Shown: positions 1 to 54,809 of the stretch, piece by piece | How the letters are laid out: each line of letters starts with the position of its first letter | Numbering within the stretch: the stretch's first letter is position 1 | Source of the DNA: Stappia indica | Lineage (GTDB): Bacteria; Pseudomonadota; Alphaproteobacteria; Rhizobiales; Stappiaceae | DNA length: 54,809 bases | Assembly: GCF_020177335.1 (NCBI RefSeq) | Contig: NZ_JAIVMG010000019.1 | Coordinates: 1-54,809, forward strand | Reading direction: 5' to 3' | Notes under the pieces: generated by a model | Told to the model about the DNA's origin: nothing | Database searches by the model: none | What the model saw: the letters and a program-made list of their open reading frames with translations, nothing else | Program-made: the position numbers and the translations under genes

Positions 1-369
1 CGCGGCGAGGATGTCGTCCAGACGCTCGAGCGAGTATGTGGCCGTATCGGCTATCCGAAGACGATCAGGGTCGACAATGGCAGCGAGTTCATCTCCCGCG
101 ACCTCGATCTGTGGGCCTACGCGAACGACGTCACCCTCGACTTCTCACGGCCCGGCAAGCCTACGGACAACGGCTTCATCGAAGCCTTCAACAGCAAGCT
201 GCGGGCCGAATGTTTGAACGCACACTGGTTCCTGAGCCTTGCGGATGCCCGCGAAAAGTTGGAGGATTGGCGTCGATACTACAACGAGGTTCGGCCTCAC
301 TCGGCGATCGGATACAACGTCCCGATCGCGTTACAGAATCCCGGTGGCGCAGCCAGCCCGTCACCGTGA
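1..369 (+). CDS. IS3-family transposase OrfB, C-terminal part (gene enters from the left)
   Basis: Frame 1 is open from the first base to a TGA at 367-369, giving the last 122 residues of an rve-type integrase core. Two of the catalytic acidic positions are visible: the Asp of VDNGSEF and the Glu of NGFIEAFN. The tail YYNEVRPHSAIGY is typical of IS3-family OrfB. The first acidic residue, OrfA and the left inverted repeat lie outside the window. No matching right inverted repeat could be fixed between 370 and 443, so the exact end of the element is unknown. The copy looks intact as far as it is visible. The family call is firm and the subgroup is not. Confidence 0.85.
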   Translation, partial: RGEDVVQTLERVCGRIGYPKTIRVDNGSEFISRDLDLWAYANDVTLDFSRPGKPTDNGFIEAFNSKLRAECLNAHWFLSLADAREKLEDWRRYYNEVRPHSAIGYNVPIALQNPGGAASPSP

Positions 370-443
370 AAAAAGCCGGAAAACTCCAGCCACCGGCGCT
401 CCAAAGTTCGGTCTCAGAGCAACCTACGGTAACGACCCGAGAG

Positions 444-2426
444 TTACCTGCTCAACTCCTCGGCATTCTGCTCAGGTGGATTTGACAACGGCTCCGCAAC
501 CTCGGGATCTATTCTCTTCTCCTCTCCGGCGTCAGGGCTTCCGAAAGGTGGATAGTCAAGAGTGCCTTCCAGCCGGTCCAGTTCAGACCGCGTAAGACTC
601 GGAAACGGTAACTGCCCCGACTCACGCCATCCCTGAACAACCGTCTCGGCACGAGTACTACGTGCATTGTCGCGTCCACTGTCTTTTGCCATGTAGACGG
701 TTTGCGAAGGAAACGCGAAATCCGTGCCTGCTTCGCGTACTGCCTTCAATATCCGAAGGTCGATATCCTCACGCACAGCATAAAAATCATTCCATTCGCG
801 TGTTTGTGCATAGACCCGGATATCAAATTTGAGTGAACTGTCACCGAAGCCGGAAAATCGCACCCGCACCGTGTCGCCATCAATCCGCGGATGAGCGTGA
901 AGCATGCGCCGGAGCTCAACCAATAAATAGCGAAGTTGATCGTCTGTGGTATCGTAGCGCAAGCCGATTGTTTCCTTGATCAACATCTGGTCACATTGAG
1001 CCCAGTTGATTATCTGCATATCGGCAAACTGCGCATTTGGAATTGATATGACGGTACGATCCAAGCCGCGCAATTTGGTTGAACGAATACCAATCCCCTC
1101 AACTGTCCCCTTCTGGTCTCCAACACTGCAGAAATCACCTACCCGGACAGGCCTATCGACGAACAGAATCACCCCCCCAATCAGGTTTTCAAAAGTAGGC
1201 CGCACTGCCAAAGCGACCGCGAGCCCCCCGATACCTAGCCCGGCCACCATACTCAGAACTGGCAAGCCGACCGCCTGACCAGCCAATGCGAGAATACAGA
1301 CCGAACCAACCGCCCCTAGGGTAGCGCCGCCGAGACGAAGCAGATCGGCATCCAGACTCTCATCCGGGATATGCGGAAAAAGTATTATCGCCTCCACCAA
1401 GATCCTGACCGCAAGCCAAAAGATGAACGCAAGTCCGCCATAAGTGGCCACGGTTAGCGTCACATCGTAAAATCGAGCAAACGTGCCAGAAAGATGCACC
1501 TGAAGTGCGATGAAGGGAAGTAAGGATGTGGTCGAATAGACCAGAAGGACTGGCGCGAGGGTTCTCGCCAGCAGAATTGAAATTCGCCCCGAGCGGACAC
1601 GCGAGCGCACCATTCGGTGAATTCCCAGAATCGCGATCACGACAACGACAAGCAATACGATCTGGAAAATGACCTTCCAGGCGGGCGTCTCTAACCAGAT
1701 CTCGTGCAGCGCTTCCGGCACAAGTTGTATTAGTTCTGGGGGGACGAGCGGTCCAGTTTGCTGCGGCCCGAAGTTCGTCCAACTTTCAATGTCCAATGAA
1801 GTTTTGAGCGGCAAATGGTTTACTGCAACAAAGAAACGTGGCGCGACACGAATTGTCTCATCTGCAAAAAGGAACTCTCCTTTCCGAGGCCCCTCTTTAA
1901 CCCGCTCAATACGAAGGGGCGTCTGTGGGATCCGAAAACCATCAGCGTTGGTCCTGGCCAAGGCGTCCAGATCCGGAAAGCCACGCGTCTCTGGTTTTCC
2001 GATGCGCCCAAAGATGTCCATGAGGTATTCAAATGTCCTGATCCCCGTCTGGCGACGTGTGGCTACGGGCACACCATCCAAGTCAATGAGATCTACCAGA
2101 ACATCCGACAGTAGTGCGATATCGGCCTGAAGTTCGAGGCTTGGATCTTCCATGTACTTAGAGACGCTTTTTTCCAAGGCGTTCGCCGCAAAAAGGAAGG
2201 ACTCCATCGTGTAGCGCGGAGTATCTGTACGGACCTGGGCCCAAAAATCATTGGCAAATAATTCATCGACTGTCTTCTGTGCCCTTGCGGTCTGTGGCGC
2301 GACGACAAAAACCGCAAAAAAGAACACACTTATACATACCGAAAAGTAAAAATTAATTTGAATTGCTTTCCTTTGACACGTTCTTTCAGGAAGAGCCTCA
2401 ATATTTTTTCTGAGATTTCGTGTCAT
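444..2426 (-). CDS. MscS-family mechanosensitive ion channel
   Basis: The 660-residue protein begins with a hydrophobic signal or membrane segment ending near ARAQ (about residue 50). A long periplasmic region (about 50-240) follows, then several membrane spans (about 245-410). The pore-lining helix and the MscS beta domain can be recognised in VAGLGIGGLAVALAVRPTFENLIGGVILF and the following RPVRVGDFCSVGDQKGTVEGIGIRSTKLR. The C-terminal part is the usual cytoplasmic alpha/beta region, ending in an acidic tail. It would act in the inner membrane as a tension-gated safety valve in osmotic downshift. It is about twice the size of E. coli MscS, as in the larger MscM/YbdG-like members with a periplasmic domain. 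It is transcribed alone toward the IS3 fragment. Confidence 0.88.
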   Translation of the reverse strand: MTRNLRKNIEALPERTCQRKAIQINFYFSVCISVFFFAVFVVAPQTARAQKTVDELFANDFWAQVRTDTPRYTMESFLFAANALEKSVSKYMEDPSLELQADIALLSDVLVDLIDLDGVPVATRRQTGIRTFEYLMDIFGRIGKPETRGFPDLDALARTNADGFRIPQTPLRIERVKEGPRKGEFLFADETIRVAPRFFVAVNHLPLKTSLDIESWTNFGPQQTGPLVPPELIQLVPEALHEIWLETPAWKVIFQIVLLVVVVIAILGIHRMVRSRVRSGRISILLARTLAPVLLVYSTTSLLPFIALQVHLSGTFARFYDVTLTVATYGGLAFIFWLAVRILVEAIILFPHIPDESLDADLLRLGGATLGAVGSVCILALAGQAVGLPVLSMVAGLGIGGLAVALAVRPTFENLIGGVILFVDRPVRVGDFCSVGDQKGTVEGIGIRSTKLRGLDRTVISIPNAQFADMQIINWAQCDQMLIKETIGLRYDTTDDQLRYLLVELRRMLHAHPRIDGDTVRVRFSGFGDSSLKFDIRVYAQTREWNDFYAVREDIDLRILKAVREAGTDFAFPSQTVYMAKDSGRDNARSTRAETVVQGWRESGQLPFPSLTRSELDRLEGTLDYPPFGSPDAGEEKRIDPEVAEPLSNPPEQNAEELSR

Positions 2427-2656
2427 GATTTCTCCAGATATCTACTGCGTTGGCTCGGCTAAAGTAGCCACCGACAGGATTCTTCGCGACGAACCTCACA
2501 CATTAGATATTTCAGAACTGAAAATTGATTAATGACATCAGCCATTTTCACTGAATCACTTTGAGTGAATTCAAACGAAGCGCATATGGAAATGCCCCCG
2601 CTCTATCGCGCGCAAATTCAGAAGAATGAATCCAAAAACAAATGCATAAAACTACC

Positions 2657-3084
2657 CTAAAGAAATAATACTATCTCTCCCACTCCCTTTTCGCAGTAAA
2701 TACGCCTGTCAGCAATATTATAAACTTCCTTATATCTCATACCCTCCCACTCTGCAATGCCACAGCTAAATGTGATCGCACGATCAGGAGGCAGAAAGGA
2801 GAAACGTTTCTCTTTGAGAGCCGCTCTCAATCGCTTGCTCTGATCCCCGCAAAACTGTGCGGGCAATACGAGAGCGTCGGCCACGCCCGTGGCGACGTCG
2901 ATCTCGAACCCTATGCGCGCGCCTTCCTTGTCGGTCGCAAGCCACGGTGTGAAATTCTCGCTCGCGACCCCGACCCTCAGTGCCCCTCTGGACAGGGCCT
3001 GCTCGAAGGCATCCGCGTGGGCTGGTGCCGCGGTCGCGGGAACGACCAGCAGCACGACGGCGAAAAAAAGGGTTTCATGGACAT
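2657..3084 (-). pseudogene. Remnant of an amino-acid-type ABC transporter periplasmic binding protein
   Basis: Reading leftwards, a signal peptide (FFAVVLLVVPATAAPAHA) is followed by a segment typical of family-3 solute-binding proteins (FEQALSRGALRVGVASENFTPW, then GFEIDVATGVADAL). The only plausible starts, ATGs at 3084 and 3078, are in another frame. The two frames meet in a run of seven T on the coding strand (3063-3069); eight T would join Met-Lys-Pro-Phe to the signal peptide. After about 60 residues the similarity stops. The last about 70 residues (CGDQSKRLRAALKEKRFSF...) match nothing I recognise, while a binding protein should have about 250 residues. Frameshift and truncation together indicate a dead gene. 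A short functional peptide made by slippage cannot be excluded. Confidence 0.55.
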
Positions 3085-3122
3085 GGTTAATATGCTCCTC
3101 GGAGCGTTGGTGACGGCAATTG

Positions 3123-3776
3123 TCATCTGCCTCGTCCACCGGCACGGCCACCGCCACCAAAACCTCCTCGACCGCCACCACCTCCCCGATATCCGCCACC
3201 CGGCCGCCCTCCTGCGCCGACGCCGGGGCGCGGCCTGTAACTGGGAGGTCGCGCGGTCGAATGCGACGGACGGGGCGGACGCACGATCGGATGGGACGGG
3301 CGCGGCGGCCTGACGCCGGGAGGCAGGTCTCCAGGTGGGCGCGCAATCGGATGAGCAGGTCTGGGAGGCCTTGGCGAAACGGCGCCGGGCGGACGATTGC
3401 CGGGCCTGCCCGGGCCATAGACCGGATAATCATCCCAGAAGATCGGAAGGCCCACATAAATACCGCTGGAATAAAGCGGATAGCCGTAATACGCACCGCC
3501 GCCGGCATAGGCCAGATACTTGCCGGAAGCCCAGCCACGCTGACCGGAGTAGTTGATATCGCACCAGCGATAGCCGTTGGTGCAGCCGAAAACAGTCACG
3601 GTACCGCCGGCGGGGATTGCCCCGATCACGTCGTAACTGGTGCCGGGTCCCGCGCGCAAATTCAGGGTCCTGGTCGCTGTGGCGCTGTAGGACTGGGCCA
3701 ACGCGCCGAAACCTGGCTGGATCGCCAAATACGAAAGGAAGGCAACGACGACCCTTCCGAAATAACGCACCCGCAT
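3123..3776 (-). CDS. Secreted SH3-domain protein with a Pro/Arg/Gly-rich tail
   Basis: The start at 3776 is chosen over upstream ATGs because GGGAG lies 8 nt before it and the protein then opens with a clean signal peptide (MRVRYFGR to GALAQ). The next about 60 residues are a bacterial SH3 domain: TRTLNLRAGPGTSYDVIG, then WCDINYSGQRGWASGKYL. The second half is low complexity, with repeated RPPRPSHPI-like units and a Gly-rich end. Proteins of this kind bind cell-wall or envelope partners in the periplasm, but the ligand here is unknown. The high GC of the tail creates long spurious open frames on the opposite strand. Confidence 0.8.
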   Translation of the reverse strand: MRVRYFGRVVVAFLSYLAIQPGFGALAQSYSATATRTLNLRAGPGTSYDVIGAIPAGGTVTVFGCTNGYRWCDINYSGQRGWASGKYLAYAGGGAYYGYPLYSSGIYVGLPIFWDDYPVYGPGRPGNRPPGAVSPRPPRPAHPIARPPGDLPPGVRPPRPSHPIVRPPRPSHSTARPPSYRPRPGVGAGGRPGGGYRGGGGGRGGFGGGGRAGGRGR

Positions 3777-4045
3777 GCCCCTGGCTCCCGGCGTTTTCCG
3801 AACCTTAAACATCGTCAGGCATCGCCCGATAGACCACGCTCTCCGAATGGTACCATATGCGGATTGCCCGACTTGCATGAATTTTCCGGCCCTTCGGCAA
3901 GAAGTCCCCGGCAGGTGAACGGAAAGCGGCCAGCGCGCGGGCACGAACGATACTCACCATCCGCTCGCCGCCCGACGGCTTGCCGCGCGCAAGAGCCCGC
4001 CAAGGCTCCCGCACAGGTCCTGCGGAGACTTTGCCCTCACGCCCA

Positions 4046-4966
4046 TCATTCGATTTTTGCTGATTGCTGGACGGCGGCCGCACGCAGCAGGTCGAATTTG
4101 ACCGAGGTGGCGCTCACTTGCCTGTAGAAGGCAATCAGGAAATTGGTGGGGCCCTGAATACGTAACAATCCCGCGGTCGCGGCAACGACTGTGCCCACGT
4201 CCGTATTTCCCGCCAACACCTGCCAGCCGCCAATAAGAAGTACCGCAATCATTCCAGCGCCGTTCAAGGCACTCAGGAAAAATTTCGCCGATTGCTTCCA
4301 CAAGAAGATTCTGGAACGGCTTTCGTAAATTTCGTCAAACTCGGCAGAAAGTTTCGAAATGTCCGGATGCGCCCCGACCAGATTGTCGGTTGCCTTGCGC
4401 AAAATTCTGACGCGACTGGCAATCAGCAAATTGACCTGCCGCTGGATGGTCAGCACCAGGACAGCTTGCGGCAGGATCATCGCCAAAGCGATTATCCCGA
4501 GCACGGGCTGCGTTGAGGCGATATAGCCGATAATCACGACGAGGGTACCGGCTTGAAGAAGAGGCTCGGAGATCGCCGATCCGGTGAACATGCCGACGTC
4601 TTCCGCCTCGGCGGAAACCATGGTCGCGAATGTGCCGCCACCGATACCTTCGCGGTCCTTGCCGGCCTCGCACGTTAAAAGTCCGACCCTGTTTCTGATG
4701 GTGCGAACGACATCTTCGCCCAGAATGCTGGAGCGATACCCGAGCAACCATTTCAGGGCGAGGCTGAGAAGTATAAATCCGCCCATTGCCGCGCAAAACG
4801 ACAACAACGCGGACGGTGAGAGTGACGCGTCTGTCAGGCCGTTGATGATGTTCTTCTGATAATCTAGAGGAACGGCGGCCAGTCCCGCTATCGCCAATGA
4901 CAAAAAGACGAGAAAAATCTGCCGCGATCCCGTGACCACCCAGATGGCCTTGTAAAGTTCGATCAT
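4046..4966 (-). CDS. ABC transporter transmembrane domain protein without ATPase domain
   Basis: This 306-residue protein consists only of an ABC type-1 (exporter) membrane domain. It has about six hydrophobic spans, including IFLVFLSLAIAGLAAVPL, LLSFCAAMGGFILLSLALKWLL, the TLVVIIGYIA...LGIIALAMIL pair and AGMIAVLLIGGWQVLAG. The loop GEDVVRTIRNRV is the usual coupling-helix region before the third span. No Walker A, LSGGQ or Walker B follows; the gene stops soon after the last span. A separate ATPase subunit would be needed, but none is encoded nearby on this strand. It may be a half-gene left by decay, or a protein that has lost nucleotide binding. Confidence 0.72.
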   Translation of the reverse strand: MIELYKAIWVVTGSRQIFLVFLSLAIAGLAAVPLDYQKNIINGLTDASLSPSALLSFCAAMGGFILLSLALKWLLGYRSSILGEDVVRTIRNRVGLLTCEAGKDREGIGGGTFATMVSAEAEDVGMFTGSAISEPLLQAGTLVVIIGYIASTQPVLGIIALAMILPQAVLVLTIQRQVNLLIASRVRILRKATDNLVGAHPDISKLSAEFDEIYESRSRIFLWKQSAKFFLSALNGAGMIAVLLIGGWQVLAGNTDVGTVVAATAGLLRIQGPTNFLIAFYRQVSATSVKFDLLRAAAVQQSAKIE

Positions 4967-5482
4967 CCCGCCATCTGCCCCTCAAGCTATTTGTCAGAAG
5001 AAGGCTTCAGCATGTTTCCAGATGCGCGCCTGCGCGTCGGCGAAAGGATTGTTGCCTCTGTCGGGTCCTGAGACCGGCCATCCACACAATGGCCTGAGAC
5101 GAAACGAACGCTTTTCACGACAGAGCTAAGGGCGAATGCCCGAGACAGACGGAACTAAGAAATTGCGCATCACCGGTTCGCCCGCATGCTGGCATCACTC
5201 ACTCAGAATACATCGGAAGACAGCCCTGTTGCAGGAACTCAGCTCGTCCCTCAGACCGGAGCAGTTTCAAAGGCGGCGGCTGATTCCCTGATTGACCGAA
5301 ACTGTTGAAACTTCCCCGATGCAGAGGAAATCTGATCAACGGATAATTGATGAAGAAGCGCCTGCAAAGCATATTAACAGTAACTTACATCGTCCCGGTT
5401 CGACGCCGGGAATTTTTCGCCTAGACTGATTGCCAAATAACCAGCTTGGAATGAGCAAAAGGAAAAGTGACCGGGGGCCGCA
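4967..5482. other. Intergenic region between the ABC protein and the porin
   Basis: No convincing gene is present. The short minus-strand frame at 5374-5628 runs antisense into the porin start and has no recognisable protein. The segment must hold the porin promoter and the promoter of the minus-strand ABC gene. No sigma-70 hexamer pair stood out enough to place. Confidence 0.5.
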
Positions 5483-6628
5483 ATGTTTGACTGCAAAAGA
5501 TTTGCAAGTTCCATCAATCTGTTAGCCGTCCTCCCGCTGGCAACTGTGGTGGTCTCTCTTCCGACCCCGGGCTCCGCGGAAGGCCTGAAGCCGTTTGAAT
5601 ACGTCTTTGCGAACGGCACGAAGATCAAGGTGTCCGGCCAACTGAATATGGGCGTGCTGAGCTACGATGACGGCGCCGCGACCAACACCAACTTCGTCGA
5701 CAACGACAATTCCAGCTCCCGTGCACGTGTCCAACTTTTTTCCGCCCTGGGCGCCTGGAATCTCGAGACCATTCTCGAAGCCGAATACCAACCGCTGGCG
5801 TCCAACACGGTCAGCCAGGTGAACACAACGCCAAACTGGAATTTCCCCAAGACCAACCTCCGGAAGGCTGAAATCATCCTCTCCAACGACATGTACGGCA
5901 ACTTCTATTTCGGACAGGGAAGCATGGCCAGCGACGGGACGGCGGAAGTGGACAAGTCCGGCACGGGGGTTATTGCCTATGCGAGCGTTTCCGACTCTGC
6001 CGGCGGATATTTCTTTCGCTTTTCCGGCGGAGGCCTGTCAACGCGAACTGTCGGGTCGGCGTTTTCGGATTTCGACGGTCTGAGCCGCAAGGCGCGCGTC
6101 CGCTATGACACGCCTGATTATAACGGCTTCGGCCTGCGGGCTTCATGGGGTCAAGATGTACTCGCGGAGCGGAACAATCCGCTTTACGACATCGCGGCCG
6201 TCTACAACGGGGAGACGGAAGCCTTCTCTATCGGCGCGGCCGCGGCCATAGCCCGCAACACGCGCTCGGATACCAATATCTTTTCGGCATCCGTATCGGG
6301 TCTGCACAAGCAAAGCGGCGTCAGCCTGACGCTGGCTACCGGAGGTCAGAGCGACGGGGGCATGGGGTATTACGGCTACGCCAAGCTCGGGTACGAGCAC
6401 AAGTTCTTCCCCGTCGGCACCACCGCGGCGTCGATCGATGTCTATGTCGGGAACGATATTGCCACCACCTCATCGAACAGCAATTCGGTTGGCCTCGCGC
6501 TCGTTCAGAACTTCGATGACCAGAATATCAAGCTCTGGGGAACTTGGCGCACCTACCGATATGACGACAACACGGCAAGCTACGAGAATGGCCAGGCGGT
6601 CTTTGGCGGCGTCCTGTTCAAGTTCTGA
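5483..6628 (+). CDS. Outer-membrane porin (general diffusion type)
   Basis: The 381-residue product has a signal peptide ending at about residue 32 (TPGSA) and then alternating amphipathic segments without long hydrophobic helices. It starts with YVFANGTKIKVSGQLNMGV, the opening strand pattern of alphaproteobacterial porins, and ends in Phe (FGGVLFKF), the usual C-terminal sorting signal for outer-membrane barrels. Segments such as KARVRYDTPDYNGFGLRASWG and YYGYAKLGYEHKF fit barrel strands. It would form a channel for small hydrophilic solutes. It stands alone, with no neighbour in the same direction until 6890. The substrate cannot be told from sequence. Confidence 0.85.
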   Translation: MFDCKRFASSINLLAVLPLATVVVSLPTPGSAEGLKPFEYVFANGTKIKVSGQLNMGVLSYDDGAATNTNFVDNDNSSSRARVQLFSALGAWNLETILEAEYQPLASNTVSQVNTTPNWNFPKTNLRKAEIILSNDMYGNFYFGQGSMASDGTAEVDKSGTGVIAYASVSDSAGGYFFRFSGGGLSTRTVGSAFSDFDGLSRKARVRYDTPDYNGFGLRASWGQDVLAERNNPLYDIAAVYNGETEAFSIGAAAAIARNTRSDTNIFSASVSGLHKQSGVSLTLATGGQSDGGMGYYGYAKLGYEHKFFPVGTTAASIDVYVGNDIATTSSNSNSVGLALVQNFDDQNIKLWGTWRTYRYDDNTASYENGQAVFGGVLFKF

Positions 6629-6889
6629 GATCCGTTGCCCGTCAATACAATCTGTCCGGCACGAGGATAGCCGATATCGGCGTTCCCATTTCCATTCGTC
6701 CGGGACACTGGGAGAACCGCTCCATAAATATGCGCTGACACTGCAACCGATATCCTGCTCGTGAATATCAATGCGGAAGCGCCGGCTGCACCCTGCCCGA
6801 TTGATCTGGAGACCAGGGCACAATGAAAGCGAAAGCGGATACGCCAGCTTTCAACCGCCGGCTTGCCTGAGACCGGGGAACCACATTCC

Positions 6890-8203
6890 ATGCACCTTGG
6901 CGAGGCGATCGATCATTTGCACAAGACCGACGAAATGTTGCGGCGTATTTCATTGGAGCAGGATCCGATTGATAGCCGAGATCAGGCAGATGGCAGGTCC
7001 CGCAAGGTTCTGATTTACAGCAGCGATTCCTTCAGTCCGGGACACCTGCGCCAATGCAGGGCCATCGCCAATTCGCTTGTCGGCTCCTTCGACAAGTTGT
7101 CGGTGCTGATCCTCTCCGGATCTCCGATCATCGGCAGGTTCGAATTCCGGTCCCGGGTTGATTTCGTTCGTGTTCCCGGCGTCGGCCAGGTGAGCGATGG
7201 TGAACATATGCCCCTGTCGCTCTATCTGAACATCGATCAAACGGTTCAGATCCGCTCGGCGATCATCCGGAACACCGCAGAGGTCTTCGAGCCGGATATC
7301 TTCATTGTCGACAAGGAGCCGCACGGGTTGTGCGGCGAAGTGCTGCCAACGCTAACGATGCTGAAAGAGGCCGACACCCATATTGTTCTCGGCCTGCGTG
7401 ATGTGGTGAACGCTCCCCCACTCCTGCAACGGGAATGGAACCGACTGAACATCGTTCCTGCGCTGGAGAACCTCTACTCTGAAATCTGGATCTATGGTTC
7501 GGATGAAACATGCAATCCGGTCGACGGGCTCGATCTGCCGAAGTCTGTCACAGACAAGATCCACTACACCGGTTTCCTCCGCCGCCATTTGCCGGAAAGA
7601 ACCGAAACCGTTCCCAAGCAGTCCCCCGTGGGTTCAGAACCATATATCCTGGTGAAGCCCGGTGGAGGCAGCGGCGGTGGCCTGGAACTCATCGAGTGGG
7701 TCTTGCGAGCCTATGAAATACGCACGAAACAGCTTTTACCTGCTCTCGTGATCCTCCCGCCGTTCCTGCAGGGAGCTTCCGCCGCCAGACTCATCGAGCG
7801 CGCCCGGCACTTGCGGGATGTCACCATCATCCGGTTCACGCCGCAGATCGAACCTTATCTCGCCAACGCGGCGGCGATCGTCGGTATGGGCGGTTATAAC
7901 ACCTTCTGTGAAGTCCTGTCCTTCGACAAACCGGCACTCATGGTGCCTCCGGCCACACCGGATGCGGAACAGGCGCTCCGCATCGAACGGGCCGCGTCCC
8001 GCAGGTTCGTAAACCGGCTGAGAATCGACAGTCACCTGGACCCAACCGCCTTGGCCGATGCACTGTCGGTCCTGCCGGAAGCGCCTCGCCCTTCATCGGT
8101 CGGTATCAAGAACCTGCTCGGCGGCCTTGATGTCATCGGGGAGCGGGTCGGCAGGATGTTCGCATCGACTACCGCCGCTCAATCGGTCGGCAGTTCCCGA
8201 TAG
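6890..8203 (+). CDS. Predicted MurG/GT28-like glycosyltransferase
   Basis: The ATG at 6890 is preferred to the TTG at 6863 because GGGGA precedes it by about 10 nt. The protein has the GT-B layout. The N-terminal half (about residues 25-210) opens with RKVLIYSSDSFSPGHLRQCRAIA, like the sugar-acceptor site of MurG-type enzymes. The C-terminal half has a glycine-rich ILVKPGGGSGGG and the donor-site pattern IEPYLANAAAIVGMGGYNTFCEVL followed by KPALMVPPATPDAEQALRIERA. That end matches uncharacterised predicted glycosyltransferases (COG4671-like). It has no signal peptide, so it is cytoplasmic or membrane-associated. Substrate and pathway are unknown, and no sugar-nucleotide genes lie beside it. 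It converges on the AI-2E gene. Confidence 0.75.
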   Translation: MHLGEAIDHLHKTDEMLRRISLEQDPIDSRDQADGRSRKVLIYSSDSFSPGHLRQCRAIANSLVGSFDKLSVLILSGSPIIGRFEFRSRVDFVRVPGVGQVSDGEHMPLSLYLNIDQTVQIRSAIIRNTAEVFEPDIFIVDKEPHGLCGEVLPTLTMLKEADTHIVLGLRDVVNAPPLLQREWNRLNIVPALENLYSEIWIYGSDETCNPVDGLDLPKSVTDKIHYTGFLRRHLPERTETVPKQSPVGSEPYILVKPGGGSGGGLELIEWVLRAYEIRTKQLLPALVILPPFLQGASAARLIERARHLRDVTIIRFTPQIEPYLANAAAIVGMGGYNTFCEVLSFDKPALMVPPATPDAEQALRIERAASRRFVNRLRIDSHLDPTALADALSVLPEAPRPSSVGIKNLLGGLDVIGERVGRMFASTTAAQSVGSSR

Positions 8204-8219
8204 CTTTGCCACCCTTGCC

Positions 8220-9323
8220 TTACCCCGTGTTCGGCGGGTCGCTTTCGTCCTCGACGGGCCGGTCGAACAGGGCCCAGGACCGCAGCAGATCATAGAAAAC
8301 CGCGAGTACCGCGGGACCGAGGAAAAGACCGATCAACCCGTAAGTCAACGTGCCCCCCATGACACCGAGGAAGATCACGAGCGTCGGCGTTGACAGGCCC
8401 TTCCCCATGATCATCGGCTTCAGGACATTGTCCATGAAGGTCAATGGTACAAGCAGCGCCGTCAGGAGGATCGCCTGGCCTGCAGTTAATGTCACCCAGG
8501 CCCAGATCAGCAATGGCAGGACCACTAGACCCGGCCCGATCTGGAGTAGGCACAGAAATAGGATCACAAAGGCCAGAAGCCCGGCGCTCGGCACCCCAAA
8601 AACCTCGAGAACGACGCCGATCAGCAGACTTTGAAGGATCGCCACTCCCACAACCCCACGCGACACGTTGCGAATGGTCGCGCCAGCGAGATCGACAAAT
8701 TGCGCGCCCCTGGGCGCCAGAATGCGCGAGGCAAGCCGCTTTCCGCTGCCAGCCAGCAGCGGTCCGGGCACAAGAAGGATGCCGGCAACGATTGTAGACA
8801 CCATGAATTTTATCAGGTCGAAGCTGATCGAAGACAACAGCTTGAGCAGCCGCCCGCCAACCGGCCCTATGATCTCGCGAAAACGCACGAGCGCCTCGTC
8901 CAGATCGGTCGAGACCAGCGTCCACGCCCCGGCGATACGCTCACCCACAAGCGGAAACGTTACGACGAACGCAGGTGGGCCGGGCAGTTGCAGGCTATGG
9001 TCGCCAGCACCTACGACAAGGCTTTGAACGGTCTCTATGAAGCTGGTCGCGAGAGCAGCAAGAGGCCCAACAATGACGATCAGAGTGGCCAACGTGAGTA
9101 GGGTCGAAGCGAGGCCCCGCCGTCCGCCAAGCAGCACGGTCAGCCACCGATGAATTGGAGCCAGAGCCACCGCCAGGACGATCGACCACACAATGATGGG
9201 CAGGAAAGGCCTCAGGAGAGCAACGGACCAGTAGACGAAAAGCGCCAGCAACATCAAGCGGATGACAAGGTCGATCACCCGCCCTTCGATCTGGCTGATC
9301 TGTTCTTCGTCGATCTTTGCCAC
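8220..9323 (-). CDS. AI-2E family transporter (YdiK/PerM-like)
   Basis: The 367-residue membrane protein has about eight spans. It carries the AI-2E (UPF0118) layout: two N-terminal hydrophobic stretches, a soluble region (about 95-190), and a C-terminal core with PLLIWAWVTLTAGQAILL, FMDNVLKPMIMGKGLSTPTLVIFLGVMGG and GLIGLFLGPAVLAVFYDLL. These are the family's most conserved parts. The start is GTG. Members have been linked to AI-2 export or ion exchange, so the substrate is uncertain. It lies 71 bp downstream of the HlyD-like gene on the same strand and is probably the last gene of a three-gene operon. Confidence 0.88.
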   Translation of the reverse strand: MAKIDEEQISQIEGRVIDLVIRLMLLALFVYWSVALLRPFLPIIVWSIVLAVALAPIHRWLTVLLGGRRGLASTLLTLATLIVIVGPLAALATSFIETVQSLVVGAGDHSLQLPGPPAFVVTFPLVGERIAGAWTLVSTDLDEALVRFREIIGPVGGRLLKLLSSISFDLIKFMVSTIVAGILLVPGPLLAGSGKRLASRILAPRGAQFVDLAGATIRNVSRGVVGVAILQSLLIGVVLEVFGVPSAGLLAFVILFLCLLQIGPGLVVLPLLIWAWVTLTAGQAILLTALLVPLTFMDNVLKPMIMGKGLSTPTLVIFLGVMGGTLTYGLIGLFLGPAVLAVFYDLLRSWALFDRPVEDESDPPNTG

Positions 9324-9394
9324 CGCAACGTCCTCACACCATTTCCGGCGACCGATCGCGCGGTCTCAGCACTCCGCTCGACCGGTCACGCCTG

Positions 9395-10624
9395 TCAATG
9401 GCCTTTCAGAACAAGGGTCTGAATCGGCAGCAGAAGAGCCTGGATCCGCAGGATGAGCGCGTGAACCAGCCCGACCGCATCGAGCGAGTGATATCCGACT
9501 TTCTGAAGGGTGCTCAGGTTCGGGTCGTCAAGTCTGTCGTGATAGCTGGAATAGGCATTGGCGATGCAGGTCGCGCCCTGCGGGAGCCCATCCAGCCCGC
9601 CCCTGAAGAGCGGTTCCATGATGACCGTTATGGTACCGGAACTCGACATCTGCCCAACGTCCACAAGTTGGTCGGTGGGCCTGACCTGACCCGAAGCGAT
9701 GACATCCTGAACCTCGGTCACCACCATCGGAATGATCTGCCAGGGTTTGGAGGGACAGGTGACCTCGCCGATCATGCCCGGCTTGATCACCTGGGCCTCG
9801 ATCTGACCGAAGCCGGCTGCCAAGGCGTTCACCTTGCGCGTTGGAACAAGAATACCCGCCGGACGCAACATCGGGTTTATCACATCGCCGGGACGCAACG
9901 AAAATTGCTGAACGACACCGTCGGTGCCGGCGACAACGAGTGTTTTGTCGAGTTCTATCTGGGCCTGCGCCAGAACTGCTTCCGCGCTTGCCTTTTGCGC
10001 CGGCAACTGGAATTCGATCTGGGTATTGAGAGATTCGCGCGCGGCGATCGCCGCGTCTGCCTGGCCGCGCTGGGTTTCCACCCGCACCGCGGCGCGCTCG
10101 ACCTCCCGCCGTGCGATCGCATCGGGATTGCGTCTGTAGAGTTCACTGCGGGTGTTGTAGTCGTCCTGGGCCTGCTTAAGCATCCCTTGCGCCTGGGCAA
10201 TACGCCCGTCGGCTTCCTTCAACTGGGCCTTGGCCACGCGTATCTGCGCCTCGATTTCCTCTACTCGGCGCTTGGCTGTTTCCACCGCAGCCTTCTGATC
10301 GACATCGTCTAGACGAAAGATCGGTTGGCCTTTAGTCACGGCTTGGTTGATATCGACAAAGGTCTCCGCGACGCGCCCCCTGTATTCCGGCAGGATCGTG
10401 ACCGTACGAAACACGGAATTCGCAGCCTTGGTCGACGGATGGAAGTAGAAGATCGTGGTGATCAGGCTGAGCGTGAGGATCAGGCAGAGGGTGATGCCCC
10501 ACCGCAGCTCGTACCAGACCGAGAACAGCGTGATCTCGTATCCCAGACGCTTTCCCTGAACGAACCGGCGAAAGAGAAAATCCGGCAGGACAGTGACGGT
10601 CGAACACACCATCAGTTCAAACAT
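9395..10624 (-). CDS. HlyD-family membrane-fusion protein (YibH/YiaV-like)
   Basis: The start at 10624 has AAGGAGG 9 nt upstream. A short N-terminal region is followed by a membrane span (about 50-66, GITLCLILTLSLITTIFYF). A lipoyl half (TILPEYRGRVAETFVDINQAVTKGQPIFRLDD) leads into a long coiled coil (about 110-215), then the second lipoyl half and beta-barrel (VVAGTDGVVQQFSLRPGDVI). This is the periplasmic adaptor layout of tripartite efflux systems. No RND or outer-membrane partner is encoded here. The pairing with a small membrane protein only 3 bp upstream resembles the E. coli yibH-yibI and yiaV-yiaW pairs. The AI-2E gene downstream may share the transcript. Confidence 0.85.
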   Translation of the reverse strand: MFELMVCSTVTVLPDFLFRRFVQGKRLGYEITLFSVWYELRWGITLCLILTLSLITTIFYFHPSTKAANSVFRTVTILPEYRGRVAETFVDINQAVTKGQPIFRLDDVDQKAAVETAKRRVEEIEAQIRVAKAQLKEADGRIAQAQGMLKQAQDDYNTRSELYRRNPDAIARREVERAAVRVETQRGQADAAIAARESLNTQIEFQLPAQKASAEAVLAQAQIELDKTLVVAGTDGVVQQFSLRPGDVINPMLRPAGILVPTRKVNALAAGFGQIEAQVIKPGMIGEVTCPSKPWQIIPMVVTEVQDVIASGQVRPTDQLVDVGQMSSSGTITVIMEPLFRGGLDGLPQGATCIANAYSSYHDRLDDPNLSTLQKVGYHSLDAVGLVHALILRIQALLLPIQTLVLKGH

Positions 10625-10627
10625 CGC

Positions 10628-11101
10628 TCAAGCCTCCTTCGGCCCCTGCTCGCCGTCGAGACCGTGCGGCCGGCCGGGTTCTTCGGAGTCCGGTTGCTCC
10701 GTTTCGTCGACAGGCGGTTCGACCTGTAGGTCGGCATCGCTCTTTCCCGCCATACGGCCGAGTGATTGCGCCATGGAAGACAAAGGCGTGGTCAGGTCGG
10801 GCAGCGGGACGAGGGCCAGAAGCAGCGCGGCAATCCAGAAGGCATGATTGTGGGTGAACAACGCGATAAGGCAGAGAACAGCCACGATCTCGAACTGTAT
10901 CTTCTGCCCCTTGTGCGCCATTTGCTCGGGCAGGTGATGTAGCTTGAAATAGAACACGCCGAGCCCGATGATCATCCCCAGGAGGAGGATCCCGGTCGCC
11001 CACATCAGCCAGTCGGTCTGACCCGGCAACGGGATATAGGGGGGCAGGTGATCGATGGCCTCCGGATGTAGCAGGTCTGCGCCGGGGTGTTCTATGGCCA
11101 C
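10628..11101 (-). CDS. Small inner-membrane protein, possibly DUF3302/YiaW-like
   Basis: The gene starts with GTG preceded by GAGGAAG. It encodes 157 residues with two or three membrane spans (TDWLMWATGILLLGMIIGLGVFYF; then FEIVAVLCLIALFTHNHAFWIAALLLALVPLP) and a charged, acidic, proline-rich C-terminal tail predicted to be soluble. It ends 3 bp before the HlyD-like gene, so the two are surely co-transcribed. The position matches the small membrane partner of E. coli YibH/YiaV. That analogy, more than any motif, suggests DUF3302. The molecular role is unknown; it may stabilise or anchor the adaptor protein. Confidence 0.65.
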   Translation of the reverse strand: MAIEHPGADLLHPEAIDHLPPYIPLPGQTDWLMWATGILLLGMIIGLGVFYFKLHHLPEQMAHKGQKIQFEIVAVLCLIALFTHNHAFWIAALLLALVPLPDLTTPLSSMAQSLGRMAGKSDADLQVEPPVDETEQPDSEEPGRPHGLDGEQGPKEA

Positions 11102-11292
11102 GGAATACTTCCTCGCAATTTCGCGCTACTGAGGTCCACTATAACCGTGAAAACCGGCCCGCACATCAGATGACCGGTCTCTGTCGCGCCGGCACCGTCG
11201 ATCTGTTCAGGCAATCTAATCAGAGATATATTTTCCGCTGAACGCGCGGCATGTAAATTACTGTTAATCTGGAGATACGCGCTCCCCGCAGT

Positions 11293-12942
11293 TCATTCGG
11301 ACCGTATTCGTTTCAGCCGGACATCAGGGGTCCAACCCGGGTCAATCTGTCCGATGGCACAGACGATGTCTTCGATCAGATCCGGATGAATCTGGCGAAA
11401 TGCGAGATCTGTTTCAAGCCTGGTCCGCAAGGTCGGGATAATCCGCTCGACTTCCCGCAACTCCTCCCGTGCCGGCCCCAACCTGCCAAGCCGCCTCAGA
11501 GCCGCGGCGGCCGCCAGATGGACATATCCGTTCGCTGGAGCTCCGATGGCAGAGGTTTCCTGAAGGGCCTTTTCGTAGCGGCCCTCGGTGAAATGATAGA
11601 AGAAAAGCCCCATCCTGTAGCTTCCGGGTTGCAGGGGATTTCGCGCATAGGCTTCCTCGATCAGCGGGACGCCGGTTTCCCACTCCATACGCATCGCCAT
11701 CCGGAAACCGAGTTCGGCGAGCAGTTCGGAATCGTTCGGATTGAACGAACGAGCAATCTCAAGGCTTTTGACGCTCTCTTCCTGCATGCCGGAAAACCAC
11801 TGTGCAATGGCCCTAGCGTGATAGGCTCGACTGGACCCTGGAGCAATACGGATTGCCTTGTCCGCAAGATCCAGAGCGTGCTCAAGCGGGCGGGGACTGC
11901 CTTGCGGCAGGTCATATCCATAGCGCGCCGCATCCGAGTAAAGCATTGAAAGGCATGAATATGCCGCCGCAAAGCCCGGATCCTCGACAACGGTTCGTTC
12001 AAGATCACGGCGGAGCGGTTCGAACAATGCAGGATCCAGCGACCTCCAGTAATCCTGAAAATCGAGAATTTTCTGGTATCCCGAGAAGTGTTTCGGTGTC
12101 TCGCCCGAAGATTCCCGTGCTTGGCTGTCCAGAATTCCGTCTCGCTGCGCAATGACAGCTGTGACATCCGCAGCTATTCTGGCGCAAAGACCATTGAACT
12201 GCTGAGGCTTGAGTTCTCCATCGATCTCGGGCTCTGCTCCATAGGCCCAAATGAAACGTCCGTCCGGCCTTTTCAGCAGCATTTCCACATGCATGGATTC
12301 CGCCGATACCGTCACTGAACCGCTCAGGCGGTATTCCGCCCTAAACTCATGCGGGCCTTTTCCTTCCGCGCCGGGCACATCGCTCAGTTCCGTTGTGTCG
12401 AATCCATAGACGAACAACTCGGTAAATCTGGTAAGCGCCGCGATCACATTTCGTGTCAACTTGCGGCCTATGCCCGGACATGGAGTGCAATCCCCGTCCT
12501 GTTCGAAGGGCTCCACCAGAATACGCGGGCCGCGCAACTTAATTTCAAGGTCCAGAGATCGGCTACCGTGTTCAGCAGCAGGAGGCGACTGATCGCGAAG
12601 CCGGAATTCCGGCACATATGCACCTTTCGGGATTTCAATCCGAAGATCGGACGGATCAGTATTCTTGAGATAAAAATGTTCGATTGCCCGGCGCAGGCGG
12701 GCCGCCTCGATACGAACGATGGAATCCTGCAGGGGATCGAAATCGTCACCGCGTTTGAATACGCTCGTGGCGATGCTGTAGGCCTTTATCCGGTCGCTAC
12801 GGCCCGCCAGCGTTTCTTCCACGATGTATGTCAGAAAATTGCGATTGCGTTCCGATGCTTCAAACTCCGAAGCGTCAAGTACACGCTTCAACTCGCGACG
12901 AACTCCTTCCACGGAAACTGAATTTTCAATATCGTCACTCAT
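11293..12942 (-). CDS. TPR-repeat regulator with TolB-like middle domain
   Basis: Three regions are visible in 549 residues. The N-terminus (about 10-115) has the SERNRNFLTYIVEETLAGR...IKAYSIATSVFKR...DSIVRIEAARLRRAIEHFY pattern shared by a family of TPR regulators often annotated as adenylate-cyclase-like. A TolB-like alpha/beta region (about 135-270) follows, including RLSGSVTVSAESMHVEMLL. TPR-type helices run from about 325 to 520 (DPGFAAAYSCLSMLY, SRAYHARAIAQW, NDSELLAELGFRM). No cyclase domain and no membrane span are present. It is divergent from the decarboxylase cluster across a 203-bp gap, so control of that cluster is a reasonable inference but not shown. AGGAG abuts the ATG with no spacer, which is unusual. 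Confidence 0.7.
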   Translation of the reverse strand: MSDDIENSVSVEGVRRELKRVLDASEFEASERNRNFLTYIVEETLAGRSDRIKAYSIATSVFKRGDDFDPLQDSIVRIEAARLRRAIEHFYLKNTDPSDLRIEIPKGAYVPEFRLRDQSPPAAEHGSRSLDLEIKLRGPRILVEPFEQDGDCTPCPGIGRKLTRNVIAALTRFTELFVYGFDTTELSDVPGAEGKGPHEFRAEYRLSGSVTVSAESMHVEMLLKRPDGRFIWAYGAEPEIDGELKPQQFNGLCARIAADVTAVIAQRDGILDSQARESSGETPKHFSGYQKILDFQDYWRSLDPALFEPLRRDLERTVVEDPGFAAAYSCLSMLYSDAARYGYDLPQGSPRPLEHALDLADKAIRIAPGSSRAYHARAIAQWFSGMQEESVKSLEIARSFNPNDSELLAELGFRMAMRMEWETGVPLIEEAYARNPLQPGSYRMGLFFYHFTEGRYEKALQETSAIGAPANGYVHLAAAAALRRLGRLGPAREELREVERIIPTLRTRLETDLAFRQIHPDLIEDIVCAIGQIDPGWTPDVRLKRIRSE

Positions 12943-13145
12943 CTCCTAATTACCCTTGGCAACAAGACACAACACAACAAAAATTTCTACAATTCGATGA
13001 CCCCTGCCCGCCACAGGCATAGATACCAAGGTGAAACGTCACCGTAACGTACCCGTAAAAATGATGATTATTCGTGCCTCTCGGAAATAATCAAGAAAAT
13101 TCGTGATCCTTCGAGGGTGCTTCGATTTTAGGGGGATACGGGGCC

Positions 13146-13394
13146 GTGCATGCAATTGATCATGTTGTGGCGCGCTTTCCTAAACAGGCTTCGATCGTCC
13201 GCAGATTGTATCTCAGCGACGAACATTTCCGTGCAGTCTGTGAGGATTACCTGCTGTGCATCAACTCACTGACCAAGTTCGAAGCCCGCCCGGACGCGAA
13301 CTCGCGACCCGAGGTCGCGGAGTATCGCCAATTGCGACAGGAACTCGAACTCGAAATGGCGACTTATGTGAAGGCATCCAAGGTTCTGCGGTGA
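13146..13394 (+). CDS. Small conserved-looking protein upstream of the decarboxylase
   Basis: An 82-residue protein starts at GTG with a G-rich ribosome-binding stretch just upstream. It is predicted all-helical and highly charged (VVARFPKQASIVRRLYLSDEHFRAVCEDYLLC, then YRQLRQELELEMATYVKASKVL). There is no signal peptide, membrane span or metal motif. It lies between the TPR regulator and the decarboxylase, on the same strand as the latter and 139 bp before it. Small helical proteins of this look occur beside stress operons, but I cannot assign a family. It could be an accessory or regulator of the decarboxylase. Confidence 0.55.
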   Translation: MHAIDHVVARFPKQASIVRRLYLSDEHFRAVCEDYLLCINSLTKFEARPDANSRPEVAEYRQLRQELELEMATYVKASKVLR

Positions 13395-13533
13395 CCCGCG
13401 ATCGAGAGCAGCTTGGGTCGGCATGATTGACAGTAAACTACATACGCCCAATGGAGCCCAAACAGCAGGAAGAATTAAGATTTCCCTGAGGAAGAAGGGC
13501 GAACACAGCGTCGTATAACGGAAGGATTCTGAA

Positions 13534-16275
13534 GTGGCAAAGAACGGTAGAGCACCCGAAAGCGCCGAAAAGGCGAGAATTGACCATTTTTTTTCACTTC
13601 CCGGCGCGCGCGCGGATCGTTGGCGGGCCCTGCATGGCGCCGCGCGAGACTGGGCTCGTGGAAGAGGCCAGGAGAACGAAGTCCGCTCCCTGTTTGAGGT
13701 ACTCGGTGCCGATGAAGCTTTTTTCGCCTATCCCGGACGCCAGTTGCTCGCCACGCTCCGCGAACGCATCGAAGACGGTCAGGCCGAGGCAGCCGCAACA
13801 TTGGCCCGCCGCATTTCGGAATCCATCCTGACCCGCTCCTACAAGGACGATGAAGACGGTTGGCAGGCAGCCGAAACCGCCGCTGACGCCCCCCCGGAAG
13901 TCAACACGACGACACTCGCACGCGGTCAATTGCATCGCCCCTATTTCGAGATGCTTGTCGTTGCGCCCGGCGCAGCAACCCGAGGCGACAAAATAGTCGA
14001 AGGATCGCGCCGCCTGCGTCGCGCCGAAGATCCCTTCATCTACGAGGCTGTGCCGGTGGCCAGCTTCGAAGAAGCGCTCTGCGCCATCATCCTGAACCCC
14101 GCGATCTCGGCTGTGACGCTGTATGAGGGATTCGACGTCGAATCCCGGAACGAAGTTCCGATCCTGCGCAGTTTTCTCAAATCTGCAGGCTTTGGTGCTG
14201 ATAATTTCGACACGGACGATTTGCCATTGGCACTTGCCGACGCAATTAATCGAATTCGTCCCGAGCTGGATGTTTACCTGCTTTCGGACCGTCATGTCGA
14301 AAGCATCGCTGGCGATCCCCGTGCGGCCAACATCCGACGCGTGCTCTATTCGGTCGAGGAACTCCTGGAATTGCATCTTTGCGTCCTTGAGGGCGTCGCC
14401 GACCGCTTCCGGACGCCGTTCTTCGACAATCTCAAGAAATACGCGATGCGGCCGATCAGCACGTTCCATGCCCTGCCGATCGCCCGCGGAAAATCGGTGT
14501 TCAAGTCCGACTGGATTCGCGACATGGGTGAGTTCTACGGCCTGAACATCTTCCTGGCGGAGTCGAGCGCCACCACCGGCGGCCTGGACAGCCTGCTGGA
14601 GCCCACCGGCAACATCAAGGGAGCCCAAGAGATGGCCGCCCGGGCCTTCGGGGCCGACCATGTCTTCTTCGTCACCAACGGCACCAGCACCTCGAACAAG
14701 ATGGTGCACCAGGCGCTGGTGGCGCCAGGCGATATCGTTCTGCTCGACCGCAATTGCCACAAGTCGCACCACTACGGGTTGGTCCTGGCCGGCGGCCAGC
14801 CGCTCTACATCGATGCCTTCCCGATGACGGAATACTCAATGTATGGCGCGGTACCGCTTTCCAGCATCAAGAAGGCATTGCTTGATCTCAAGGCCGATGG
14901 CCGTCTTGACCGCGCAAAAATGGTCGATCTCACCAACTGCACCTTCGACGGTCACATCTACAACACCCGCCGGGTGATGGAGGAGTGCCTCGCAATCAAG
15001 CCGGACCTCATCTTCCTTTGGGACGAGGCCTGGTTCGGCTTCGCGCGCTGGTCGCCTTTCCTGCGGCCCCGCACGGCCATGGGCGCCGCCGATGCGATCG
15101 AAGAATGGATGAAGGATCCGGCTTCGGTGGAGGTCTATGAAAAGCAGCAGAAGGAACTCGGCAAGAACCCCTCCGCCGAAAAGCTGCTGGGCACCCGACT
15201 GATCCCGGATCCGCGCAAGATCCGTCTGCGCGTCTACCAGACCAACTCGACCCACAAGTCGATGTCCGCTCTTCGCCAGGGTTCGATGCTTCTGGTCAAG
15301 GATGTCGATTTTTCCAACGTCGAGGCTCAGTTCCACGAGGCGGTCTTCACCCATGCCTCAACAAGTCCGAACCAGCAGCTCATCGCGAGTCTGGACATTG
15401 CCCGGCGGCAGATGGAACTGGAAGGGTACGGTCTCGTCGCAAATGCCATCGAGATCGCCCTCGATATCCGCAAGGAAGTCAACTCCCACCCGATCATCTC
15501 GAAATACTTCAAAGTGCTTGGCGCCGACGAAATGGTGCCGGCGGAGTACCGGAAAACCGGCTTCGTCGACTTCCTCAAGCCCGGCACGACCTGGGCCGAC
15601 CAGGTGCGGTCGATGCACGAGGACGAGTTCTGCCTGGACCCGACCCGCATGACACTCGTTTGCGGCACCGCCGGCTACGATGGCACCCAGTTCAAGAAGC
15701 TGATGGCCGACGAATACGACATCCAGTTCAACAAGACGTCGCGCAATTCGGTCCTACTTCAGTCGAATATCAACAACACCCGCAGCGACGTCGCGAACCT
15801 CATCCGTGTCCTGCTGCAGATTTCCAACCGGATCGAGCACGACCTGGAAAAGAACGGCGAGAACGGCCGTGCGGCTTTCGCGGCTCGTGTAAAGTCCCTC
15901 ATGGAGGACGTGCCGGACCTGCCGAACTTCAGCCATTTCCAGGAAGCCTTTCGCTGGGATGCGGGCAAAAAGACGTCAGAAGGCGACATGCGCTCGGCCT
16001 TCTACAGCGCCTATTACGCCGACGGCTGCGAGTACCTGCCGCTCGACAGCGAGGAGGTCGACAAGCGCCTGAAGAAGGGACCGGAGATGATTTCGGCCAA
16101 CTTCGTCATTCCCTACCCGCCCGGCTTCCCGATCATGGTGCCCGGCCAGGTGATCACCAAGGAAACAATCGACTTCATGCGCAAGCTCGACGTGAAGGAG
16201 ATCCACGGGTTCGAACGCGCCAGGGGGCTCAAGCTGATCCGGCCGGATCACGCCAAGGACCACGTGCGCAAATAG
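13534..16275 (+). CDS. Orn/Lys/Arg decarboxylase (PLP fold-type I)
   Basis: The GTG start is preceded by GGAAGGA. The 913-residue product contains the full basic-amino-acid decarboxylase layout. A receiver-like wing domain lies at about 140-290. The PLP domain has SATTGGLDSLLEPTGNIKGAQ, HVFFVTNGTSTSNKM and DEAWFGFARWSPF; the last contains the Asp that holds the pyridine nitrogen. The PLP lysine is Lys575 in STHKSMSALRQGSM. A C-terminal domain ends in ISANFVIPYPPGFPIMVPGQVI. It removes CO2 from arginine, lysine or ornithine and consumes a proton; which substrate cannot be told by eye. About 130 extra N-terminal residues precede the wing compared with E. coli AdiA or CadA. No APC antiporter follows; an AspT-type antiporter does, 67 bp on. 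Confidence 0.92.
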   Translation: MAKNGRAPESAEKARIDHFFSLPGARADRWRALHGAARDWARGRGQENEVRSLFEVLGADEAFFAYPGRQLLATLRERIEDGQAEAAATLARRISESILTRSYKDDEDGWQAAETAADAPPEVNTTTLARGQLHRPYFEMLVVAPGAATRGDKIVEGSRRLRRAEDPFIYEAVPVASFEEALCAIILNPAISAVTLYEGFDVESRNEVPILRSFLKSAGFGADNFDTDDLPLALADAINRIRPELDVYLLSDRHVESIAGDPRAANIRRVLYSVEELLELHLCVLEGVADRFRTPFFDNLKKYAMRPISTFHALPIARGKSVFKSDWIRDMGEFYGLNIFLAESSATTGGLDSLLEPTGNIKGAQEMAARAFGADHVFFVTNGTSTSNKMVHQALVAPGDIVLLDRNCHKSHHYGLVLAGGQPLYIDAFPMTEYSMYGAVPLSSIKKALLDLKADGRLDRAKMVDLTNCTFDGHIYNTRRVMEECLAIKPDLIFLWDEAWFGFARWSPFLRPRTAMGAADAIEEWMKDPASVEVYEKQQKELGKNPSAEKLLGTRLIPDPRKIRLRVYQTNSTHKSMSALRQGSMLLVKDVDFSNVEAQFHEAVFTHASTSPNQQLIASLDIARRQMELEGYGLVANAIEIALDIRKEVNSHPIISKYFKVLGADEMVPAEYRKTGFVDFLKPGTTWADQVRSMHEDEFCLDPTRMTLVCGTAGYDGTQFKKLMADEYDIQFNKTSRNSVLLQSNINNTRSDVANLIRVLLQISNRIEHDLEKNGENGRAAFAARVKSLMEDVPDLPNFSHFQEAFRWDAGKKTSEGDMRSAFYSAYYADGCEYLPLDSEEVDKRLKKGPEMISANFVIPYPPGFPIMVPGQVITKETIDFMRKLDVKEIHGFERARGLKLIRPDHAKDHVRK

Positions 16276-16342
16276 GACAAACGGCGCCGGTACCGATCGT
16301 CGCCGCGAACAAGCGGCGCGAATTCAGAACAGGGTGGCAATC

Positions 16343-18040
16343 ATGTGGACTTACATTGCGGAAACTCTCCAAGCGAATCCCCAACTCGCAATCTTCTTCA
16401 CACTCGCGGCCGGCTATTGGATCGGAGCTCTGCGCTATGGCAGTTTCAGTCTCGGCGCAGTCACCGGAACGCTGCTTGCAGGCGTGGTGATCGGCCAGAT
16501 CGGCATCGAGATTTCAGGCCAGGTGAAGTCGATCTTCTTCATCATGTTCCTGTTCGCGGTCGGCTTCGGCGTCGGGCCGCAGTTCGTTCGCGGGATAGCC
16601 ACGGATGGTCTGCCACAGGCGATCTTCGCGGTGGTCATATCGGTTCTCTGTCTGCTGGTCGTCTATATCGCAGCGATCGTTGCGGGCTACGGCCCCGGCT
16701 TGGCGGCAGGCCTACTCGGAGGCGCTCAAACGATATCCGCGTCCATCGGCCTTGCGACGGATGCGATCAATAACTCGGGATTATCCCCGGAAGACGCAAA
16801 GGCTCAGGCCAACCTCATTCCGGTTGCCTATGCCATCACCTATCTGTTCGGAACGATCGGTACCGGCTGGATCCTCGCGTTTCTCGGGCCGAAAATGCTC
16901 GGCACGAACATTGCGGATGCCTGCAAGCGCTATGAGCGCGAAGTGCTTGCTGGCAGTTCGAAAGAGACAAGCATGATAAGCGCATGGCGGGCGCGCGAAC
17001 TGCGTGCCTATCGCGTGCGGGAAAACGGCGTTGCGGTCGGCAAGACCATCAAGGACGTCGAGGACATGGCGTCTGCCAGGGGCGAACGGCTGTTCGTCGA
17101 GCGCCTTCGCCAGAACGGTGCCATCATTGACTTTGCGCCAGACACGGTGCTTCAGGCCGGCGACGTCGTCGGCGTGTCCGGCCGCCGCGAGGTGCTGGTC
17201 AAGGTACTTGGACAGGGCGAGGAAATTGAGGATCGCGAGCTCCTCGATATTCCCGTCGAAGGCGTTGACGTGCTGATAACATCCAAGGTGCTTGACGGCC
17301 GCGACCTGATTTCGATCGCGAAAGACCCCGCGAGCCGCGGCGTCTACCTCAACTCGATCAAACGCGGATCCATGTCGGTCAACATTCCAGTCATGCCCAA
17401 GACCCAAATTCAACGCGGGGATATCGTACGCGTGACCGGTTCGAAGGACAACGTGGAGCGCTTCATCAAGGAATTCGGTTTCGCCGACCGACCGCAGACA
17501 ATCACCAACATGATACTTGTCGGATTGGCGATCATGATCGGAGGTCTCGTCGGGTCCCTTGTCCTACCGGTCGGTGGCGTACCGATTACGCTCAGCACTT
17601 CGGGCGGGGCCCTGATTGCCGGCATCATTGTGGGCTGGCTTCGGACCGTAAAACCTCAGATCGGAAACGTTCCGGCGCCGACGCTGTGGTTCATGAACTC
17701 AGTCGGCCTCAACGTCTTCATCGCCATCGTCGGCATCAGCTCCGGTCCGACCTTCATCGCAGGGCTTAAGGAAGCAGGCTTCGGCCTGTTCTTCTGGGGA
17801 ATATTTGCGACCTCTGTGCCCATGATGCTTGCTCCATGGATCGGCAAGTACATCTTCAAGTTCGATGACGCGATCAATCTCGGCTGCTGTGGCGGCGCCC
17901 GTACATCAACAGCTTCGGTGGCAATGGTCGGTGAACAGGCCCAGAGCGACGTTCCGATGCTCGGCTATACGGTTCCCTACGCCGTCAGCAACACGCTCCT
18001 GACCCTATGGGGCCTTATCATTGTCCTGATGATCATGTGA
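16343..18040 (+). CDS. aspT: AspT-family aspartate:alanine-type antiporter (first copy)
   Basis: The ATG at 16343 fits better than the GTG at 16334 because AGGGTGG lies just ahead of it. The 565-residue protein has the AspT/YidE/YbjL plan. A first membrane block (about 1-165) includes GSFSLGAVTGTLLAGVVIGQIG and GLLGGAQTISASIGLATDAI. Two cytoplasmic RCK_C (TrkA-C) domains follow (about 215-370: GVAVGKTIKDVEDM..., LQAGDVVGVSGRR, IQRGDIVRVTGSK). A second membrane block repeats the first (TLSTSGGALIAGIIVGWLRT, CCGGARTSTASVAMVGEQAQSDVPMLGYTVPYAVSNTLLTLWG). It would exchange an amino acid for its decarboxylation product in the inner membrane. A terminator-like hairpin separates it from the second copy. 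Confidence 0.88.
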   Translation: MWTYIAETLQANPQLAIFFTLAAGYWIGALRYGSFSLGAVTGTLLAGVVIGQIGIEISGQVKSIFFIMFLFAVGFGVGPQFVRGIATDGLPQAIFAVVISVLCLLVVYIAAIVAGYGPGLAAGLLGGAQTISASIGLATDAINNSGLSPEDAKAQANLIPVAYAITYLFGTIGTGWILAFLGPKMLGTNIADACKRYEREVLAGSSKETSMISAWRARELRAYRVRENGVAVGKTIKDVEDMASARGERLFVERLRQNGAIIDFAPDTVLQAGDVVGVSGRREVLVKVLGQGEEIEDRELLDIPVEGVDVLITSKVLDGRDLISIAKDPASRGVYLNSIKRGSMSVNIPVMPKTQIQRGDIVRVTGSKDNVERFIKEFGFADRPQTITNMILVGLAIMIGGLVGSLVLPVGGVPITLSTSGGALIAGIIVGWLRTVKPQIGNVPAPTLWFMNSVGLNVFIAIVGISSGPTFIAGLKEAGFGLFFWGIFATSVPMMLAPWIGKYIFKFDDAINLGCCGGARTSTASVAMVGEQAQSDVPMLGYTVPYAVSNTLLTLWGLIIVLMIM

Positions 18041-18072
18041 TCGGGGACGGAAGCCTCTCGACTGAATGCAGT

Positions 18073-18105
18073 CATCCGGCACAATGCCGGATGATCTTCT
18101 TTATA
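18073..18105 (+). terminator. Hairpin terminator after the first AspT gene
   Basis: A perfect 9-bp stem, CATCCGGCA and TGCCGGATG with a CAA loop (18073-18093), is followed by the T-rich ATCTTCTTTAT. It lies 33 bp after the stop of the first antiporter and 89 bp before the second. It may end most transcripts from the decarboxylase-antiporter pair while allowing some read-through. Confidence 0.6.
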
Positions 18106-18181
18106 GAAATGGACTTGGCCGGCATGCCCAGAGTCCCGCAAGAGGGCCAAACAAGTAATACTGTTTTTGGGGGGACGCAGA

Positions 18182-19870
18182 ATGGAACTAATAAAGTCCT
18201 TTTTCGACGCCTCTGCGATTAGCGTTCTTTTCGTCTGCGTGGCGCTCGGTTTCGCCATCGGCCGCATCAAGGTCGGCGGAATACCGATCGGCGGCATCCC
18301 GGGCACCTTGTTTGCGGCCATTATCGTCGGCCAGATTGGCGTCGATGTCGATGCCAACATCAAGACCCTTGCGTTCGCCCTGTTCATCTATTCGCTCGGA
18401 TATGTCAGCGGCCCCAGCTTCGTCGCCAGTCTCGGACGAAGCACGCTCAACCTGGTTCACCTCTCCATCGTCGCCAGTCTCCTGATCTTCGCGACCATCT
18501 GGTCATTCGCCCAGATTTTCGGTCTCGACAAGGGGACCGCCGCGGGCCTGCTCGCGGGAGGAATCACGGAATCGGCGGCCGTCGGAACGGCTTCGGAGGC
18601 TCTCGCCAATCTCGGACTCCCGGCTGCCGACGTACAGGCGATGCAGGCGAATATCGGGGTTGCCTATGCCATCACCTATCTTTTCGGTTTTACGCTTGTC
18701 GTCTTTTTCGTCAGCGTCATTGCCCCGAAGATGATGGGGGTCGACCTCAAATCGGAAGCCGCGGAATATGCGAGCGCGCTCGGAAGCACGGACGATGACC
18801 TTGGCCCGATGCAGGAAGCCGCCCTCAGAGGTGTCGTCGCACGGGCGTATCAGGTGACCCGGCCGGAAATCGAGGATATTGACGTCGAAACCTTCGAAGG
18901 CAAGTTCAAAGGGTTCGTGACCATCCAGCGCATTGTCCGCCGAGGCCGTCAACTCGAGCCCTCCAAGGATCAAAGACTTGCCTTGGGTGACCGGATCGCC
19001 CTTCTCGGCCGTCTCGATGAACTGCTCGAAGCCGGTGAGTTCGTGGGTGTCGAGACAACCGACCTGCGCGGCTTGGATCTCATCAGCGAGACCAGGACCG
19101 TCGTGCTGACGAACCAGGATTTCATCGGCGAGACCATCATGGCGGTCCGATCCAGGATCGACCCGGACTCCCGCCGCGGCGTTCATGTCGTCAAGATTTC
19201 CCGTTCCGGGCAAACCCTCAGGCCACGCGCGAGAATGAAGCTCGAAGCCGGCGACGTCGTCAGCCTGTACGGAACACCCGATGCGCTCGACGGAGTGGTG
19301 CCCCTGGTCGGTTATGCCGTGGACCAGGGCATTGCCGTCGACTACGTCTATCTCGGCCTGGGCATGATCGCCGGTATCCTGATCGGCATGATCACGGTCC
19401 CGATCGCAGGCGCGCCGGTCGCCCTGCATACTGGCGGCGGCTGTCTCATTTCCGGGCTTCTTTTCGGCTGGCTCCGGTCGCGTCACCCGAGATTCGGTGG
19501 TCTGCCGCCGGCAACGGCCCTGCATCTGCGCGATTTCGGCCTTGCCATTTTCATCGCCTGCGTCGGTCTGGGAACCGGCCCCCAGGCCTGGGCACTCCTA
19601 AAGGCACAGGGAGCGCTGCTTCCGGTGCTGTCGGTCTGCTCCGTCCTCATCCCCATCATCGCGTCGATGTATTATGCGCGCTATGTGCTGAAGTTGAACC
19701 CAGCGGTCATCTGCGGTGCCCTGGCTGGTTGCTTCACTTGTACCGCGGGGCTCAACGCAACGGTGCAAGCGGCCGAAAACGAAACGCCGGTCCTCGGATA
19801 CACGGTGCCTTATGCCATCGCCAACGTCATCCTGACTCTGCTCGGCCCGGTTATCGTTCTGACAGTCTGA
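18182..19870 (+). CDS. aspT: AspT-family aspartate:alanine-type antiporter (second copy)
   Basis: The ATG at 18182 follows a GGGGGGA ribosome-binding site by 6 nt. The 562-residue protein has the same architecture as its upstream neighbour: a membrane block with VGGIPIGGIPGTLFAAIIVGQIG and GLLAGGITESAAVGTASEAL, two RCK_C domains (about 220-370), and a second block with HTGGGCLISGLLFGWLRSRHPRFG and GALAGCFTCTAGLNATVQAAENETPVLGYTVPYAIANVILTLLG. Sequence similarity to copy one is clear but only moderate, so this is an old paralogue pair and not a recent duplication. It converges on aspD, the likely source of its substrate pair: aspartate in, alanine out. The exchange would build proton motive force together with AspD. 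Confidence 0.88.
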   Translation: MELIKSFFDASAISVLFVCVALGFAIGRIKVGGIPIGGIPGTLFAAIIVGQIGVDVDANIKTLAFALFIYSLGYVSGPSFVASLGRSTLNLVHLSIVASLLIFATIWSFAQIFGLDKGTAAGLLAGGITESAAVGTASEALANLGLPAADVQAMQANIGVAYAITYLFGFTLVVFFVSVIAPKMMGVDLKSEAAEYASALGSTDDDLGPMQEAALRGVVARAYQVTRPEIEDIDVETFEGKFKGFVTIQRIVRRGRQLEPSKDQRLALGDRIALLGRLDELLEAGEFVGVETTDLRGLDLISETRTVVLTNQDFIGETIMAVRSRIDPDSRRGVHVVKISRSGQTLRPRARMKLEAGDVVSLYGTPDALDGVVPLVGYAVDQGIAVDYVYLGLGMIAGILIGMITVPIAGAPVALHTGGGCLISGLLFGWLRSRHPRFGGLPPATALHLRDFGLAIFIACVGLGTGPQAWALLKAQGALLPVLSVCSVLIPIIASMYYARYVLKLNPAVICGALAGCFTCTAGLNATVQAAENETPVLGYTVPYAIANVILTLLGPVIVLTV

Positions 19871-19898
19871 TCCGTTCCACCCATATTAAAACTGTTCA

Positions 19899-19935
19899 GC
19901 CGGCGCCCCTGGAGAAGCGCCGGCCGGACTTCTTC
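19899..19935. terminator. Hairpin between convergent aspT and aspD
   Basis: An 8-bp perfect GC stem, GCCGGCGC (19899-19906) and GCGCCGGC (19917-19924), sits in the 80-bp gap between two convergent genes. On the plus strand a moderately T-rich CTTCTTCC follows. On the minus strand the stem is followed by TGAACAGTTTTAAT. It could serve both directions. Confidence 0.5.
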
Positions 19936-19950
19936 CGTAGCGAACGTTCG

Positions 19951-21606
19951 CTATCCGGTGATGGTTTCGCCCTTGGATGCCTGAAAGGCTTGGACGTAGC
20001 CGCGCGCGATGGTGCGGACGGCACGTCCGATCTGAGAATAGGCTTCATCGTTCAGATTGGCGAAAGACACCCGGGCCGACCAGTTCGGCGCGGCAAATCC
20101 CGAACCGTTCAGCAATACGATCCCGTGGTCTTCCGCAAGCCGGAAGGGGATGTCGAGCGGGTGAATGTTTTCCTTCACCCATGTCACCACATCTTCGCCG
20201 ACGTATTTCCGTAGCCAGAACTCCAGATCGATGATCCCGTAGTAATGATCGAAATATTTGCCGGGATGGGATTCGATCCCCATGCCCTCGATCAGTTTGT
20301 GGAACCGCTTGGTGCAGATCGAGATGCAGGCGTTCTGGTAGAGTTTGTCAGCATCCATCATTTCGACGAGGCCGAAGAGTGTCATCATCACCTGCTGGGG
20401 CAATGACAACCCCGCGGTATGGTTTAGCGCCACATCCCGGCTGTCGGCCACAATGCGATCAATGAACTTCAATTCCCGCGGAGCCGGCGTCATCGGCTTG
20501 TAGCGCTTGTCGAGGAGCTGCTGGATCTCTTCCGAATGCGCCTTGATCTTCTCGTCGAAGATATTGTCCTGGGCAACAGCGATCACCCCCAACCGCCAGC
20601 CGGTGCAGCCGAAATACTTGGAATAGGAATAAACCCCTATGGTGTTCCGCGGGAGGTGCCCGAGGACGGATTCGAACCCAGGGACGAATGTTCCATAGAC
20701 ATCGTCGGTCAGAATGATCAGGTCGGGACGCTTCGTATTCACGAAATTCACCAGGCGCCGGATGGAATCCGGATCCATCGCCGCAGCGGAGGGGTTCCCG
20801 GGATTGACCAGGAACAACGCCTTGACTTTCGGATCCTCGAGAACCGTCAGGTCCTCGTCGCTGAACTGGAACTTGTCTTCCTGCTCGGCGTTCATGCGGC
20901 CCACATGCAGTCCGTAGTCCTCCAGCTCGGGCATTTCCAGGTAGGGCGTGAAGATAGGCGTTCCGAGCGCGATCATGTCGCCGTCGTTGAGGAGCCGCTG
21001 GTTCTTCAATGCCTTGAAGATGTAGCACATTGCAGCCGTGCCGCCCTCGACCGGATAGAGATCGTATTTAACGTCGGGGCGGTGACCGGCACACATCGAC
21101 CACATCAGATACTCGTGCGTGATGATCTCGTTGTGATGAAGGGCCCGATCGGGAACTGGATAATTGTCGCCAATGATGGAGTCGGTCAGTTCATGCATGA
21201 AGGCATCGGGATCGAAGCCGAATTTCAGGATGGCGAAATCGACCGCATCCGAGAGCGTTTGCGCAGGGGGAACCCCTTCCTCTTCCACCCAGTCGGCCAG
21301 TTGCGACTGCAACTGCTTCTTGATCCACTTCTTGAAACGCAAATGTGCGCCGTCGCGCGCCGGCATTCCACCAACCCCGGCCTGCGGATCGTAAGAGGTC
21401 AGCTTGGACTCCGTCAGCGCGAACTGGCCGAGCAGGAAAAACGCTTCGCGGGCGCGAGTTGCAATCCAGTTCGGGTTCCCGCGCCCCGCATTCAAAAACG
21501 CTCTCTGCGATTTTTCCGAACCGGTTCGTGCGAGCTTGATCAGTTCGTCCTTGATCTCAAACGGGCTGAGATCGGAAAGGCTATCAAAATAGTCCCTCGT
21601 CAGCAT
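19951..21606 (-). CDS. aspD: Bifunctional aspartate aminotransferase / aspartate 4-decarboxylase
   Basis: The start follows GAGGAGG by about 8 nt. The 551-residue product is full length for AspD, which is longer than ordinary aspartate aminotransferases because of family-specific insertions. Fold-type I signatures are visible: VEGGTAAMCYIFKAL, FLVNPGNPSAAAM, ILTDDVYGTFVPGFESV, and the PLP lysine Lys330 in VYSYSKYFGCTGWRLG. The C-terminal GIVLLNGSGFAAPNWSARVSFANL is the usual substrate-binding end. It converts L-aspartate to L-alanine plus CO2, consuming a proton. It converges on the second AspT antiporter, the classic partner for aspartate uptake and alanine export. Confidence 0.92.
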   Translation of the reverse strand: MLTRDYFDSLSDLSPFEIKDELIKLARTGSEKSQRAFLNAGRGNPNWIATRAREAFFLLGQFALTESKLTSYDPQAGVGGMPARDGAHLRFKKWIKKQLQSQLADWVEEEGVPPAQTLSDAVDFAILKFGFDPDAFMHELTDSIIGDNYPVPDRALHHNEIITHEYLMWSMCAGHRPDVKYDLYPVEGGTAAMCYIFKALKNQRLLNDGDMIALGTPIFTPYLEMPELEDYGLHVGRMNAEQEDKFQFSDEDLTVLEDPKVKALFLVNPGNPSAAAMDPDSIRRLVNFVNTKRPDLIILTDDVYGTFVPGFESVLGHLPRNTIGVYSYSKYFGCTGWRLGVIAVAQDNIFDEKIKAHSEEIQQLLDKRYKPMTPAPRELKFIDRIVADSRDVALNHTAGLSLPQQVMMTLFGLVEMMDADKLYQNACISICTKRFHKLIEGMGIESHPGKYFDHYYGIIDLEFWLRKYVGEDVVTWVKENIHPLDIPFRLAEDHGIVLLNGSGFAAPNWSARVSFANLNDEAYSQIGRAVRTIARGYVQAFQASKGETITG

Positions 21607-21944
21607 AATCTTTCCTCCTCATTGACCTCTTCTTCTGAAAAAACAGTCGATGTTTCATCTGCATCGCCGCGAGGACGGCTTGAAGCCATTCGAGAGAGCG
21701 CGCTGATGCCCCCAAAGTCCGAACCGCACCCATTTTCAGTCCGCCAAGTATTCCAGACCCATTGTTCCGGGCGCCCGGGCAATGTGCCAGGCCGGTTTTG
21801 TTGCATTCATTCCGATTATGATTTCCCCACCAGATCTGCCCCGCGCGCATGAGGGTTTATCCATGGCCACGCCGTCTGCAATTTATTCGCCTGGACGCGA
21901 TGCGACCGAATTTGATTGGAACGCAGCCGGCAAATACCCCTCAA
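21607..21944. other. Intergenic region upstream of aspD
   Basis: No convincing gene is seen in these 338 bp. The short frames on both strands overlap each other and lack ribosome-binding sites. The segment contains the aspD ribosome-binding site close to 21607 and must hold its promoter, but no hexamer pair could be placed with confidence. Confidence 0.5.
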
Positions 21945-22403
21945 TTAAGCGGGCGGAGGTGCCCAATTCAGGAAAAAGCCGATATCGCCGGGAATGCCGC
22001 CCGGGAAGTCGATGACCATCGCCTTCAACTTGTAGCCCTGCGGCTTGCCGAATTTCTGATAGCGCTCAAAGAATTCCTTCGCCTTGCCCTGCAAGGTATC
22101 CGTCCAATTTGGGTCACTGTTGTTGATCGCACGGCCCTGATCGGTGCAAAGGGTCGAGGGAAAACTGTAGACTAAGGCTTCAAGCTTGCCGTTCTTGACC
22201 GCGTTCATCACCAGGTTTCGAACTATGGAGATTTCTTCCTCGGTCACGTGATTTTGCAGAAAATCCTCGGTGAACCTGGCAAGCTTCTCCTCGGCAGCTT
22301 TCGCCGCCTTTCGTTCCTCCTCCATTTTTTCCATCTCCTTCTGGAGCATGGTCATCCGGAGTTGGTCCGCAGACATCGGCATTTCGGTTGCGTCCTCTGC
22401 CAT
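21945..22403 (-). CDS. Hypothetical cytoplasmic protein with N-terminal coiled coil
   Basis: The 152-residue protein starts with ATG, with AAGG about 9 nt upstream. Residues about 12-50 form a charged helix suited to a coiled coil (DQLRMTMLQKEMEKMEEERKAAKAAEEKL). The rest is a compact domain with FLQNHVTEEEISIVRNLVMNAVKNGKLEALVYSFPSTLCTDQGRAINN and a conserved-looking end KAKEFFERYQKFGKPQGYKLKAMVIDFPGGIPGDIGFFLNW. There is no signal peptide or membrane span. I recall similar lone proteins in other proteobacteria but no function. It reads in the same direction as aspD, 338 bp upstream, so co-transcription is possible but not evident. An IS1595-type transposon lies just upstream. Confidence 0.7.
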   Translation of the reverse strand: MAEDATEMPMSADQLRMTMLQKEMEKMEEERKAAKAAEEKLARFTEDFLQNHVTEEEISIVRNLVMNAVKNGKLEALVYSFPSTLCTDQGRAINNSDPNWTDTLQGKAKEFFERYQKFGKPQGYKLKAMVIDFPGGIPGDIGFFLNWAPPPA

Positions 22404-22528
22404 AGGTCCATACCTTATTCTGAATTCTGTTCAGAACTGATAAACCAAATCCCCGGACGGACAGTGTAACTTACCGTAACGTTCGCCGGCGAACTTGACG
22501 CGCCGCAGCAAGATCCTGAGAAAATTTT

Positions 22529-22554
22529 CCTAATTATATACTTGACGTACCAAG
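22529..22554 (+). repeat. Left terminal inverted repeat of the IS1595 element
   Basis: The repeat begins CCTAATTATATACTTGACG and ends ACCAAG. Its reverse complement is found without mismatch at 24659-24684. The inner part supplies the -35 box of the transposase promoter. Confidence 0.9.
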
Positions 22555-22582
22555 GCGTATTTTGTACCTTGGGATCAAGGAG
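22542..22582 (+). promoter_or_regulatory. Transposase promoter and ribosome-binding site
   Basis: TTGACG (22542-22547) and TACCTT (22565-22570) are separated by 17 bp, and AAGGAG (22577-22582) is 8 nt before the transposase ATG. The -35 box lies inside the terminal repeat. CCAAGG and CCTTGG flank the spacer and form a small inverted repeat that overlaps the -10 box, a possible site for transposase self-repression. Confidence 0.55.
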
Positions 22583-22590
22583 CTAATGCG

Positions 22591-23574
22591 ATGTTCGATC
22601 TGACCAACGAGATTTACCAAGACGCCAACAAGGCCCGTGAGCATCTTGAGGTCATCCATTGGCCGCATGGTCCGAACTGCCCGCATTGCGGCAATGCCGA
22701 TCCCAAGCGCATTACCAAGCTCAAGGGCAAGTCCACCCGCCCCGGCGTCTTCAAGTGCAATGAATGCCGCAAGCCCTTTTCCGTGACTGTCGGCACCGTC
22801 TTTGAGCGTTCCAAGATCCCGCTGAACAAGTGGGTTCTCGCCACCCACCTGATGGCCGCTTCCAAAAAGGGCATGTCCGCCCACCAGCTGCACCGCATGC
22901 TTGGCGTTACCTACAAAACCGCATGGTTCATGGCCCATCGCATTCGTGAAGCCATGCAGGAGACCGGCAACGATGCTGGCCCCATGGGCGGCGAAGGCAA
23001 GACCATCGAAGCCGACGAGATGTATCACGGCAAGCGTGAGACGCCCCGTCAGTACGCCCGTGGCCGCAAGCCTAACCCGGTCAAGTCCGGCAAGGCCGGC
23101 GGCGCACAGAAGCGTGTGATCGTCGGTCTGGTCGAGCGTGGCGGCAAAGCCCGCATGTTCCATGTGAACAACGCCACCAAGGCGTCAGTTCGTGACGCGC
23201 TGGTCCGCAACGTATCCCGCGATACGACGCTCTACACCGACGAGTCCCGCCTTTACACCGACACCGGCAAGGAATACGCGGACCACAGGACCGTGAAGCA
23301 CTCCGCAAAGGAATACGCCCGTCGCGAAGGCGAGACCGTCGTGCACACCAACACGATTGAGAACGTCTTCTCCGTCTTCAAGCGCGGCATGGTCGGTGTG
23401 TACCAGCATTGCGGCGAAGCCCACCTTCACCGCTACCTTGCCGAATTCGATTTCCGCTACAATCGCCGCGCTGCCCTAAAGGTATCCGATGCGGAGCGTG
23501 CCGAAGATTGCCTTCGCATGGCACGTGGCAAGCGTCTTACCTATCGGCGGATTGACGAAGCCGCGCACGCCTAA
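22591..23574 (+). CDS. IS1595-family transposase (ISXO2-like)
   Basis: The 327-residue protein is the usual length for the family and is intact. An N-terminal zinc ribbon shows two Cys pairs (CPHCGNADP and CNECRKPFS, about residues 30-65). The ISXO2-like DDE domain follows: the first Asp is in TIEADEMYHGKRE, the second in YTDESRLYTD, and the conserved Asn and Glu are in HTNTIENVFSVFKRGMVGVYQHCGEAHLHRYLAEFDFRYNRR. The start has AAGGAG at 8 nt. It catalyses cut-and-paste or replicative movement of the surrounding element. Confidence 0.93.
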   Translation: MFDLTNEIYQDANKAREHLEVIHWPHGPNCPHCGNADPKRITKLKGKSTRPGVFKCNECRKPFSVTVGTVFERSKIPLNKWVLATHLMAASKKGMSAHQLHRMLGVTYKTAWFMAHRIREAMQETGNDAGPMGGEGKTIEADEMYHGKRETPRQYARGRKPNPVKSGKAGGAQKRVIVGLVERGGKARMFHVNNATKASVRDALVRNVSRDTTLYTDESRLYTDTGKEYADHRTVKHSAKEYARREGETVVHTNTIENVFSVFKRGMVGVYQHCGEAHLHRYLAEFDFRYNRRAALKVSDAERAEDCLRMARGKRLTYRRIDEAAHA

Positions 23575-23637
23575 GCAGAAGGCGGCAAAATTAAAGATGA
23601 TGAGACGCAGCAAGCGAATCTGCTAGTCTTCTTGATT

Positions 23638-24138
23638 ATGGAGAACCGGCCCGCAATACCTGCTGATGTCAAACGGCGCGTCCTTGTAGAGGCCGGGCAC
23701 CGTTGTGCAATTCCCACTTGCCGTTACATCGAGGTCGATATTCACCACATTGTCTCGTGGGCGCAATGTCAGGCGCACGAGTACGACAATCTCATCGCCC
23801 TCTGCCCTAACTGCCATAGGCGCGCCGATAAAGGGGAGATTGATCGTAAGAGCCTGCGAATCTATAAATTCAACTTGCGACTTGCTCACGATAAATTCTC
23901 CAACCTTGAGATGGACATTCTGTTCGAATTGAGAAAGCTACCAGCCGGGCGGGGGCTCCATTGGCCCCCCTTCAATATGCTGCTGATCAAACGCGTAATT
24001 GATGCTGGATATATACGTGTTCACCAACCTCAAGACGGCGGTGTGTTTATTGGCGGAATGAGATCCGACCCAGACCTACTCACAATCACTCAGTCCGGCT
24101 CAAAATTCTTAGAATCATTAGGCATGGAACGAGATTGA
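23638..24138 (+). CDS. HNH endonuclease passenger protein
   Basis: The ATG at 23638 follows the transposase stop by 63 bp. The first 75 residues carry an HNH fold: CAIPTCRY, then IEVDIHHIVSWAQCQAHEYDNLIALCPNCHRRAD. The latter holds the catalytic His pair, the Asn and a CxxC zinc pair. The remainder (about 75-166) looks like a small winged-helix or DNA-contact domain (FNMLLIKRVIDAGYIRV...LLTITQSGSKFLESLG). It lies wholly between the terminal repeats and so moves with the transposon. Roles could include host defence, target cutting or plasmid exclusion. None is shown by the sequence. Confidence 0.82.
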   Translation: MENRPAIPADVKRRVLVEAGHRCAIPTCRYIEVDIHHIVSWAQCQAHEYDNLIALCPNCHRRADKGEIDRKSLRIYKFNLRLAHDKFSNLEMDILFELRKLPAGRGLHWPPFNMLLIKRVIDAGYIRVHQPQDGGVFIGGMRSDPDLLTITQSGSKFLESLGMERD

Positions 24139-24278
24139 TCTGTACTATCCCTACCGTAGCCGCCCTCTTCTTTCTTTTTCTGATCAGGCGGCGTCTTGAG
24201 CATCCGCTTTAGGATCTCGTCGCCATCCTTTTGATTCGTGTTGACGGCTGGCTGGTCGTCTTTCTTGTCAACACCCAT
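24090..24278 (-). CDS. Small charged protein, convergent with the HNH gene
   Basis: A 62-residue protein reads from an ATG at 24278, with AAGGG about 9 nt upstream. It contains GDEILKRMLKTPPDQKKKEEGG, which resembles the D-x-L-x-R-x-L-x-T-P-P signature of many short unannotated alphaproteobacterial proteins. The rest is disordered and rich in Asp, Lys and Gln. Its last 49 bp overlap the 3' end of the HNH gene on the other strand, so each could affect expression of the other. The call rests on that short motif and the start site. Confidence 0.5.
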   Translation of the reverse strand: MGVDKKDDQPAVNTNQKDGDEILKRMLKTPPDQKKKEEGGYGRDSTDQSRSMPNDSKNFEPD

Positions 24279-24495
24279 CACGTTTCGCCCTTGCATATCC
24301 ACACGCCTTCCGCGCAAACGCGGGTTCACTGTTGCTACCGACAGTAGACAGGGAACAGAATACTTGTGCTGACGCGACGGGAGCGGACGATTCGGGGATA
24401 GCAGCCCCATAAATCACCCGCTCGCCATCTGGCCCGTTAGCTGGCGCTACCCGCTATGGGTGCCCTTGGAGCCGCCGTCGAGGCTCCATTGTAGT
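24139..24495. other. Transposon 3' segment before the tRNA-like fold
   Basis: Apart from the small minus-strand gene (24090-24278), no protein gene is evident. The part from about 24400 to 24495 is rich in short inverted repeats (for example GGAGCCGCC and GGCTCC around 24470-24488), as if it were the 5' part of a structured RNA that includes the tRNA-like fold. Confidence 0.4.
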
Positions 24496-24566
24496 GGGGG
24501 CGGCTTGGTGCTGGTCTAGGATTCCGAGCCTCGGGTCCAGTGGGTTCAATTCCCACCGCCTCCACC
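24496..24566 (+). ncRNA. tRNA/tmRNA-like fold inside the transposon
   Basis: GGGGGCG (24496-24502) can pair over 7 bp with CGCCTCC (24557-24563), followed by A and CC, as in an acceptor stem. Directly before the 3' strand is a canonical T-arm: GTGGG, loop TTCAATT, CCCAC (24540-24556). The 37 nt between hold no normal D-arm or 7-nt anticodon loop. They form one long irregular hairpin, GGATTCCGA against TCGGGTCC with a GCC loop. That fits a tRNA-like domain of the tmRNA kind or a degenerate tRNA better than a working tRNA. The 3' end reads CCG, not CCA. It is a fold seen by eye, without computed energies. Confidence 0.45.
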
Positions 24567-24658
24567 GTTCGCCACTCTACTCCGAGAGTGAAATTTTCCA
24601 AGTCTTGACTTTCCTAAACGACCAGCCTGTCACGCTCGGGAATCATGCACTTTCCGAT

Positions 24659-24684
24659 CTTGGTACGTCAAGTATATAATTAGG
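24659..24684 (-). repeat. Right terminal inverted repeat of the IS1595 element
   Basis: This is an exact reverse-complement copy of 22529-22554, followed at once by the second AAAATTTT target-site copy. Confidence 0.9.
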
Positions 24685-24728
24685 AAAATTTTCGGACCGC
24701 AGCTTCTCCAGTGCCGTGGAGGTTAGTG

Positions 24729-26992
24729 ATGACTTGGTGTAAAGGTCAGGATCTCCCAACGCCCTTGGCGGTGGCGGAATACTGGGTCGACATCTGGCAA
24801 CGAAACGTCCTCTTCCTCGATACGATGCGCAAACGCGCAACTCAGTACGAGGAGCATGCGGCCGCAACCGCCCCCACGTGCTTGATTACGCGGTCGAACT
24901 GATCCTGGACGGGCGGACCCTCGATCGGCCAGTCAACTACCTGCTGACACGGGTTGTTCCTCCGTGCGGGTTTGAAACCAACCCGTCGAAACGCCCCTTC
25001 GTCATCGTCGATCCGCGCGCCGGACATGGTCCCGGCATCGGTGGCTTCAAGGCCGACAGCGAGATCGGCGTCGCCATGAAAGCCGGACACCCGGCCTATT
25101 TCATCGGTTTCCTGCCCGATGCCGTACCGGGACAGACCATCCTCGATATCGTTGCCGCCGAAGCTAGGTTCCTAGAGGAGGTTATCGCCCGCCACCCGGA
25201 CGCTGACGGAAATCCATGCGTTATCGGCAACTGTCAAGCCGGCTGGGCCGTGATGATCGTGGCTGCGCTGCGCCCTGAACTATTCGGTCCGATCATCATT
25301 GCGGGCACGCCGCTGTCTCACTGGGCAGGCGCCCGCGGCCAGTATCCGATGCGCTACACGGGCGGACTTCTCGGAGGGTCGTGGCTCACCGCACTTGCCG
25401 GCGACTTGGGCGCCGGTACGTTCGACGGTGCCGCCCTCGTGCAGAACTTCGAGAACCAGAACCCGGCCAACACCTTCTGGACCAAGCAATACAACCTCTG
25501 GTCCAGGATCGATACCGAACCCGAACGATATCTGCAGTTCGAGAAATGGTGGGGCGGCCACATCACGCTGAATGCGGAGGAAATGCAATGGATCGTCGAC
25601 GAGTTGTTTGTCGGCAACCACCTCGCCTCCGGCAATATCCGCACGCCGGATGGCACCGCCATCGACCTTCGCTCGATCCGCTCACCTATCGTTGTATTCT
25701 GTTCCAAAGGGGACAACATCACCCCGCCGCAGCAAGCACTCGACTGGATTCTCGACGTCTATGACAGCGTTGACGACATACGTGCCTGGGGTCAGACGAT
25801 CGTCTATGCCGTACACGACAAGGTCGGTCATCTCGGCATCTTCGTTTCTGCCGGGGTCGCCCGCAAGGAACACGATGAACTCGCTTCGAACATCGACCTG
25901 ATCGATGTCCTGCCCCCGGGCCTCTATGAAGCCGTTCTAACCCCGAAGGGCGAAGCCGTCGACAATCCGGACCTCGTCACCGGTGAATGGGTCATGCGCT
26001 GCGAAGCCCGCACACTGGACGACATCCGTGCACTCGGCGGGAATGACCTCAGCGATGAACGCAAGTTCGCTTCCGCCGCCCGGCTTTCGGAAATCAACCT
26101 GTCCCTCTACCGCGCATTCGCCCAACCGTTCGTCCGCGCCGCCGTCAACCCGCAACTGGCCGGAGCGATACGCCGCCTGCATCCCCTGCGGCTTTCCTAC
26201 GAGATGTTCGGTGCGAGCAACCCATTCCTGGCCTGGGTCGAGAGCGCCGCGGAAACGGTCCGCGCCGACCGCCGTCCCACCGCCACCGACAACCCATTGA
26301 TGAAAATACAGGCATTGACCTCGCAACACATCGATGACGGCTTAGAAGCCATTCGAAAAAGCGCTGAGAGGATCTCCGAGGACGCGTTTCATGCCATCTA
26401 CGGCGTGCCGACGCTGCAAGCGGCCCTCGGCATCGACACAACCTCTCAGAAGCGTCCGCGGAAAGCCGCGCGGAGCAAGCTGCACGAGGCACTGGTCGAA
26501 CGGCGCGTTGAAACTCTCAAGAAAAGCCTGACACGCGGCAGTCTTGCCGAAGGGCTGGTCCGGGCACTCCTCTGGGTCGGCATGGCCCGCAAAAGCGTCG
26601 ATGAACGCGGCTTCGCCGCAATCATCCGGCTGCGCGAAACACACCCAGCAAGCCGGCAGATGCCGTTGAGCGATTTCAAGGCGCTGATCAAGGAACAATT
26701 CCTCATGCTGATCATCGACGAGGAAGCCGCGCTGGCTGCGCTTCCGGACCTCATGCCGGAGCCGGAAGAAGTGCGGCGCCAGGCCTTCGCCGTTCTGCGT
26801 GATATTCTCGAAGCATCCGGCAGCCTCGATGGCGCGATTTCGGAACGGATGCAACGGGTCGCCGGCCTCTTCGGGATCGATCCGGCGCTTTCGTCAGAAA
26901 AGGCAAAGCCGCCTCCCCGGCAATCCAGTGCGGGACGCGGTCGTTCATGCGCGCGGAAAGGGCCGTCAAAAGCGACCTCAAGACGACCATGA
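24729..26992 (+). pseudogene. DUF3141 (alpha/beta-hydrolase, PHA-synthase-like) gene with a frameshift
   Basis: A gene starting at ATG 24729 (GGAGG 6 nt upstream) reads MTWCKGQDLPTPLAVAEYW...RKRATQYEEHAAATA and then loses frame in a run of five C (24871-24875). Six C would restore APHVLDYAVELILDG, which continues open from 24878 to 26992 (704 residues). The long part has an alpha/beta-hydrolase core: the nucleophile elbow is altered to GNCQAGWAV (Cys in the Ser position, as in PHA synthases), followed by DNITPPQQALDW and HDKVGHLGIFVS. DUF3141 genes often sit with phosphotransacylase and acetate kinase genes, as here. Its stop overlaps the next start (ATGA). A GTG start at 24878 could still give a shortened protein. 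Confidence 0.75.
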
Positions 26993-27620
26993 AAGCCGCC
27001 CTGCAACCCGATGCCGCCGCCGACTTGATTGAGGCGGGCTCTGTCATCCTCGTCGGTGGTTTCATGCGCGTCGGGGCGCCGCACCGGTTGCTGGATGCCA
27101 TCCGGAACGTGGTATCGGCGGCCTCACGGCCGTCTGCAACGAACTGTGCACCCCGGACAAGGGCTCGGCAAACTCGTTGCGTCAGGCCAGGTGACACGGG
27201 CAATTGTTTCCCACATCGGCCTGAACCCTCTGGCTCAGAAAAATGCTGGCAGGCAAAATGGACCTCGAGCTGGTAGCGCAGGAGCCCCTGGTCGAGCGGA
27301 TCCGAGCGGGAGGCTTCGGTCTCGGCGGAATTTTGACCGCGACCGGACTCGGCACGCCTGTCGAGGGCGACAAGCAGGTCATCGAGGTGGACGGTCGGAA
27401 ATTCCTCCTGAAGAAGCCAATCCGCGGCAATTTCTCCCTTCTTGCATGCCATCATGCCGACTACACGGGAAATCTTGCCTATCTGCTGACCGCACACAAC
27501 TTCAACCCGGTCATAGCGCTTTCCGGCAAAGCCGTGATTGCCGAGGCGGAGCATATCTACCCGTGGGCATGATCTCGCCGGATCACGTGAAGACGCCCGG
27601 CATGGTCGTCGACTACCTGC
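26989..27620 (+). pseudogene. CoA-transferase subunit A (AtoD-like) pseudogene
   Basis: The ATG overlaps the DUF3141 stop. The signature of 3-oxoacid/acetate CoA-transferase alpha subunits is spread over all three frames: [76 protein letters not shown]...[29 protein letters not shown]; and [19 protein letters not shown]. At least four frameshifts are needed to join them, so it cannot make the enzyme. The intact protein would move CoA between an acyl-CoA and an acid. The usual following gene is subunit B, present here only as a stub. Confidence 0.8.
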
Positions 27621-27979
27621 CTGGCGGGCTGCAGGTCGACGAGCGCAGGTATCCTGCGAATTGGATGGTGCCCGGAATGGGCGGTGCCATGGACCTGGTC
27701 GCCGGCGCCAACAAAGTGATCGTAGCCATGATCCACACGGCAAAGCCCCCCAAGATCGTGCCGGAATGCACTCTGCCCCTGATGGTCCGGCTGCGCGTGA
27801 CGCTTATCGTGACCGAACCCGCCGTCATCGAGCCGACGGATCAGGGCCTTGTCCTGCGTGAACGCGCCCCGAGAATAGAAACCTCCCCCCCCCCTGGAAC
27901 AAACCTCCGCCCGTCTGATCATCGGCCAGAACGTTCCCGAAATGCAGCTCGCCCCTTGGGGGCGTCCGGCGGAAGTCTA
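27621..27979 (+). pseudogene. CoA-transferase subunit B (AtoA-like) C-terminal stub
   Basis: Right after the end of subunit A comes [41 protein letters not shown], then ECTLPL and [18 protein letters not shown]. This is the last third of a CoA-transferase beta subunit. The N-terminal two thirds, with the catalytic Glu motif (SENGI), are missing. An internal deletion has fused the A end to the B end within the shared word PGG. A further frame change near 27900 leads to [14 protein letters not shown] and a TAG at 27977-27979. It is non-functional. Confidence 0.75.
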
Positions 27980-28029
27980 GCCGCCAGTCAGAAAGGGACC
28001 GCAACGTCAGAGACACCTTTGAAAGGCGC

Positions 28030-28748
28030 GCAGGATCCCTCCAAATACGAGCGGCGAATCGAGAAGGCACGCGTTGCGCAATCCGCAAAAACATTGTCGC
28101 CCACCCTTGTGGCGAAACTTCCCTGCGCGGTGCGCTGCAAGCGGCAGCGGAAGGCCTGATCGACCCGATCCTTGTCGGCCCGGATACGAGGTGTGGCGGC
28201 AGAGTTCGGCCATGACGAAACCTTTTTCATCACCGACGCTTCAATCAACATCTTTCCCGACCTCGACGCCAAGCGCGACATCATCCAGAACGCCATCAAC
28301 CTGTGGATTGCTTTCGCGGACGGAACGCCGAAAGTCGCGATCCTGTCCGCCGTGGAGACGGTGACGTCCACGATACCCTCGACCATCGAGGTAGCCGCTC
28401 TGTGCAAGATGGCCGACCGCGGCCGGATCACCGGCGGTCTGCTCGACGGGCCCCCTAGCCTTCTACAAGGCCATCGATCCGGAGGTCGCCCAGATCAAGG
28501 GCATCACATCACCGCTTGCAGGCCATGCCCAGATCCTGGTGGTGCCGAACCTTGAGGCCGGCAACATGCTGGCAAAGAACCTCACCTTTCTCGCCCATGC
28601 GGCTGCCGCCGGAAACGTGCTCGGCGCCCGCGTGCCCAACGTGCTCGCCTCCCGGGCGGATTCGGTACGCACCCGCCTCGCCTCCTACGCCATCGCCTCG
28701 CTCTACGCGGCGACCCGCCGCCAGGCGTTCACCGTCACGGCGATCTGA
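28030..28748 (+). pseudogene. Phosphate acetyl/butyryltransferase pseudogene
   Basis: The pieces [115 protein letters not shown]; and HAQILVVPNLEAGNMLAKNLTFLAHAAAAGNVLGARVPNVLASRADS lie in successive frames. Together they match the short Pta/Ptb transferase (about 300-320 residues) that makes acyl-phosphate from acyl-CoA. At least three frameshifts break the gene. Its N-terminal start is not clear; the first recognisable residues are near 28030. The TGA at 28746-28748 is 3 bp before the acetate kinase start. Confidence 0.8.
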
Positions 28749-28751
28749 GAG

Positions 28752-29118
28752 ATGGACGTCATCCTCGTCATCAATGCCGGTTCGTCGAGCCTCAAATTCC
28801 AGGTGTTCACGATCGCCGATGAAGAGCCGGAGCGACGGATCAAGGGGCAGATCGACGGTATGAGCGCCCATCCGAGATTGCATGCCGCAACGGCGGATGG
28901 CACCGACATCATCGAACAGATCTACACGATGGCCGAGTTCCCGGACCTGCCCGCAGCCACGCGTGAGCTGACGATCTGGCTGCACAACCTCGAAGGGTTT
29001 ACGCTTCGAGCCATCGGTCACCGCATCGTCCATGGCGGTCCCGAATTCTCCGGTCCGATGCTGATAAACGAGGGCCGCAGCATCGATAGCACCATGGGCT
29101 TTCCGACACTTGACGGAC
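28752..29118 (+). pseudogene. Acetate kinase, truncated by an IS remnant
   Basis: The N-terminus is typical of acetate/butyrate kinases: MDVILVINAGSSSLKFQVF, later GHRIVHGGPEFSGPMLI (substrate and nucleotide sites). After about 122 of the expected about 390-400 residues the gene runs into the end of an IS3-type remnant at about 29119. The open frame continues only into IS sequence (NSPEFRGHSRVTF). The catalytic Asp region, ATP-binding loop and C-terminal half are gone. It was probably the last surviving gene of the DUF3141-CoA-transferase-Pta-Ack operon. Confidence 0.85.
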
Positions 29119-29489
29119 TGAATAGTCCCGAGTTTCGTGGACATTCTCGAGTTACGTTTCCTGCTGTCGTTCGAACTCGACGGGCGACGGCATCCCGTTC
29201 CTGACGTGCTTGCGCTTCGGGTTGTAGAACATCTCGATGTAGGCGAACATGTCCTTCCTTGCCTTTTCGCGTGTTCGGTAGGTCCTGCGCCGTATCCTCT
29301 CGCGCTTGAGGAGATTGGAGAAGCTCTCCGCCACGGCATTGTCATGGCAGTTGCCGCGCCAGCTCATCTGGCCTCAAGCGCGACCTTGGCCGTGAACCGT
29401 CTGCGTGTCTTCATGCTGGATCGTCCTTTCCATCGGAAGGTCCACCTTAGCCAAGCCGCCAAACTGTCTCACAAGGCGGGACCGCCTCA
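29119..29489. mobile_element. Internally deleted IS3-family element (about 370 bp)
   Basis: Both ends of an IS3-type element remain. The left end begins TGAATAGTCCCGAG and carries the 3' end of OrfB (minus strand). The right end carries the OrfA start, with TGAGGCGGTCCCG read inward. The ends share the GTCCCG core. Between them OrfA is cut after 16 codons and joined to the last 70 or so codons of OrfB, a deletion of roughly 800-900 bp judged from usual IS3 sizes. A second copy of the left end lies at 54631-54690. The precise right tip and target duplication could not be fixed. Confidence 0.65.
29152..29414 (-). pseudogene. Fused remnants of IS3 OrfA and OrfB
   Basis: From ATG 29414 the frame reads MKTRRRFTAKVALEAR and stops; this is the opening of an IS3 OrfA. 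One base out of frame follows the end of OrfB: MSWRGNCHDNAVAESFSNLLKRERI...YIEMFYNPKRKH...SPVEFERQQET. The last catalytic Glu (in AVAESF) is kept, but the rest of the DDE core is gone. It is dead as a transposase and could be moved only by a complete relative. Confidence 0.75.
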
Positions 29490-30035
29490 ATCAGAATGGA
29501 CAGCCACACCCGCCCAACCGGCCACGCCGGGGCCACGGCGCCCCACCCCGACACCGCGAAATCCGGCCCCCACGCCGCCGCCTGGTCCGATCCAGTCTAT
29601 GAAGAGCGCGGCCATTCCATCGCCCTCCGGCATTTCGCCTTCAATCAGCTTGTAGTGATAGACGAGATCGTTTCCCTCGACTTGCGGATCGAGGAGTTCG
29701 ACGACAACCAAAGTGTTTGTCTCCTGGCCTGGCTGGAAAATAGACAAGGTCGCGTTTGGCGGATCTTCACCAAAATTGTCCTTCCCCGTCTTCCATTCCT
29801 CAAGATAGCCATCCATGGTCAGGTGCCCGGCAACCCGGACAGGCCGGTCGGAGAAGTAGAGCGTTTGCGGAGAGACATTGATCAGGCGCAGGGTTCCGGC
29901 GGCGGGATCGGCAGCGATCCCTGCCGATGTTTGAACGAACATGAGCTGGATCTTGGCATCGTCGGCAAGTGCTGGCCCAATCAGCACTCCGGAGCCAACC
30001 CCAATCGCCAAGAGGGCCTTCTTCCACGTTTTCAA
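29487..30035 (-). CDS. Secreted protein of unknown function
   Basis: The 182-residue protein has a clear signal peptide (MKTWKKALLAIGVGSGVLIGPALA|DD). A beta-rich periplasmic domain (about 25-150) follows, with GTLRLINVSPQTLYFSDRPVRVAGHLTMDGYLEEW and LSIFQPGQETNTLVVVELLDPQVEGNDLVYHYKLIEG. The last 35 residues are Gly-rich (GPGGGVGAGFRGVGVGRRGPG). Its TGA coincides with the right end of the IS3 remnant, so the original C-terminus may have been altered by that insertion. It is divergent from the AraC regulator 170 bp away. The protein's layout fits a small carrier or sensor domain, but I do not recognise a family. Confidence 0.65.
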   Translation of the reverse strand: MKTWKKALLAIGVGSGVLIGPALADDAKIQLMFVQTSAGIAADPAAGTLRLINVSPQTLYFSDRPVRVAGHLTMDGYLEEWKTGKDNFGEDPPNATLSIFQPGQETNTLVVVELLDPQVEGNDLVYHYKLIEGEMPEGDGMAALFIDWIGPGGGVGAGFRGVGVGRRGPGVAGWAGVAVHSD

Positions 30036-30204
30036 TTGGATGCTCCCTGATCAAAGAACAGCAAAAACTCGGCCCGTTGCCCGACAACGCCCCCTATTCC
30101 TTTGAGTATGCCGTAGAGGAGAGTGATTGTTTTCTCTTCACGCGCCAGTTTAGACGCTTTAATCTGAAATTCCGCATAATTACCTATTACCGGCAGGAGG
30201 CTCC

Positions 30205-31215
30205 ATGGGACAAGCCGTTCCCCTCGTCCGTGCGATAGCCATGATGCCGACGCTGTCCTGGTTGGCGAGGCAAGGCTATTCGGTAGAGCAATTGCTAAAG
30301 CGTCATCAGCTCACGTCCGTTCTGTATTGCAGCCCCTTACGTCCAGTCCCTTTGACAAGGGTAGCAAACTTCCTGAAGGAAACTGCCGAAGCCGAAGGCC
30401 CCGACCTTCCCTTTCGGGTCGTCACGGAGGCAGATCCACTCGAGCTTGCCCAGATCGGTCGGGTGGCGCTCGGCGCGCGGACACCGCACGAAGCCATCAC
30501 CCGGATTGCAAACGGGCTGCCCTATTACTGCTCACACGAGCTTTTGACGCTGGAAACGGTGGGTAGAGAGACCATCGTGCGACATGCCTACGGTGTCCGT
30601 TTCGATCCGGTCGCCGGACATCTGATGCTCCAGTATGCGGTCGCGGTGTTGGAACGGCTGTGCGGCATGGCCACGGCGACGCGGCCACGGCTGCGCCAAC
30701 TGGAAGTACTGGCGCATCCGGAATTCGGGGTCGAACATCTGCTCCCCTGGCTTGGAGAGAGCATCATCACCAGCACAAACAAGCAGGCCATAACGGTCTG
30801 GATCCCGAGCGAGGTCGCCAATCGGAAGTTCGGCAAACGAACGCGCGACCGGTCAGGTGATCCGCTGTTTGCACATCTCAAGCCATTGCGGGGAGACGGC
30901 AGGTTCACCAGCTCGGTGCACGTTCTGGTGGCGGCGATGCTGGAAGACGGCGTTCCCACCGTGATGGATATCGCGCAGGCAGCCGGAATGAGTTCCCGCA
31001 CGATGCAGCGGCGACTTCAGGAAGAGGGCCAGTCCTTCAAGCAGGTTCTCGATGCCGTTCGTCAGGAACAGGCAGAGCTTGAGCTCAAATCGAGCGGGGC
31101 TCCCATGTCTCAGGTCGCGGCAAGTCTGGGGTATCGCCGGCAAGCTTCACTCACGCGGTCGATGCGCCGCTGGACCGGCGTGTCCCCGATCGCTTATCGA
31201 AATCAGAGCGACTGA
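30205..31215 (+). CDS. AraC-family transcriptional regulator
   Basis: The ATG has AGGAGG 5 nt upstream. Residues about 15-215 form the Arabinose_bd-type ligand region seen in OruR/AraC-like regulators (LARQGYSVEQLLKRHQL..., ELAQIGRVALGARTPHEAI). The C-terminus has two helix-turn-helix motifs: PTVMDIAQAAGMSSRTMQRRLQEEGQSFKQVLDAVRQEQA and MSQVAASLGYRRQASLTRSMRRWTGVSPIAYR. The full length (336) is normal. It precedes the DUF1254/DUF1214 gene on the same strand by 180 bp, so that gene and the beta-propeller after it are likely targets. The effector is unknown. Confidence 0.88.
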   Translation: MGQAVPLVRAIAMMPTLSWLARQGYSVEQLLKRHQLTSVLYCSPLRPVPLTRVANFLKETAEAEGPDLPFRVVTEADPLELAQIGRVALGARTPHEAITRIANGLPYYCSHELLTLETVGRETIVRHAYGVRFDPVAGHLMLQYAVAVLERLCGMATATRPRLRQLEVLAHPEFGVEHLLPWLGESIITSTNKQAITVWIPSEVANRKFGKRTRDRSGDPLFAHLKPLRGDGRFTSSVHVLVAAMLEDGVPTVMDIAQAAGMSSRTMQRRLQEEGQSFKQVLDAVRQEQAELELKSSGAPMSQVAASLGYRRQASLTRSMRRWTGVSPIAYRNQSD

Positions 31216-31395
31216 AAGGTCCCGGCTCATCCGCCATCCCTCCATTCTGAGTGTCGGATGAACAGCCAGACCCGCGACCTTCCCGTTTCATCATCAAGGA
31301 GATTTTTGAAATTTTGGCGCGTAGAGCGAAGTAAGGACTAACCAGACCGGTTACGCTGCGCAATCAAGTCCTTGGCAGGAAATCCTGGAGGAATG

Positions 31396-34227
31396 ATGAG
31401 CCAGTTGCGCATATTTCTGTTGGCGGCTTTGTTCTCAGCCACCCCCGGGATTGTGTTGTCCGAGCCTGGTCCAGCGGCGACGACTTCAGAATGGGAGCGA
31501 ACGCTTGAGGAGGCATATCTATACGCCTTCCCGATGCTTGTGGCCTACCAGGTCATGTATGACTACAACGTCGACAAGAACTCCGGTGCTTACATTGGCC
31601 CCTTCAACCAGATCCACAACGAAGCACGGGTCTATTCGCCGAAGGATACCGCTGTCAGCACGCCCAACAGCGACACGCCCTATTCCTTCGTGCAACTGGA
31701 CCTGCGCGCCGAACCAATGGTGATCTGCCTGCCCAAGGTGGATCCGAAGCGCTATTACGACGTGCAGCTGACAGATATGTACACGTTCAACTTCGGCTAC
31801 ATGGGCAGCCGGACCACGGGCAGTGACGCGGGGTGCTACATGGTGGCCGGACCGGACTGGCCAGGGGACAAGCCGGACGGAATCGAAAGGGTCTTCCACA
31901 GCGAAACCCAATTCGCCTTCACCATCTTCCGGACACAGCTGTTCGATCCTTCCGACCTGCCGAACGTCAAGAAAGTGCAAGCCGGCTATTCGGTCACACC
32001 GCTCTCCAGGCATCTCGGCAAGCCTGCGCCGGAAGCGCCTGCCGCGATTGACTGGCCGCCGGCCAGCAAGGCGATGTTCGGCGACGAGTTTCCGAACTAC
32101 CTGAATTTCCTGCTGCAATTCACGCCCGACAGCGCAGTCCCGCTATCCGAAAAAGCACTGCGTGAGAGGTTTGCAAAAGTCGGCATCGAAAAGGGCAGGA
32201 CATTCGATGCCGCGAAGCTCCCGCCCGAGCAGCAGCAGGCGCTCACTTCCGCGATCAAGGCGGCAACCGCGAAGATTGGCGCAACCGCCGGCACCGTCGG
32301 CGCGAGGGTCAACGGCTGGCAGATCGGAGCGGCGGCCGGGAGCCGGGAGTTCTTCAACGGCAATTGGGCGCTGAGAGCGGCCGGATCAAAGCTTGGCATC
32401 TATGGAAACAGTGAGGACGAGGCTGTCTATCCCTTCACGCGCGCAGATACCAACCTTGTTCCGCTCGACGGCAGTCAGCATAACTACACGCTGACCTTCC
32501 CGGCCGGGCAGCTTCCTCCTGTCAACGCCTTCTGGTCGGTGACGATGTACGACGGCCGCACCCAGCTTTTAATCGACAATCCGATCGATCGCTACCTGAT
32601 CAACGCGCCGATGCTGCCCGATCTCAAGAAAAACCCGGACGGGTCGCTGACCCTCTACATCCAGCACGACAGTCCCGGAAAGCAGCGCGAGGCAAACTGG
32701 CTGCCTGCTCCGGACGGGCCGATGTTCGTGGTCATGCGGCTCTACTGGCCGAAGACCGAACCTCCGTCGGTGCTGCCACTGGGCGACGGCACCTGGTCAC
32801 CGCCGGGGATCGAGCCGGTCAGCAATTCCCGAGCAGACAACGTCACCCGTTTCGGCGACAAGTCCCTTGAGACCGTGATCCGCACGGATCAGCGATATGG
32901 TGGAGATCCCTTCTTTCAGGGGCCTCGCGGCTGGCCCTATTGGAACCTGCTGGAATACCCCAAACCCATTCAGAACCCCAATCTTTGGCCCGACGCTCAG
33001 TCGACCTATTTCCTGTCGAGGTTTGATCTGCCGCCGCGCAGCACGCTGACCCTGAGAGGAGAGTTCCCGCGGGCACGCTATTTCAAATTCGCGCTCTACA
33101 AGGCCGAGGGCGGCACCTTCGTGTCCATCGGTGAGGATATCGCCGGGTGGAACATCGCCCCCGATCCGGGCTCGACCAATCCTTTCGTGGTCGGGAACAA
33201 TCGCCTTCTGGAACCGCGCGACTATACCGTCAGCATCGTGGCGCGGGATGCTCCCGCAAAGCCTGAAGATCGCGCACCGAACACGCTCTATGCCGGAAGC
33301 CATGGCGGCGACCTGCAACTCGTCACCCGCATCTATCTGTCGGACGCGGGCAGCGACGGAGCGGGGTGGGCGCCCTCGGCGTCGGCCGTCCGCCGAAGAG
33401 GATTGCCGGAACCCGAAGTCACCCTCGCCGACGGTACCCATCTTTCCGGCGAAGCATTGGTGGCCGCCATCGCACGCCCCTTCTCCGCCAACACCGCACA
33501 GCCGTTTACCGCCGGGCAATGGACCGCTCTGGTCAACGCCAAGGACAACGACCCTGCGCTTGATCCCGCCACGGCACCTGCCCGCAAAACGCCGAAATGG
33601 GAAAAATACTGGAACATCAGGTATTCGATCATCGGCTCGTTCAAGACCCCCGACGAGCAGGCAAAGATCCCCTTTGCCGGGCCCGTTGACGGTGGCGGCG
33701 ATCCGTCCACCAACTATCTCTTCGTGCAGCTTTCGCGGAAGTTCGGACCCGTTTTCGTCACGCGCGGCAAGTTGCCTGCCTTTCCCGACACCTATGCGGG
33801 CGCATCCGGCCTGGGACTTGAGGTCATGCCCCCGGCCCAGGCCCAGTACGTGTCGATCGTAAGCTGCGAGGCTGCGCCCTCCGGGCAGATCGTCGACGGA
33901 CTCGCCGACATGCAGATCCCGGTCAATGAAAACGGCAACTACACGATCGTCTACAGCCGCGCAGAGGACCGGCCCGGGAACGCAACGGCGGAAAACGGTG
34001 TCGCCTGGATCGAATGGAGCCCACGCGGCGAAGGCCTCGACAGCCCCGAAAATCGCAAGGATTTCGGCATGCTGATGATGCGCATCATGGCGCCAAACCC
34101 CGACTGGCAGGAAAGCCCAGCAAACATCACCAGACCCGGCGAGGAAGCCAGAGTCATGGGAGCTTATTTCCCCGAAGGAGAATACACGACCAAGGAGGCC
34201 TTCGAGGCGCTTGGGAAAAATCCCTGA
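31396..34227 (+). CDS. Large secreted DUF1254/DUF1214 protein
   Basis: The start at 31396 gives 943 residues. GGAG is 5 nt upstream, and the next ATG (31393) is too close to it. A signal peptide (FLLAALFSATPGIVLS) is followed by a DUF1254 domain (about 35-170: LEEAYLYAFPMLVAYQVMYDYN, TAVSTPNSDTPYSFVQLDLRAEP). A DUF1214 domain lies at about 320-450 (TFPAGQLPPVNAFWSVTMYDGRTQLLIDNPIDRYLI). Usual proteins of this family end there at 450-500 residues. The further 450 residues contain a second, DUF1214-like half (LPPRSTLTLRGEFPRARYFKFALYKAEGGTF). This is a head-to-tail duplication or fusion. Function is unknown; the protein is periplasmic. It probably forms an operon with the beta-propeller gene 60 bp on. 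Confidence 0.8.
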   Translation: MSQLRIFLLAALFSATPGIVLSEPGPAATTSEWERTLEEAYLYAFPMLVAYQVMYDYNVDKNSGAYIGPFNQIHNEARVYSPKDTAVSTPNSDTPYSFVQLDLRAEPMVICLPKVDPKRYYDVQLTDMYTFNFGYMGSRTTGSDAGCYMVAGPDWPGDKPDGIERVFHSETQFAFTIFRTQLFDPSDLPNVKKVQAGYSVTPLSRHLGKPAPEAPAAIDWPPASKAMFGDEFPNYLNFLLQFTPDSAVPLSEKALRERFAKVGIEKGRTFDAAKLPPEQQQALTSAIKAATAKIGATAGTVGARVNGWQIGAAAGSREFFNGNWALRAAGSKLGIYGNSEDEAVYPFTRADTNLVPLDGSQHNYTLTFPAGQLPPVNAFWSVTMYDGRTQLLIDNPIDRYLINAPMLPDLKKNPDGSLTLYIQHDSPGKQREANWLPAPDGPMFVVMRLYWPKTEPPSVLPLGDGTWSPPGIEPVSNSRADNVTRFGDKSLETVIRTDQRYGGDPFFQGPRGWPYWNLLEYPKPIQNPNLWPDAQSTYFLSRFDLPPRSTLTLRGEFPRARYFKFALYKAEGGTFVSIGEDIAGWNIAPDPGSTNPFVVGNNRLLEPRDYTVSIVARDAPAKPEDRAPNTLYAGSHGGDLQLVTRIYLSDAGSDGAGWAPSASAVRRRGLPEPEVTLADGTHLSGEALVAAIARPFSANTAQPFTAGQWTALVNAKDNDPALDPATAPARKTPKWEKYWNIRYSIIGSFKTPDEQAKIPFAGPVDGGGDPSTNYLFVQLSRKFGPVFVTRGKLPAFPDTYAGASGLGLEVMPPAQAQYVSIVSCEAAPSGQIVDGLADMQIPVNENGNYTIVYSRAEDRPGNATAENGVAWIEWSPRGEGLDSPENRKDFGMLMMRIMAPNPDWQESPANITRPGEEARVMGAYFPEGEYTTKEAFEALGKNP

Positions 34228-34287
34228 GTTCATTCGTGACAGATGGACGGCCATGCCGTGCCAGCCCCAAGCTAAGGACCCACGACC

Positions 34288-35955
34288 ATGACGATGAAAC
34301 ATCCGTTCCTGACGGCAATGGCATTGATTGCGGCCCTTGCAGCCTCAACAGCACACGCACAGGACAACGGCGTCGCGGCCAAGGCGAAAAAGGCGGTCTC
34401 CGCAGCCAAAGATGCTCTTTCGGATGTGGAAAGGGCAATCAAGGGCCCCATGACCAATCAGGAGGCCGCCAACGGACCGATCCCTGGCGACGTGTCTCGC
34501 TATGCCCGGGAACTCGCCTGCCAGCAGGCGATCCCCACACCAGGATATTACTCCTCGCTGAACGGAGCGGAGATTTCCGACGCACAGCGATCGGGCATGT
34601 TTCCTTGTGCCAGCTTCACCGGATCTTGGGATGGGCCGAATTCCGTCTATGCGTTCCGCAGTGAAGACGACTATCCGGGAATTTCCTATATCAACAACCG
34701 CAAGCCTGGGGAGCTTTATATCGTTGGCGGCGAATACCCTACGCCCGACGACAAGCGCATGGTCGGTCCCTATATCGCCAAGGCCGATGCCACCACGGGC
34801 AGACAGATCTGGCGGACTTATCTTGAAAATCCCAACGTTTCGGGTCGCTGGATCGGGAATGCCAATCTCAATATTCTTCCCAACGGCAACATCGCATTTG
34901 CCTGGTCACACTTCATCGCATTGGTCGATGGCGACACCGGGCAGATTCTGAAGGTCACTACGCTGCCGTCCGGCGAGGCGCCGGTCGAGGACGTGAACTT
35001 CAAGCACCTGACGATCGCACCCGATGGTACGCTGATCCTGAAGGATCAGACACGACCTGTCGGCTGCACGCTTCAGGGCACAATGGCGATCATTGCCTGC
35101 ACCAGGGAGGGCATGAAATCACCCAATTCGGTGCTGGTTGCGGTCGATCCCGAAACGCTGGAGGTGGTGGACAGTTTGCCCCTCCCCGGTCCTGCGCCGT
35201 CACCGCACATCGTCGCGCCCTACAAGAACAGGATTGCTGTCTACGTCCCCTTCGAGGATCACGCGGCGAGGTATTTCTGGGATCCGGCGACCAAGAAACT
35301 CCTGGCCGACGAGAGTTGGGTTGCGCATCCTCAGGTGGAAGGGCAAACGGCTTTGACGGCACCCGCAGTGGTCGGCGACTGGATCGCCGTGCAGACCAAC
35401 GGTCTGTTCACCGACAAGAAGGCGTCGAGCGTGGTTGTCATCCACCAGGACGACGCCAGCCGCATGCAATCGATTTTTCCTTTCGGTGAGCTCAAACCTC
35501 ACGAATTCAGCTTTGCTCCGCCAAAGAACGGAACGGATCCCGACAACCACATGATCTATTCGGCGGATATGGGCATGAAGAAGGTGGCCGGGATCAAGAT
35601 CGATCCTGCAACCGGAAAACTCACGACCGCGTTTGTGGTGGATGACATTACCAACACATTCCAGCCGGTCTTCGGCCCGGCCGACAAGCGCATCCTGATG
35701 CTGACCAACATCAAGCTTCCGCTTGAGATCGAGCCAATCCCGCTGGCGGTGGAAAAGTCGAACTACACCGAGCAGCTTACCTGGCGCGACGCGGCAACGG
35801 GAAAGCTCCTGGCCCAGTCCGATTTCTTTGAACCGCTTACAATCAATTCACTGACGCCACCAGGTTTCGGAGGGCGGGTTTATTTCCCGACCGCGATGGG
35901 CAAAGGCTTTTACGTCCTGCAGGCAATGCCAAAAACACAGGAAAAACAACAATAG
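34288..35955 (+). CDS. Secreted PQQ-like beta-propeller protein
   Basis: The 555-residue product has a signal peptide (MTMKHPFLTAMALIAALAASTAHA|QD), an Ala/Lys-rich linker helix (AAKAKKAVSAAKDALSDVERAIKG), and then repeated propeller blades. Segments such as GPYIAKADATTGRQIWRT, HFIALVDGDTGQILKVT, VLVAVDPETLEVVDSLPLP and AGIKIDPATGKLTTAF carry the D-x-x-T-G turn of quinoprotein-like blades. No Cys-Cys pair or other PQQ-enzyme residues were seen, so it may be a non-catalytic propeller. It lies 60 bp after the DUF1254/1214 gene and probably works with it in the periplasm. Confidence 0.72.
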   Translation: MTMKHPFLTAMALIAALAASTAHAQDNGVAAKAKKAVSAAKDALSDVERAIKGPMTNQEAANGPIPGDVSRYARELACQQAIPTPGYYSSLNGAEISDAQRSGMFPCASFTGSWDGPNSVYAFRSEDDYPGISYINNRKPGELYIVGGEYPTPDDKRMVGPYIAKADATTGRQIWRTYLENPNVSGRWIGNANLNILPNGNIAFAWSHFIALVDGDTGQILKVTTLPSGEAPVEDVNFKHLTIAPDGTLILKDQTRPVGCTLQGTMAIIACTREGMKSPNSVLVAVDPETLEVVDSLPLPGPAPSPHIVAPYKNRIAVYVPFEDHAARYFWDPATKKLLADESWVAHPQVEGQTALTAPAVVGDWIAVQTNGLFTDKKASSVVVIHQDDASRMQSIFPFGELKPHEFSFAPPKNGTDPDNHMIYSADMGMKKVAGIKIDPATGKLTTAFVVDDITNTFQPVFGPADKRILMLTNIKLPLEIEPIPLAVEKSNYTEQLTWRDAATGKLLAQSDFFEPLTINSLTPPGFGGRVYFPTAMGKGFYVLQAMPKTQEKQQ

Positions 35956-36070
35956 AGCGCCGGTCGCGGTTGAATCCAACCTTGCAGCCAGGGCATTGCT
36001 GATCCCAGCCGTCAGAGCTGTGCCAATCGGGTTGGCAAAGCCTGGCGGTACTCCAAACGTCATGATCATG

Positions 36071-36925
36071 CTAGGTCGTGTTGACAAAGTGGATTCACAA
36101 ATCCGTTGATCCGTGATTCAAGGCTGTCTTTTGGGAGGCAGCCTTGGCACGTGGCGATTTGACAGACGCGGAATGGGAATTGATCGAAGCGTTGCTTCCG
36201 TCAGAGCGGGGCCGAAAGTCCCGTCCAGCTCAGGATAACCGCCGTTATCTGAATGGTATGCTGCATGTGCTGCGCGTTGGCTGCCCCTGGCGCAACAAGC
36301 ACGAGCGCTACGGGAAATGGAATTCGGTCTATGTGCGCTTTCGCCGGTGGGCAGAGCAAGGCGTCTGGGATGGTCTGCTGGAAACGCTGGTGGATCTCGG
36401 GCTCACCGATGACTGGCAACACATGATCGACAGCACCACAGTCCGCGGCCACAGTCAGGCCGCCGGCGCAAAAGGGGGACTCATAAGGAGGCTTTTGGTC
36501 GATCACGCGGCGGCTTTACGACGAAAATCCACGCCCGAACGGACGGTCAAGGACGCCCTCTCGGCTTTGTCCTGACAGGCGGTGAAGCATCCGACTACAG
36601 CGCCGTTCCCGCCCTACTGGATATGCCTTTCCGCAAGCCTCGGCTGTTCCTGGCTGACAAGGGATACGATGGCGATGCAGTGCGCCAAAGCCTGCTGCTG
36701 GCTGGCATCAGCCCTGTCATTCCGCCAAAGTCAAACCGCAGGGAACCGATACCTTGCGACTTCCGGGCCTACAAGGACAGGAACCGGATCGAGCGAACGT
36801 TCAACCGGCTCAAACAGTTCCGCAGGATCGCTACACGATACGATACAACCAAAGCATCCTTCGCAGCTTTCCTCAATCTCGCGGCTGCACGTCTCTGGCT
36901 CCGAAACTTTGTCAACACGACCTAG
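36071..36925. mobile_element. IS5-family insertion sequence (complete)
   Basis: Perfect 20-bp terminal inverted repeats (36071-36090 and 36906-36925) start with CTAGGTCGTGTTG. CTAG is palindromic, so it may be a target duplication (TA or CTAG) instead of element sequence. The 855-bp length and the two overlapping reading frames fit the IS427 group. It sits between the beta-propeller gene and the mobilizable element. The perfect ends suggest a recent insertion. Confidence 0.88.
36144..36925 (+). CDS. IS5-family transposase made by frameshifting
   Basis: The first frame (36144-36575) encodes MARGDLTDAEWELIEALLPSE...DDWQHMIDSTTVRGHSQAAGAKGG, with the first catalytic Asp in MIDSTTVR. A -1 shift in AAAAGGGGG (about 36470-36478) joins THKEAFGRSRGGFTTKIHA and continues to the 36925 stop. 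This adds FLADKGYDGDAVRQ (second Asp) and YKDRNRIERTFNRLKQFRRIATRYDTT (Glu). Two-frame organisation with a slippery A/G run is normal for this IS group, so this is probably programmed frameshifting and not damage. The stop codon TAG lies within the right terminal repeat. Confidence 0.85.
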
Positions 36926-36999
36926 CCAAAAACTATTCAGTTTTCGGGGAGCAAAGCCTGTTCGATTTTGAACGCCGGAAGCCCAAGCTGGCCCATGCA

Positions 37000-37050
37000 C
37001 ACAAAAATCTCGCCGCCAACGGCGGCGTTTCCGGGCGCCGCGCGGCGCCC
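37000..37050 (-). terminator. Terminator of the relaxase operon
   Basis: Read on the minus strand, two GC hairpins follow the relaxase stop by 13 bp. The first has GGGCGCC arms with a GCGC loop (37033-37050). The second is CGCCGCC GTT GGCGGCG (37011-37027), followed by AGATTTTTGT. Stem plus T-run is a standard intrinsic terminator for transcription from mobC and the relaxase gene. Confidence 0.65.
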
Positions 37051-37062
37051 GCCCTGTGTCTG

Positions 37063-38886
37063 CTAGGGCCCCTTGATCAAAGCGGGTTCGCTGATCTCAT
37101 CGTCGGCGAAATCTATTCGGGCTGTATGCTCAAAGTCTTCGTAGCTCCCCATGTCGCGCAGGAGCATTTCGTATAGCTCCGGTGACATGACAGTCACTGT
37201 TTTCGGGCGTGCGAGCAGGTTTTTGACAGTTTGTGCCCAATTCGGAATCGCATCGGCATTTCTGCTTTCAAGAAATCTGCTGCGCGCCGCAAGCCATTCG
37301 CGAACGAAAGCCTTGATGGCCATACGCTCCGTTTCATCTTCAGCGATTGGCCGCAGCTCTGGGTTAGCGATGGCGAGCCCCGCACGGATGGCCGCGCGCG
37401 TCACAGCCTCGCTCCAAGCCTGATCGTCACTGTGGACCTCAACCTCGGCCCACCCCATGCTGACCGCAATCTGGACCATGATTTCAGGTGTTTCTTGGGC
37501 CGCTGCTGAGGTCGATATGAGCGTCGGCTCGACTGTTATGATTGCCCCCGTCTCCTTCAGCCCGATGCGATAGCAATCCGGGTTCCCCTGATCGACCCAC
37601 GTGATTTTCTCCGCCACCACGTCCGGCAGTCCTGCCAGCCCTGCGTTGAAGTGGGTCTTCCACGCCTGCCTTGCCAAGGAACCGCTCTTGGCAAGGTCTC
37701 CGGAACAGCTGATCCGCAATTTTGACTGCGGCGTCTCGTTTACAGACGAGGCTTCAATTTCGTCCTGAGCTGCCTTTAGCTCTGGTGCCGCGAACAGGTA
37801 TTCATTCCACTCGCGAAGTGCTTTTTCCTGGGCTGCTGTGAGGCGCGATACGTCTATCGGATCGAAATCCGGGAGCGTATCCTTGGGCACTTTTTCCTCA
37901 AGATAGGGCGCATCTTCATAGGACGGTGTCATCCTCTCAGGCGATGCTTCCCGCCTTCCACGCCGTTCCGCACCAACGTGTTGAATAAAGTCGGAGCGAA
38001 GGTGTTTTTGCGGTCCGAGAGTTTCAGCATCAGGCAGTTCAGCGTCCTTGAGGAGGGTGTCAAGGTCTGCTTTTTTCAACCGTTCGCCGCCACGGCGTCT
38101 TGCGACCTGGTTAAAGGCCCTCAACACGGGGATGCGGTTACCTTTCGGGGTAACCGCGACGATTGCTTTCTTGCCGAGAGCAAGACGCAAGCCGGTAGCT
38201 TCGAAAACCGCAGCGATGTCTCGCACGCCGCCTGAAGATGTCAGGAGATCGAAGATCAGGCGCTTTGCTTCATCCGGCGCGACATCGCTAGATCTTTCTG
38301 CGATCGCGCGTTCAGCAGCGGAGCACAATGCGCTTGCTCGATGATGTCCAAGGCCCTGGCGGTCCATCGCATTGGCGATGTCGTCCAGACCTTCCCGGCG
38401 AAGGTACTTGAGGACGCTCGCATTGTATGAGCCTGATGTGAACGCTTCGCCGTGGAGAAACTCGGAAATCCGCGACAGTTTTTCCAGTCGAGGAACCGTG
38501 TGACGCATGGGTATTGCGCGTCCGTCCAGGTCGACCCGCAGGTAGACCCGATGACGGTGACGGGATGTCCGACCACCCTTGCCCCATTTCAGATGCTCGG
38601 CTTCAAAGTACGGCTGTCCTTCAAGAGAGAACTCCTCCTCAAACCGTGTCCAGAATTCCGTCCATTCGGTCTCATCGTATTCGACCGAAGGGCTTGCCCA
38701 CACGTGGACGAGCGGCTTTCGGCTCCGGCAATCGGCGGCCATCGCACACATTTCAGCGAGCGCTTCATATAGGGTGGCTGCCCAAAGGCCGTGCATTTGG
38801 ATGGACACGTCCTCATTGTCATGGGCGGAGAGGAGGTGTGTCGCGAGCGCTCCGGAACCGGTGTGCGTGACCAAGCCACAAATCAT
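37063..38886 (-). CDS. Relaxase / mobilization protein with LPD7-like region
   Basis: The start overlaps the MobC stop by 4 bp (ATGA). The first about 200 residues look like a relaxase. HLKWGKGGRTSRHRHRVYLRVD holds a dense His-x-His cluster that fits the metal triad, and KPLVHVWASPS provides the earlier strand. A catalytic Tyr could not be picked with certainty. The middle (about 210-420) is charged. Near 460-520, VQIAVSMGWAEVEVHSDDQAWSEAVTRAAIRAGLAI has the pattern of the LPD7 domain found in many mobile-element relaxases and polyvalent proteins. It would nick oriT and pilot DNA in transfer driven by a helper conjugation system. The 607-residue length is plausible for a mobilizable element. 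Confidence 0.72.
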   Translation of the reverse strand: MICGLVTHTGSGALATHLLSAHDNEDVSIQMHGLWAATLYEALAEMCAMAADCRSRKPLVHVWASPSVEYDETEWTEFWTRFEEEFSLEGQPYFEAEHLKWGKGGRTSRHRHRVYLRVDLDGRAIPMRHTVPRLEKLSRISEFLHGEAFTSGSYNASVLKYLRREGLDDIANAMDRQGLGHHRASALCSAAERAIAERSSDVAPDEAKRLIFDLLTSSGGVRDIAAVFEATGLRLALGKKAIVAVTPKGNRIPVLRAFNQVARRRGGERLKKADLDTLLKDAELPDAETLGPQKHLRSDFIQHVGAERRGRREASPERMTPSYEDAPYLEEKVPKDTLPDFDPIDVSRLTAAQEKALREWNEYLFAAPELKAAQDEIEASSVNETPQSKLRISCSGDLAKSGSLARQAWKTHFNAGLAGLPDVVAEKITWVDQGNPDCYRIGLKETGAIITVEPTLISTSAAAQETPEIMVQIAVSMGWAEVEVHSDDQAWSEAVTRAAIRAGLAIANPELRPIAEDETERMAIKAFVREWLAARSRFLESRNADAIPNWAQTVKNLLARPKTVTVMSPELYEMLLRDMGSYEDFEHTARIDFADDEISEPALIKGP

Positions 38887-39269
38887 GGGTCCTGTGCCTC
38901 CGGAATATGGTCTATCCGCCTCTTCAGTTTGAGCGTTTCCTTGAGCAGGTTTTCAACTTCGGCATGATACTTTGACAGACCTCCAAGTCGGGCGGCCTTG
39001 GCTGTTTGTATCAAGGTTCCAGCAAGACGACCTGCATGTCGGCTGTAGGTAGCGAGCGCCTGTTTATCCCCTGCGGAAAGAACGGAGCGGACCCGGACGG
39101 CGGCGACTGGCTTGCTTTCCATGTGGGCGACCAGAACGTCCCTGAGAAAGTCTGAGCGGGTCTTTCCGAAAGCGCTGGCGAGATCATCCAGGCGTCGGAA
39201 CTCTTCTGCACTCAAACGGGTCGCGGCGGTCCTTTCGAGCTTCCGTTTGTCACTACCAGATCGCGTCAT
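38883..39269 (-). CDS. MobC-like relaxosome accessory protein
   Basis: The 128-residue basic protein has a ribbon-helix-helix N-terminus (RTAATRLSAEEFRRLDDLASAFGKTRSDFLRDVLVAHM). A C-terminal helical region (YSRHAGRLAGTLIQTAKAARLGGLSKYHAEVENLLKETLKLKRRI) follows that matches the MobC family pattern. It overlaps the relaxase gene by 4 bp and lies next to a hairpin-rich non-coding stretch that is the likely oriT. MobC proteins bind or melt oriT to help the relaxase. The order oriT, mobC, relaxase is standard. Confidence 0.78.
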   Translation of the reverse strand: MTRSGSDKRKLERTAATRLSAEEFRRLDDLASAFGKTRSDFLRDVLVAHMESKPVAAVRVRSVLSAGDKQALATYSRHAGRLAGTLIQTAKAARLGGLSKYHAEVENLLKETLKLKRRIDHIPEAQDP

Positions 39270-39289
39270 TTGCGGTTTGCTCGCCTTTT

Positions 39290-39430
39290 AGAATTGGGGG
39301 TGCACGGGGGCTTGCCCCCTGCCCAGACTGCCATGTGACCGCTGCGCGGTTTACATGGCACCGCTGGCTCACACCGTGAAACCTGCCAGCGCACTGTATG
39401 GACGACCTATGCAAGGAACAAACGGTCAAA
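39290..39430. other. Candidate origin of transfer (oriT) region
   Basis: Between mobC and a divergent gene lie two strong inverted repeats: GGGGGC TT GCCCCC (39306-39319) and a 32-nt hairpin (39329-39360) with arms TGCCATGT/ACATGGCA and ACCGC/GCGGT around a TGC loop. An AT-rich stretch (AAAAAATATTTTTATGG, about 39429-39445) follows. Position directly upstream of mobC and the relaxase gene, plus hairpins, fits an oriT. The nic site is not identified. The first hairpin could instead be a regulatory site for mobC. Confidence 0.45.
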
Positions 39431-39506
39431 AAATATTTTTATGGGTTTGATTCTTTCATGAGAATTCCAATCATTGGTTGTTGCCAAGTATCGATGGAGG
39501 TCCGAA

Positions 39507-39983
39507 ATGACTGGCGACGCAGAAAATCACGATTACAAAACTGAGCTAACGACAGAAGCTGCTCCCACCACTCAGATTTTACGCCTTCGTCTACAGCAAT
39601 TTGCTCGTGCACTTCGCAAAATAAAGGCAGAACTCGAAACGACAGGACGGCCAGCTGGAATCGATTTGTCCGACAATGCATCCTCCTTACTCGCTGCCAC
39701 AGCGATAAGTGTCGCCTTTCCCGTCGAGGACTTGCAGTCAATGACCTATCGGCGTGCTTTGGCAGCTGCAAAGGCTGGAAAGCTTGGCGATTGGCGTGAA
39801 ATTGCTGTCGAAGAAATCGCTTGCCTCATCGATATCGTTGAAAAGGCGAAAACAAGCCTCCACACGCTCGATGTGTTCGACAAGCCACCTCTACCCCAGT
39901 GGTCGAATCTCCCGGCCCAACATCTTGCGCGGGCAATCAATTCATACGCTCACCTGGTCTTTCAAGCCCCTGTGGTGAGGTAA
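39507..39983 (+). CDS. Hypothetical protein of the mobilizable element
   Basis: The ATG at 39507 has GGAGG 6 nt upstream. The 158-residue product is helical and mixed-charge: TTQILRLRLQQFARALRKIKAELETTGRPAGIDLSDNASSLLAATAISVAFP, then MTYRRALAAAKAGKLGDWREIAVEEIACLIDIVEKAK. No known domain is visible. It ends 3 bp before the primase-like gene and so is translated from the same message. It may be a partner of the primase or a replication factor of the element. Confidence 0.65.
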   Translation: MTGDAENHDYKTELTTEAAPTTQILRLRLQQFARALRKIKAELETTGRPAGIDLSDNASSLLAATAISVAFPVEDLQSMTYRRALAAAKAGKLGDWREIAVEEIACLIDIVEKAKTSLHTLDVFDKPPLPQWSNLPAQHLARAINSYAHLVFQAPVVR

Positions 39984-39986
39984 GCG

Positions 39987-40955
39987 ATGGTGCATCCAGC
40001 AACACGCCGCGCCTCCCTGCAAGCGCTATCGGCTCTTGATACAACGGTCGACATCGGCTTTGTCTTTCCTCCTCGGGAGGCCGAGGATCGGGGACGAGGC
40101 ATCTGGACAGGTCGCGACCTGGTGCCCGCAGATGTCGCGGAACTGCTTCCCCGGGCGGCAGCCGCCAATGCCCGAGGTGCCGCCATATTTATGCGTCTCG
40201 GGCCATCGGCCCGGGACGGGCATCCCGGCATCGTTATGCTCGATGATCTGAATGCTGACGCTGCAACGCGCATTGCGCTTGACGGCTTTCAGCCCGCTTT
40301 GACTGTGGAGACGTCACCGGGAAATTTCCAAGTTTGGATCAAGCTCATCGCCGCTGGCGAACTGCTGTACCCAGTTGTTCGTGGTGCAGTCAAACACCTG
40401 TCGGAACTTTTTGGCGCTGACCTTAGAGCCGTCAGTCCAATGCAACCGGGCCGATTGCCAGGCTTCACCAATCGCAAGCCAAAGCACCGCCAGGCAGACG
40501 GACATTTCCCGTTTGTCCGTCTGGTGGATGCCAGTGGCTGTATCGCGTCCGCCGGACCAAACTTGGTTGACGAGATAAAGGCGAACCTCCCGGCACAGCG
40601 CGGCCGCGCCCAAGGCGCTGCCTCTGAAACGCCGCCGGTGGCGGCGGTGTCTGGCCGTCCTGCTGCCACGGAGGATTTCGATGCGATCGACAGGATCCGC
40701 CAAGCGCAGGAGGCCCGCATTTGGGCCGAAGCCCGACGCGGAAGTCGGCCAATGGATGCCTTTTCTGCATCGGAAATCGACTTCGCCGCTGTGGTGGTTG
40801 CACTCGGCGAGGACGTTTCCAGACCGATGCTGGAGGCCTGGCTCAGGATGCGCCGGCCGGAAAAGGCAGCCGGATATGCGGCCCTCACGGTCCAGAATGC
40901 CGACCGATACTTGGAGGACCAAACCAGCACGCCGCAACCGTCGGGCCGCCCATGA
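39987..40955 (+). CDS. RepB-like DNA primase of the mobilizable element
   Basis: The 322-residue protein matches the RepB_primase pattern. VMLDDLNADAATRIALDGFQPALTVETSPGNFQVWIKL holds the DD metal site and the SPGN-QVW motif. RAVSPMQPGRLPGFTNRKPKHR is the conserved downstream piece. The C-terminal 110 residues are charged and include a small helical domain (FDAIDRIRQAQEARIWAEARRGSRPMDAFSASEIDFAAVVVAL). Such primases start DNA synthesis on plasmids and mobilizable elements after transfer. Its stop overlaps the next start (ATGA), so the pair is translationally coupled. Confidence 0.8.
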   Translation: MVHPATRRASLQALSALDTTVDIGFVFPPREAEDRGRGIWTGRDLVPADVAELLPRAAAANARGAAIFMRLGPSARDGHPGIVMLDDLNADAATRIALDGFQPALTVETSPGNFQVWIKLIAAGELLYPVVRGAVKHLSELFGADLRAVSPMQPGRLPGFTNRKPKHRQADGHFPFVRLVDASGCIASAGPNLVDEIKANLPAQRGRAQGAASETPPVAAVSGRPAATEDFDAIDRIRQAQEARIWAEARRGSRPMDAFSASEIDFAAVVVALGEDVSRPMLEAWLRMRRPEKAAGYAALTVQNADRYLEDQTSTPQPSGRP

Positions 40956-41344
40956 AGAGATATTTGACACGGCGGGAGGTCGCGGAAATCTATCCGATCT
41001 CGGAAAGCTCCCTTGCGCAACTCGCGATGAGGCGCGAGGGGCCACGGTATTTCATGCCTCAGAAGCGCGCCCTTTACCTTGCCGAGGACGTGGAGGAGTG
41101 GATTGAGGCACATGCTGTCATTGCGCGGTCGCGCCCGATGCTGAGATCACGCAAGTTCATCGAGGAGAAACCTGTCACGCTGCAACAAGCTCCCGGGCCA
41201 AAGGCGGAAACCACTCGACGGGAGCCCATCCAGGAAGAGCCTAAAAAGGTGGGGGCGCAAAAAGGCAAGAAGCGCGGGAGGCGGCGCAAGAGCTTGGTGC
41301 CGTCAGCCAATTCCTGGCTCCGAAACAATCCCGATCATCAATGA
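40952..41344 (+). CDS. HTH protein, excisionase-like
   Basis: The 130-residue protein starts within the primase stop. Its first 50 residues are a MerR/excisionase-type HTH: MKRYLTRREVAEIYPISESSLAQLAMRREGPRYFMPQKRALYLAEDVEEWIEAH. The rest is a basic, disordered tail (KKVGAQKGKKRGRRRKSLVPS) likely to contact DNA. The gene lies between the primase and the integrase and points toward the latter. This is the common position of a recombination directionality factor, so excision control is inferred. A plain transcription regulator is possible. Confidence 0.75.
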   Translation: MKRYLTRREVAEIYPISESSLAQLAMRREGPRYFMPQKRALYLAEDVEEWIEAHAVIARSRPMLRSRKFIEEKPVTLQQAPGPKAETTRREPIQEEPKKVGAQKGKKRGRRRKSLVPSANSWLRNNPDHQ

Positions 41345-41369
41345 GGGGTTGCTGCCGGAGCCAGGATGC

Positions 41370-42449
41370 TCATACCGCAATGCGCAGGCTACCGGCTGCT
41401 TGACGCTCGCTCTCCATTTTGCGTAGGCGCGCCACTGCATCGCTCACCCGCGGGTGTCGATAGCGCAGCAGCGACTTGATATCGACGTGGCCGGAAAAGT
41501 CCATCACCTGCTCAGCGGTCCAGCCATGATCAAAACAACGCGAAATCGCCTCATGCCTGAAATCGTGCCAACGCCAATGGGCGACACCAGCACGTAGACG
41601 TGCCCGCTCGAACGCGTTCTTCAATGCCTCAGCGGAAATCGGGAAGATATGTCCTTCCCTTTTCTCGCGGCCGGGAAGCTCTTCGACGACGACCTGCGCG
41701 GCGTAGGTAAGCAGAATATCCCTTCCGCGCCCGTTCTTGGCGTCGTGCAGATAAATCGTTCCGCCGTTGTGGCTGTAATCACTCCAGCGAAGGCGCAGCA
41801 GTTCGGACCGCCTGCACCCGGTCTCCAGTGCGAACCGGGCGGCCGGTAGAAGAAGTTTGTTTCGTGCACAGGCGAACTCGTGGAAGAGCCGGTCCTCCTC
41901 ATCCGGTTCGAGCCGGATAATGCGCTCGTCCCGTACCTGGGGGCGACTGACCTGGTCCAACGGAGAGCCAAGCATCTTAAGATCAATCGCTGCCTGTCTC
42001 ATGACCGGCATCAGCAAATTCATTTCCCGGCGGACGGTGCTGGATTTCACCTCTTCCAGCCGCAGTGCCTTCCACTCAACCCAATCTTGGCGGGTAATAT
42101 TCGCCATGCTCATCTGACAGAATGGGGGATAGCGTTTGATGAAAGTGGAGAGACGTGCGGCTTCGCCGTCTTTGCCCTTTTTGTCGCTTTGCTGGACTTC
42201 CCTAATGGCATTCTCCAGCACTTCACCGAGGGTGATCCGCTCCGGAGCCCGGTGGTCGCGACGGCTGCCATGGTTGCGGTCATTGAGGACCTGGACGACG
42301 GCGGCATCGGCATCCGCCAGCCGGTCGAACGTTTTCGCGTAGTCGGGGAAGCCTTTTTGACGAATTTTCACCTGATAGCCCGTGAGACGGCCGTCAGAGG
42401 AAATTCGTTCATAGACGTGACGGTGATTCTTGAGACGTTTGGTCGGCAC
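41370..42449 (-). CDS. int: Tyrosine-type site-specific integrase
   Basis: The 359-residue protein has an N-terminal arm-binding region (about 1-60, RISSDGRLTGYQVKIRQKGFPDYAKTFD) and a SAM-like core-binding domain (about 75-170). The catalytic domain holds Arg in LETGCRRSELLRLRW, HxxR in HDFRHEAISRC, the later His in DFSGHVDIKSLLRYRH, and the nucleophile Tyr330 in the same segment. All catalytic residues are present. It starts 103 bp from the tRNA-Arg 3' end that forms the attachment site and reads away from it. It would insert and excise the mobilizable element at that tRNA. Confidence 0.92.
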   Translation of the reverse strand: MPTKRLKNHRHVYERISSDGRLTGYQVKIRQKGFPDYAKTFDRLADADAAVVQVLNDRNHGSRRDHRAPERITLGEVLENAIREVQQSDKKGKDGEAARLSTFIKRYPPFCQMSMANITRQDWVEWKALRLEEVKSSTVRREMNLLMPVMRQAAIDLKMLGSPLDQVSRPQVRDERIIRLEPDEEDRLFHEFACARNKLLLPAARFALETGCRRSELLRLRWSDYSHNGGTIYLHDAKNGRGRDILLTYAAQVVVEELPGREKREGHIFPISAEALKNAFERARLRAGVAHWRWHDFRHEAISRCFDHGWTAEQVMDFSGHVDIKSLLRYRHPRVSDAVARLRKMESERQAAGSLRIAV

Positions 42450-42551
42450 GGGACTTTGGTTCCTTGAAATAGGATTTGTCCCAAATTTGTCCCAAACCTA
42501 TGAAAGGAACAAATTTTCACCGTAGAAATTTCGCTAAGCCATTGAAAACAT

Positions 42552-42597
42552 TGGCGCACCCGAGAGGATTCGAACCTCTGACCTCTGCCTTCGGAGG
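42552..42597 (-). tRNA. tRNA-Arg(CCG) 3' half, attachment site of the element
   Basis: Read on the minus strand, the 46 nt give the 3' half of a tRNA: anticodon-loop letters CTCCGAA with the 3' anticodon arm GGCAG, the variable loop, the T-arm AGAGGTTCGAATCCTCT, and an acceptor strand ending in CCA. The CCG anticodon points to arginine. The 5' half is absent; IS66 sequence starts directly beyond 42597. The integrase gene lies just to the left. This is the integration site of the element, or its duplicated 3' end. It is not a working tRNA gene. A matching second copy was not seen elsewhere in the window. Confidence 0.7.
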
Positions 42598-42847
42598 AGA
42601 GCTGCGTGTCCTGGCTTTCTTCAACCTCGGCGATGGCTGTCTCGAGGTCTTCGAAGGCCAGTTGCCGTTCGTCTTCGCTGAGCTTCTCCGACCTTTTGCC
42701 GTGAACCGCGTGGTTCAACTCCGCGATCAGGTGCTCCAGACGCCTGTTGATCTCCTTGAGCGTATCCCTTTCGCGCAGGAGCGCGGCGACAGCATCACGC
42801 TGGTCGGCGGGGATCGCGGAAAGATCGATGGCGACAGTGGAGGGCAT
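42598..42847 (-). pseudogene. tnpC: IS66 TnpC transposase, N-terminal fragment
   Basis: From ATG 42847 the frame reads MPSTVAIDLSAIPADQRDAVAALLRERDTLKEINRRLEHLIAELNHAVHGKRSEKLSEDERQLAFEDLETAIAE. This is the typical start of the IS66 DDE transposase, with its leucine-rich coiled coil and the RSEKL word. After about 82 residues it runs into the tRNA fragment. The zinc finger, the DDE domain and the IS66 right end are missing (about 430 residues). The element cannot transpose by itself. Confidence 0.85.
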
Positions 42848-42901
42848 GGGCCGAGAATAGCCCGGGACCGCTCCGGATGCCCGCCATTTCCGGCACCTGA
42901 T

Positions 42902-43255
42902 TCATTCTGCCGCAGTGGGCCGGCTGATCTCCAGAGCCTTGACCTTGCGCCAGTCCAAACCGGCGAACAGGGCCTCGAACTGCGCCCGGCTCAACGTCAT
43001 CACGCCGTCCCGAACGGCCGGCCAGGTGAATGTGTTTTCTTCCAGCCGCTTGTAGGCCATCACCAGCCCGGACCCATCCCAGAACAAGATCTTCAGTCTG
43101 TCAGCTCGCTTGGCCCGGAAGACGAATACAGCGCCGTTGAACGGATCCTCCTTCAGCACCGATTGCGTCAGCGCGGCAAGCCCATCGTGGCCCTTCCTGA
43201 AGTCGACCGGCCGCGTCGCCACGAAGATGCGGACATTGTGCGAAGGCAGCATCAA
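42902..43255 (-). CDS. tnpB: IS66 accessory protein TnpB
   Basis: The 117-residue protein matches IS66 Orf2/TnpB along its whole length: NVRIFVATRPVDFRKGHDGLAALTQSVLKEDPFNGAVFVFRAKRADRLKILFWDGSGLVMAYKRLEENTFTWP. Its start overlaps the TnpA stop by 4 bp (ATGA). It is required with TnpA and TnpC for transposition, but TnpC is truncated here, so it is a relic although intact. Confidence 0.92.
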   Translation of the reverse strand: MMLPSHNVRIFVATRPVDFRKGHDGLAALTQSVLKEDPFNGAVFVFRAKRADRLKILFWDGSGLVMAYKRLEENTFTWPAVRDGVMTLSRAQFEALFAGLDWRKVKALEISRPTAAE

Positions 43256-43665
43256 GATGAAGTCCCGAGTGCGTGAACGATCTCCGCCACCCGCACCGCG
43301 GGCGTGTCGGCTGCCAGATCAATCGTCACATCGCCGAAAACGATGCGGAGCACGTCGTCCGATCGCGATGGGGCCTCCTGAGCCCGAGCAGCAGACGGTT
43401 CACAAAGCACGAGGGGCGCGAAGGCTGTCGGTTCTTCGGCGGTCTCGGCGGCGGGCAGGATCAGCTTGCCTTGTTTGGCTAACCGGCGCCATGCAGAAAG
43501 GTGGTTCGGCTTCACGCCGTAACACGCCGCCACGCCGTTGACCGTCGCACCCGGCGCCAACGTTTCCGCGACAGCCTGCGCCTTCACCTCATCCGGCCAT
43601 CGACGTTGACCAGACGCATAGATCTCGACACCCAGAGATTTGAGAAACGAATTTGTAGCACACAT
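43252..43665 (-). CDS. tnpA: IS66 accessory protein TnpA
   Basis: ATG 43665 is preferred to TTG 43701 because GGGAG lies about 10 nt ahead. The product has an HTH region (RRWPDEVKAQAVAETLAPGATVNGVAACYGVKPNHLSAWRRLAKQGKL) typical of IS66 Orf1 and a C-terminal segment IVFGDVTIDLAADTPAVRVAEIVHAL. The left inverted repeat of IS66 should lie about 60-100 bp upstream, but an IS3-type sequence begins by 43729, so that end is missing or truncated. Confidence 0.85.
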   Translation of the reverse strand: MCATNSFLKSLGVEIYASGQRRWPDEVKAQAVAETLAPGATVNGVAACYGVKPNHLSAWRRLAKQGKLILPAAETAEEPTAFAPLVLCEPSAARAQEAPSRSDDVLRIVFGDVTIDLAADTPAVRVAEIVHALGTSS

Positions 43666-43728
43666 TGCGAAACGCACTCCCAACAGTGAGATGCGTATCA
43701 AGTCGCAACATGCATCAGGACGAGCAAC

Positions 43729-44577
43729 GTGGGCTCCAGACGTCGCTTACGGAGAACCGACGACGTGGTTCTGCGCGAGCGGATGAAGGCGATTGCCCAT
43801 GAGCGGCGACGGTTCGGCTATCGACGGCTACACGTCCTGCTGCGCCGCGAAGGGCATGTGGTCAATCACAAGCGCCTGTTCCGCATCTACCGGGAAGAGA
43901 AGCTGTCGGTACGTCGACGAGGTGGCCGGAAACGGGCAATGGGCACAAGGCGGCCGATGCTGATCCCCATGGCCCCGAACGAGAGATGGTCACTCGACTT
44001 CGTCTCGGACCAGTTGACCGACAGCCGGCGCTTCCGGGTCCTGACAATCGTGGATGACTGCACCCGCGACTGTCTGGCCTTGGTCGCCGACACATCGCTC
44101 TCGGGTCTTCGCGTAGCCCGCGAACTGGAAGCGCTCCTGGCACGGCGCGGCAAGCCGAAGATGGTGGTCAGCGATAACGGGACCGAGTTCACCTCGAACG
44201 CCATCCTGAGCTTCGCTGATCGAATGCAGATCGACTGGCACTACATTGCGCCGGGAAAGCCCATGCAAAACGGCTTCATCGAGAGCTTCAACGGCCGGCT
44301 GAGGGACGAACTGCTGAACGAAACGCTGTTCCCGTCGCTCTCGCACGCCCGAGCAACTCTTCAGGCCTGGAGGAACGACTACAACCTCAACCGCCCACAC
44401 TCCCGGCTCGGTTGGCTGACCCCGACCGAATATGCCGACACCTTGAACCCGAAACGGGATCTGCCGCTCCGCTCGCTCGCGAGCGCCGCGTCAGACCCCG
44501 TCAATAACCCCGGCCATTTCGGCCAAACCCACCGCCAGAGTCTCCGTCAAACTGGATAAAACTTGGGGGCAACGTCA
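43729..44577 (+). pseudogene. IS3-family transposase OrfB, 5'-truncated copy
   Basis: From about 43729 to the TAA at 44557-44559 the frame encodes an Orf[43 protein letters not shown], then the rve domain with [11 protein letters not shown] (Asp 1), [15 protein letters not shown] (Asp 2) and [17 protein letters not shown] (Glu). The 276 residues keep the catalytic core. OrfA and the left end are missing, and the sequence joins IS66 DNA directly. The right end of the element, read inward TGACGTTGCCCCCAAG, ends at 44577. Without OrfA it is unlikely to be active. Confidence 0.82.
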
Positions 44578-44894
44578 CAGGCAATGCCGAGCCACGGTCG
44601 GTGTCTATTTTCCTTGCGGGGAGAAAGAGGCAAAGCCTCTTGGCTTCCCCGATCAATGAGCAATGCGCTGCTACGCAGCTCTCAAATTTATATGTCAGAG
44701 ATGGAAGCCGAATGGCCGAGACCACAGGCTCGGTTCACGACATCCCGTCCCCAGGTGTGCGCCCAGCGGATCAAAAAGCGGCAATATCGTTTTTCACGAT
44801 ATTTTTCTATGAGAACCATTATTCATGTGGCAGAATCATATTTCAGGAAGAATCCTTTCTGGAACCACGCAACCCCGAGCAAGGCACGGATTTC
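44578..44894. promoter_or_regulatory. Fic promoter region with a palindromic operator candidate
   Basis: No separate gene was recognised in these 317 bp, although the Fic frame stays open back to 44601. A perfect inverted repeat AATATCGT TTTTC ACGATATT (44783-44803) lies 91 bp before the chosen Fic start, in an AT-rich patch that looks like a promoter. Two related inverted words with TTCAGGAA and TTCCTGAA occur just after (44845-44965), the second inside the gene. Such operators are common upstream of self-regulated toxin genes. Confidence 0.45.
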
Positions 44895-46445
44895 ATGGCT
44901 TCGGCCGCACAGCACCAGTTTTCAGGCCCAATATCCGTTTTTCAGGAAAGACGCCTTCCTGAAACCGCGACGCCTGCCGGCTACAGCGCGCTGATCGATG
45001 CCTATAGGCTCGAAGTCCCCCTGCCACGCACGCTCTGCGCCATCGGCGCTCATCACCGCATGCTGGAGCGTGATGGCTGGCGGATGATGACACCGCGCCA
45101 TGCGCCAGCGGCCAGCCTCGAAGGCCACCTGACCTTCGCCCTCAAGTATGAAGGGCTCGACCTTGCCGTTCTCAAGTGCCTGTTCCTCAAGGTTGGCCCT
45201 GACCCGATCACAGCTATTGTGCGCGACAAACCGACCGGCACTTACGCAAGGCGCGTCTGGTTCCTCTATGAATGGCTCACCGGGGAAGCGCTGGACCTGC
45301 CCGATGCCCGGACCGGGAAATATGCCCCCGTGCTCGATCCCGATCTGCAATGGGGCATCGAAGGTGAAACCGTTCCACGCTATCGGCTACGGAATAACCT
45401 GCCCGGCACTCCGGCGTTTTGTCCGCTGGTCTTTCGCACAAAGCGGCTTGAAGACTTCATCGCCGAGGGCCTGGCGCAACGCGCCAGAGACATCGTGGCC
45501 GATGTCCCGCGCGATGTGCTCGCTCGTACCGCCGCCTTCCTGCTGCTCAAGGATTCCAAATCCAGCTATGCGATTGAAGGCGAAAGCCCGCCGCAGGACC
45601 GTATCCAGCGCTGGGGTCGCGCCATTGGCGAAGCAGGCAAACAGCCGCTTGATGAGGACGAGCTGCTGCGCCTGCAACGCATCGTCATTGGCGACGCCCG
45701 CTTCATCAAGCTGGGCTTTCGCGACGAAGGTGGATTTGTCGGCGACCATGACCGCGATACCCGCCTGCCGCTGCCGGACCATATCAGTGCACGTCACGAA
45801 GACCTGCTGTCGCTTCTGACGGGCATGATCGCCTTCGACCGTGGTCCCGCGCAGCACATGGACGCCGTCATCGCCGCCGCGATCCTCGCTTTCGGCTTTG
45901 TCTATATCCACCCGTTCGAGGACGGCAACGGCCGTCTGCACCGCTATCTCATTCATCATGTCCTGGCTGATCGCGGCTACAATCCGCCCGGCGTTGTCTT
46001 CCCGGTCTCGGCAGCGATTCTCGACCAGATCGATCAGTACCGCACCACGCTCGAATCCTATTCGCAGCGCCTGCTGCCCCATATCCGCTGGGAGCCAACC
46101 GAGAAATTCAATGTCCGCGTCCTGAACGAAACCGGCGATTTCTACCGCTTTTTCGATGCCACCCCGCACGCCGAATTTCTCTATGAGTGCGTCAAGCGCA
46201 CCATCGAACACGATCTGCCCTACGAGACGCAGTACCTGCGCCGCTACGATGAATTCCGCCGCCGTATCGAAGACATGATTGATATGCCTGAGCGCGCCGT
46301 CGACCTGCTATTCCGGTTTCTCAGCCAAAATGGCGGCAAGCTGTCGAACCGCGCCAAAGAGAAGGAGTTCGCCGCCCTGACGCCTGCAGAAGCAGAGCGG
46401 ATCGAGGCGATCTACGGCGATATCTTTTTAACCGAGACCATTTGA
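44895..46445 (+). CDS. Fic-domain protein (AMPylator type) with inhibitory motif
   Basis: The ATG at 44895 begins 516 residues; the upstream in-frame extension looks like promoter DNA. The Fic core has the motif HPFEDGNGRLHR (catalytic His339), flanked by AAILAFGFVYI and YLIHHVLADRGY. About 110 residues earlier is Ser224-Tyr-Ala-Ile-Glu228-Gly, the (S/T)xxxE(G/N) inhibitory helix of class II Fic enzymes, so it should be self-inhibited. The N-terminal 200 residues look like a DUF4172-less HipB/Fic partner region (SALIDAYRLEVPLPRTLCAIG). Such enzymes add AMP to target proteins. It precedes a truncated OLD-type ATPase by 7 bp, suggesting a two-gene defence or toxin module. Confidence 0.85.
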   Translation: MASAAQHQFSGPISVFQERRLPETATPAGYSALIDAYRLEVPLPRTLCAIGAHHRMLERDGWRMMTPRHAPAASLEGHLTFALKYEGLDLAVLKCLFLKVGPDPITAIVRDKPTGTYARRVWFLYEWLTGEALDLPDARTGKYAPVLDPDLQWGIEGETVPRYRLRNNLPGTPAFCPLVFRTKRLEDFIAEGLAQRARDIVADVPRDVLARTAAFLLLKDSKSSYAIEGESPPQDRIQRWGRAIGEAGKQPLDEDELLRLQRIVIGDARFIKLGFRDEGGFVGDHDRDTRLPLPDHISARHEDLLSLLTGMIAFDRGPAQHMDAVIAAAILAFGFVYIHPFEDGNGRLHRYLIHHVLADRGYNPPGVVFPVSAAILDQIDQYRTTLESYSQRLLPHIRWEPTEKFNVRVLNETGDFYRFFDATPHAEFLYECVKRTIEHDLPYETQYLRRYDEFRRRIEDMIDMPERAVDLLFRFLSQNGGKLSNRAKEKEFAALTPAEAERIEAIYGDIFLTETI

Positions 46446-46452
46446 GGACGTT

Positions 46453-46605
46453 ATGCATTTATCGCGCATCAGGATAGAGAATTTCAGGAACTTCAAGCTG
46501 CTCGATGTCGAGCTCGCCGGCAATATCGTCGTCGGCGGCGAAAATAGGGTCGGCAAGACCAACCTGCTCTACGCCCTGCGCCTGATATTCGATCCGACTG
46601 TCAAC
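46453..46605 (+). pseudogene. OLD/RecF-type AAA ATPase, N-terminal fragment
   Basis: The fragment reads MHLSRIRIENFRNFKLLDVELAGNIVVGGENRVGKTNLLYALRLIFDPTV. This is the start of an ABC-type ATPase of the OLD/RecF kind, with Walker A GGENRVGKTN at about residues 28-37. The similarity ends near 46605. The frame then goes on to 46665 in unrelated DNA, so over 90% of the usual 550-650 residues are missing. It starts 7 bp after fic and was surely its operon partner. The truncation probably inactivates the module. Confidence 0.8.
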
Positions 46606-46653
46606 GGCGGAGCAAAACCCGGCCACGCGCCGGAGCAAAAGTCGGCCACTGTG

Positions 46654-46710
46654 GCGCACGCATGAGAGCCCCGGGAGGGCGTAGCCCGAGCGGGGTTCTC
46701 ATGCGTGCGC
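46654..46710. repeat. Long near-perfect hairpin
   Basis: GCGCACGCATGAGA (46654-46667) pairs with TCTCATGCGTGCGC (46697-46710) over 14 bp without mismatch. The pairing goes on inward through one G-T pair and CCCCG/CGGGG, around a smaller GGGC-GTA-GCCC hairpin. GGCGCTTTTTT follows on the plus strand, so it could end transcription. It marks the break between the truncated ATPase and IS21/IS5 debris. It may be an IS end, a REP-like unit or a terminator. Confidence 0.55.
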
Positions 46711-46732
46711 GGCGCTTTTTTGAGAAGGGTCT

Positions 46733-46842
46733 CAGCCAGCCTTTCGGGCGCGGCTTTGGGCGAGACGATAGCTGTCGCCGTTCATCTCAAGGATGTTGAC
46801 GTGGTGGGTGATGCGATCGAGTAGAGCGCCGGTCAAACGTTC
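46733..46842 (-). pseudogene. IS21-family IstB, C-terminal fragment
   Basis: The minus strand encodes LTGALLDRITHHVNILEMNGDSYRLAQSRARKAG and a TGA. This is the highly conserved end of IstB, the ATPase helper of IS21 elements. Only the last 34 residues remain. It is joined on its 5' side to the start of an IS5-type transposase. Confidence 0.8.
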
Positions 46843-46922
46843 GGACCCCGCGTATCGGTCGGCAAATGCGGCGCGATCCGTGCGAACTGCTCTTCCGTCA
46901 GCCAGAAGTAGTCCCGATTCAT
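46843..46922 (-). pseudogene. IS5-family transposase, N-terminal fragment
   Basis: From ATG 46922 the minus strand reads MNRDYFWLTEEQFARIAPHLPTDTRG, the opening of an IS5-group transposase different from the complete one at 36144. After 26 codons it meets the IstB fragment. GGGAG lies about 10 nt upstream. Both fragments are debris from nested insertions and deletions. Confidence 0.75.
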
Positions 46923-46993
46923 CAATGATCTCCCTTCGGAGACCGTGAATCACAAAACGGCGCTCATGGGAATCCCATTTATGGGTCTGGGCC

Positions 46994-48238
46994 CTAGTCA
47001 ACGACTTCAACTTTTTGATCGCTCACATAGCTCAGAGTCGCTAGAAACATCACAACTGCTGCGACCTCGTCTTCATCCAGAACAACGCCACTTATCGGCT
47101 CGTGCGACCAAGCCTTCAAACGATCGTAGAAGTCGACGCGCTCCAGGCCTGTCATACCTTTAGGATCGATGAATATTAGCGGATCGTAGTGGGTACGGAT
47201 TGCATCCGAAAGTGCATCGACGGAACCGGAGTGCATGTACGGCGCCGTTTTCGTTACGTTGTATAATGGCGGCGTCCGGAACATGTATTTGTCGTTCACA
47301 TCGAGGGTAACGTTGAAACGACCGTAATCGACCCCGAAGCCATTTTTGCCGAAGCCCACCTGAGGGCTCGCTATGGCGTGAAAGCCCAGGTCGGAAAAGT
47401 ACGGCCCGTTGTGGCAGGCAACACAGTTGCCCTTGCCATAGAATATCAAACCACCCTTGATTTCCTCGGGACTTAGGGGGGCACCGCGAAAAACGAAATC
47501 GTGGAACCGCGTTGGCTTCACCCTGAAGTTCGTTCGGATAAAGGCAGCGATCGCCTCTGCTGCGTCTGAAAATTCGAGTTCGGCCAAGGAAACACTCTGG
47601 GCCTTCGCCAATGCATCACCGAGTTCCGGATTCTCACGGACGCGCTCGATCAGGGTCTCGTAGACTGAATTCGCTGTTTCAACGGTTTCCGTCTGAAGTT
47701 CCAGAGTACTCTTGTTGTCGATCAACATCTCGCCGATTTCAACGGGCGGCAAATGTGCGGCGACGATCAGCGGATCATTCGAGGGCGCCTCGTCGCCGAA
47801 CTGGCTGTGAACGGCGCTCCCGTTTCGCTCCACCTTCCCGTCCCAGAAAAGAACGTCAAACCCTTTGCCTCCGCGGCCCCACAGGGGCAAGACATTCCGT
47901 GGAATGATATCACCACCCCTGAACACGCGCTCGGCACCTATCCCCTCCCCCTCGGTACCGATAGCGATAGGAAGACCGTCGGCGGACCCGAATTTATCGA
48001 GGTGACAAGAGGCGCAAGCGGTATCCTCGCTCAGCGAAAGGAGTCTGCTCTCGAAGAGCTTCTTGCCGACTTCGACGAGAGGTTCCGGCGACGCGACATG
48101 CGTTTCCGACGCCGGAACAAGTCCGTTTTCGATCGCGGCCTCTCGGAGGACACGGCTTCGTAGGTCGTCCGCTTCCGCCGAGCAAATCGCCCCACCCAAA
48201 AACCAAAGGCCGAGAAGGATTCTAGTAGCGGATTTCAT
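46994..48238 (-). CDS. MauG-like di-heme enzyme of the His-Xaa-Ser system
   Basis: The 414-residue protein has a signal peptide (LLGLWFLGGAICSAEA). Two c-type heme motifs are visible: CASCH (Cys75, Cys78, His79) and CVACH (Cys272, Cys275, His276). This is the di-heme cytochrome c peroxidase/MauG layout, with FRTPPLYNVTKTAPYMHSGSVDALSDAI near the C-terminal heme. MauG uses bis-ferryl heme to oxidise residues of a partner protein in the periplasm. Its first 17 bp overlap the end of the small gene before it, and it is the last gene of the hxs operon. Therefore the likely substrate is the modified HxsA, not hydrogen peroxide alone. That role is inferred. Confidence 0.85.
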   Translation of the reverse strand: MKSATRILLGLWFLGGAICSAEADDLRSRVLREAAIENGLVPASETHVASPEPLVEVGKKLFESRLLSLSEDTACASCHLDKFGSADGLPIAIGTEGEGIGAERVFRGGDIIPRNVLPLWGRGGKGFDVLFWDGKVERNGSAVHSQFGDEAPSNDPLIVAAHLPPVEIGEMLIDNKSTLELQTETVETANSVYETLIERVRENPELGDALAKAQSVSLAELEFSDAAEAIAAFIRTNFRVKPTRFHDFVFRGAPLSPEEIKGGLIFYGKGNCVACHNGPYFSDLGFHAIASPQVGFGKNGFGVDYGRFNVTLDVNDKYMFRTPPLYNVTKTAPYMHSGSVDALSDAIRTHYDPLIFIDPKGMTGLERVDFYDRLKAWSHEPISGVVLDEDEVAAVVMFLATLSYVSDQKVEVVD

Positions 48239-48611
48239 GAATGCGAACGACCTCTCTTAGATCTGCTCCTTTTTCCTCAATCGCAACCAGGGCCATTTCA
48301 CTCAGTTCGTTTTCCGTCAGTCCCCACCGGATGAGAGACTTTCGCATCAAGTCGTAGTCCTGGCAGTCGATGAGACCGATCTCGGCGGACTTCACGTCCA
48401 TCACATTGGCCTTGGAGGGCGTCATGACCAGCCGCTGTTTGGCCAGCAGATGATTGCGCATGGCATTGTCACACTTGAAGGTAAGTTCGGAAAACTCGGC
48501 CTGGTTCATTTTCTCGACGCCCAACTTCCAGATCGGTTGGGCGATGAACGAAACAGCCAACCCTAGGATACATCCTGCGAGAAAACTAATCGGCGACGAT
48601 ACCAAACGCAT
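48222..48611 (-). CDS. Small accessory protein of the His-Xaa-Ser system
   Basis: The 129-residue protein starts inside the hxsA 3' end (26-bp overlap) and overlaps the MauG-like start by 17 bp. An N-terminal membrane anchor or signal (FLAGCILGLAVSFIAQPIW) is followed by a helical, probably periplasmic domain with one Cys pair candidate (LTFKCDNAMRNHLLAKQRLVM and IGLIDCQDYDLMRKSLIRWGLTENELSEMALVAIEE). Position and look match a small family found only in Hxs loci; its biochemical role is unknown. Two conserved Cys could form a disulfide. Confidence 0.7.
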   Translation of the reverse strand: MRLVSSPISFLAGCILGLAVSFIAQPIWKLGVEKMNQAEFSELTFKCDNAMRNHLLAKQRLVMTPSKANVMDVKSAEIGLIDCQDYDLMRKSLIRWGLTENELSEMALVAIEEKGADLREVVRIHEIRY

Positions 48612-49131
48612 TGAGCACCTCCAGCGTAATCGTACCTGTTACCCGCAATCCGTAGTCACTCTGGAACTTGGAAAGAGCTGCCTTTGACTCCGAACCAATG
48701 ATGCCGTCGATCGCGCCATTGTAATATCCGTACGCCATCAATCCTGACTGCACCCTTCTTGCGATCGCTTTGAATTTCTCCGAATTTCCGGGAAGTGTTT
48801 TAGGTGCGGCGGCTGGAGGACTAGGCAAGACGGATGTTGGCGGCGTGCTGGTGGTGTTCCGGTTCGTAGCCGGCGGATTATAAATTGTTGAACCTGAGCT
48901 GCGCGGCGCAGAATACCCCCCGCCGGAAGAAGACCGATGACTTGAATGCGATCTATGGCTTGAGTGAGAACGGTGGGCCGCCAGCGTATAAGTGTGTTGG
49001 CTCTTGAGGTTGTCGAATACAGAATTTTTCTTGGCAATATCGGACACAGGATCAGACGGCGTATTCGCCGCGGTGTCGCCTCCCCAAAATCCCGCCGCCA
49101 AAAGCGATGGAATCACGAACTTCTTTTTCAT
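48586..49131 (-). CDS. hxsA: HxsA, His-Xaa-Ser repeat protein with peptidoglycan-binding domain
   Basis: ATG 49131 overlaps the hxsC stop (ATGA), so the 20 upstream in-frame residues are not used. The 181-residue product has a signal peptide-like start (MKKKFVIPSLLAAGFWGG). Five contiguous HxS units occur at residues 53-67 (HRS HSS HRS HSS HRS), then a Ser/Pro/Thr linker and a PG_binding_1 domain (about 120-178: IARRVQSGLMAYGYYNGAIDGIIGSESKAALSKFQSDYGLRVTGTITLEVLNAFG). The repeat is written with different His, Arg and Ser codons each time, which points to selection on the protein. It is the presumed substrate of the two radical SAM enzymes and is anchored to the cell wall. Confidence 0.88.
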   Translation of the reverse strand: MKKKFVIPSLLAAGFWGGDTAANTPSDPVSDIAKKNSVFDNLKSQHTYTLAAHRSHSSHRSHSSHRSSSGGGYSAPRSSGSTIYNPPATNRNTTSTPPTSVLPSPPAAAPKTLPGNSEKFKAIARRVQSGLMAYGYYNGAIDGIIGSESKAALSKFQSDYGLRVTGTITLEVLNAFGIVAD

Positions 49132-50210
49132 AGTGCCCCCACACTCGAAAATCCCCGCTCTTCCGGATACCACTCGAAAAAGCCGGTACACCTATTAATA
49201 GCAGAACAATCACTGCAAGTCGGTAAATACTTCTGTTTCCAATCAGAAATAGAATTTGCGCAGAACCGTCGGTATGGCTCAGGGACGGTGCAGAGCGGGA
49301 AATTGTACAAGACCGTTTCAAGGCCTCGAATGTTGGCGATATCCACTCCGGCCGCGATTGGGTCAAAATTTTGGGAACTGTCGAAGAACTCTCGGCCCCA
49401 GTTTTGTCGGCCGTACCCGATCGGCTCCAACTGCATGATCGCCCAGAACGAGATATGAGGATGGTGGGTCGTCACGTACAAAGACAGGTCTGCCAATCCG
49501 TTCACATTGGCGTTGAGGATCACCGTCCTCAATTCAATCCGATGTCCATTCTTTCCCAGGAGTGCAAGGTTCCGCTCGAGCGTTTCAAAGGCGCCGGCTT
49601 TCACCACGATGTCGTCATGCGTTTCAGGTGACGCAGAATAACAAGGAATTCCCCAGAGGATGCGAGCGCGATCCAAGCGCTGGAGGATCGGTTCGTCGTT
49701 TTTGTCGAAATGCTGTCCGTTGGTGAGGATATGAAACTCGATATCCGGCCTGCGCTCCTGCACCCGGAGCAGGAAGTCAAATAGCCTCTCTTTGTGAAGC
49801 ATCGGTTCGCCGCCGGAGATGCCAATCGTCGTGCCGTATGGTCCCAACAAAGCGGCTTCGTAAAAGGGATCAAACAAATCCACGTGGTGCGCCTTGGGAG
49901 GCTGGGAGCACATGACGCATTTCTGATCGCATTGCTCGGTCACCAGAAACGTATTGTGAGGCGAGCCGTTCCTGATCAACCGATGGAGCGACCTCTGGCC
50001 CGGCAATATCAGAACGACGTCACCGTCCAGGGCGTCCGGGTCCGGAGTTCTAACCGTCAGGGACAGTCCACAAACGTCGTATTCGACAAAGCCCTGACCG
50101 CGGTGTATGACGCCGGCAGTTCCCTCCTCGGAAGGGCCGTCATTCTGGAGCCGGATCACAAGCGGTACCGAGATGGGAAAGGGGTCGATCGCGACCCTCA
50201 AAGGGATCAT
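49128..50210 (-). CDS. hxsC: HxsC, radical SAM enzyme of the His-Xaa-Ser system
   Basis: ATG 50210 overlaps the hxsB stop by 4 bp (ATGA) and gives 360 residues. The 4Fe-4S motif CX3CX2C is at Cys94, Cys98 and Cys101 (TEQCDQKCVMCSQPPK). It is followed by the SAM-binding GISGGEP (radical SAM beta2 motif) and EFHILTNGQHF. The C-terminus holds a Cys cluster (FPLCTVPEPYRRFCANSISDW...YLPTCSDCSAINRC) that may bind an auxiliary Fe-S cluster. It is expected to modify HxsA, whose gene follows immediately. The reaction is not known to me. Confidence 0.88.
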   Translation of the reverse strand: MIPLRVAIDPFPISVPLVIRLQNDGPSEEGTAGVIHRGQGFVEYDVCGLSLTVRTPDPDALDGDVVLILPGQRSLHRLIRNGSPHNTFLVTEQCDQKCVMCSQPPKAHHVDLFDPFYEAALLGPYGTTIGISGGEPMLHKERLFDFLLRVQERRPDIEFHILTNGQHFDKNDEPILQRLDRARILWGIPCYSASPETHDDIVVKAGAFETLERNLALLGKNGHRIELRTVILNANVNGLADLSLYVTTHHPHISFWAIMQLEPIGYGRQNWGREFFDSSQNFDPIAAGVDIANIRGLETVLYNFPLCTVPEPYRRFCANSISDWKQKYLPTCSDCSAINRCTGFFEWYPEERGFSSVGAL

Positions 50211-51616
50211 TTCAGCCTTGCCGCCAGTTCGGTCCGATACTTCGGTGTCCCGAGCCAATGACCAAGCGATCGTTGCACTTTGGGGTCTTCCGAGTAGATC
50301 AACTCGAATGCGAAATCGAAAAGCGCCGTGTGATGTTGGCAGTGAGCCGTTTCGTGTCGAGGGATATCGATGCGACCATATCTTGAAAGGTCATCGATGA
50401 CGTCGGGACCGCAGTAGGCCTGGTAGACGCAGTGGATGCAATCCGGATCCTCAAAATTTGAAGCCGCCGAATTGAGAACGTCGCGCTTCCGCGCATCTAT
50501 CCCGCTGTCGACATCTCCGATGGAGAGATCCAAACGACCGATCCGTGAGACCATGCGCGCTTCGTCGGTGGGATAGTACTGCCCGTCGAAGTCGACGACG
50601 AGATAGTCATATCCCAGCCAATTTGGGTTCCTGAGATCGACATGATTTTGGACGCCCGTCCTGAAAATCCGCCGGAGCAAATGGCTCAGATAATACTCTT
50701 CGACCGCATCGTCATTTTCCCAATTATGCTCGACCAATCGGTCGACGAACCGCCTATAGAATTCCATCCAGGCCTCTTGCGTATCCCTGAAGTCATACCG
50801 CTTTCGCGCAAATCCCTGGTAATTGACACGGCGGAGATAAATTGAACGGAGACCAAGCTCAACGAAGCTCCGTATTACGGTGTCAGGGTCCGGCAGATTG
50901 TGAACGTCGAGCGTCGGAAGGGCTGAAACCTTTGCCGTTCCGAATTCGGAAAACGCCCTCTGGAGATTGCTCCGGAACTCGCTGTGCACGACGGATTCCT
51001 TCGTTCGCTGTGACCGATGAACCTCCTCCACACCATCGAACGATGTGCTGATGAACGTGTCTGCTGCGCCTAGAAATTCCCAAGCCTCCTCGGAAACGGA
51101 CTGAAGATTGGTGCACACGACGAACTCGGCTTGTCGGAAATTATTGCGGCAAAACTCCCGGACCTCTTCCAGTATATCCAAGCGGAGCAAGGGCTCTCCT
51201 CCTTGGAATTCGATCTTTATGGTCTCGGTGTCCAGCTTTGAAAGGGATCCCAAAAACTGTCGCAGGATCTCGTCATTCCAATCGAATCCGGATGCCGTCT
51301 CCGGCGCGCGAGATACCTGGCAGTAGTCGCAGGTCAGATTGCATCTCAGCGTGGGGATCAGAATGAAGTAATTGAGTTTCGAAACTGGATTTATCCGCCT
51401 TGCCCAGCGACCGCAAAAGCCATCGAAGGCGGCGTCGCTCGTGTCACGGTAGGCGTGACCATGACGCCTCAGAAACTCGAAGTCATCGTCCGTCAGGATG
51501 CCGTCGACGTACCTCTCGAGAAACCTCTGGTCGCTTCTGAAGAAGCCACCAGCTTCGTTCGTGAACAAGAGCTCCCCATGATCATGCTCGCGGAATTTGA
51601 GTGGCCAGACCTTCAT
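50207..51616 (-). CDS. hxsB: HxsB, radical SAM/SPASM-like enzyme of the His-Xaa-Ser system
   Basis: The 469-residue protein carries CX3CX2C at Cys92, Cys96 and Cys99 (LRCNLTCDYCQ), the beta2 motif EFQGGEPLL, and FVVCTNLQ and STSFDG as in peptide-modifying radical SAM enzymes. A C-terminal SPASM-like Cys set, CIHCVYQAYCGPDVIDDLSRYGRIDIPRHETAHC, would hold an auxiliary cluster. The start overlaps the hxsD stop (ATGA). The N-terminal 80 residues may bind the substrate (FREHDHGELLFTNEAGGFF). It belongs to the anaerobic-sulfatase-maturase/SPASM branch, acting in the cytoplasm before export of HxsA. Confidence 0.9.
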   Translation of the reverse strand: MKVWPLKFREHDHGELLFTNEAGGFFRSDQRFLERYVDGILTDDDFEFLRRHGHAYRDTSDAAFDGFCGRWARRINPVSKLNYFILIPTLRCNLTCDYCQVSRAPETASGFDWNDEILRQFLGSLSKLDTETIKIEFQGGEPLLRLDILEEVREFCRNNFRQAEFVVCTNLQSVSEEAWEFLGAADTFISTSFDGVEEVHRSQRTKESVVHSEFRSNLQRAFSEFGTAKVSALPTLDVHNLPDPDTVIRSFVELGLRSIYLRRVNYQGFARKRYDFRDTQEAWMEFYRRFVDRLVEHNWENDDAVEEYYLSHLLRRIFRTGVQNHVDLRNPNWLGYDYLVVDFDGQYYPTDEARMVSRIGRLDLSIGDVDSGIDARKRDVLNSAASNFEDPDCIHCVYQAYCGPDVIDDLSRYGRIDIPRHETAHCQHHTALFDFAFELIYSEDPKVQRSLGHWLGTPKYRTELAARLK

Positions 51617-51927
51617 TGTCCGAAAACCGCGACATTGAGAGCGTGTCTGCTGTCCTTGCCTTCTTCCCGTATCTTCTCGCGATAGATCGAATAAAAAAGC
51701 TGCTGCCTGAAATCATCGAAATCGAGGTTTTCCGGAAGCCCAATTTCCAGATATCCATCTCGGGCATCGATCCGCGCAGTCGGAAAGAGGTACCCGATCC
51801 GGGCGACGGCTGAATTCAGAAAGGCTGTCAGCTCGACTGGGATATCCAGCCGAAACTTCGAGAGCGTATTGTGATTTTCACTCGGCTCATTCACCTGAAT
51901 TGGCTTTCGACTGTCATCGGGATGCAC
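51613..51927 (-). CDS. hxsD: HxsD, small protein of the His-Xaa-Ser system
   Basis: The GTG start at 51927 has AGAGG 7 nt upstream. The 104-residue protein (ENHNTLSKFRLDIPVELTAFLNSAVARIGYLFPTARID..GYLEIGLPENLDFDDFRQQLFYSIYREKIREEG) is cytoplasmic and alpha/beta. Its stop overlaps the hxsB start. In Hxs loci this small gene always accompanies the two radical SAM genes. A role as a recognition or chaperone-like partner, similar to RRE proteins in other RiPP systems, is an inference. It is the first gene of the operon. Confidence 0.82.
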   Translation of the reverse strand: MHPDDSRKPIQVNEPSENHNTLSKFRLDIPVELTAFLNSAVARIGYLFPTARIDARDGYLEIGLPENLDFDDFRQQLFYSIYREKIREEGKDSRHALNVAVFGQ

Positions 51928-52043
51928 TGAATTACCTCTGAATCAGATGCAGTCCTAGATACCAAAACCCTTGATTGAAGTGAAGTTGAGACCGGGGCAG
52001 CCGAATTTTCGTTATCTCGCCAATTCAGCCCGGATTGTGGAAC

Positions 52044-52991
52044 TCAGCGTTGCGCCCGACGCCAGCCCGCTGCTCGAGCCTCCGTTTCGGAGCAAAACCA
52101 TCGTTCACCCCCACCCGTATTGATCTGAGTCTTCTCGTAAAATTCCTGTCCTGGAACATGATAGATCCGTGCGCCGGTCGAAACGCTTATGTTGCCTTTG
52201 ATGTTGCAGTTTCCTCCACCATTCCCTATCCGGACGGTTCGGTCCTCCTCGCGCTGCTCCTGTTGTTCGGATTGCTTCCGGGCGCGGTACTCCCAAGGCT
52301 TCTCAAACGCCCCCTGCCAAACGCCACTTTTTTTCGCCGACGCATTCGCCTGGTATTCGGCATAGGCACCATTGCTGTAACGAGGCCAGTCCAAAGCATG
52401 TCCGGCAATTACAAGCGCAACCGCAACACTCTCGCCGTCTGCGCGATAACAGTCCCCCACGTAGCGACCGTATTGATCCCATTCGACGAAGTTGCAGGTT
52501 GTTGGTCTGGATGCCGCGAGGTAGCTGTCAAGGAAGTTCGCCGACTGACGTCCGCAACGATACCTTTCACCACCTTCACGGAAACAGTGCTGATCAGTTT
52601 CCGGCGCGTCGATGCCGTTGAACCGAATTCGCTGACCGCGAATTTCGATGGTGTCTCCATCTATTATCGAAGCCCTTCCGACAATGGTTTCTCCGGGTCC
52701 TTCGGATCCGCGGCTCCACAATCCGGCGAGTTTTGGGACTCCTTCGTACCAGACTGAAAGCCCCGTACTGGCGATCAGGAAAACACTGAAACCAAGCGCG
52801 ATGTCGGTCAGTCTTATTTTCGACGGCTTGGACGCGCGCGACGTCACATTCAGGCTTACGATATTTCCTCCGACGATACCTTTGCATGCCGGGTAACGCG
52901 AACACCCCCAAAATTCGCGTCCCTTATTTCGTCCGCGTTTCGCAACCCTTCGTCTCATCTCGGCCCCACACTTAGGGCAACGAATTCCCAT
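52044..52991 (-). CDS. Thermonuclease-family protein with N-terminal zinc finger
   Basis: The ATG at 52991 has GGGA 8 nt upstream; a TTG at 53015 is the alternative. A topoisomerase-type C4 zinc finger opens the protein (CPKCGAEMRRR...GREFWGCSRYPACKG). A membrane span (about 62-82, LGFSVFLIASTGLSVWYEG) separates it from a staphylococcal-nuclease domain (about 100-225: GRASIIDGDTIEIRGQRIRFNGIDAPETDQHC, EWDQYGRYVGDCY). A C-terminal tail VSTGARIYHVPGQEFYEKTQI...GERWFCSETEARAAGWR is common on rhizobial thermonucleases. It lies 116 bp upstream of hxsD on the same strand, so it may be co-transcribed with the hxs operon. Confidence 0.85.
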   Translation of the reverse strand: MGIRCPKCGAEMRRRVAKRGRNKGREFWGCSRYPACKGIVGGNIVSLNVTSRASKPSKIRLTDIALGFSVFLIASTGLSVWYEGVPKLAGLWSRGSEGPGETIVGRASIIDGDTIEIRGQRIRFNGIDAPETDQHCFREGGERYRCGRQSANFLDSYLAASRPTTCNFVEWDQYGRYVGDCYRADGESVAVALVIAGHALDWPRYSNGAYAEYQANASAKKSGVWQGAFEKPWEYRARKQSEQQEQREEDRTVRIGNGGGNCNIKGNISVSTGARIYHVPGQEFYEKTQINTGGGERWFCSETEARAAGWRRAQR

Positions 52992-53195
52992 CACAGCATC
53001 CCGATTTTTCGCCAAGACTAATCCGGAACGTTTTCGCCCTCCCCATAAGCAGCATCAGTCGCCAACTCAATCGCCCTTTCAAGCCGTGCTCGACAAAATT
53101 TGGCCGCGGCCATTGTAATATACAACCAGTACCATCTGGAATATGGGTTGGCATGTGCTGCGGTGCGTACATTTGATTTGTTTGGAGATATCACG

Positions 53196-54308
53196 TTGTC
53201 TTCGATCACGATGCGCCAACTCGGCGTCTTCATGTCCCTGATGGCGGTCAGTGTCGCTTTGCTCGGAGGGGCCGCTTATGCGGGGACCATCGAGAAAGTG
53301 CGCTGGAGAGGACACGACGTCCTGAAGCTGACGGGTTCGATCGACGATGATCTGGTGACGGATTTCCTGTCCGCCCGGGACCACGCGGAGGTCTGGCCAC
53401 ACGGTGCAAAAGTCCTGCTTCTCGACAGCGGAGGCGGAGCCGTTTTAGCCGCACTCGCAATCGTAAATCTCATGGACCAGGGTACTTGGCAGACGGTCAT
53501 TCCGAACGGAGCCGAATGCGCCTCCGCTTGCGCTTCTATCCTTTTTGTTTCCGGAGCCTATCGAACGGTCGAGCCGTTTGGAAAACTGGGGCAACATTCC
53601 TGCTCCAAAGGTGGCTTGCCGGACGATAAATGCAACGATCTGATGTCAGAGAACGCCCGGGCGCACGGGGTTTCCTATGGCTCAATCAAAGCTTTCGCTC
53701 GTTACGCAAACCCTGAGGAGATGATCTGGTTCTCCCGCGAGGATGCGGACGGCTGGGGTCTCACGCGTTATCCAGGAGAAAAGGAAAGCGGCTTCGAGAA
53801 GAGCGAACCCCGTGTCATCAACATGCTGACGGGAGTGAAGCCGGATCCGCAGACCGCGTGGCGGCTCGATTTTCATAACGACGGCTACAAGGCCTTCAGT
53901 CGCCCTTCAGCCGACGACGAACGGGAAATGGAAGTCGGCTTGTTCTGCAACGAGGCCATTCCAGGAGTGTTCATCGCGACCATGGACATCACCGGTCCAG
54001 TCGAGGTGGTCAAGAAGAACGTAACGGGCGCCTGGCTCGGTGCCGATGGCGTCAAATTCATTGAGGCGATGCCTTTGATCATACCTGCGGATCCGGTGGT
54101 CACGCGAGTGTTCCTCTACATTCCCCCAGAGGCCCTGATCCATTTTCTGAAGAAGACGCGAGAGTTCGTCTTTCACGTCGATTTCAAGAAGCCCTTCACG
54201 GCAATGAGAGCAACGACGCAGCTCGCAGGCAGTCGAAAGAACCTGATTTTCGCGGCGAACCACTGCGGGACCGAAGCCTACGGATTGGATGGTCAGCCCA
54301 TCGAGTGA
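53196..54308 (+). CDS. Secreted ClpP-like (COG3904-type) periplasmic protein
   Basis: A TTG at 53196 has GGAG 8 nt upstream; the ATG at 53211 is the alternative start. A signal peptide (FMSLMAVSVALLGGAAYA) leads into a crotonase/ClpP-like fold: KLTGSIDDDLVTDFLSA, then KVLLLDSGGGAVLAALAIVNLM and IPNGAECASACASILFVSGAYR. These match the Ser-containing loop and oxyanion regions of periplasmic ClpP-like proteins. The last 150 residues form an extra domain (EVGLFCNEAIPGVFIATMDITGPVEV) with paired Cys. It is divergent from the thermonuclease gene. Whether it is a protease is not certain; a Ser in ACASILF is the nucleophile candidate. Confidence 0.75.
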   Translation: MSSITMRQLGVFMSLMAVSVALLGGAAYAGTIEKVRWRGHDVLKLTGSIDDDLVTDFLSARDHAEVWPHGAKVLLLDSGGGAVLAALAIVNLMDQGTWQTVIPNGAECASACASILFVSGAYRTVEPFGKLGQHSCSKGGLPDDKCNDLMSENARAHGVSYGSIKAFARYANPEEMIWFSREDADGWGLTRYPGEKESGFEKSEPRVINMLTGVKPDPQTAWRLDFHNDGYKAFSRPSADDEREMEVGLFCNEAIPGVFIATMDITGPVEVVKKNVTGAWLGADGVKFIEAMPLIIPADPVVTRVFLYIPPEALIHFLKKTREFVFHVDFKKPFTAMRATTQLAGSRKNLIFAANHCGTEAYGLDGQPIE

Positions 54309-54323
54309 GCTGTCGACTTAACC

Positions 54324-54596
54324 TTATTGGCTTACGAATGACATGACGGTTTCGATGGGCCGTCGTCCCATGTTTCGATATGGCGGAGGCCTTCGTGTCG
54401 CTGAGATATCGATGCTCAAGGTCCGCGCCAACAGCGCATCGATGATCGACCATGCGCCGTAGACGACGCCCGGCGTTTGAAGCACCTCGCGAATGTCGGC
54501 GTCCTCGATCTCGGAGACCCCAACGCGATGGTCGCACCGGGGGCAAGGGCCAGTTACGGCGGTGTACAGCTGTAGATGAAAGTTCGGCTCATGCAT
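54324..54596 (-). CDS. Small hypothetical protein with a CxxC motif
   Basis: From ATG 54596 a 90-residue product reads with TGPCPRCDHRVGVSE, where CPRC could bind zinc, followed by helices (DADIREVLQTPGVVYGAWSIIDALLARTLSI) and a basic C-terminus. It converges on the ClpP-like gene with a gap of 15 bp. No family was recognised. Reading frame length and the motif support it only moderately. Confidence 0.4.
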   Translation of the reverse strand: MHEPNFHLQLYTAVTGPCPRCDHRVGVSEIEDADIREVLQTPGVVYGAWSIIDALLARTLSIDISATRRPPPYRNMGRRPIETVMSFVSQ

Positions 54597-54630
54597 CGGC
54601 CAACTTGTAGGCTGACTTGAGAAGTGCAAT

Positions 54631-54690
54631 TGAATAGCCCCGAGTTTCGTGGGCGCCCTCGGGTTACATTTCCTGCTGCCGTTCGAACTC
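54631..54690. mobile_element. End of an IS3-type element (second copy of the 29119 end)
   Basis: This 60-bp stretch starts TGAATAGCCCCGAGTTTCGT and matches 29119-29178 closely, including the OrfB tail (EFERQQE before a stop on the minus strand). The similarity breaks at 54691, where another transposase end begins. It is a truncated copy. Confidence 0.7.
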
Positions 54691-54729
54691 TGAGCTACTC
54701 CCCATCGGCTGGACAGGATCTGGCGTAAT

Positions 54730-54809
54730 TTAAGCTACTCGTTGCACCTGCTGATCGGGTTGGTTGATATCATTTCTCTGCCAATAGGCCAGCACCGGAG
54801 GCTTGCCGC
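54730..54809 (-). CDS. Transposase C-terminal fragment (gene leaves the window)
   Basis: On the minus strand the last codons read GKPPVLAYWQRNDINQPDQQVQRVA and a stop at 54730-54732. GKPPVLAYW is typical of the C-terminus of an rve-type transposase (IS3/IS481-like, following a RPHQGLG motif that would lie outside). Only 25 residues are in the window, so the family is a reasonable guess. Confidence 0.5.
   Translation of the reverse strand, partial: GKPPVLAYWQRNDINQPDQQVQRVA

Follow-up and report, generated by a model that had tools for sequence, protein, structure and literature searches.

The locus described here raises the question of what a diheme c-type protein does in an operon of a type that is rare among bacteria, yet catalogued, and thought to modify a cell-wall-binding protein. 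The operon occupies positions 46,994–51,927 on the minus strand of the 54,809-nt Stappia indica contig NZ_JAIVMG010000019.1 (assembly GCF_020177335.1), referred to in its full length as the window, and contains six overlapping genes in the order hxsD, hxsB, hxsC, hxsA, a gene for a TIGR03982 protein, and a gene for a TIGR03981 'MauG-like' diheme protein. All six open reading frames reported in an earlier note on this DNA, made from the sequence alone, are present with overlapping junctions: the ATGA sequences at hxsD-hxsB, hxsB-hxsC and hxsC-hxsA are each 4-bp overlaps, and the 26 bp and 17 bp given for the hxsA/TIGR03982 and TIGR03982/MauG-like junctions are likewise overlaps. The profile search that the note proposed places five of the six proteins above NCBIfam cut-offs (the exception is HxsD), and the identification as an Hxs operon stands, with HxsB, HxsC and HxsA above cut-off within one cluster. 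The locus is an HxsABCD operon plus an accessory diheme module, and a further representative of families already catalogued in NCBIfam; the explanation that we prefer, with a probability of about 0.5, is an HxsABCD operon on whose wall protein the accessory module is docked.

The hxsB (50,207–51,616; minus strand, as for all coordinates below; 469 aa) and hxsC (49,128–50,210, with its ATG at 50,210; 360 aa) genes encode radical SAM maturases matching TIGR03978 (407.7 bits, cut-off 370) and TIGR03977 (294.7 bits, cut-off 267.9), and the CxxxCxxC motifs at residues 92–99 of HxsB and 94–101 of HxsC are as previously read (Cys92/96/99 and Cys94/98/101). HxsB has additional conserved cysteines at 393, 396, 402 and 426, all invariant columns in an alignment of six. 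Modification of the HxS repeats by these two enzymes is putative, a reading carried by the family names. HxsD (51,613–51,927; 104 aa with the listed GTG start) matches no NCBIfam model, and TIGR03976 gives no hits to it at E values up to 10; that model is matched by five of the 20 members of an HxsD alignment (best E 1.4e-16), the window's own sequence not being among them, and HxsD is assigned here from its position and its profile relatives upstream of hxsB. Its AlphaFold2 model (pLDDT 89.6) predicts an alpha/beta fold with the element order strand-helix-strand-strand-helix-helix; a PqqD-like RiPP recognition element is a winged helix of three strands followed by three helices. Foldseek with this model returns no match at E ≤ 0.001.

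HxsA (48,586–49,131; 181 aa; TIGR03979, 157.5 bits, cut-off 121.65) is composed of a signal-like N-terminus, the HxS repeats, a Ser/Thr/Pro-rich linker, and a peptidoglycan-binding domain; its description as secreted reflects the appearance of N-termini. The five contiguous HxS units that had been noted lie at residues 53–67 (HRS HSS HRS HSS HRS; 48,931–48,975) and are not a chance occurrence: when the HxsA sequence was shuffled 200,000 times, a run of five never arose and a run of at least three arose once. The peptidoglycan-binding domain covers residues 125–175 (48,607–48,759; PF01471, PG_binding_1, E 1.1e-12). A redox or metal site that arises by post-translational modification and is fixed to peptidoglycan is possible. 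We know of no Hxs product. None was found in the openly licensed literature searched, where HxsB and HxsC are mentioned in a portion of PMC9062424 and hxsABCD is listed among genes of a Pseudomonas strain in a portion of PMC8446631; the string hxsd also occurs a single time in PMC10686908. The units have the i/i+2 layout of cyclophane substrates, with His at i and Ser closing 446 of the 447 units; in three-residue cyclophane enzymes, as a section of PMC11002830 describes, His at i is joined to Cβ at i+2.

New evidence links the diheme enzyme to the linker of HxsA rather than to its HxS repeats. Residues 90–106 (48,814–48,864) hold a motif, R-N-x-x-S-T-P-P-x-S-(I/V)-L-P, that is exclusive to diheme-bearing loci within the set compared, which comprises 84 loci, 51 with and 33 without a diheme gene. 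The strict pattern, composed after inspecting positives that include near-copies (L099 and L100 share an identical HxsB) and with only negatives gathered afterwards, is found in 46 of the 48 diheme-bearing loci having an HxsA-type gene in hand and in 0/33 of those without a diheme gene; the two misses, L090 and L109, carry near variants. It is absent from ten further HxsA-type genes on viral-type contigs without a diheme gene, and from all 43 diheme-free HxsA-type cases taken together, 30 of which have a testable linker (a tail of at least 16 residues); shuffled HxsA tails match in about 0.25%. When a weight matrix built from 31 motifs is applied to 17 diheme-bearing loci that had been set aside, 15 score higher than any of the 43 negatives; L109 and L110 fall below the top negative. 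Searches for fresh positives scored part of the first-look candidates, so that their counts may be slight underestimates. None of 274 genomes of another class encodes a protein that passes the TIGR03981 cut-off, and two further orders gave 1/230 and 2/231, on contigs equal in size to L117, L082 and L090, already in the set; viral contigs yielded no close relatives of the diheme protein (one weak hit).

The association also recurs across the HxsB phylogeny, where the diheme label switches eight times, at least six of these on starred branches, in a quick tree that leaves 22 of its 75 inner branches open and carries a long-branch warning. Over 200 random draws of six independent pairs, an average of 5.7 pairs show the motif following the diheme gene and none shows it running against that gene (median p 0.031, range 0.031–0.125). 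In split systems (L092, L101, L111, L113 and L114) one protein carries the HxS repeats and another the motif, and it is the motif-bearing, repeat-less protein that adjoins the module; the diheme-free L171 and L174 each have a second HxsA-type gene that is also motif-less. These patterns suggest that the motif is the location at which the diheme enzyme docks. The motif core lacks aromatic and sulfur residues except for Tyr/Phe at one position (11/48) and Met (7/48); having no obviously heme-oxidisable residue, it could also act as a signal for proteolysis, export or folding.

The TIGR03982 protein (48,222–48,611; 129 aa; 90.1 bits, cut-off 40) begins with a long helix in its AlphaFold2 model (pLDDT 86.8), a probable membrane anchor, and in an alignment of 44 its invariant residues include Cys47, Met51, Cys83 and His125-Glu126. 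Its gene is present in 49 of the 51 diheme-bearing loci as against none of the 33 others, the two misses (L080 and L112) being loci that end at the diheme gene, and it follows the diheme gene in 6.0 of the six independent pairs (p 0.031). Second copies of the diheme gene are fused to a TIGR03982-like domain in eight of nine cases, in eight loci, and the L095 fusion is also detected by NCBIfam. We found no description of the linker motif, the fusion or the co-occurrence of the two genes in the openly licensed papers searched, relative to which they are new. The earlier note had named co-occurrence of the MauG-like and small genes with hxsABCD as a check, and these genes do co-occur with hxsBC, HxsB being encoded in 46 of the 51 diheme-bearing loci and the other five reaching a contig end. 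The diheme protein is not a regular Hxs component, since only two of 17 loci from relatives and phylum samples include it.

The diheme protein itself (46,994–48,238; 414 aa; TIGR03981, 389.4 bits, cut-off 340; CCP_MauG, PF03150, E 4.4e-18) belongs to a family for which we know of no activity. Its two CxxCH heme sites, also seen in the earlier note, lie at residues 75–79 (48,002–48,016) and 272–276 (47,411–47,425) and are invariant in 58/58 sequences. Profile alignment to solved structures pairs His350 (47,189–47,191), which is predicted to coordinate the second heme as its sixth ligand, with a Tyr of 6e1c, which we take to be MbnH, and with a Met of the peroxidase 2c1u, so that the second heme is predicted to be bis-His. 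His350, Trp132 and Glu170 are invariant in 49/49 first and 9/9 second copies, the latter two residues presumably being the inter-heme Trp and the acid-base Glu. The protein falls well short of both the MauG model TIGR03791 (58.9 bits, cut-off 443.85) and the MbnH-type model TIGR04039 (102.6 bits, cut-off 362.85). More distant relatives also carry this His: it is present in all 17 of the 22 sub-cut-off loci L045–L066 in which the position is readable, and we have rejected it as a hallmark of Hxs diheme proteins.

The MauG-like name invites the explanation that this protein is a maturase of the MauG/MbnH type, building a quinone, kynurenine or similar cofactor on HxsA via bis-Fe(IV). The name SAM_quin_mod given to the NCBI model implies as much, and the earlier note's proposal that the MauG-like protein further oxidises HxsA goes in the same direction. 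Membership in TIGR03981 with a CCP_MauG domain, strict co-occurrence with HxsA, and retention of the presumed inter-heme Trp and acid-base Glu all accord with it, and MauG and CorB/CorA are precedents (part of PMC3912023). The axial Tyr, however, is replaced by His in all 58 sequences, which makes such chemistry on HxsA unlikely: according to passages of PMC6405878, BthA loses its bis-Fe(IV) feature on a Tyr-to-His change, and the paper reports the same for MauG; a passage of PMC7567364 states that Tyr294 is conserved in all MauGs. Trp is also absent from about the first HxS unit onward in 33 of the 47 repeat-bearing HxsA proteins of diheme loci (four of the 47 are short peptides) and from the window HxsA after residue 16. 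With the axial Tyr missing and Trp unconserved, we have dropped quinone or kynurenine formation as the leading reading and consider it improbable. A different role for the same protein is that of a peptidoglycan-anchored hydrogen peroxide reductase, fed by a modified HxsA that binds metal or cycles redox. HxsA is not known to us to bind metal, and it must do something by itself, given that the diheme gene is missing from 15 of the 17 Hxs loci in the first samples; these points count against an electron relay, which we hold to be less likely than not. It is nevertheless compatible with passages on CCPs, in which the residue corresponding to Tyr294 is Met or His (PMC7567364), and on Y463H BthA, which still reduces peroxide when given an external donor (PMC6405878), and the motif and fusion evidence fits docking equally well under it.

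Two further explanations concern the motif and the locus as a whole. The motif could serve proteolysis, glycosylation or export and merely co-travel with the module, as its Ser/Thr/Pro-rich setting and nearly aromatic- and sulfur-free core would allow, but independent gains or losses coincide with those of the diheme gene, the motif of split systems is found by the module and not by the repeats, and the second HxsA-type genes of L171 and L174 lack it; we regard this as unlikely. It is more improbable still that the operon is a relic, strain-specific cargo that has no present function, given six open and overlapping frames with intact cluster, heme and ligand residues among those examined. Such a relic would suit the absence of HxsB above cut-off from all 13 congeners (0/13), the absence of DNA matches to hxs genes among the stretches scored in them (21 of 59–102 candidates per genome), and a neighbourhood that holds a transposase-type gene and a cut-short ATPase. 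The hxs genes were not assigned to the neighbouring integrase element, since the block with the integrase (39,983–42,597) recurs elsewhere in the same genome and also in G013, which has only weak matches to the HxsB model. An anti-phage role was likewise set aside, PADLOC giving only viperin-type radical SAM matches of 31–37 bits to HxsB and HxsC and none for the other four proteins.

In the docked-module explanation that we favour, HxsB and HxsC, aided by HxsD, would act in the cytoplasm, cross-linking or otherwise modifying the HxS units of HxsA; as the likeliest product we tentatively propose a three-residue cyclophane that joins His(i) to Ser(i+2). HxsA would be exported and retained on peptidoglycan through its C-terminal domain, and the TIGR03982 and diheme proteins, as gene co-occurrence and fusion suggest, would form a single periplasmic membrane-tethered complex. 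This complex would, we think probably, dock on HxsA through the linker motif that tracks the diheme gene. As judged from the alignment, the diheme protein would be an enzyme of the peroxidase type whose second heme has His/His ligation, and is unlikely to be a MauG-type quinone builder; it might use peroxide to oxidise the docked, previously modified HxsA, which we judge to have somewhat less than an even chance, or, less plausibly, draw electrons from it. More speculatively, the motif could be a short linear docking site recruiting the complex to peptidoglycan and the Hxs product a repeat-built, wall-fixed protein cofactor that a bis-His diheme peroxidase would use as its substrate or as its source of electrons; in split systems, the docking protein and the modified HxS peptide would be separate, exchangeable subunits; the odds are against this extended version. 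A single wall-bound repeat protein appears to be the common target of two radical SAM enzymes and one diheme enzyme, and the motif, split systems and fusion turn co-occurring families into a testable complex by naming the partner and contact site of the diheme enzyme. The family name 'MauG-like' is insufficient ground to assume quinone chemistry.

Compared with the His-Xaa-Ser system of TIGR03976–TIGR03979 (HxsD, HxsB, HxsC and HxsA), the window shares the four core genes in the same order, the HxS repeats, and a peptidoglycan-binding HxsA, but its HxsB lies in a clade of the tree scoring 360–479 bits rather than in that scoring 539–620 bits, and its HxsD is below the reach of the model. Its TIGR03981 and TIGR03982 proteins are both above cut-off and adjacent, and the linker motif, the split form and the two-domain fusion are additions of this analysis to those families. 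HxsB matches the YhhB model of the triceptide radical SAM enzymes (HaaB, ScaB and YhhB) below cut-off (51.5 versus 445 bits; E 6.8e-14), and their His(i)-to-i+2 spacing, in the cyclophane data cited above from PMC11002830, is that of HxS, whereas Hxs has HxS arrays, two paired enzymes and a wall protein instead of a small peptide. The diheme protein shares two CxxCH sites and the CCP_MauG domain with MauG, the enzyme of tryptophan tryptophylquinone biosynthesis, but has His in place of the axial Tyr294 at the sixth-ligand position, as it does relative to the Tyr of 6e1c, and the HxsA that accompanies it in the window has no Trp beyond residue 16. Its best structure-profile matches are bacterial diheme cytochrome c peroxidases together with the di-heme enzyme 6e1c, and it resembles RoxA-like bis-His diheme enzymes in having His at the ligand position of the second heme (for RoxA, part of PMC6311187); from these known peroxidases and bis-His enzymes it differs in gene context and in its strict partners.

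The six overlapping open reading frames on the minus strand at 46,994-51,927 are a real, apparently intact member of the catalogued Hxs system. Five of their products (HxsB, HxsC, HxsA, and the TIGR03982 and TIGR03981 proteins) score above the curated NCBIfam cut-offs, and domain searches place a peptidoglycan-binding domain in HxsA and a CCP_MauG domain in the TIGR03981 diheme protein, the last of the operon. The window HxsD itself matched no NCBIfam model, and we assign it because in other loci its profile relatives lie immediately upstream of hxsB, and TIGR03976 is matched by 5 of the 20 sequences in their alignment. A check of frames and residues bears out the residue numbers and gene overlaps read by the earlier note, with the HxsC start at 50,210. 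The five contiguous HxS units of HxsA did not recur in 200,000 shuffles of the protein. The window's diheme gene is the only TIGR03981 match in its genome, which also contains a gene above the cut-off for TIGR00353 (nrfE), which we take to be the CcmF family of cytochrome c maturation.

Several neighbouring genes are of note. A Fic-domain gene (44601-46445) adjoins hxs and matches the candidate defence model PDC-S24 (PADLOC, E 5.5e-204), and an apparently shortened 70 aa N-terminal part of an AAA_15-type ATPase (46453-46665) also adjoins the operon. Adjacent to an integrase gene (41370-42449), a stretch of about 47 bases (42551-42597) has a complete or almost complete copy in each of 13 congeners and looks like an attachment site; an ARAGORN scan of the window detected no tRNA. 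Both here (52044-53015) and in a Thioclava plasmid (L068, 5118-5594), a thermonuclease-type gene is found upstream of hxs. CBASS-type genes (DncV-like cyclase, ThiF, Mov34) are found a few kb or less from hxsBCA on Mesorhizobium (L168, 1-2751) and Aminobacter (L170, 1-4317) plasmids, and diheme-free rhizobial plasmids have a 369-394 aa gene without a Pfam match downstream of hxsA (L069, 6480-7640; L173, 8113-9297; L174, 8205-9314), possibly another Hxs accessory.

HxsB is sparsely distributed. Counting the window's genome each time, it is above cut-off in 3 of 61 relatives (this genome and two others), 14 of 398 genomes of the phylum and 12 of 397 of the order; no gene in 13 congeners reaches the cut-off, and at the DNA level the hxs genes had no match among the 21 of 59-102 candidate stretches scored per congener. 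By tblastn, 435 of 72,556 plasmid records have HxsB relatives (318 of them named Klebsiella), and in 397 records at least 80% of the query is covered by one place. Eleven contigs classed as viral in IMG/VR (L191-L201) encode HxsB and HxsC, ten with an hxsA-type gene, and a Leptospira phage record has an annotated hxsB. The diheme gene is a minority accessory of Hxs loci: it is present in 2 of 17 loci of the first samples, and above cut-off in 2 of 385 genomes of the class but in none of 274 from a different class; two further orders gave 1 genome in 230 and 2 in 231.

A five-sequence diheme alignment run against named genomes yielded 80 loci, of which the 47 close ones (L073-L119) were used and 33 weak matches left out. 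With L067, L068, L072 and the window these make 51 diheme-bearing loci (L075 standing in place of L027, and the near-copies L099 and L100 both included), compared with 33 lacking the gene. TIGR03982 is found in 49 of the 51 and in none of the 33, absence meaning absence from the fetched stretch and not necessarily from the genome; the two misses (L080, L112) are on stretches that end at the diheme gene. Of the 51, 46 also have HxsB, and the remaining five are at contig ends.

Side-by-side comparison of HxsA proteins reveals a stretch between the repeats and the wall-binding domain that is present only in diheme loci, with the pattern R-N-x-x-S-T-P-P-x-S-(I/V)-L-P. Among 48 sequences aligned on a slightly relaxed version, the final Pro and preceding Leu/Met are present in all, Ser in 47, Thr in 45, Pro in 45 and another Pro in 39, with Arg four residues upstream in 31 and Asn three upstream in 30. 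The strict pattern occurs in 46 of 48 diheme-bearing loci with an HxsA-type gene in hand and in 0 of 33 without the diheme gene, 15 of the latter (L160-L174) having been fetched after the motif was recognised. It is also missing from ten further diheme-free negatives from viral-type contigs, and from the second, repeat-less HxsA-type gene of the diheme-free L171 and L174; a tail long enough to test (at least 16 residues) is present in only 30 of the 43 negatives. Shuffled tails match in about 0.25%. When a matrix built from 31 motifs was applied to 17 set-aside positives, most of them more distant, 15 outscored every one of the 43 negatives and two (L109, L110) fell below the top negative.

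The diheme label changes 8 times on a quick HxsB tree (INDEPENDENCE), at least 6 of them on starred branches. Because 22 of the 75 inner branches of this 79-protein tree are open and there is a warning of long branches meeting, we draw no conclusion from it about the order of events. In 200 random draws of six independent pairs, the motif tracks the diheme gene in 5.7 pairs on average, runs against it in 0 and shows no difference in 0.3 (median p 0.031, range 0.031 to 0.125), and TIGR03982 tracks it in 6.0 (p 0.031).

The strongest argument that the motif serves the diheme enzyme or its partner comes from split systems. In L101, L111, L113 and L114 the HxS repeats are on a short peptide gene ahead of hxsB and the motif is carried by a repeat-less protein encoded between hxsC and TIGR03982; in L092 the HxsA-HxsC-HxsB set is in opposite orientation, and a separate motif protein heads the TIGR03982-diheme unit. 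The motif therefore belongs to the module of these two genes and not to the repeats. The L111 motif protein has no NCBIfam match, those of L101, L113 and L114 have peptidoglycan-domain or marginal matches only, and those of L092 and L098 match HxsA under cut-off.

Nine loci have a second diheme gene adjoining the first, and in eight (L095, L099, L100, L103, L107, L115, L118, L119, including two near-copies) its product has a TIGR03982-like domain in its N-terminal region (E values from 1e-9 to 2e-6 when all reading frames were searched; for L095 also in NCBIfam, E 1.3e-4), L106 being the exception. Both cysteines are kept in all eight, and this natural fusion suggests that the TIGR03982 and diheme proteins act as one complex. 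In L118 (3275-6027) and L119 (7435-10004) the first diheme gene is split into two pieces that lie apart, and the fused copy of each is a single open frame. An alignment of 44 TIGR03982 proteins has 13 invariant columns, including Cys47, Asp48, Met51, Glu77, Cys83, Tyr86, Asp87, His125 and Glu126. The predicted TIGR03982 structure is a long N-terminal helix with shorter helices (pLDDT 86.8) and for HxsD the model is a compact alpha/beta fold (pLDDT 89.6); for neither protein do known structures include a convincing relative.

Ser occupies the third position in 446 of the 447 units from arrays of at least four H-x-x, and the middle residue is usually Arg, Ser, Ala or Gly. The radical SAM enzymes HaaB, ScaB and YhhB are described in PMC11002830 as linking His at i to Cbeta at i+2. 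Since HxS shares this i/i+2 spacing, a first guess by analogy is that the product may be a His-Ser three-residue cyclophane.

These comparisons extend the catalogued system by a module that includes a candidate docking motif, by a naturally occurring fusion tying its two proteins together, and by a ligand comparison that counts against a quinone reading. In profile alignments to solved structures, His350 of the diheme protein aligns with Tyr of 6e1c and with Met of the peroxidase 2c1u. Setting aside the broken first copies of L118 and L119, this His is invariant, as are Trp132 and Glu170, across all 49 first copies and all 9 second copies; the His is also found in more distant relatives and is therefore a marker of a wider group. 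Among the 47 repeat-bearing HxsA proteins from diheme loci, which include four short peptides, 33 lack Trp from about the first HxS unit onward, and the sole Trp of the window HxsA is residue 16. Because of the His at the ligand position and this scarcity of Trp, MauG-like and kynurenine-forming chemistry on HxsA is unlikely.

The BthA paper reports that Tyr-to-His abolishes the near-infrared feature of BthA, with peroxide reduction by an external donor persisting, and that the feature is likewise lost in MauG (PMC6405878); in another account, a missing Tyr294 is taken as ground for calling such a protein a CCP (PMC7567364). With His at the predicted Tyr ligand position, the diheme enzyme of the window differs from MauG and, by its predicted ligands, is probably not one. 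Its predicted His350 ligand is reminiscent of RoxA, whose second heme is bis-His (PMC6311187).
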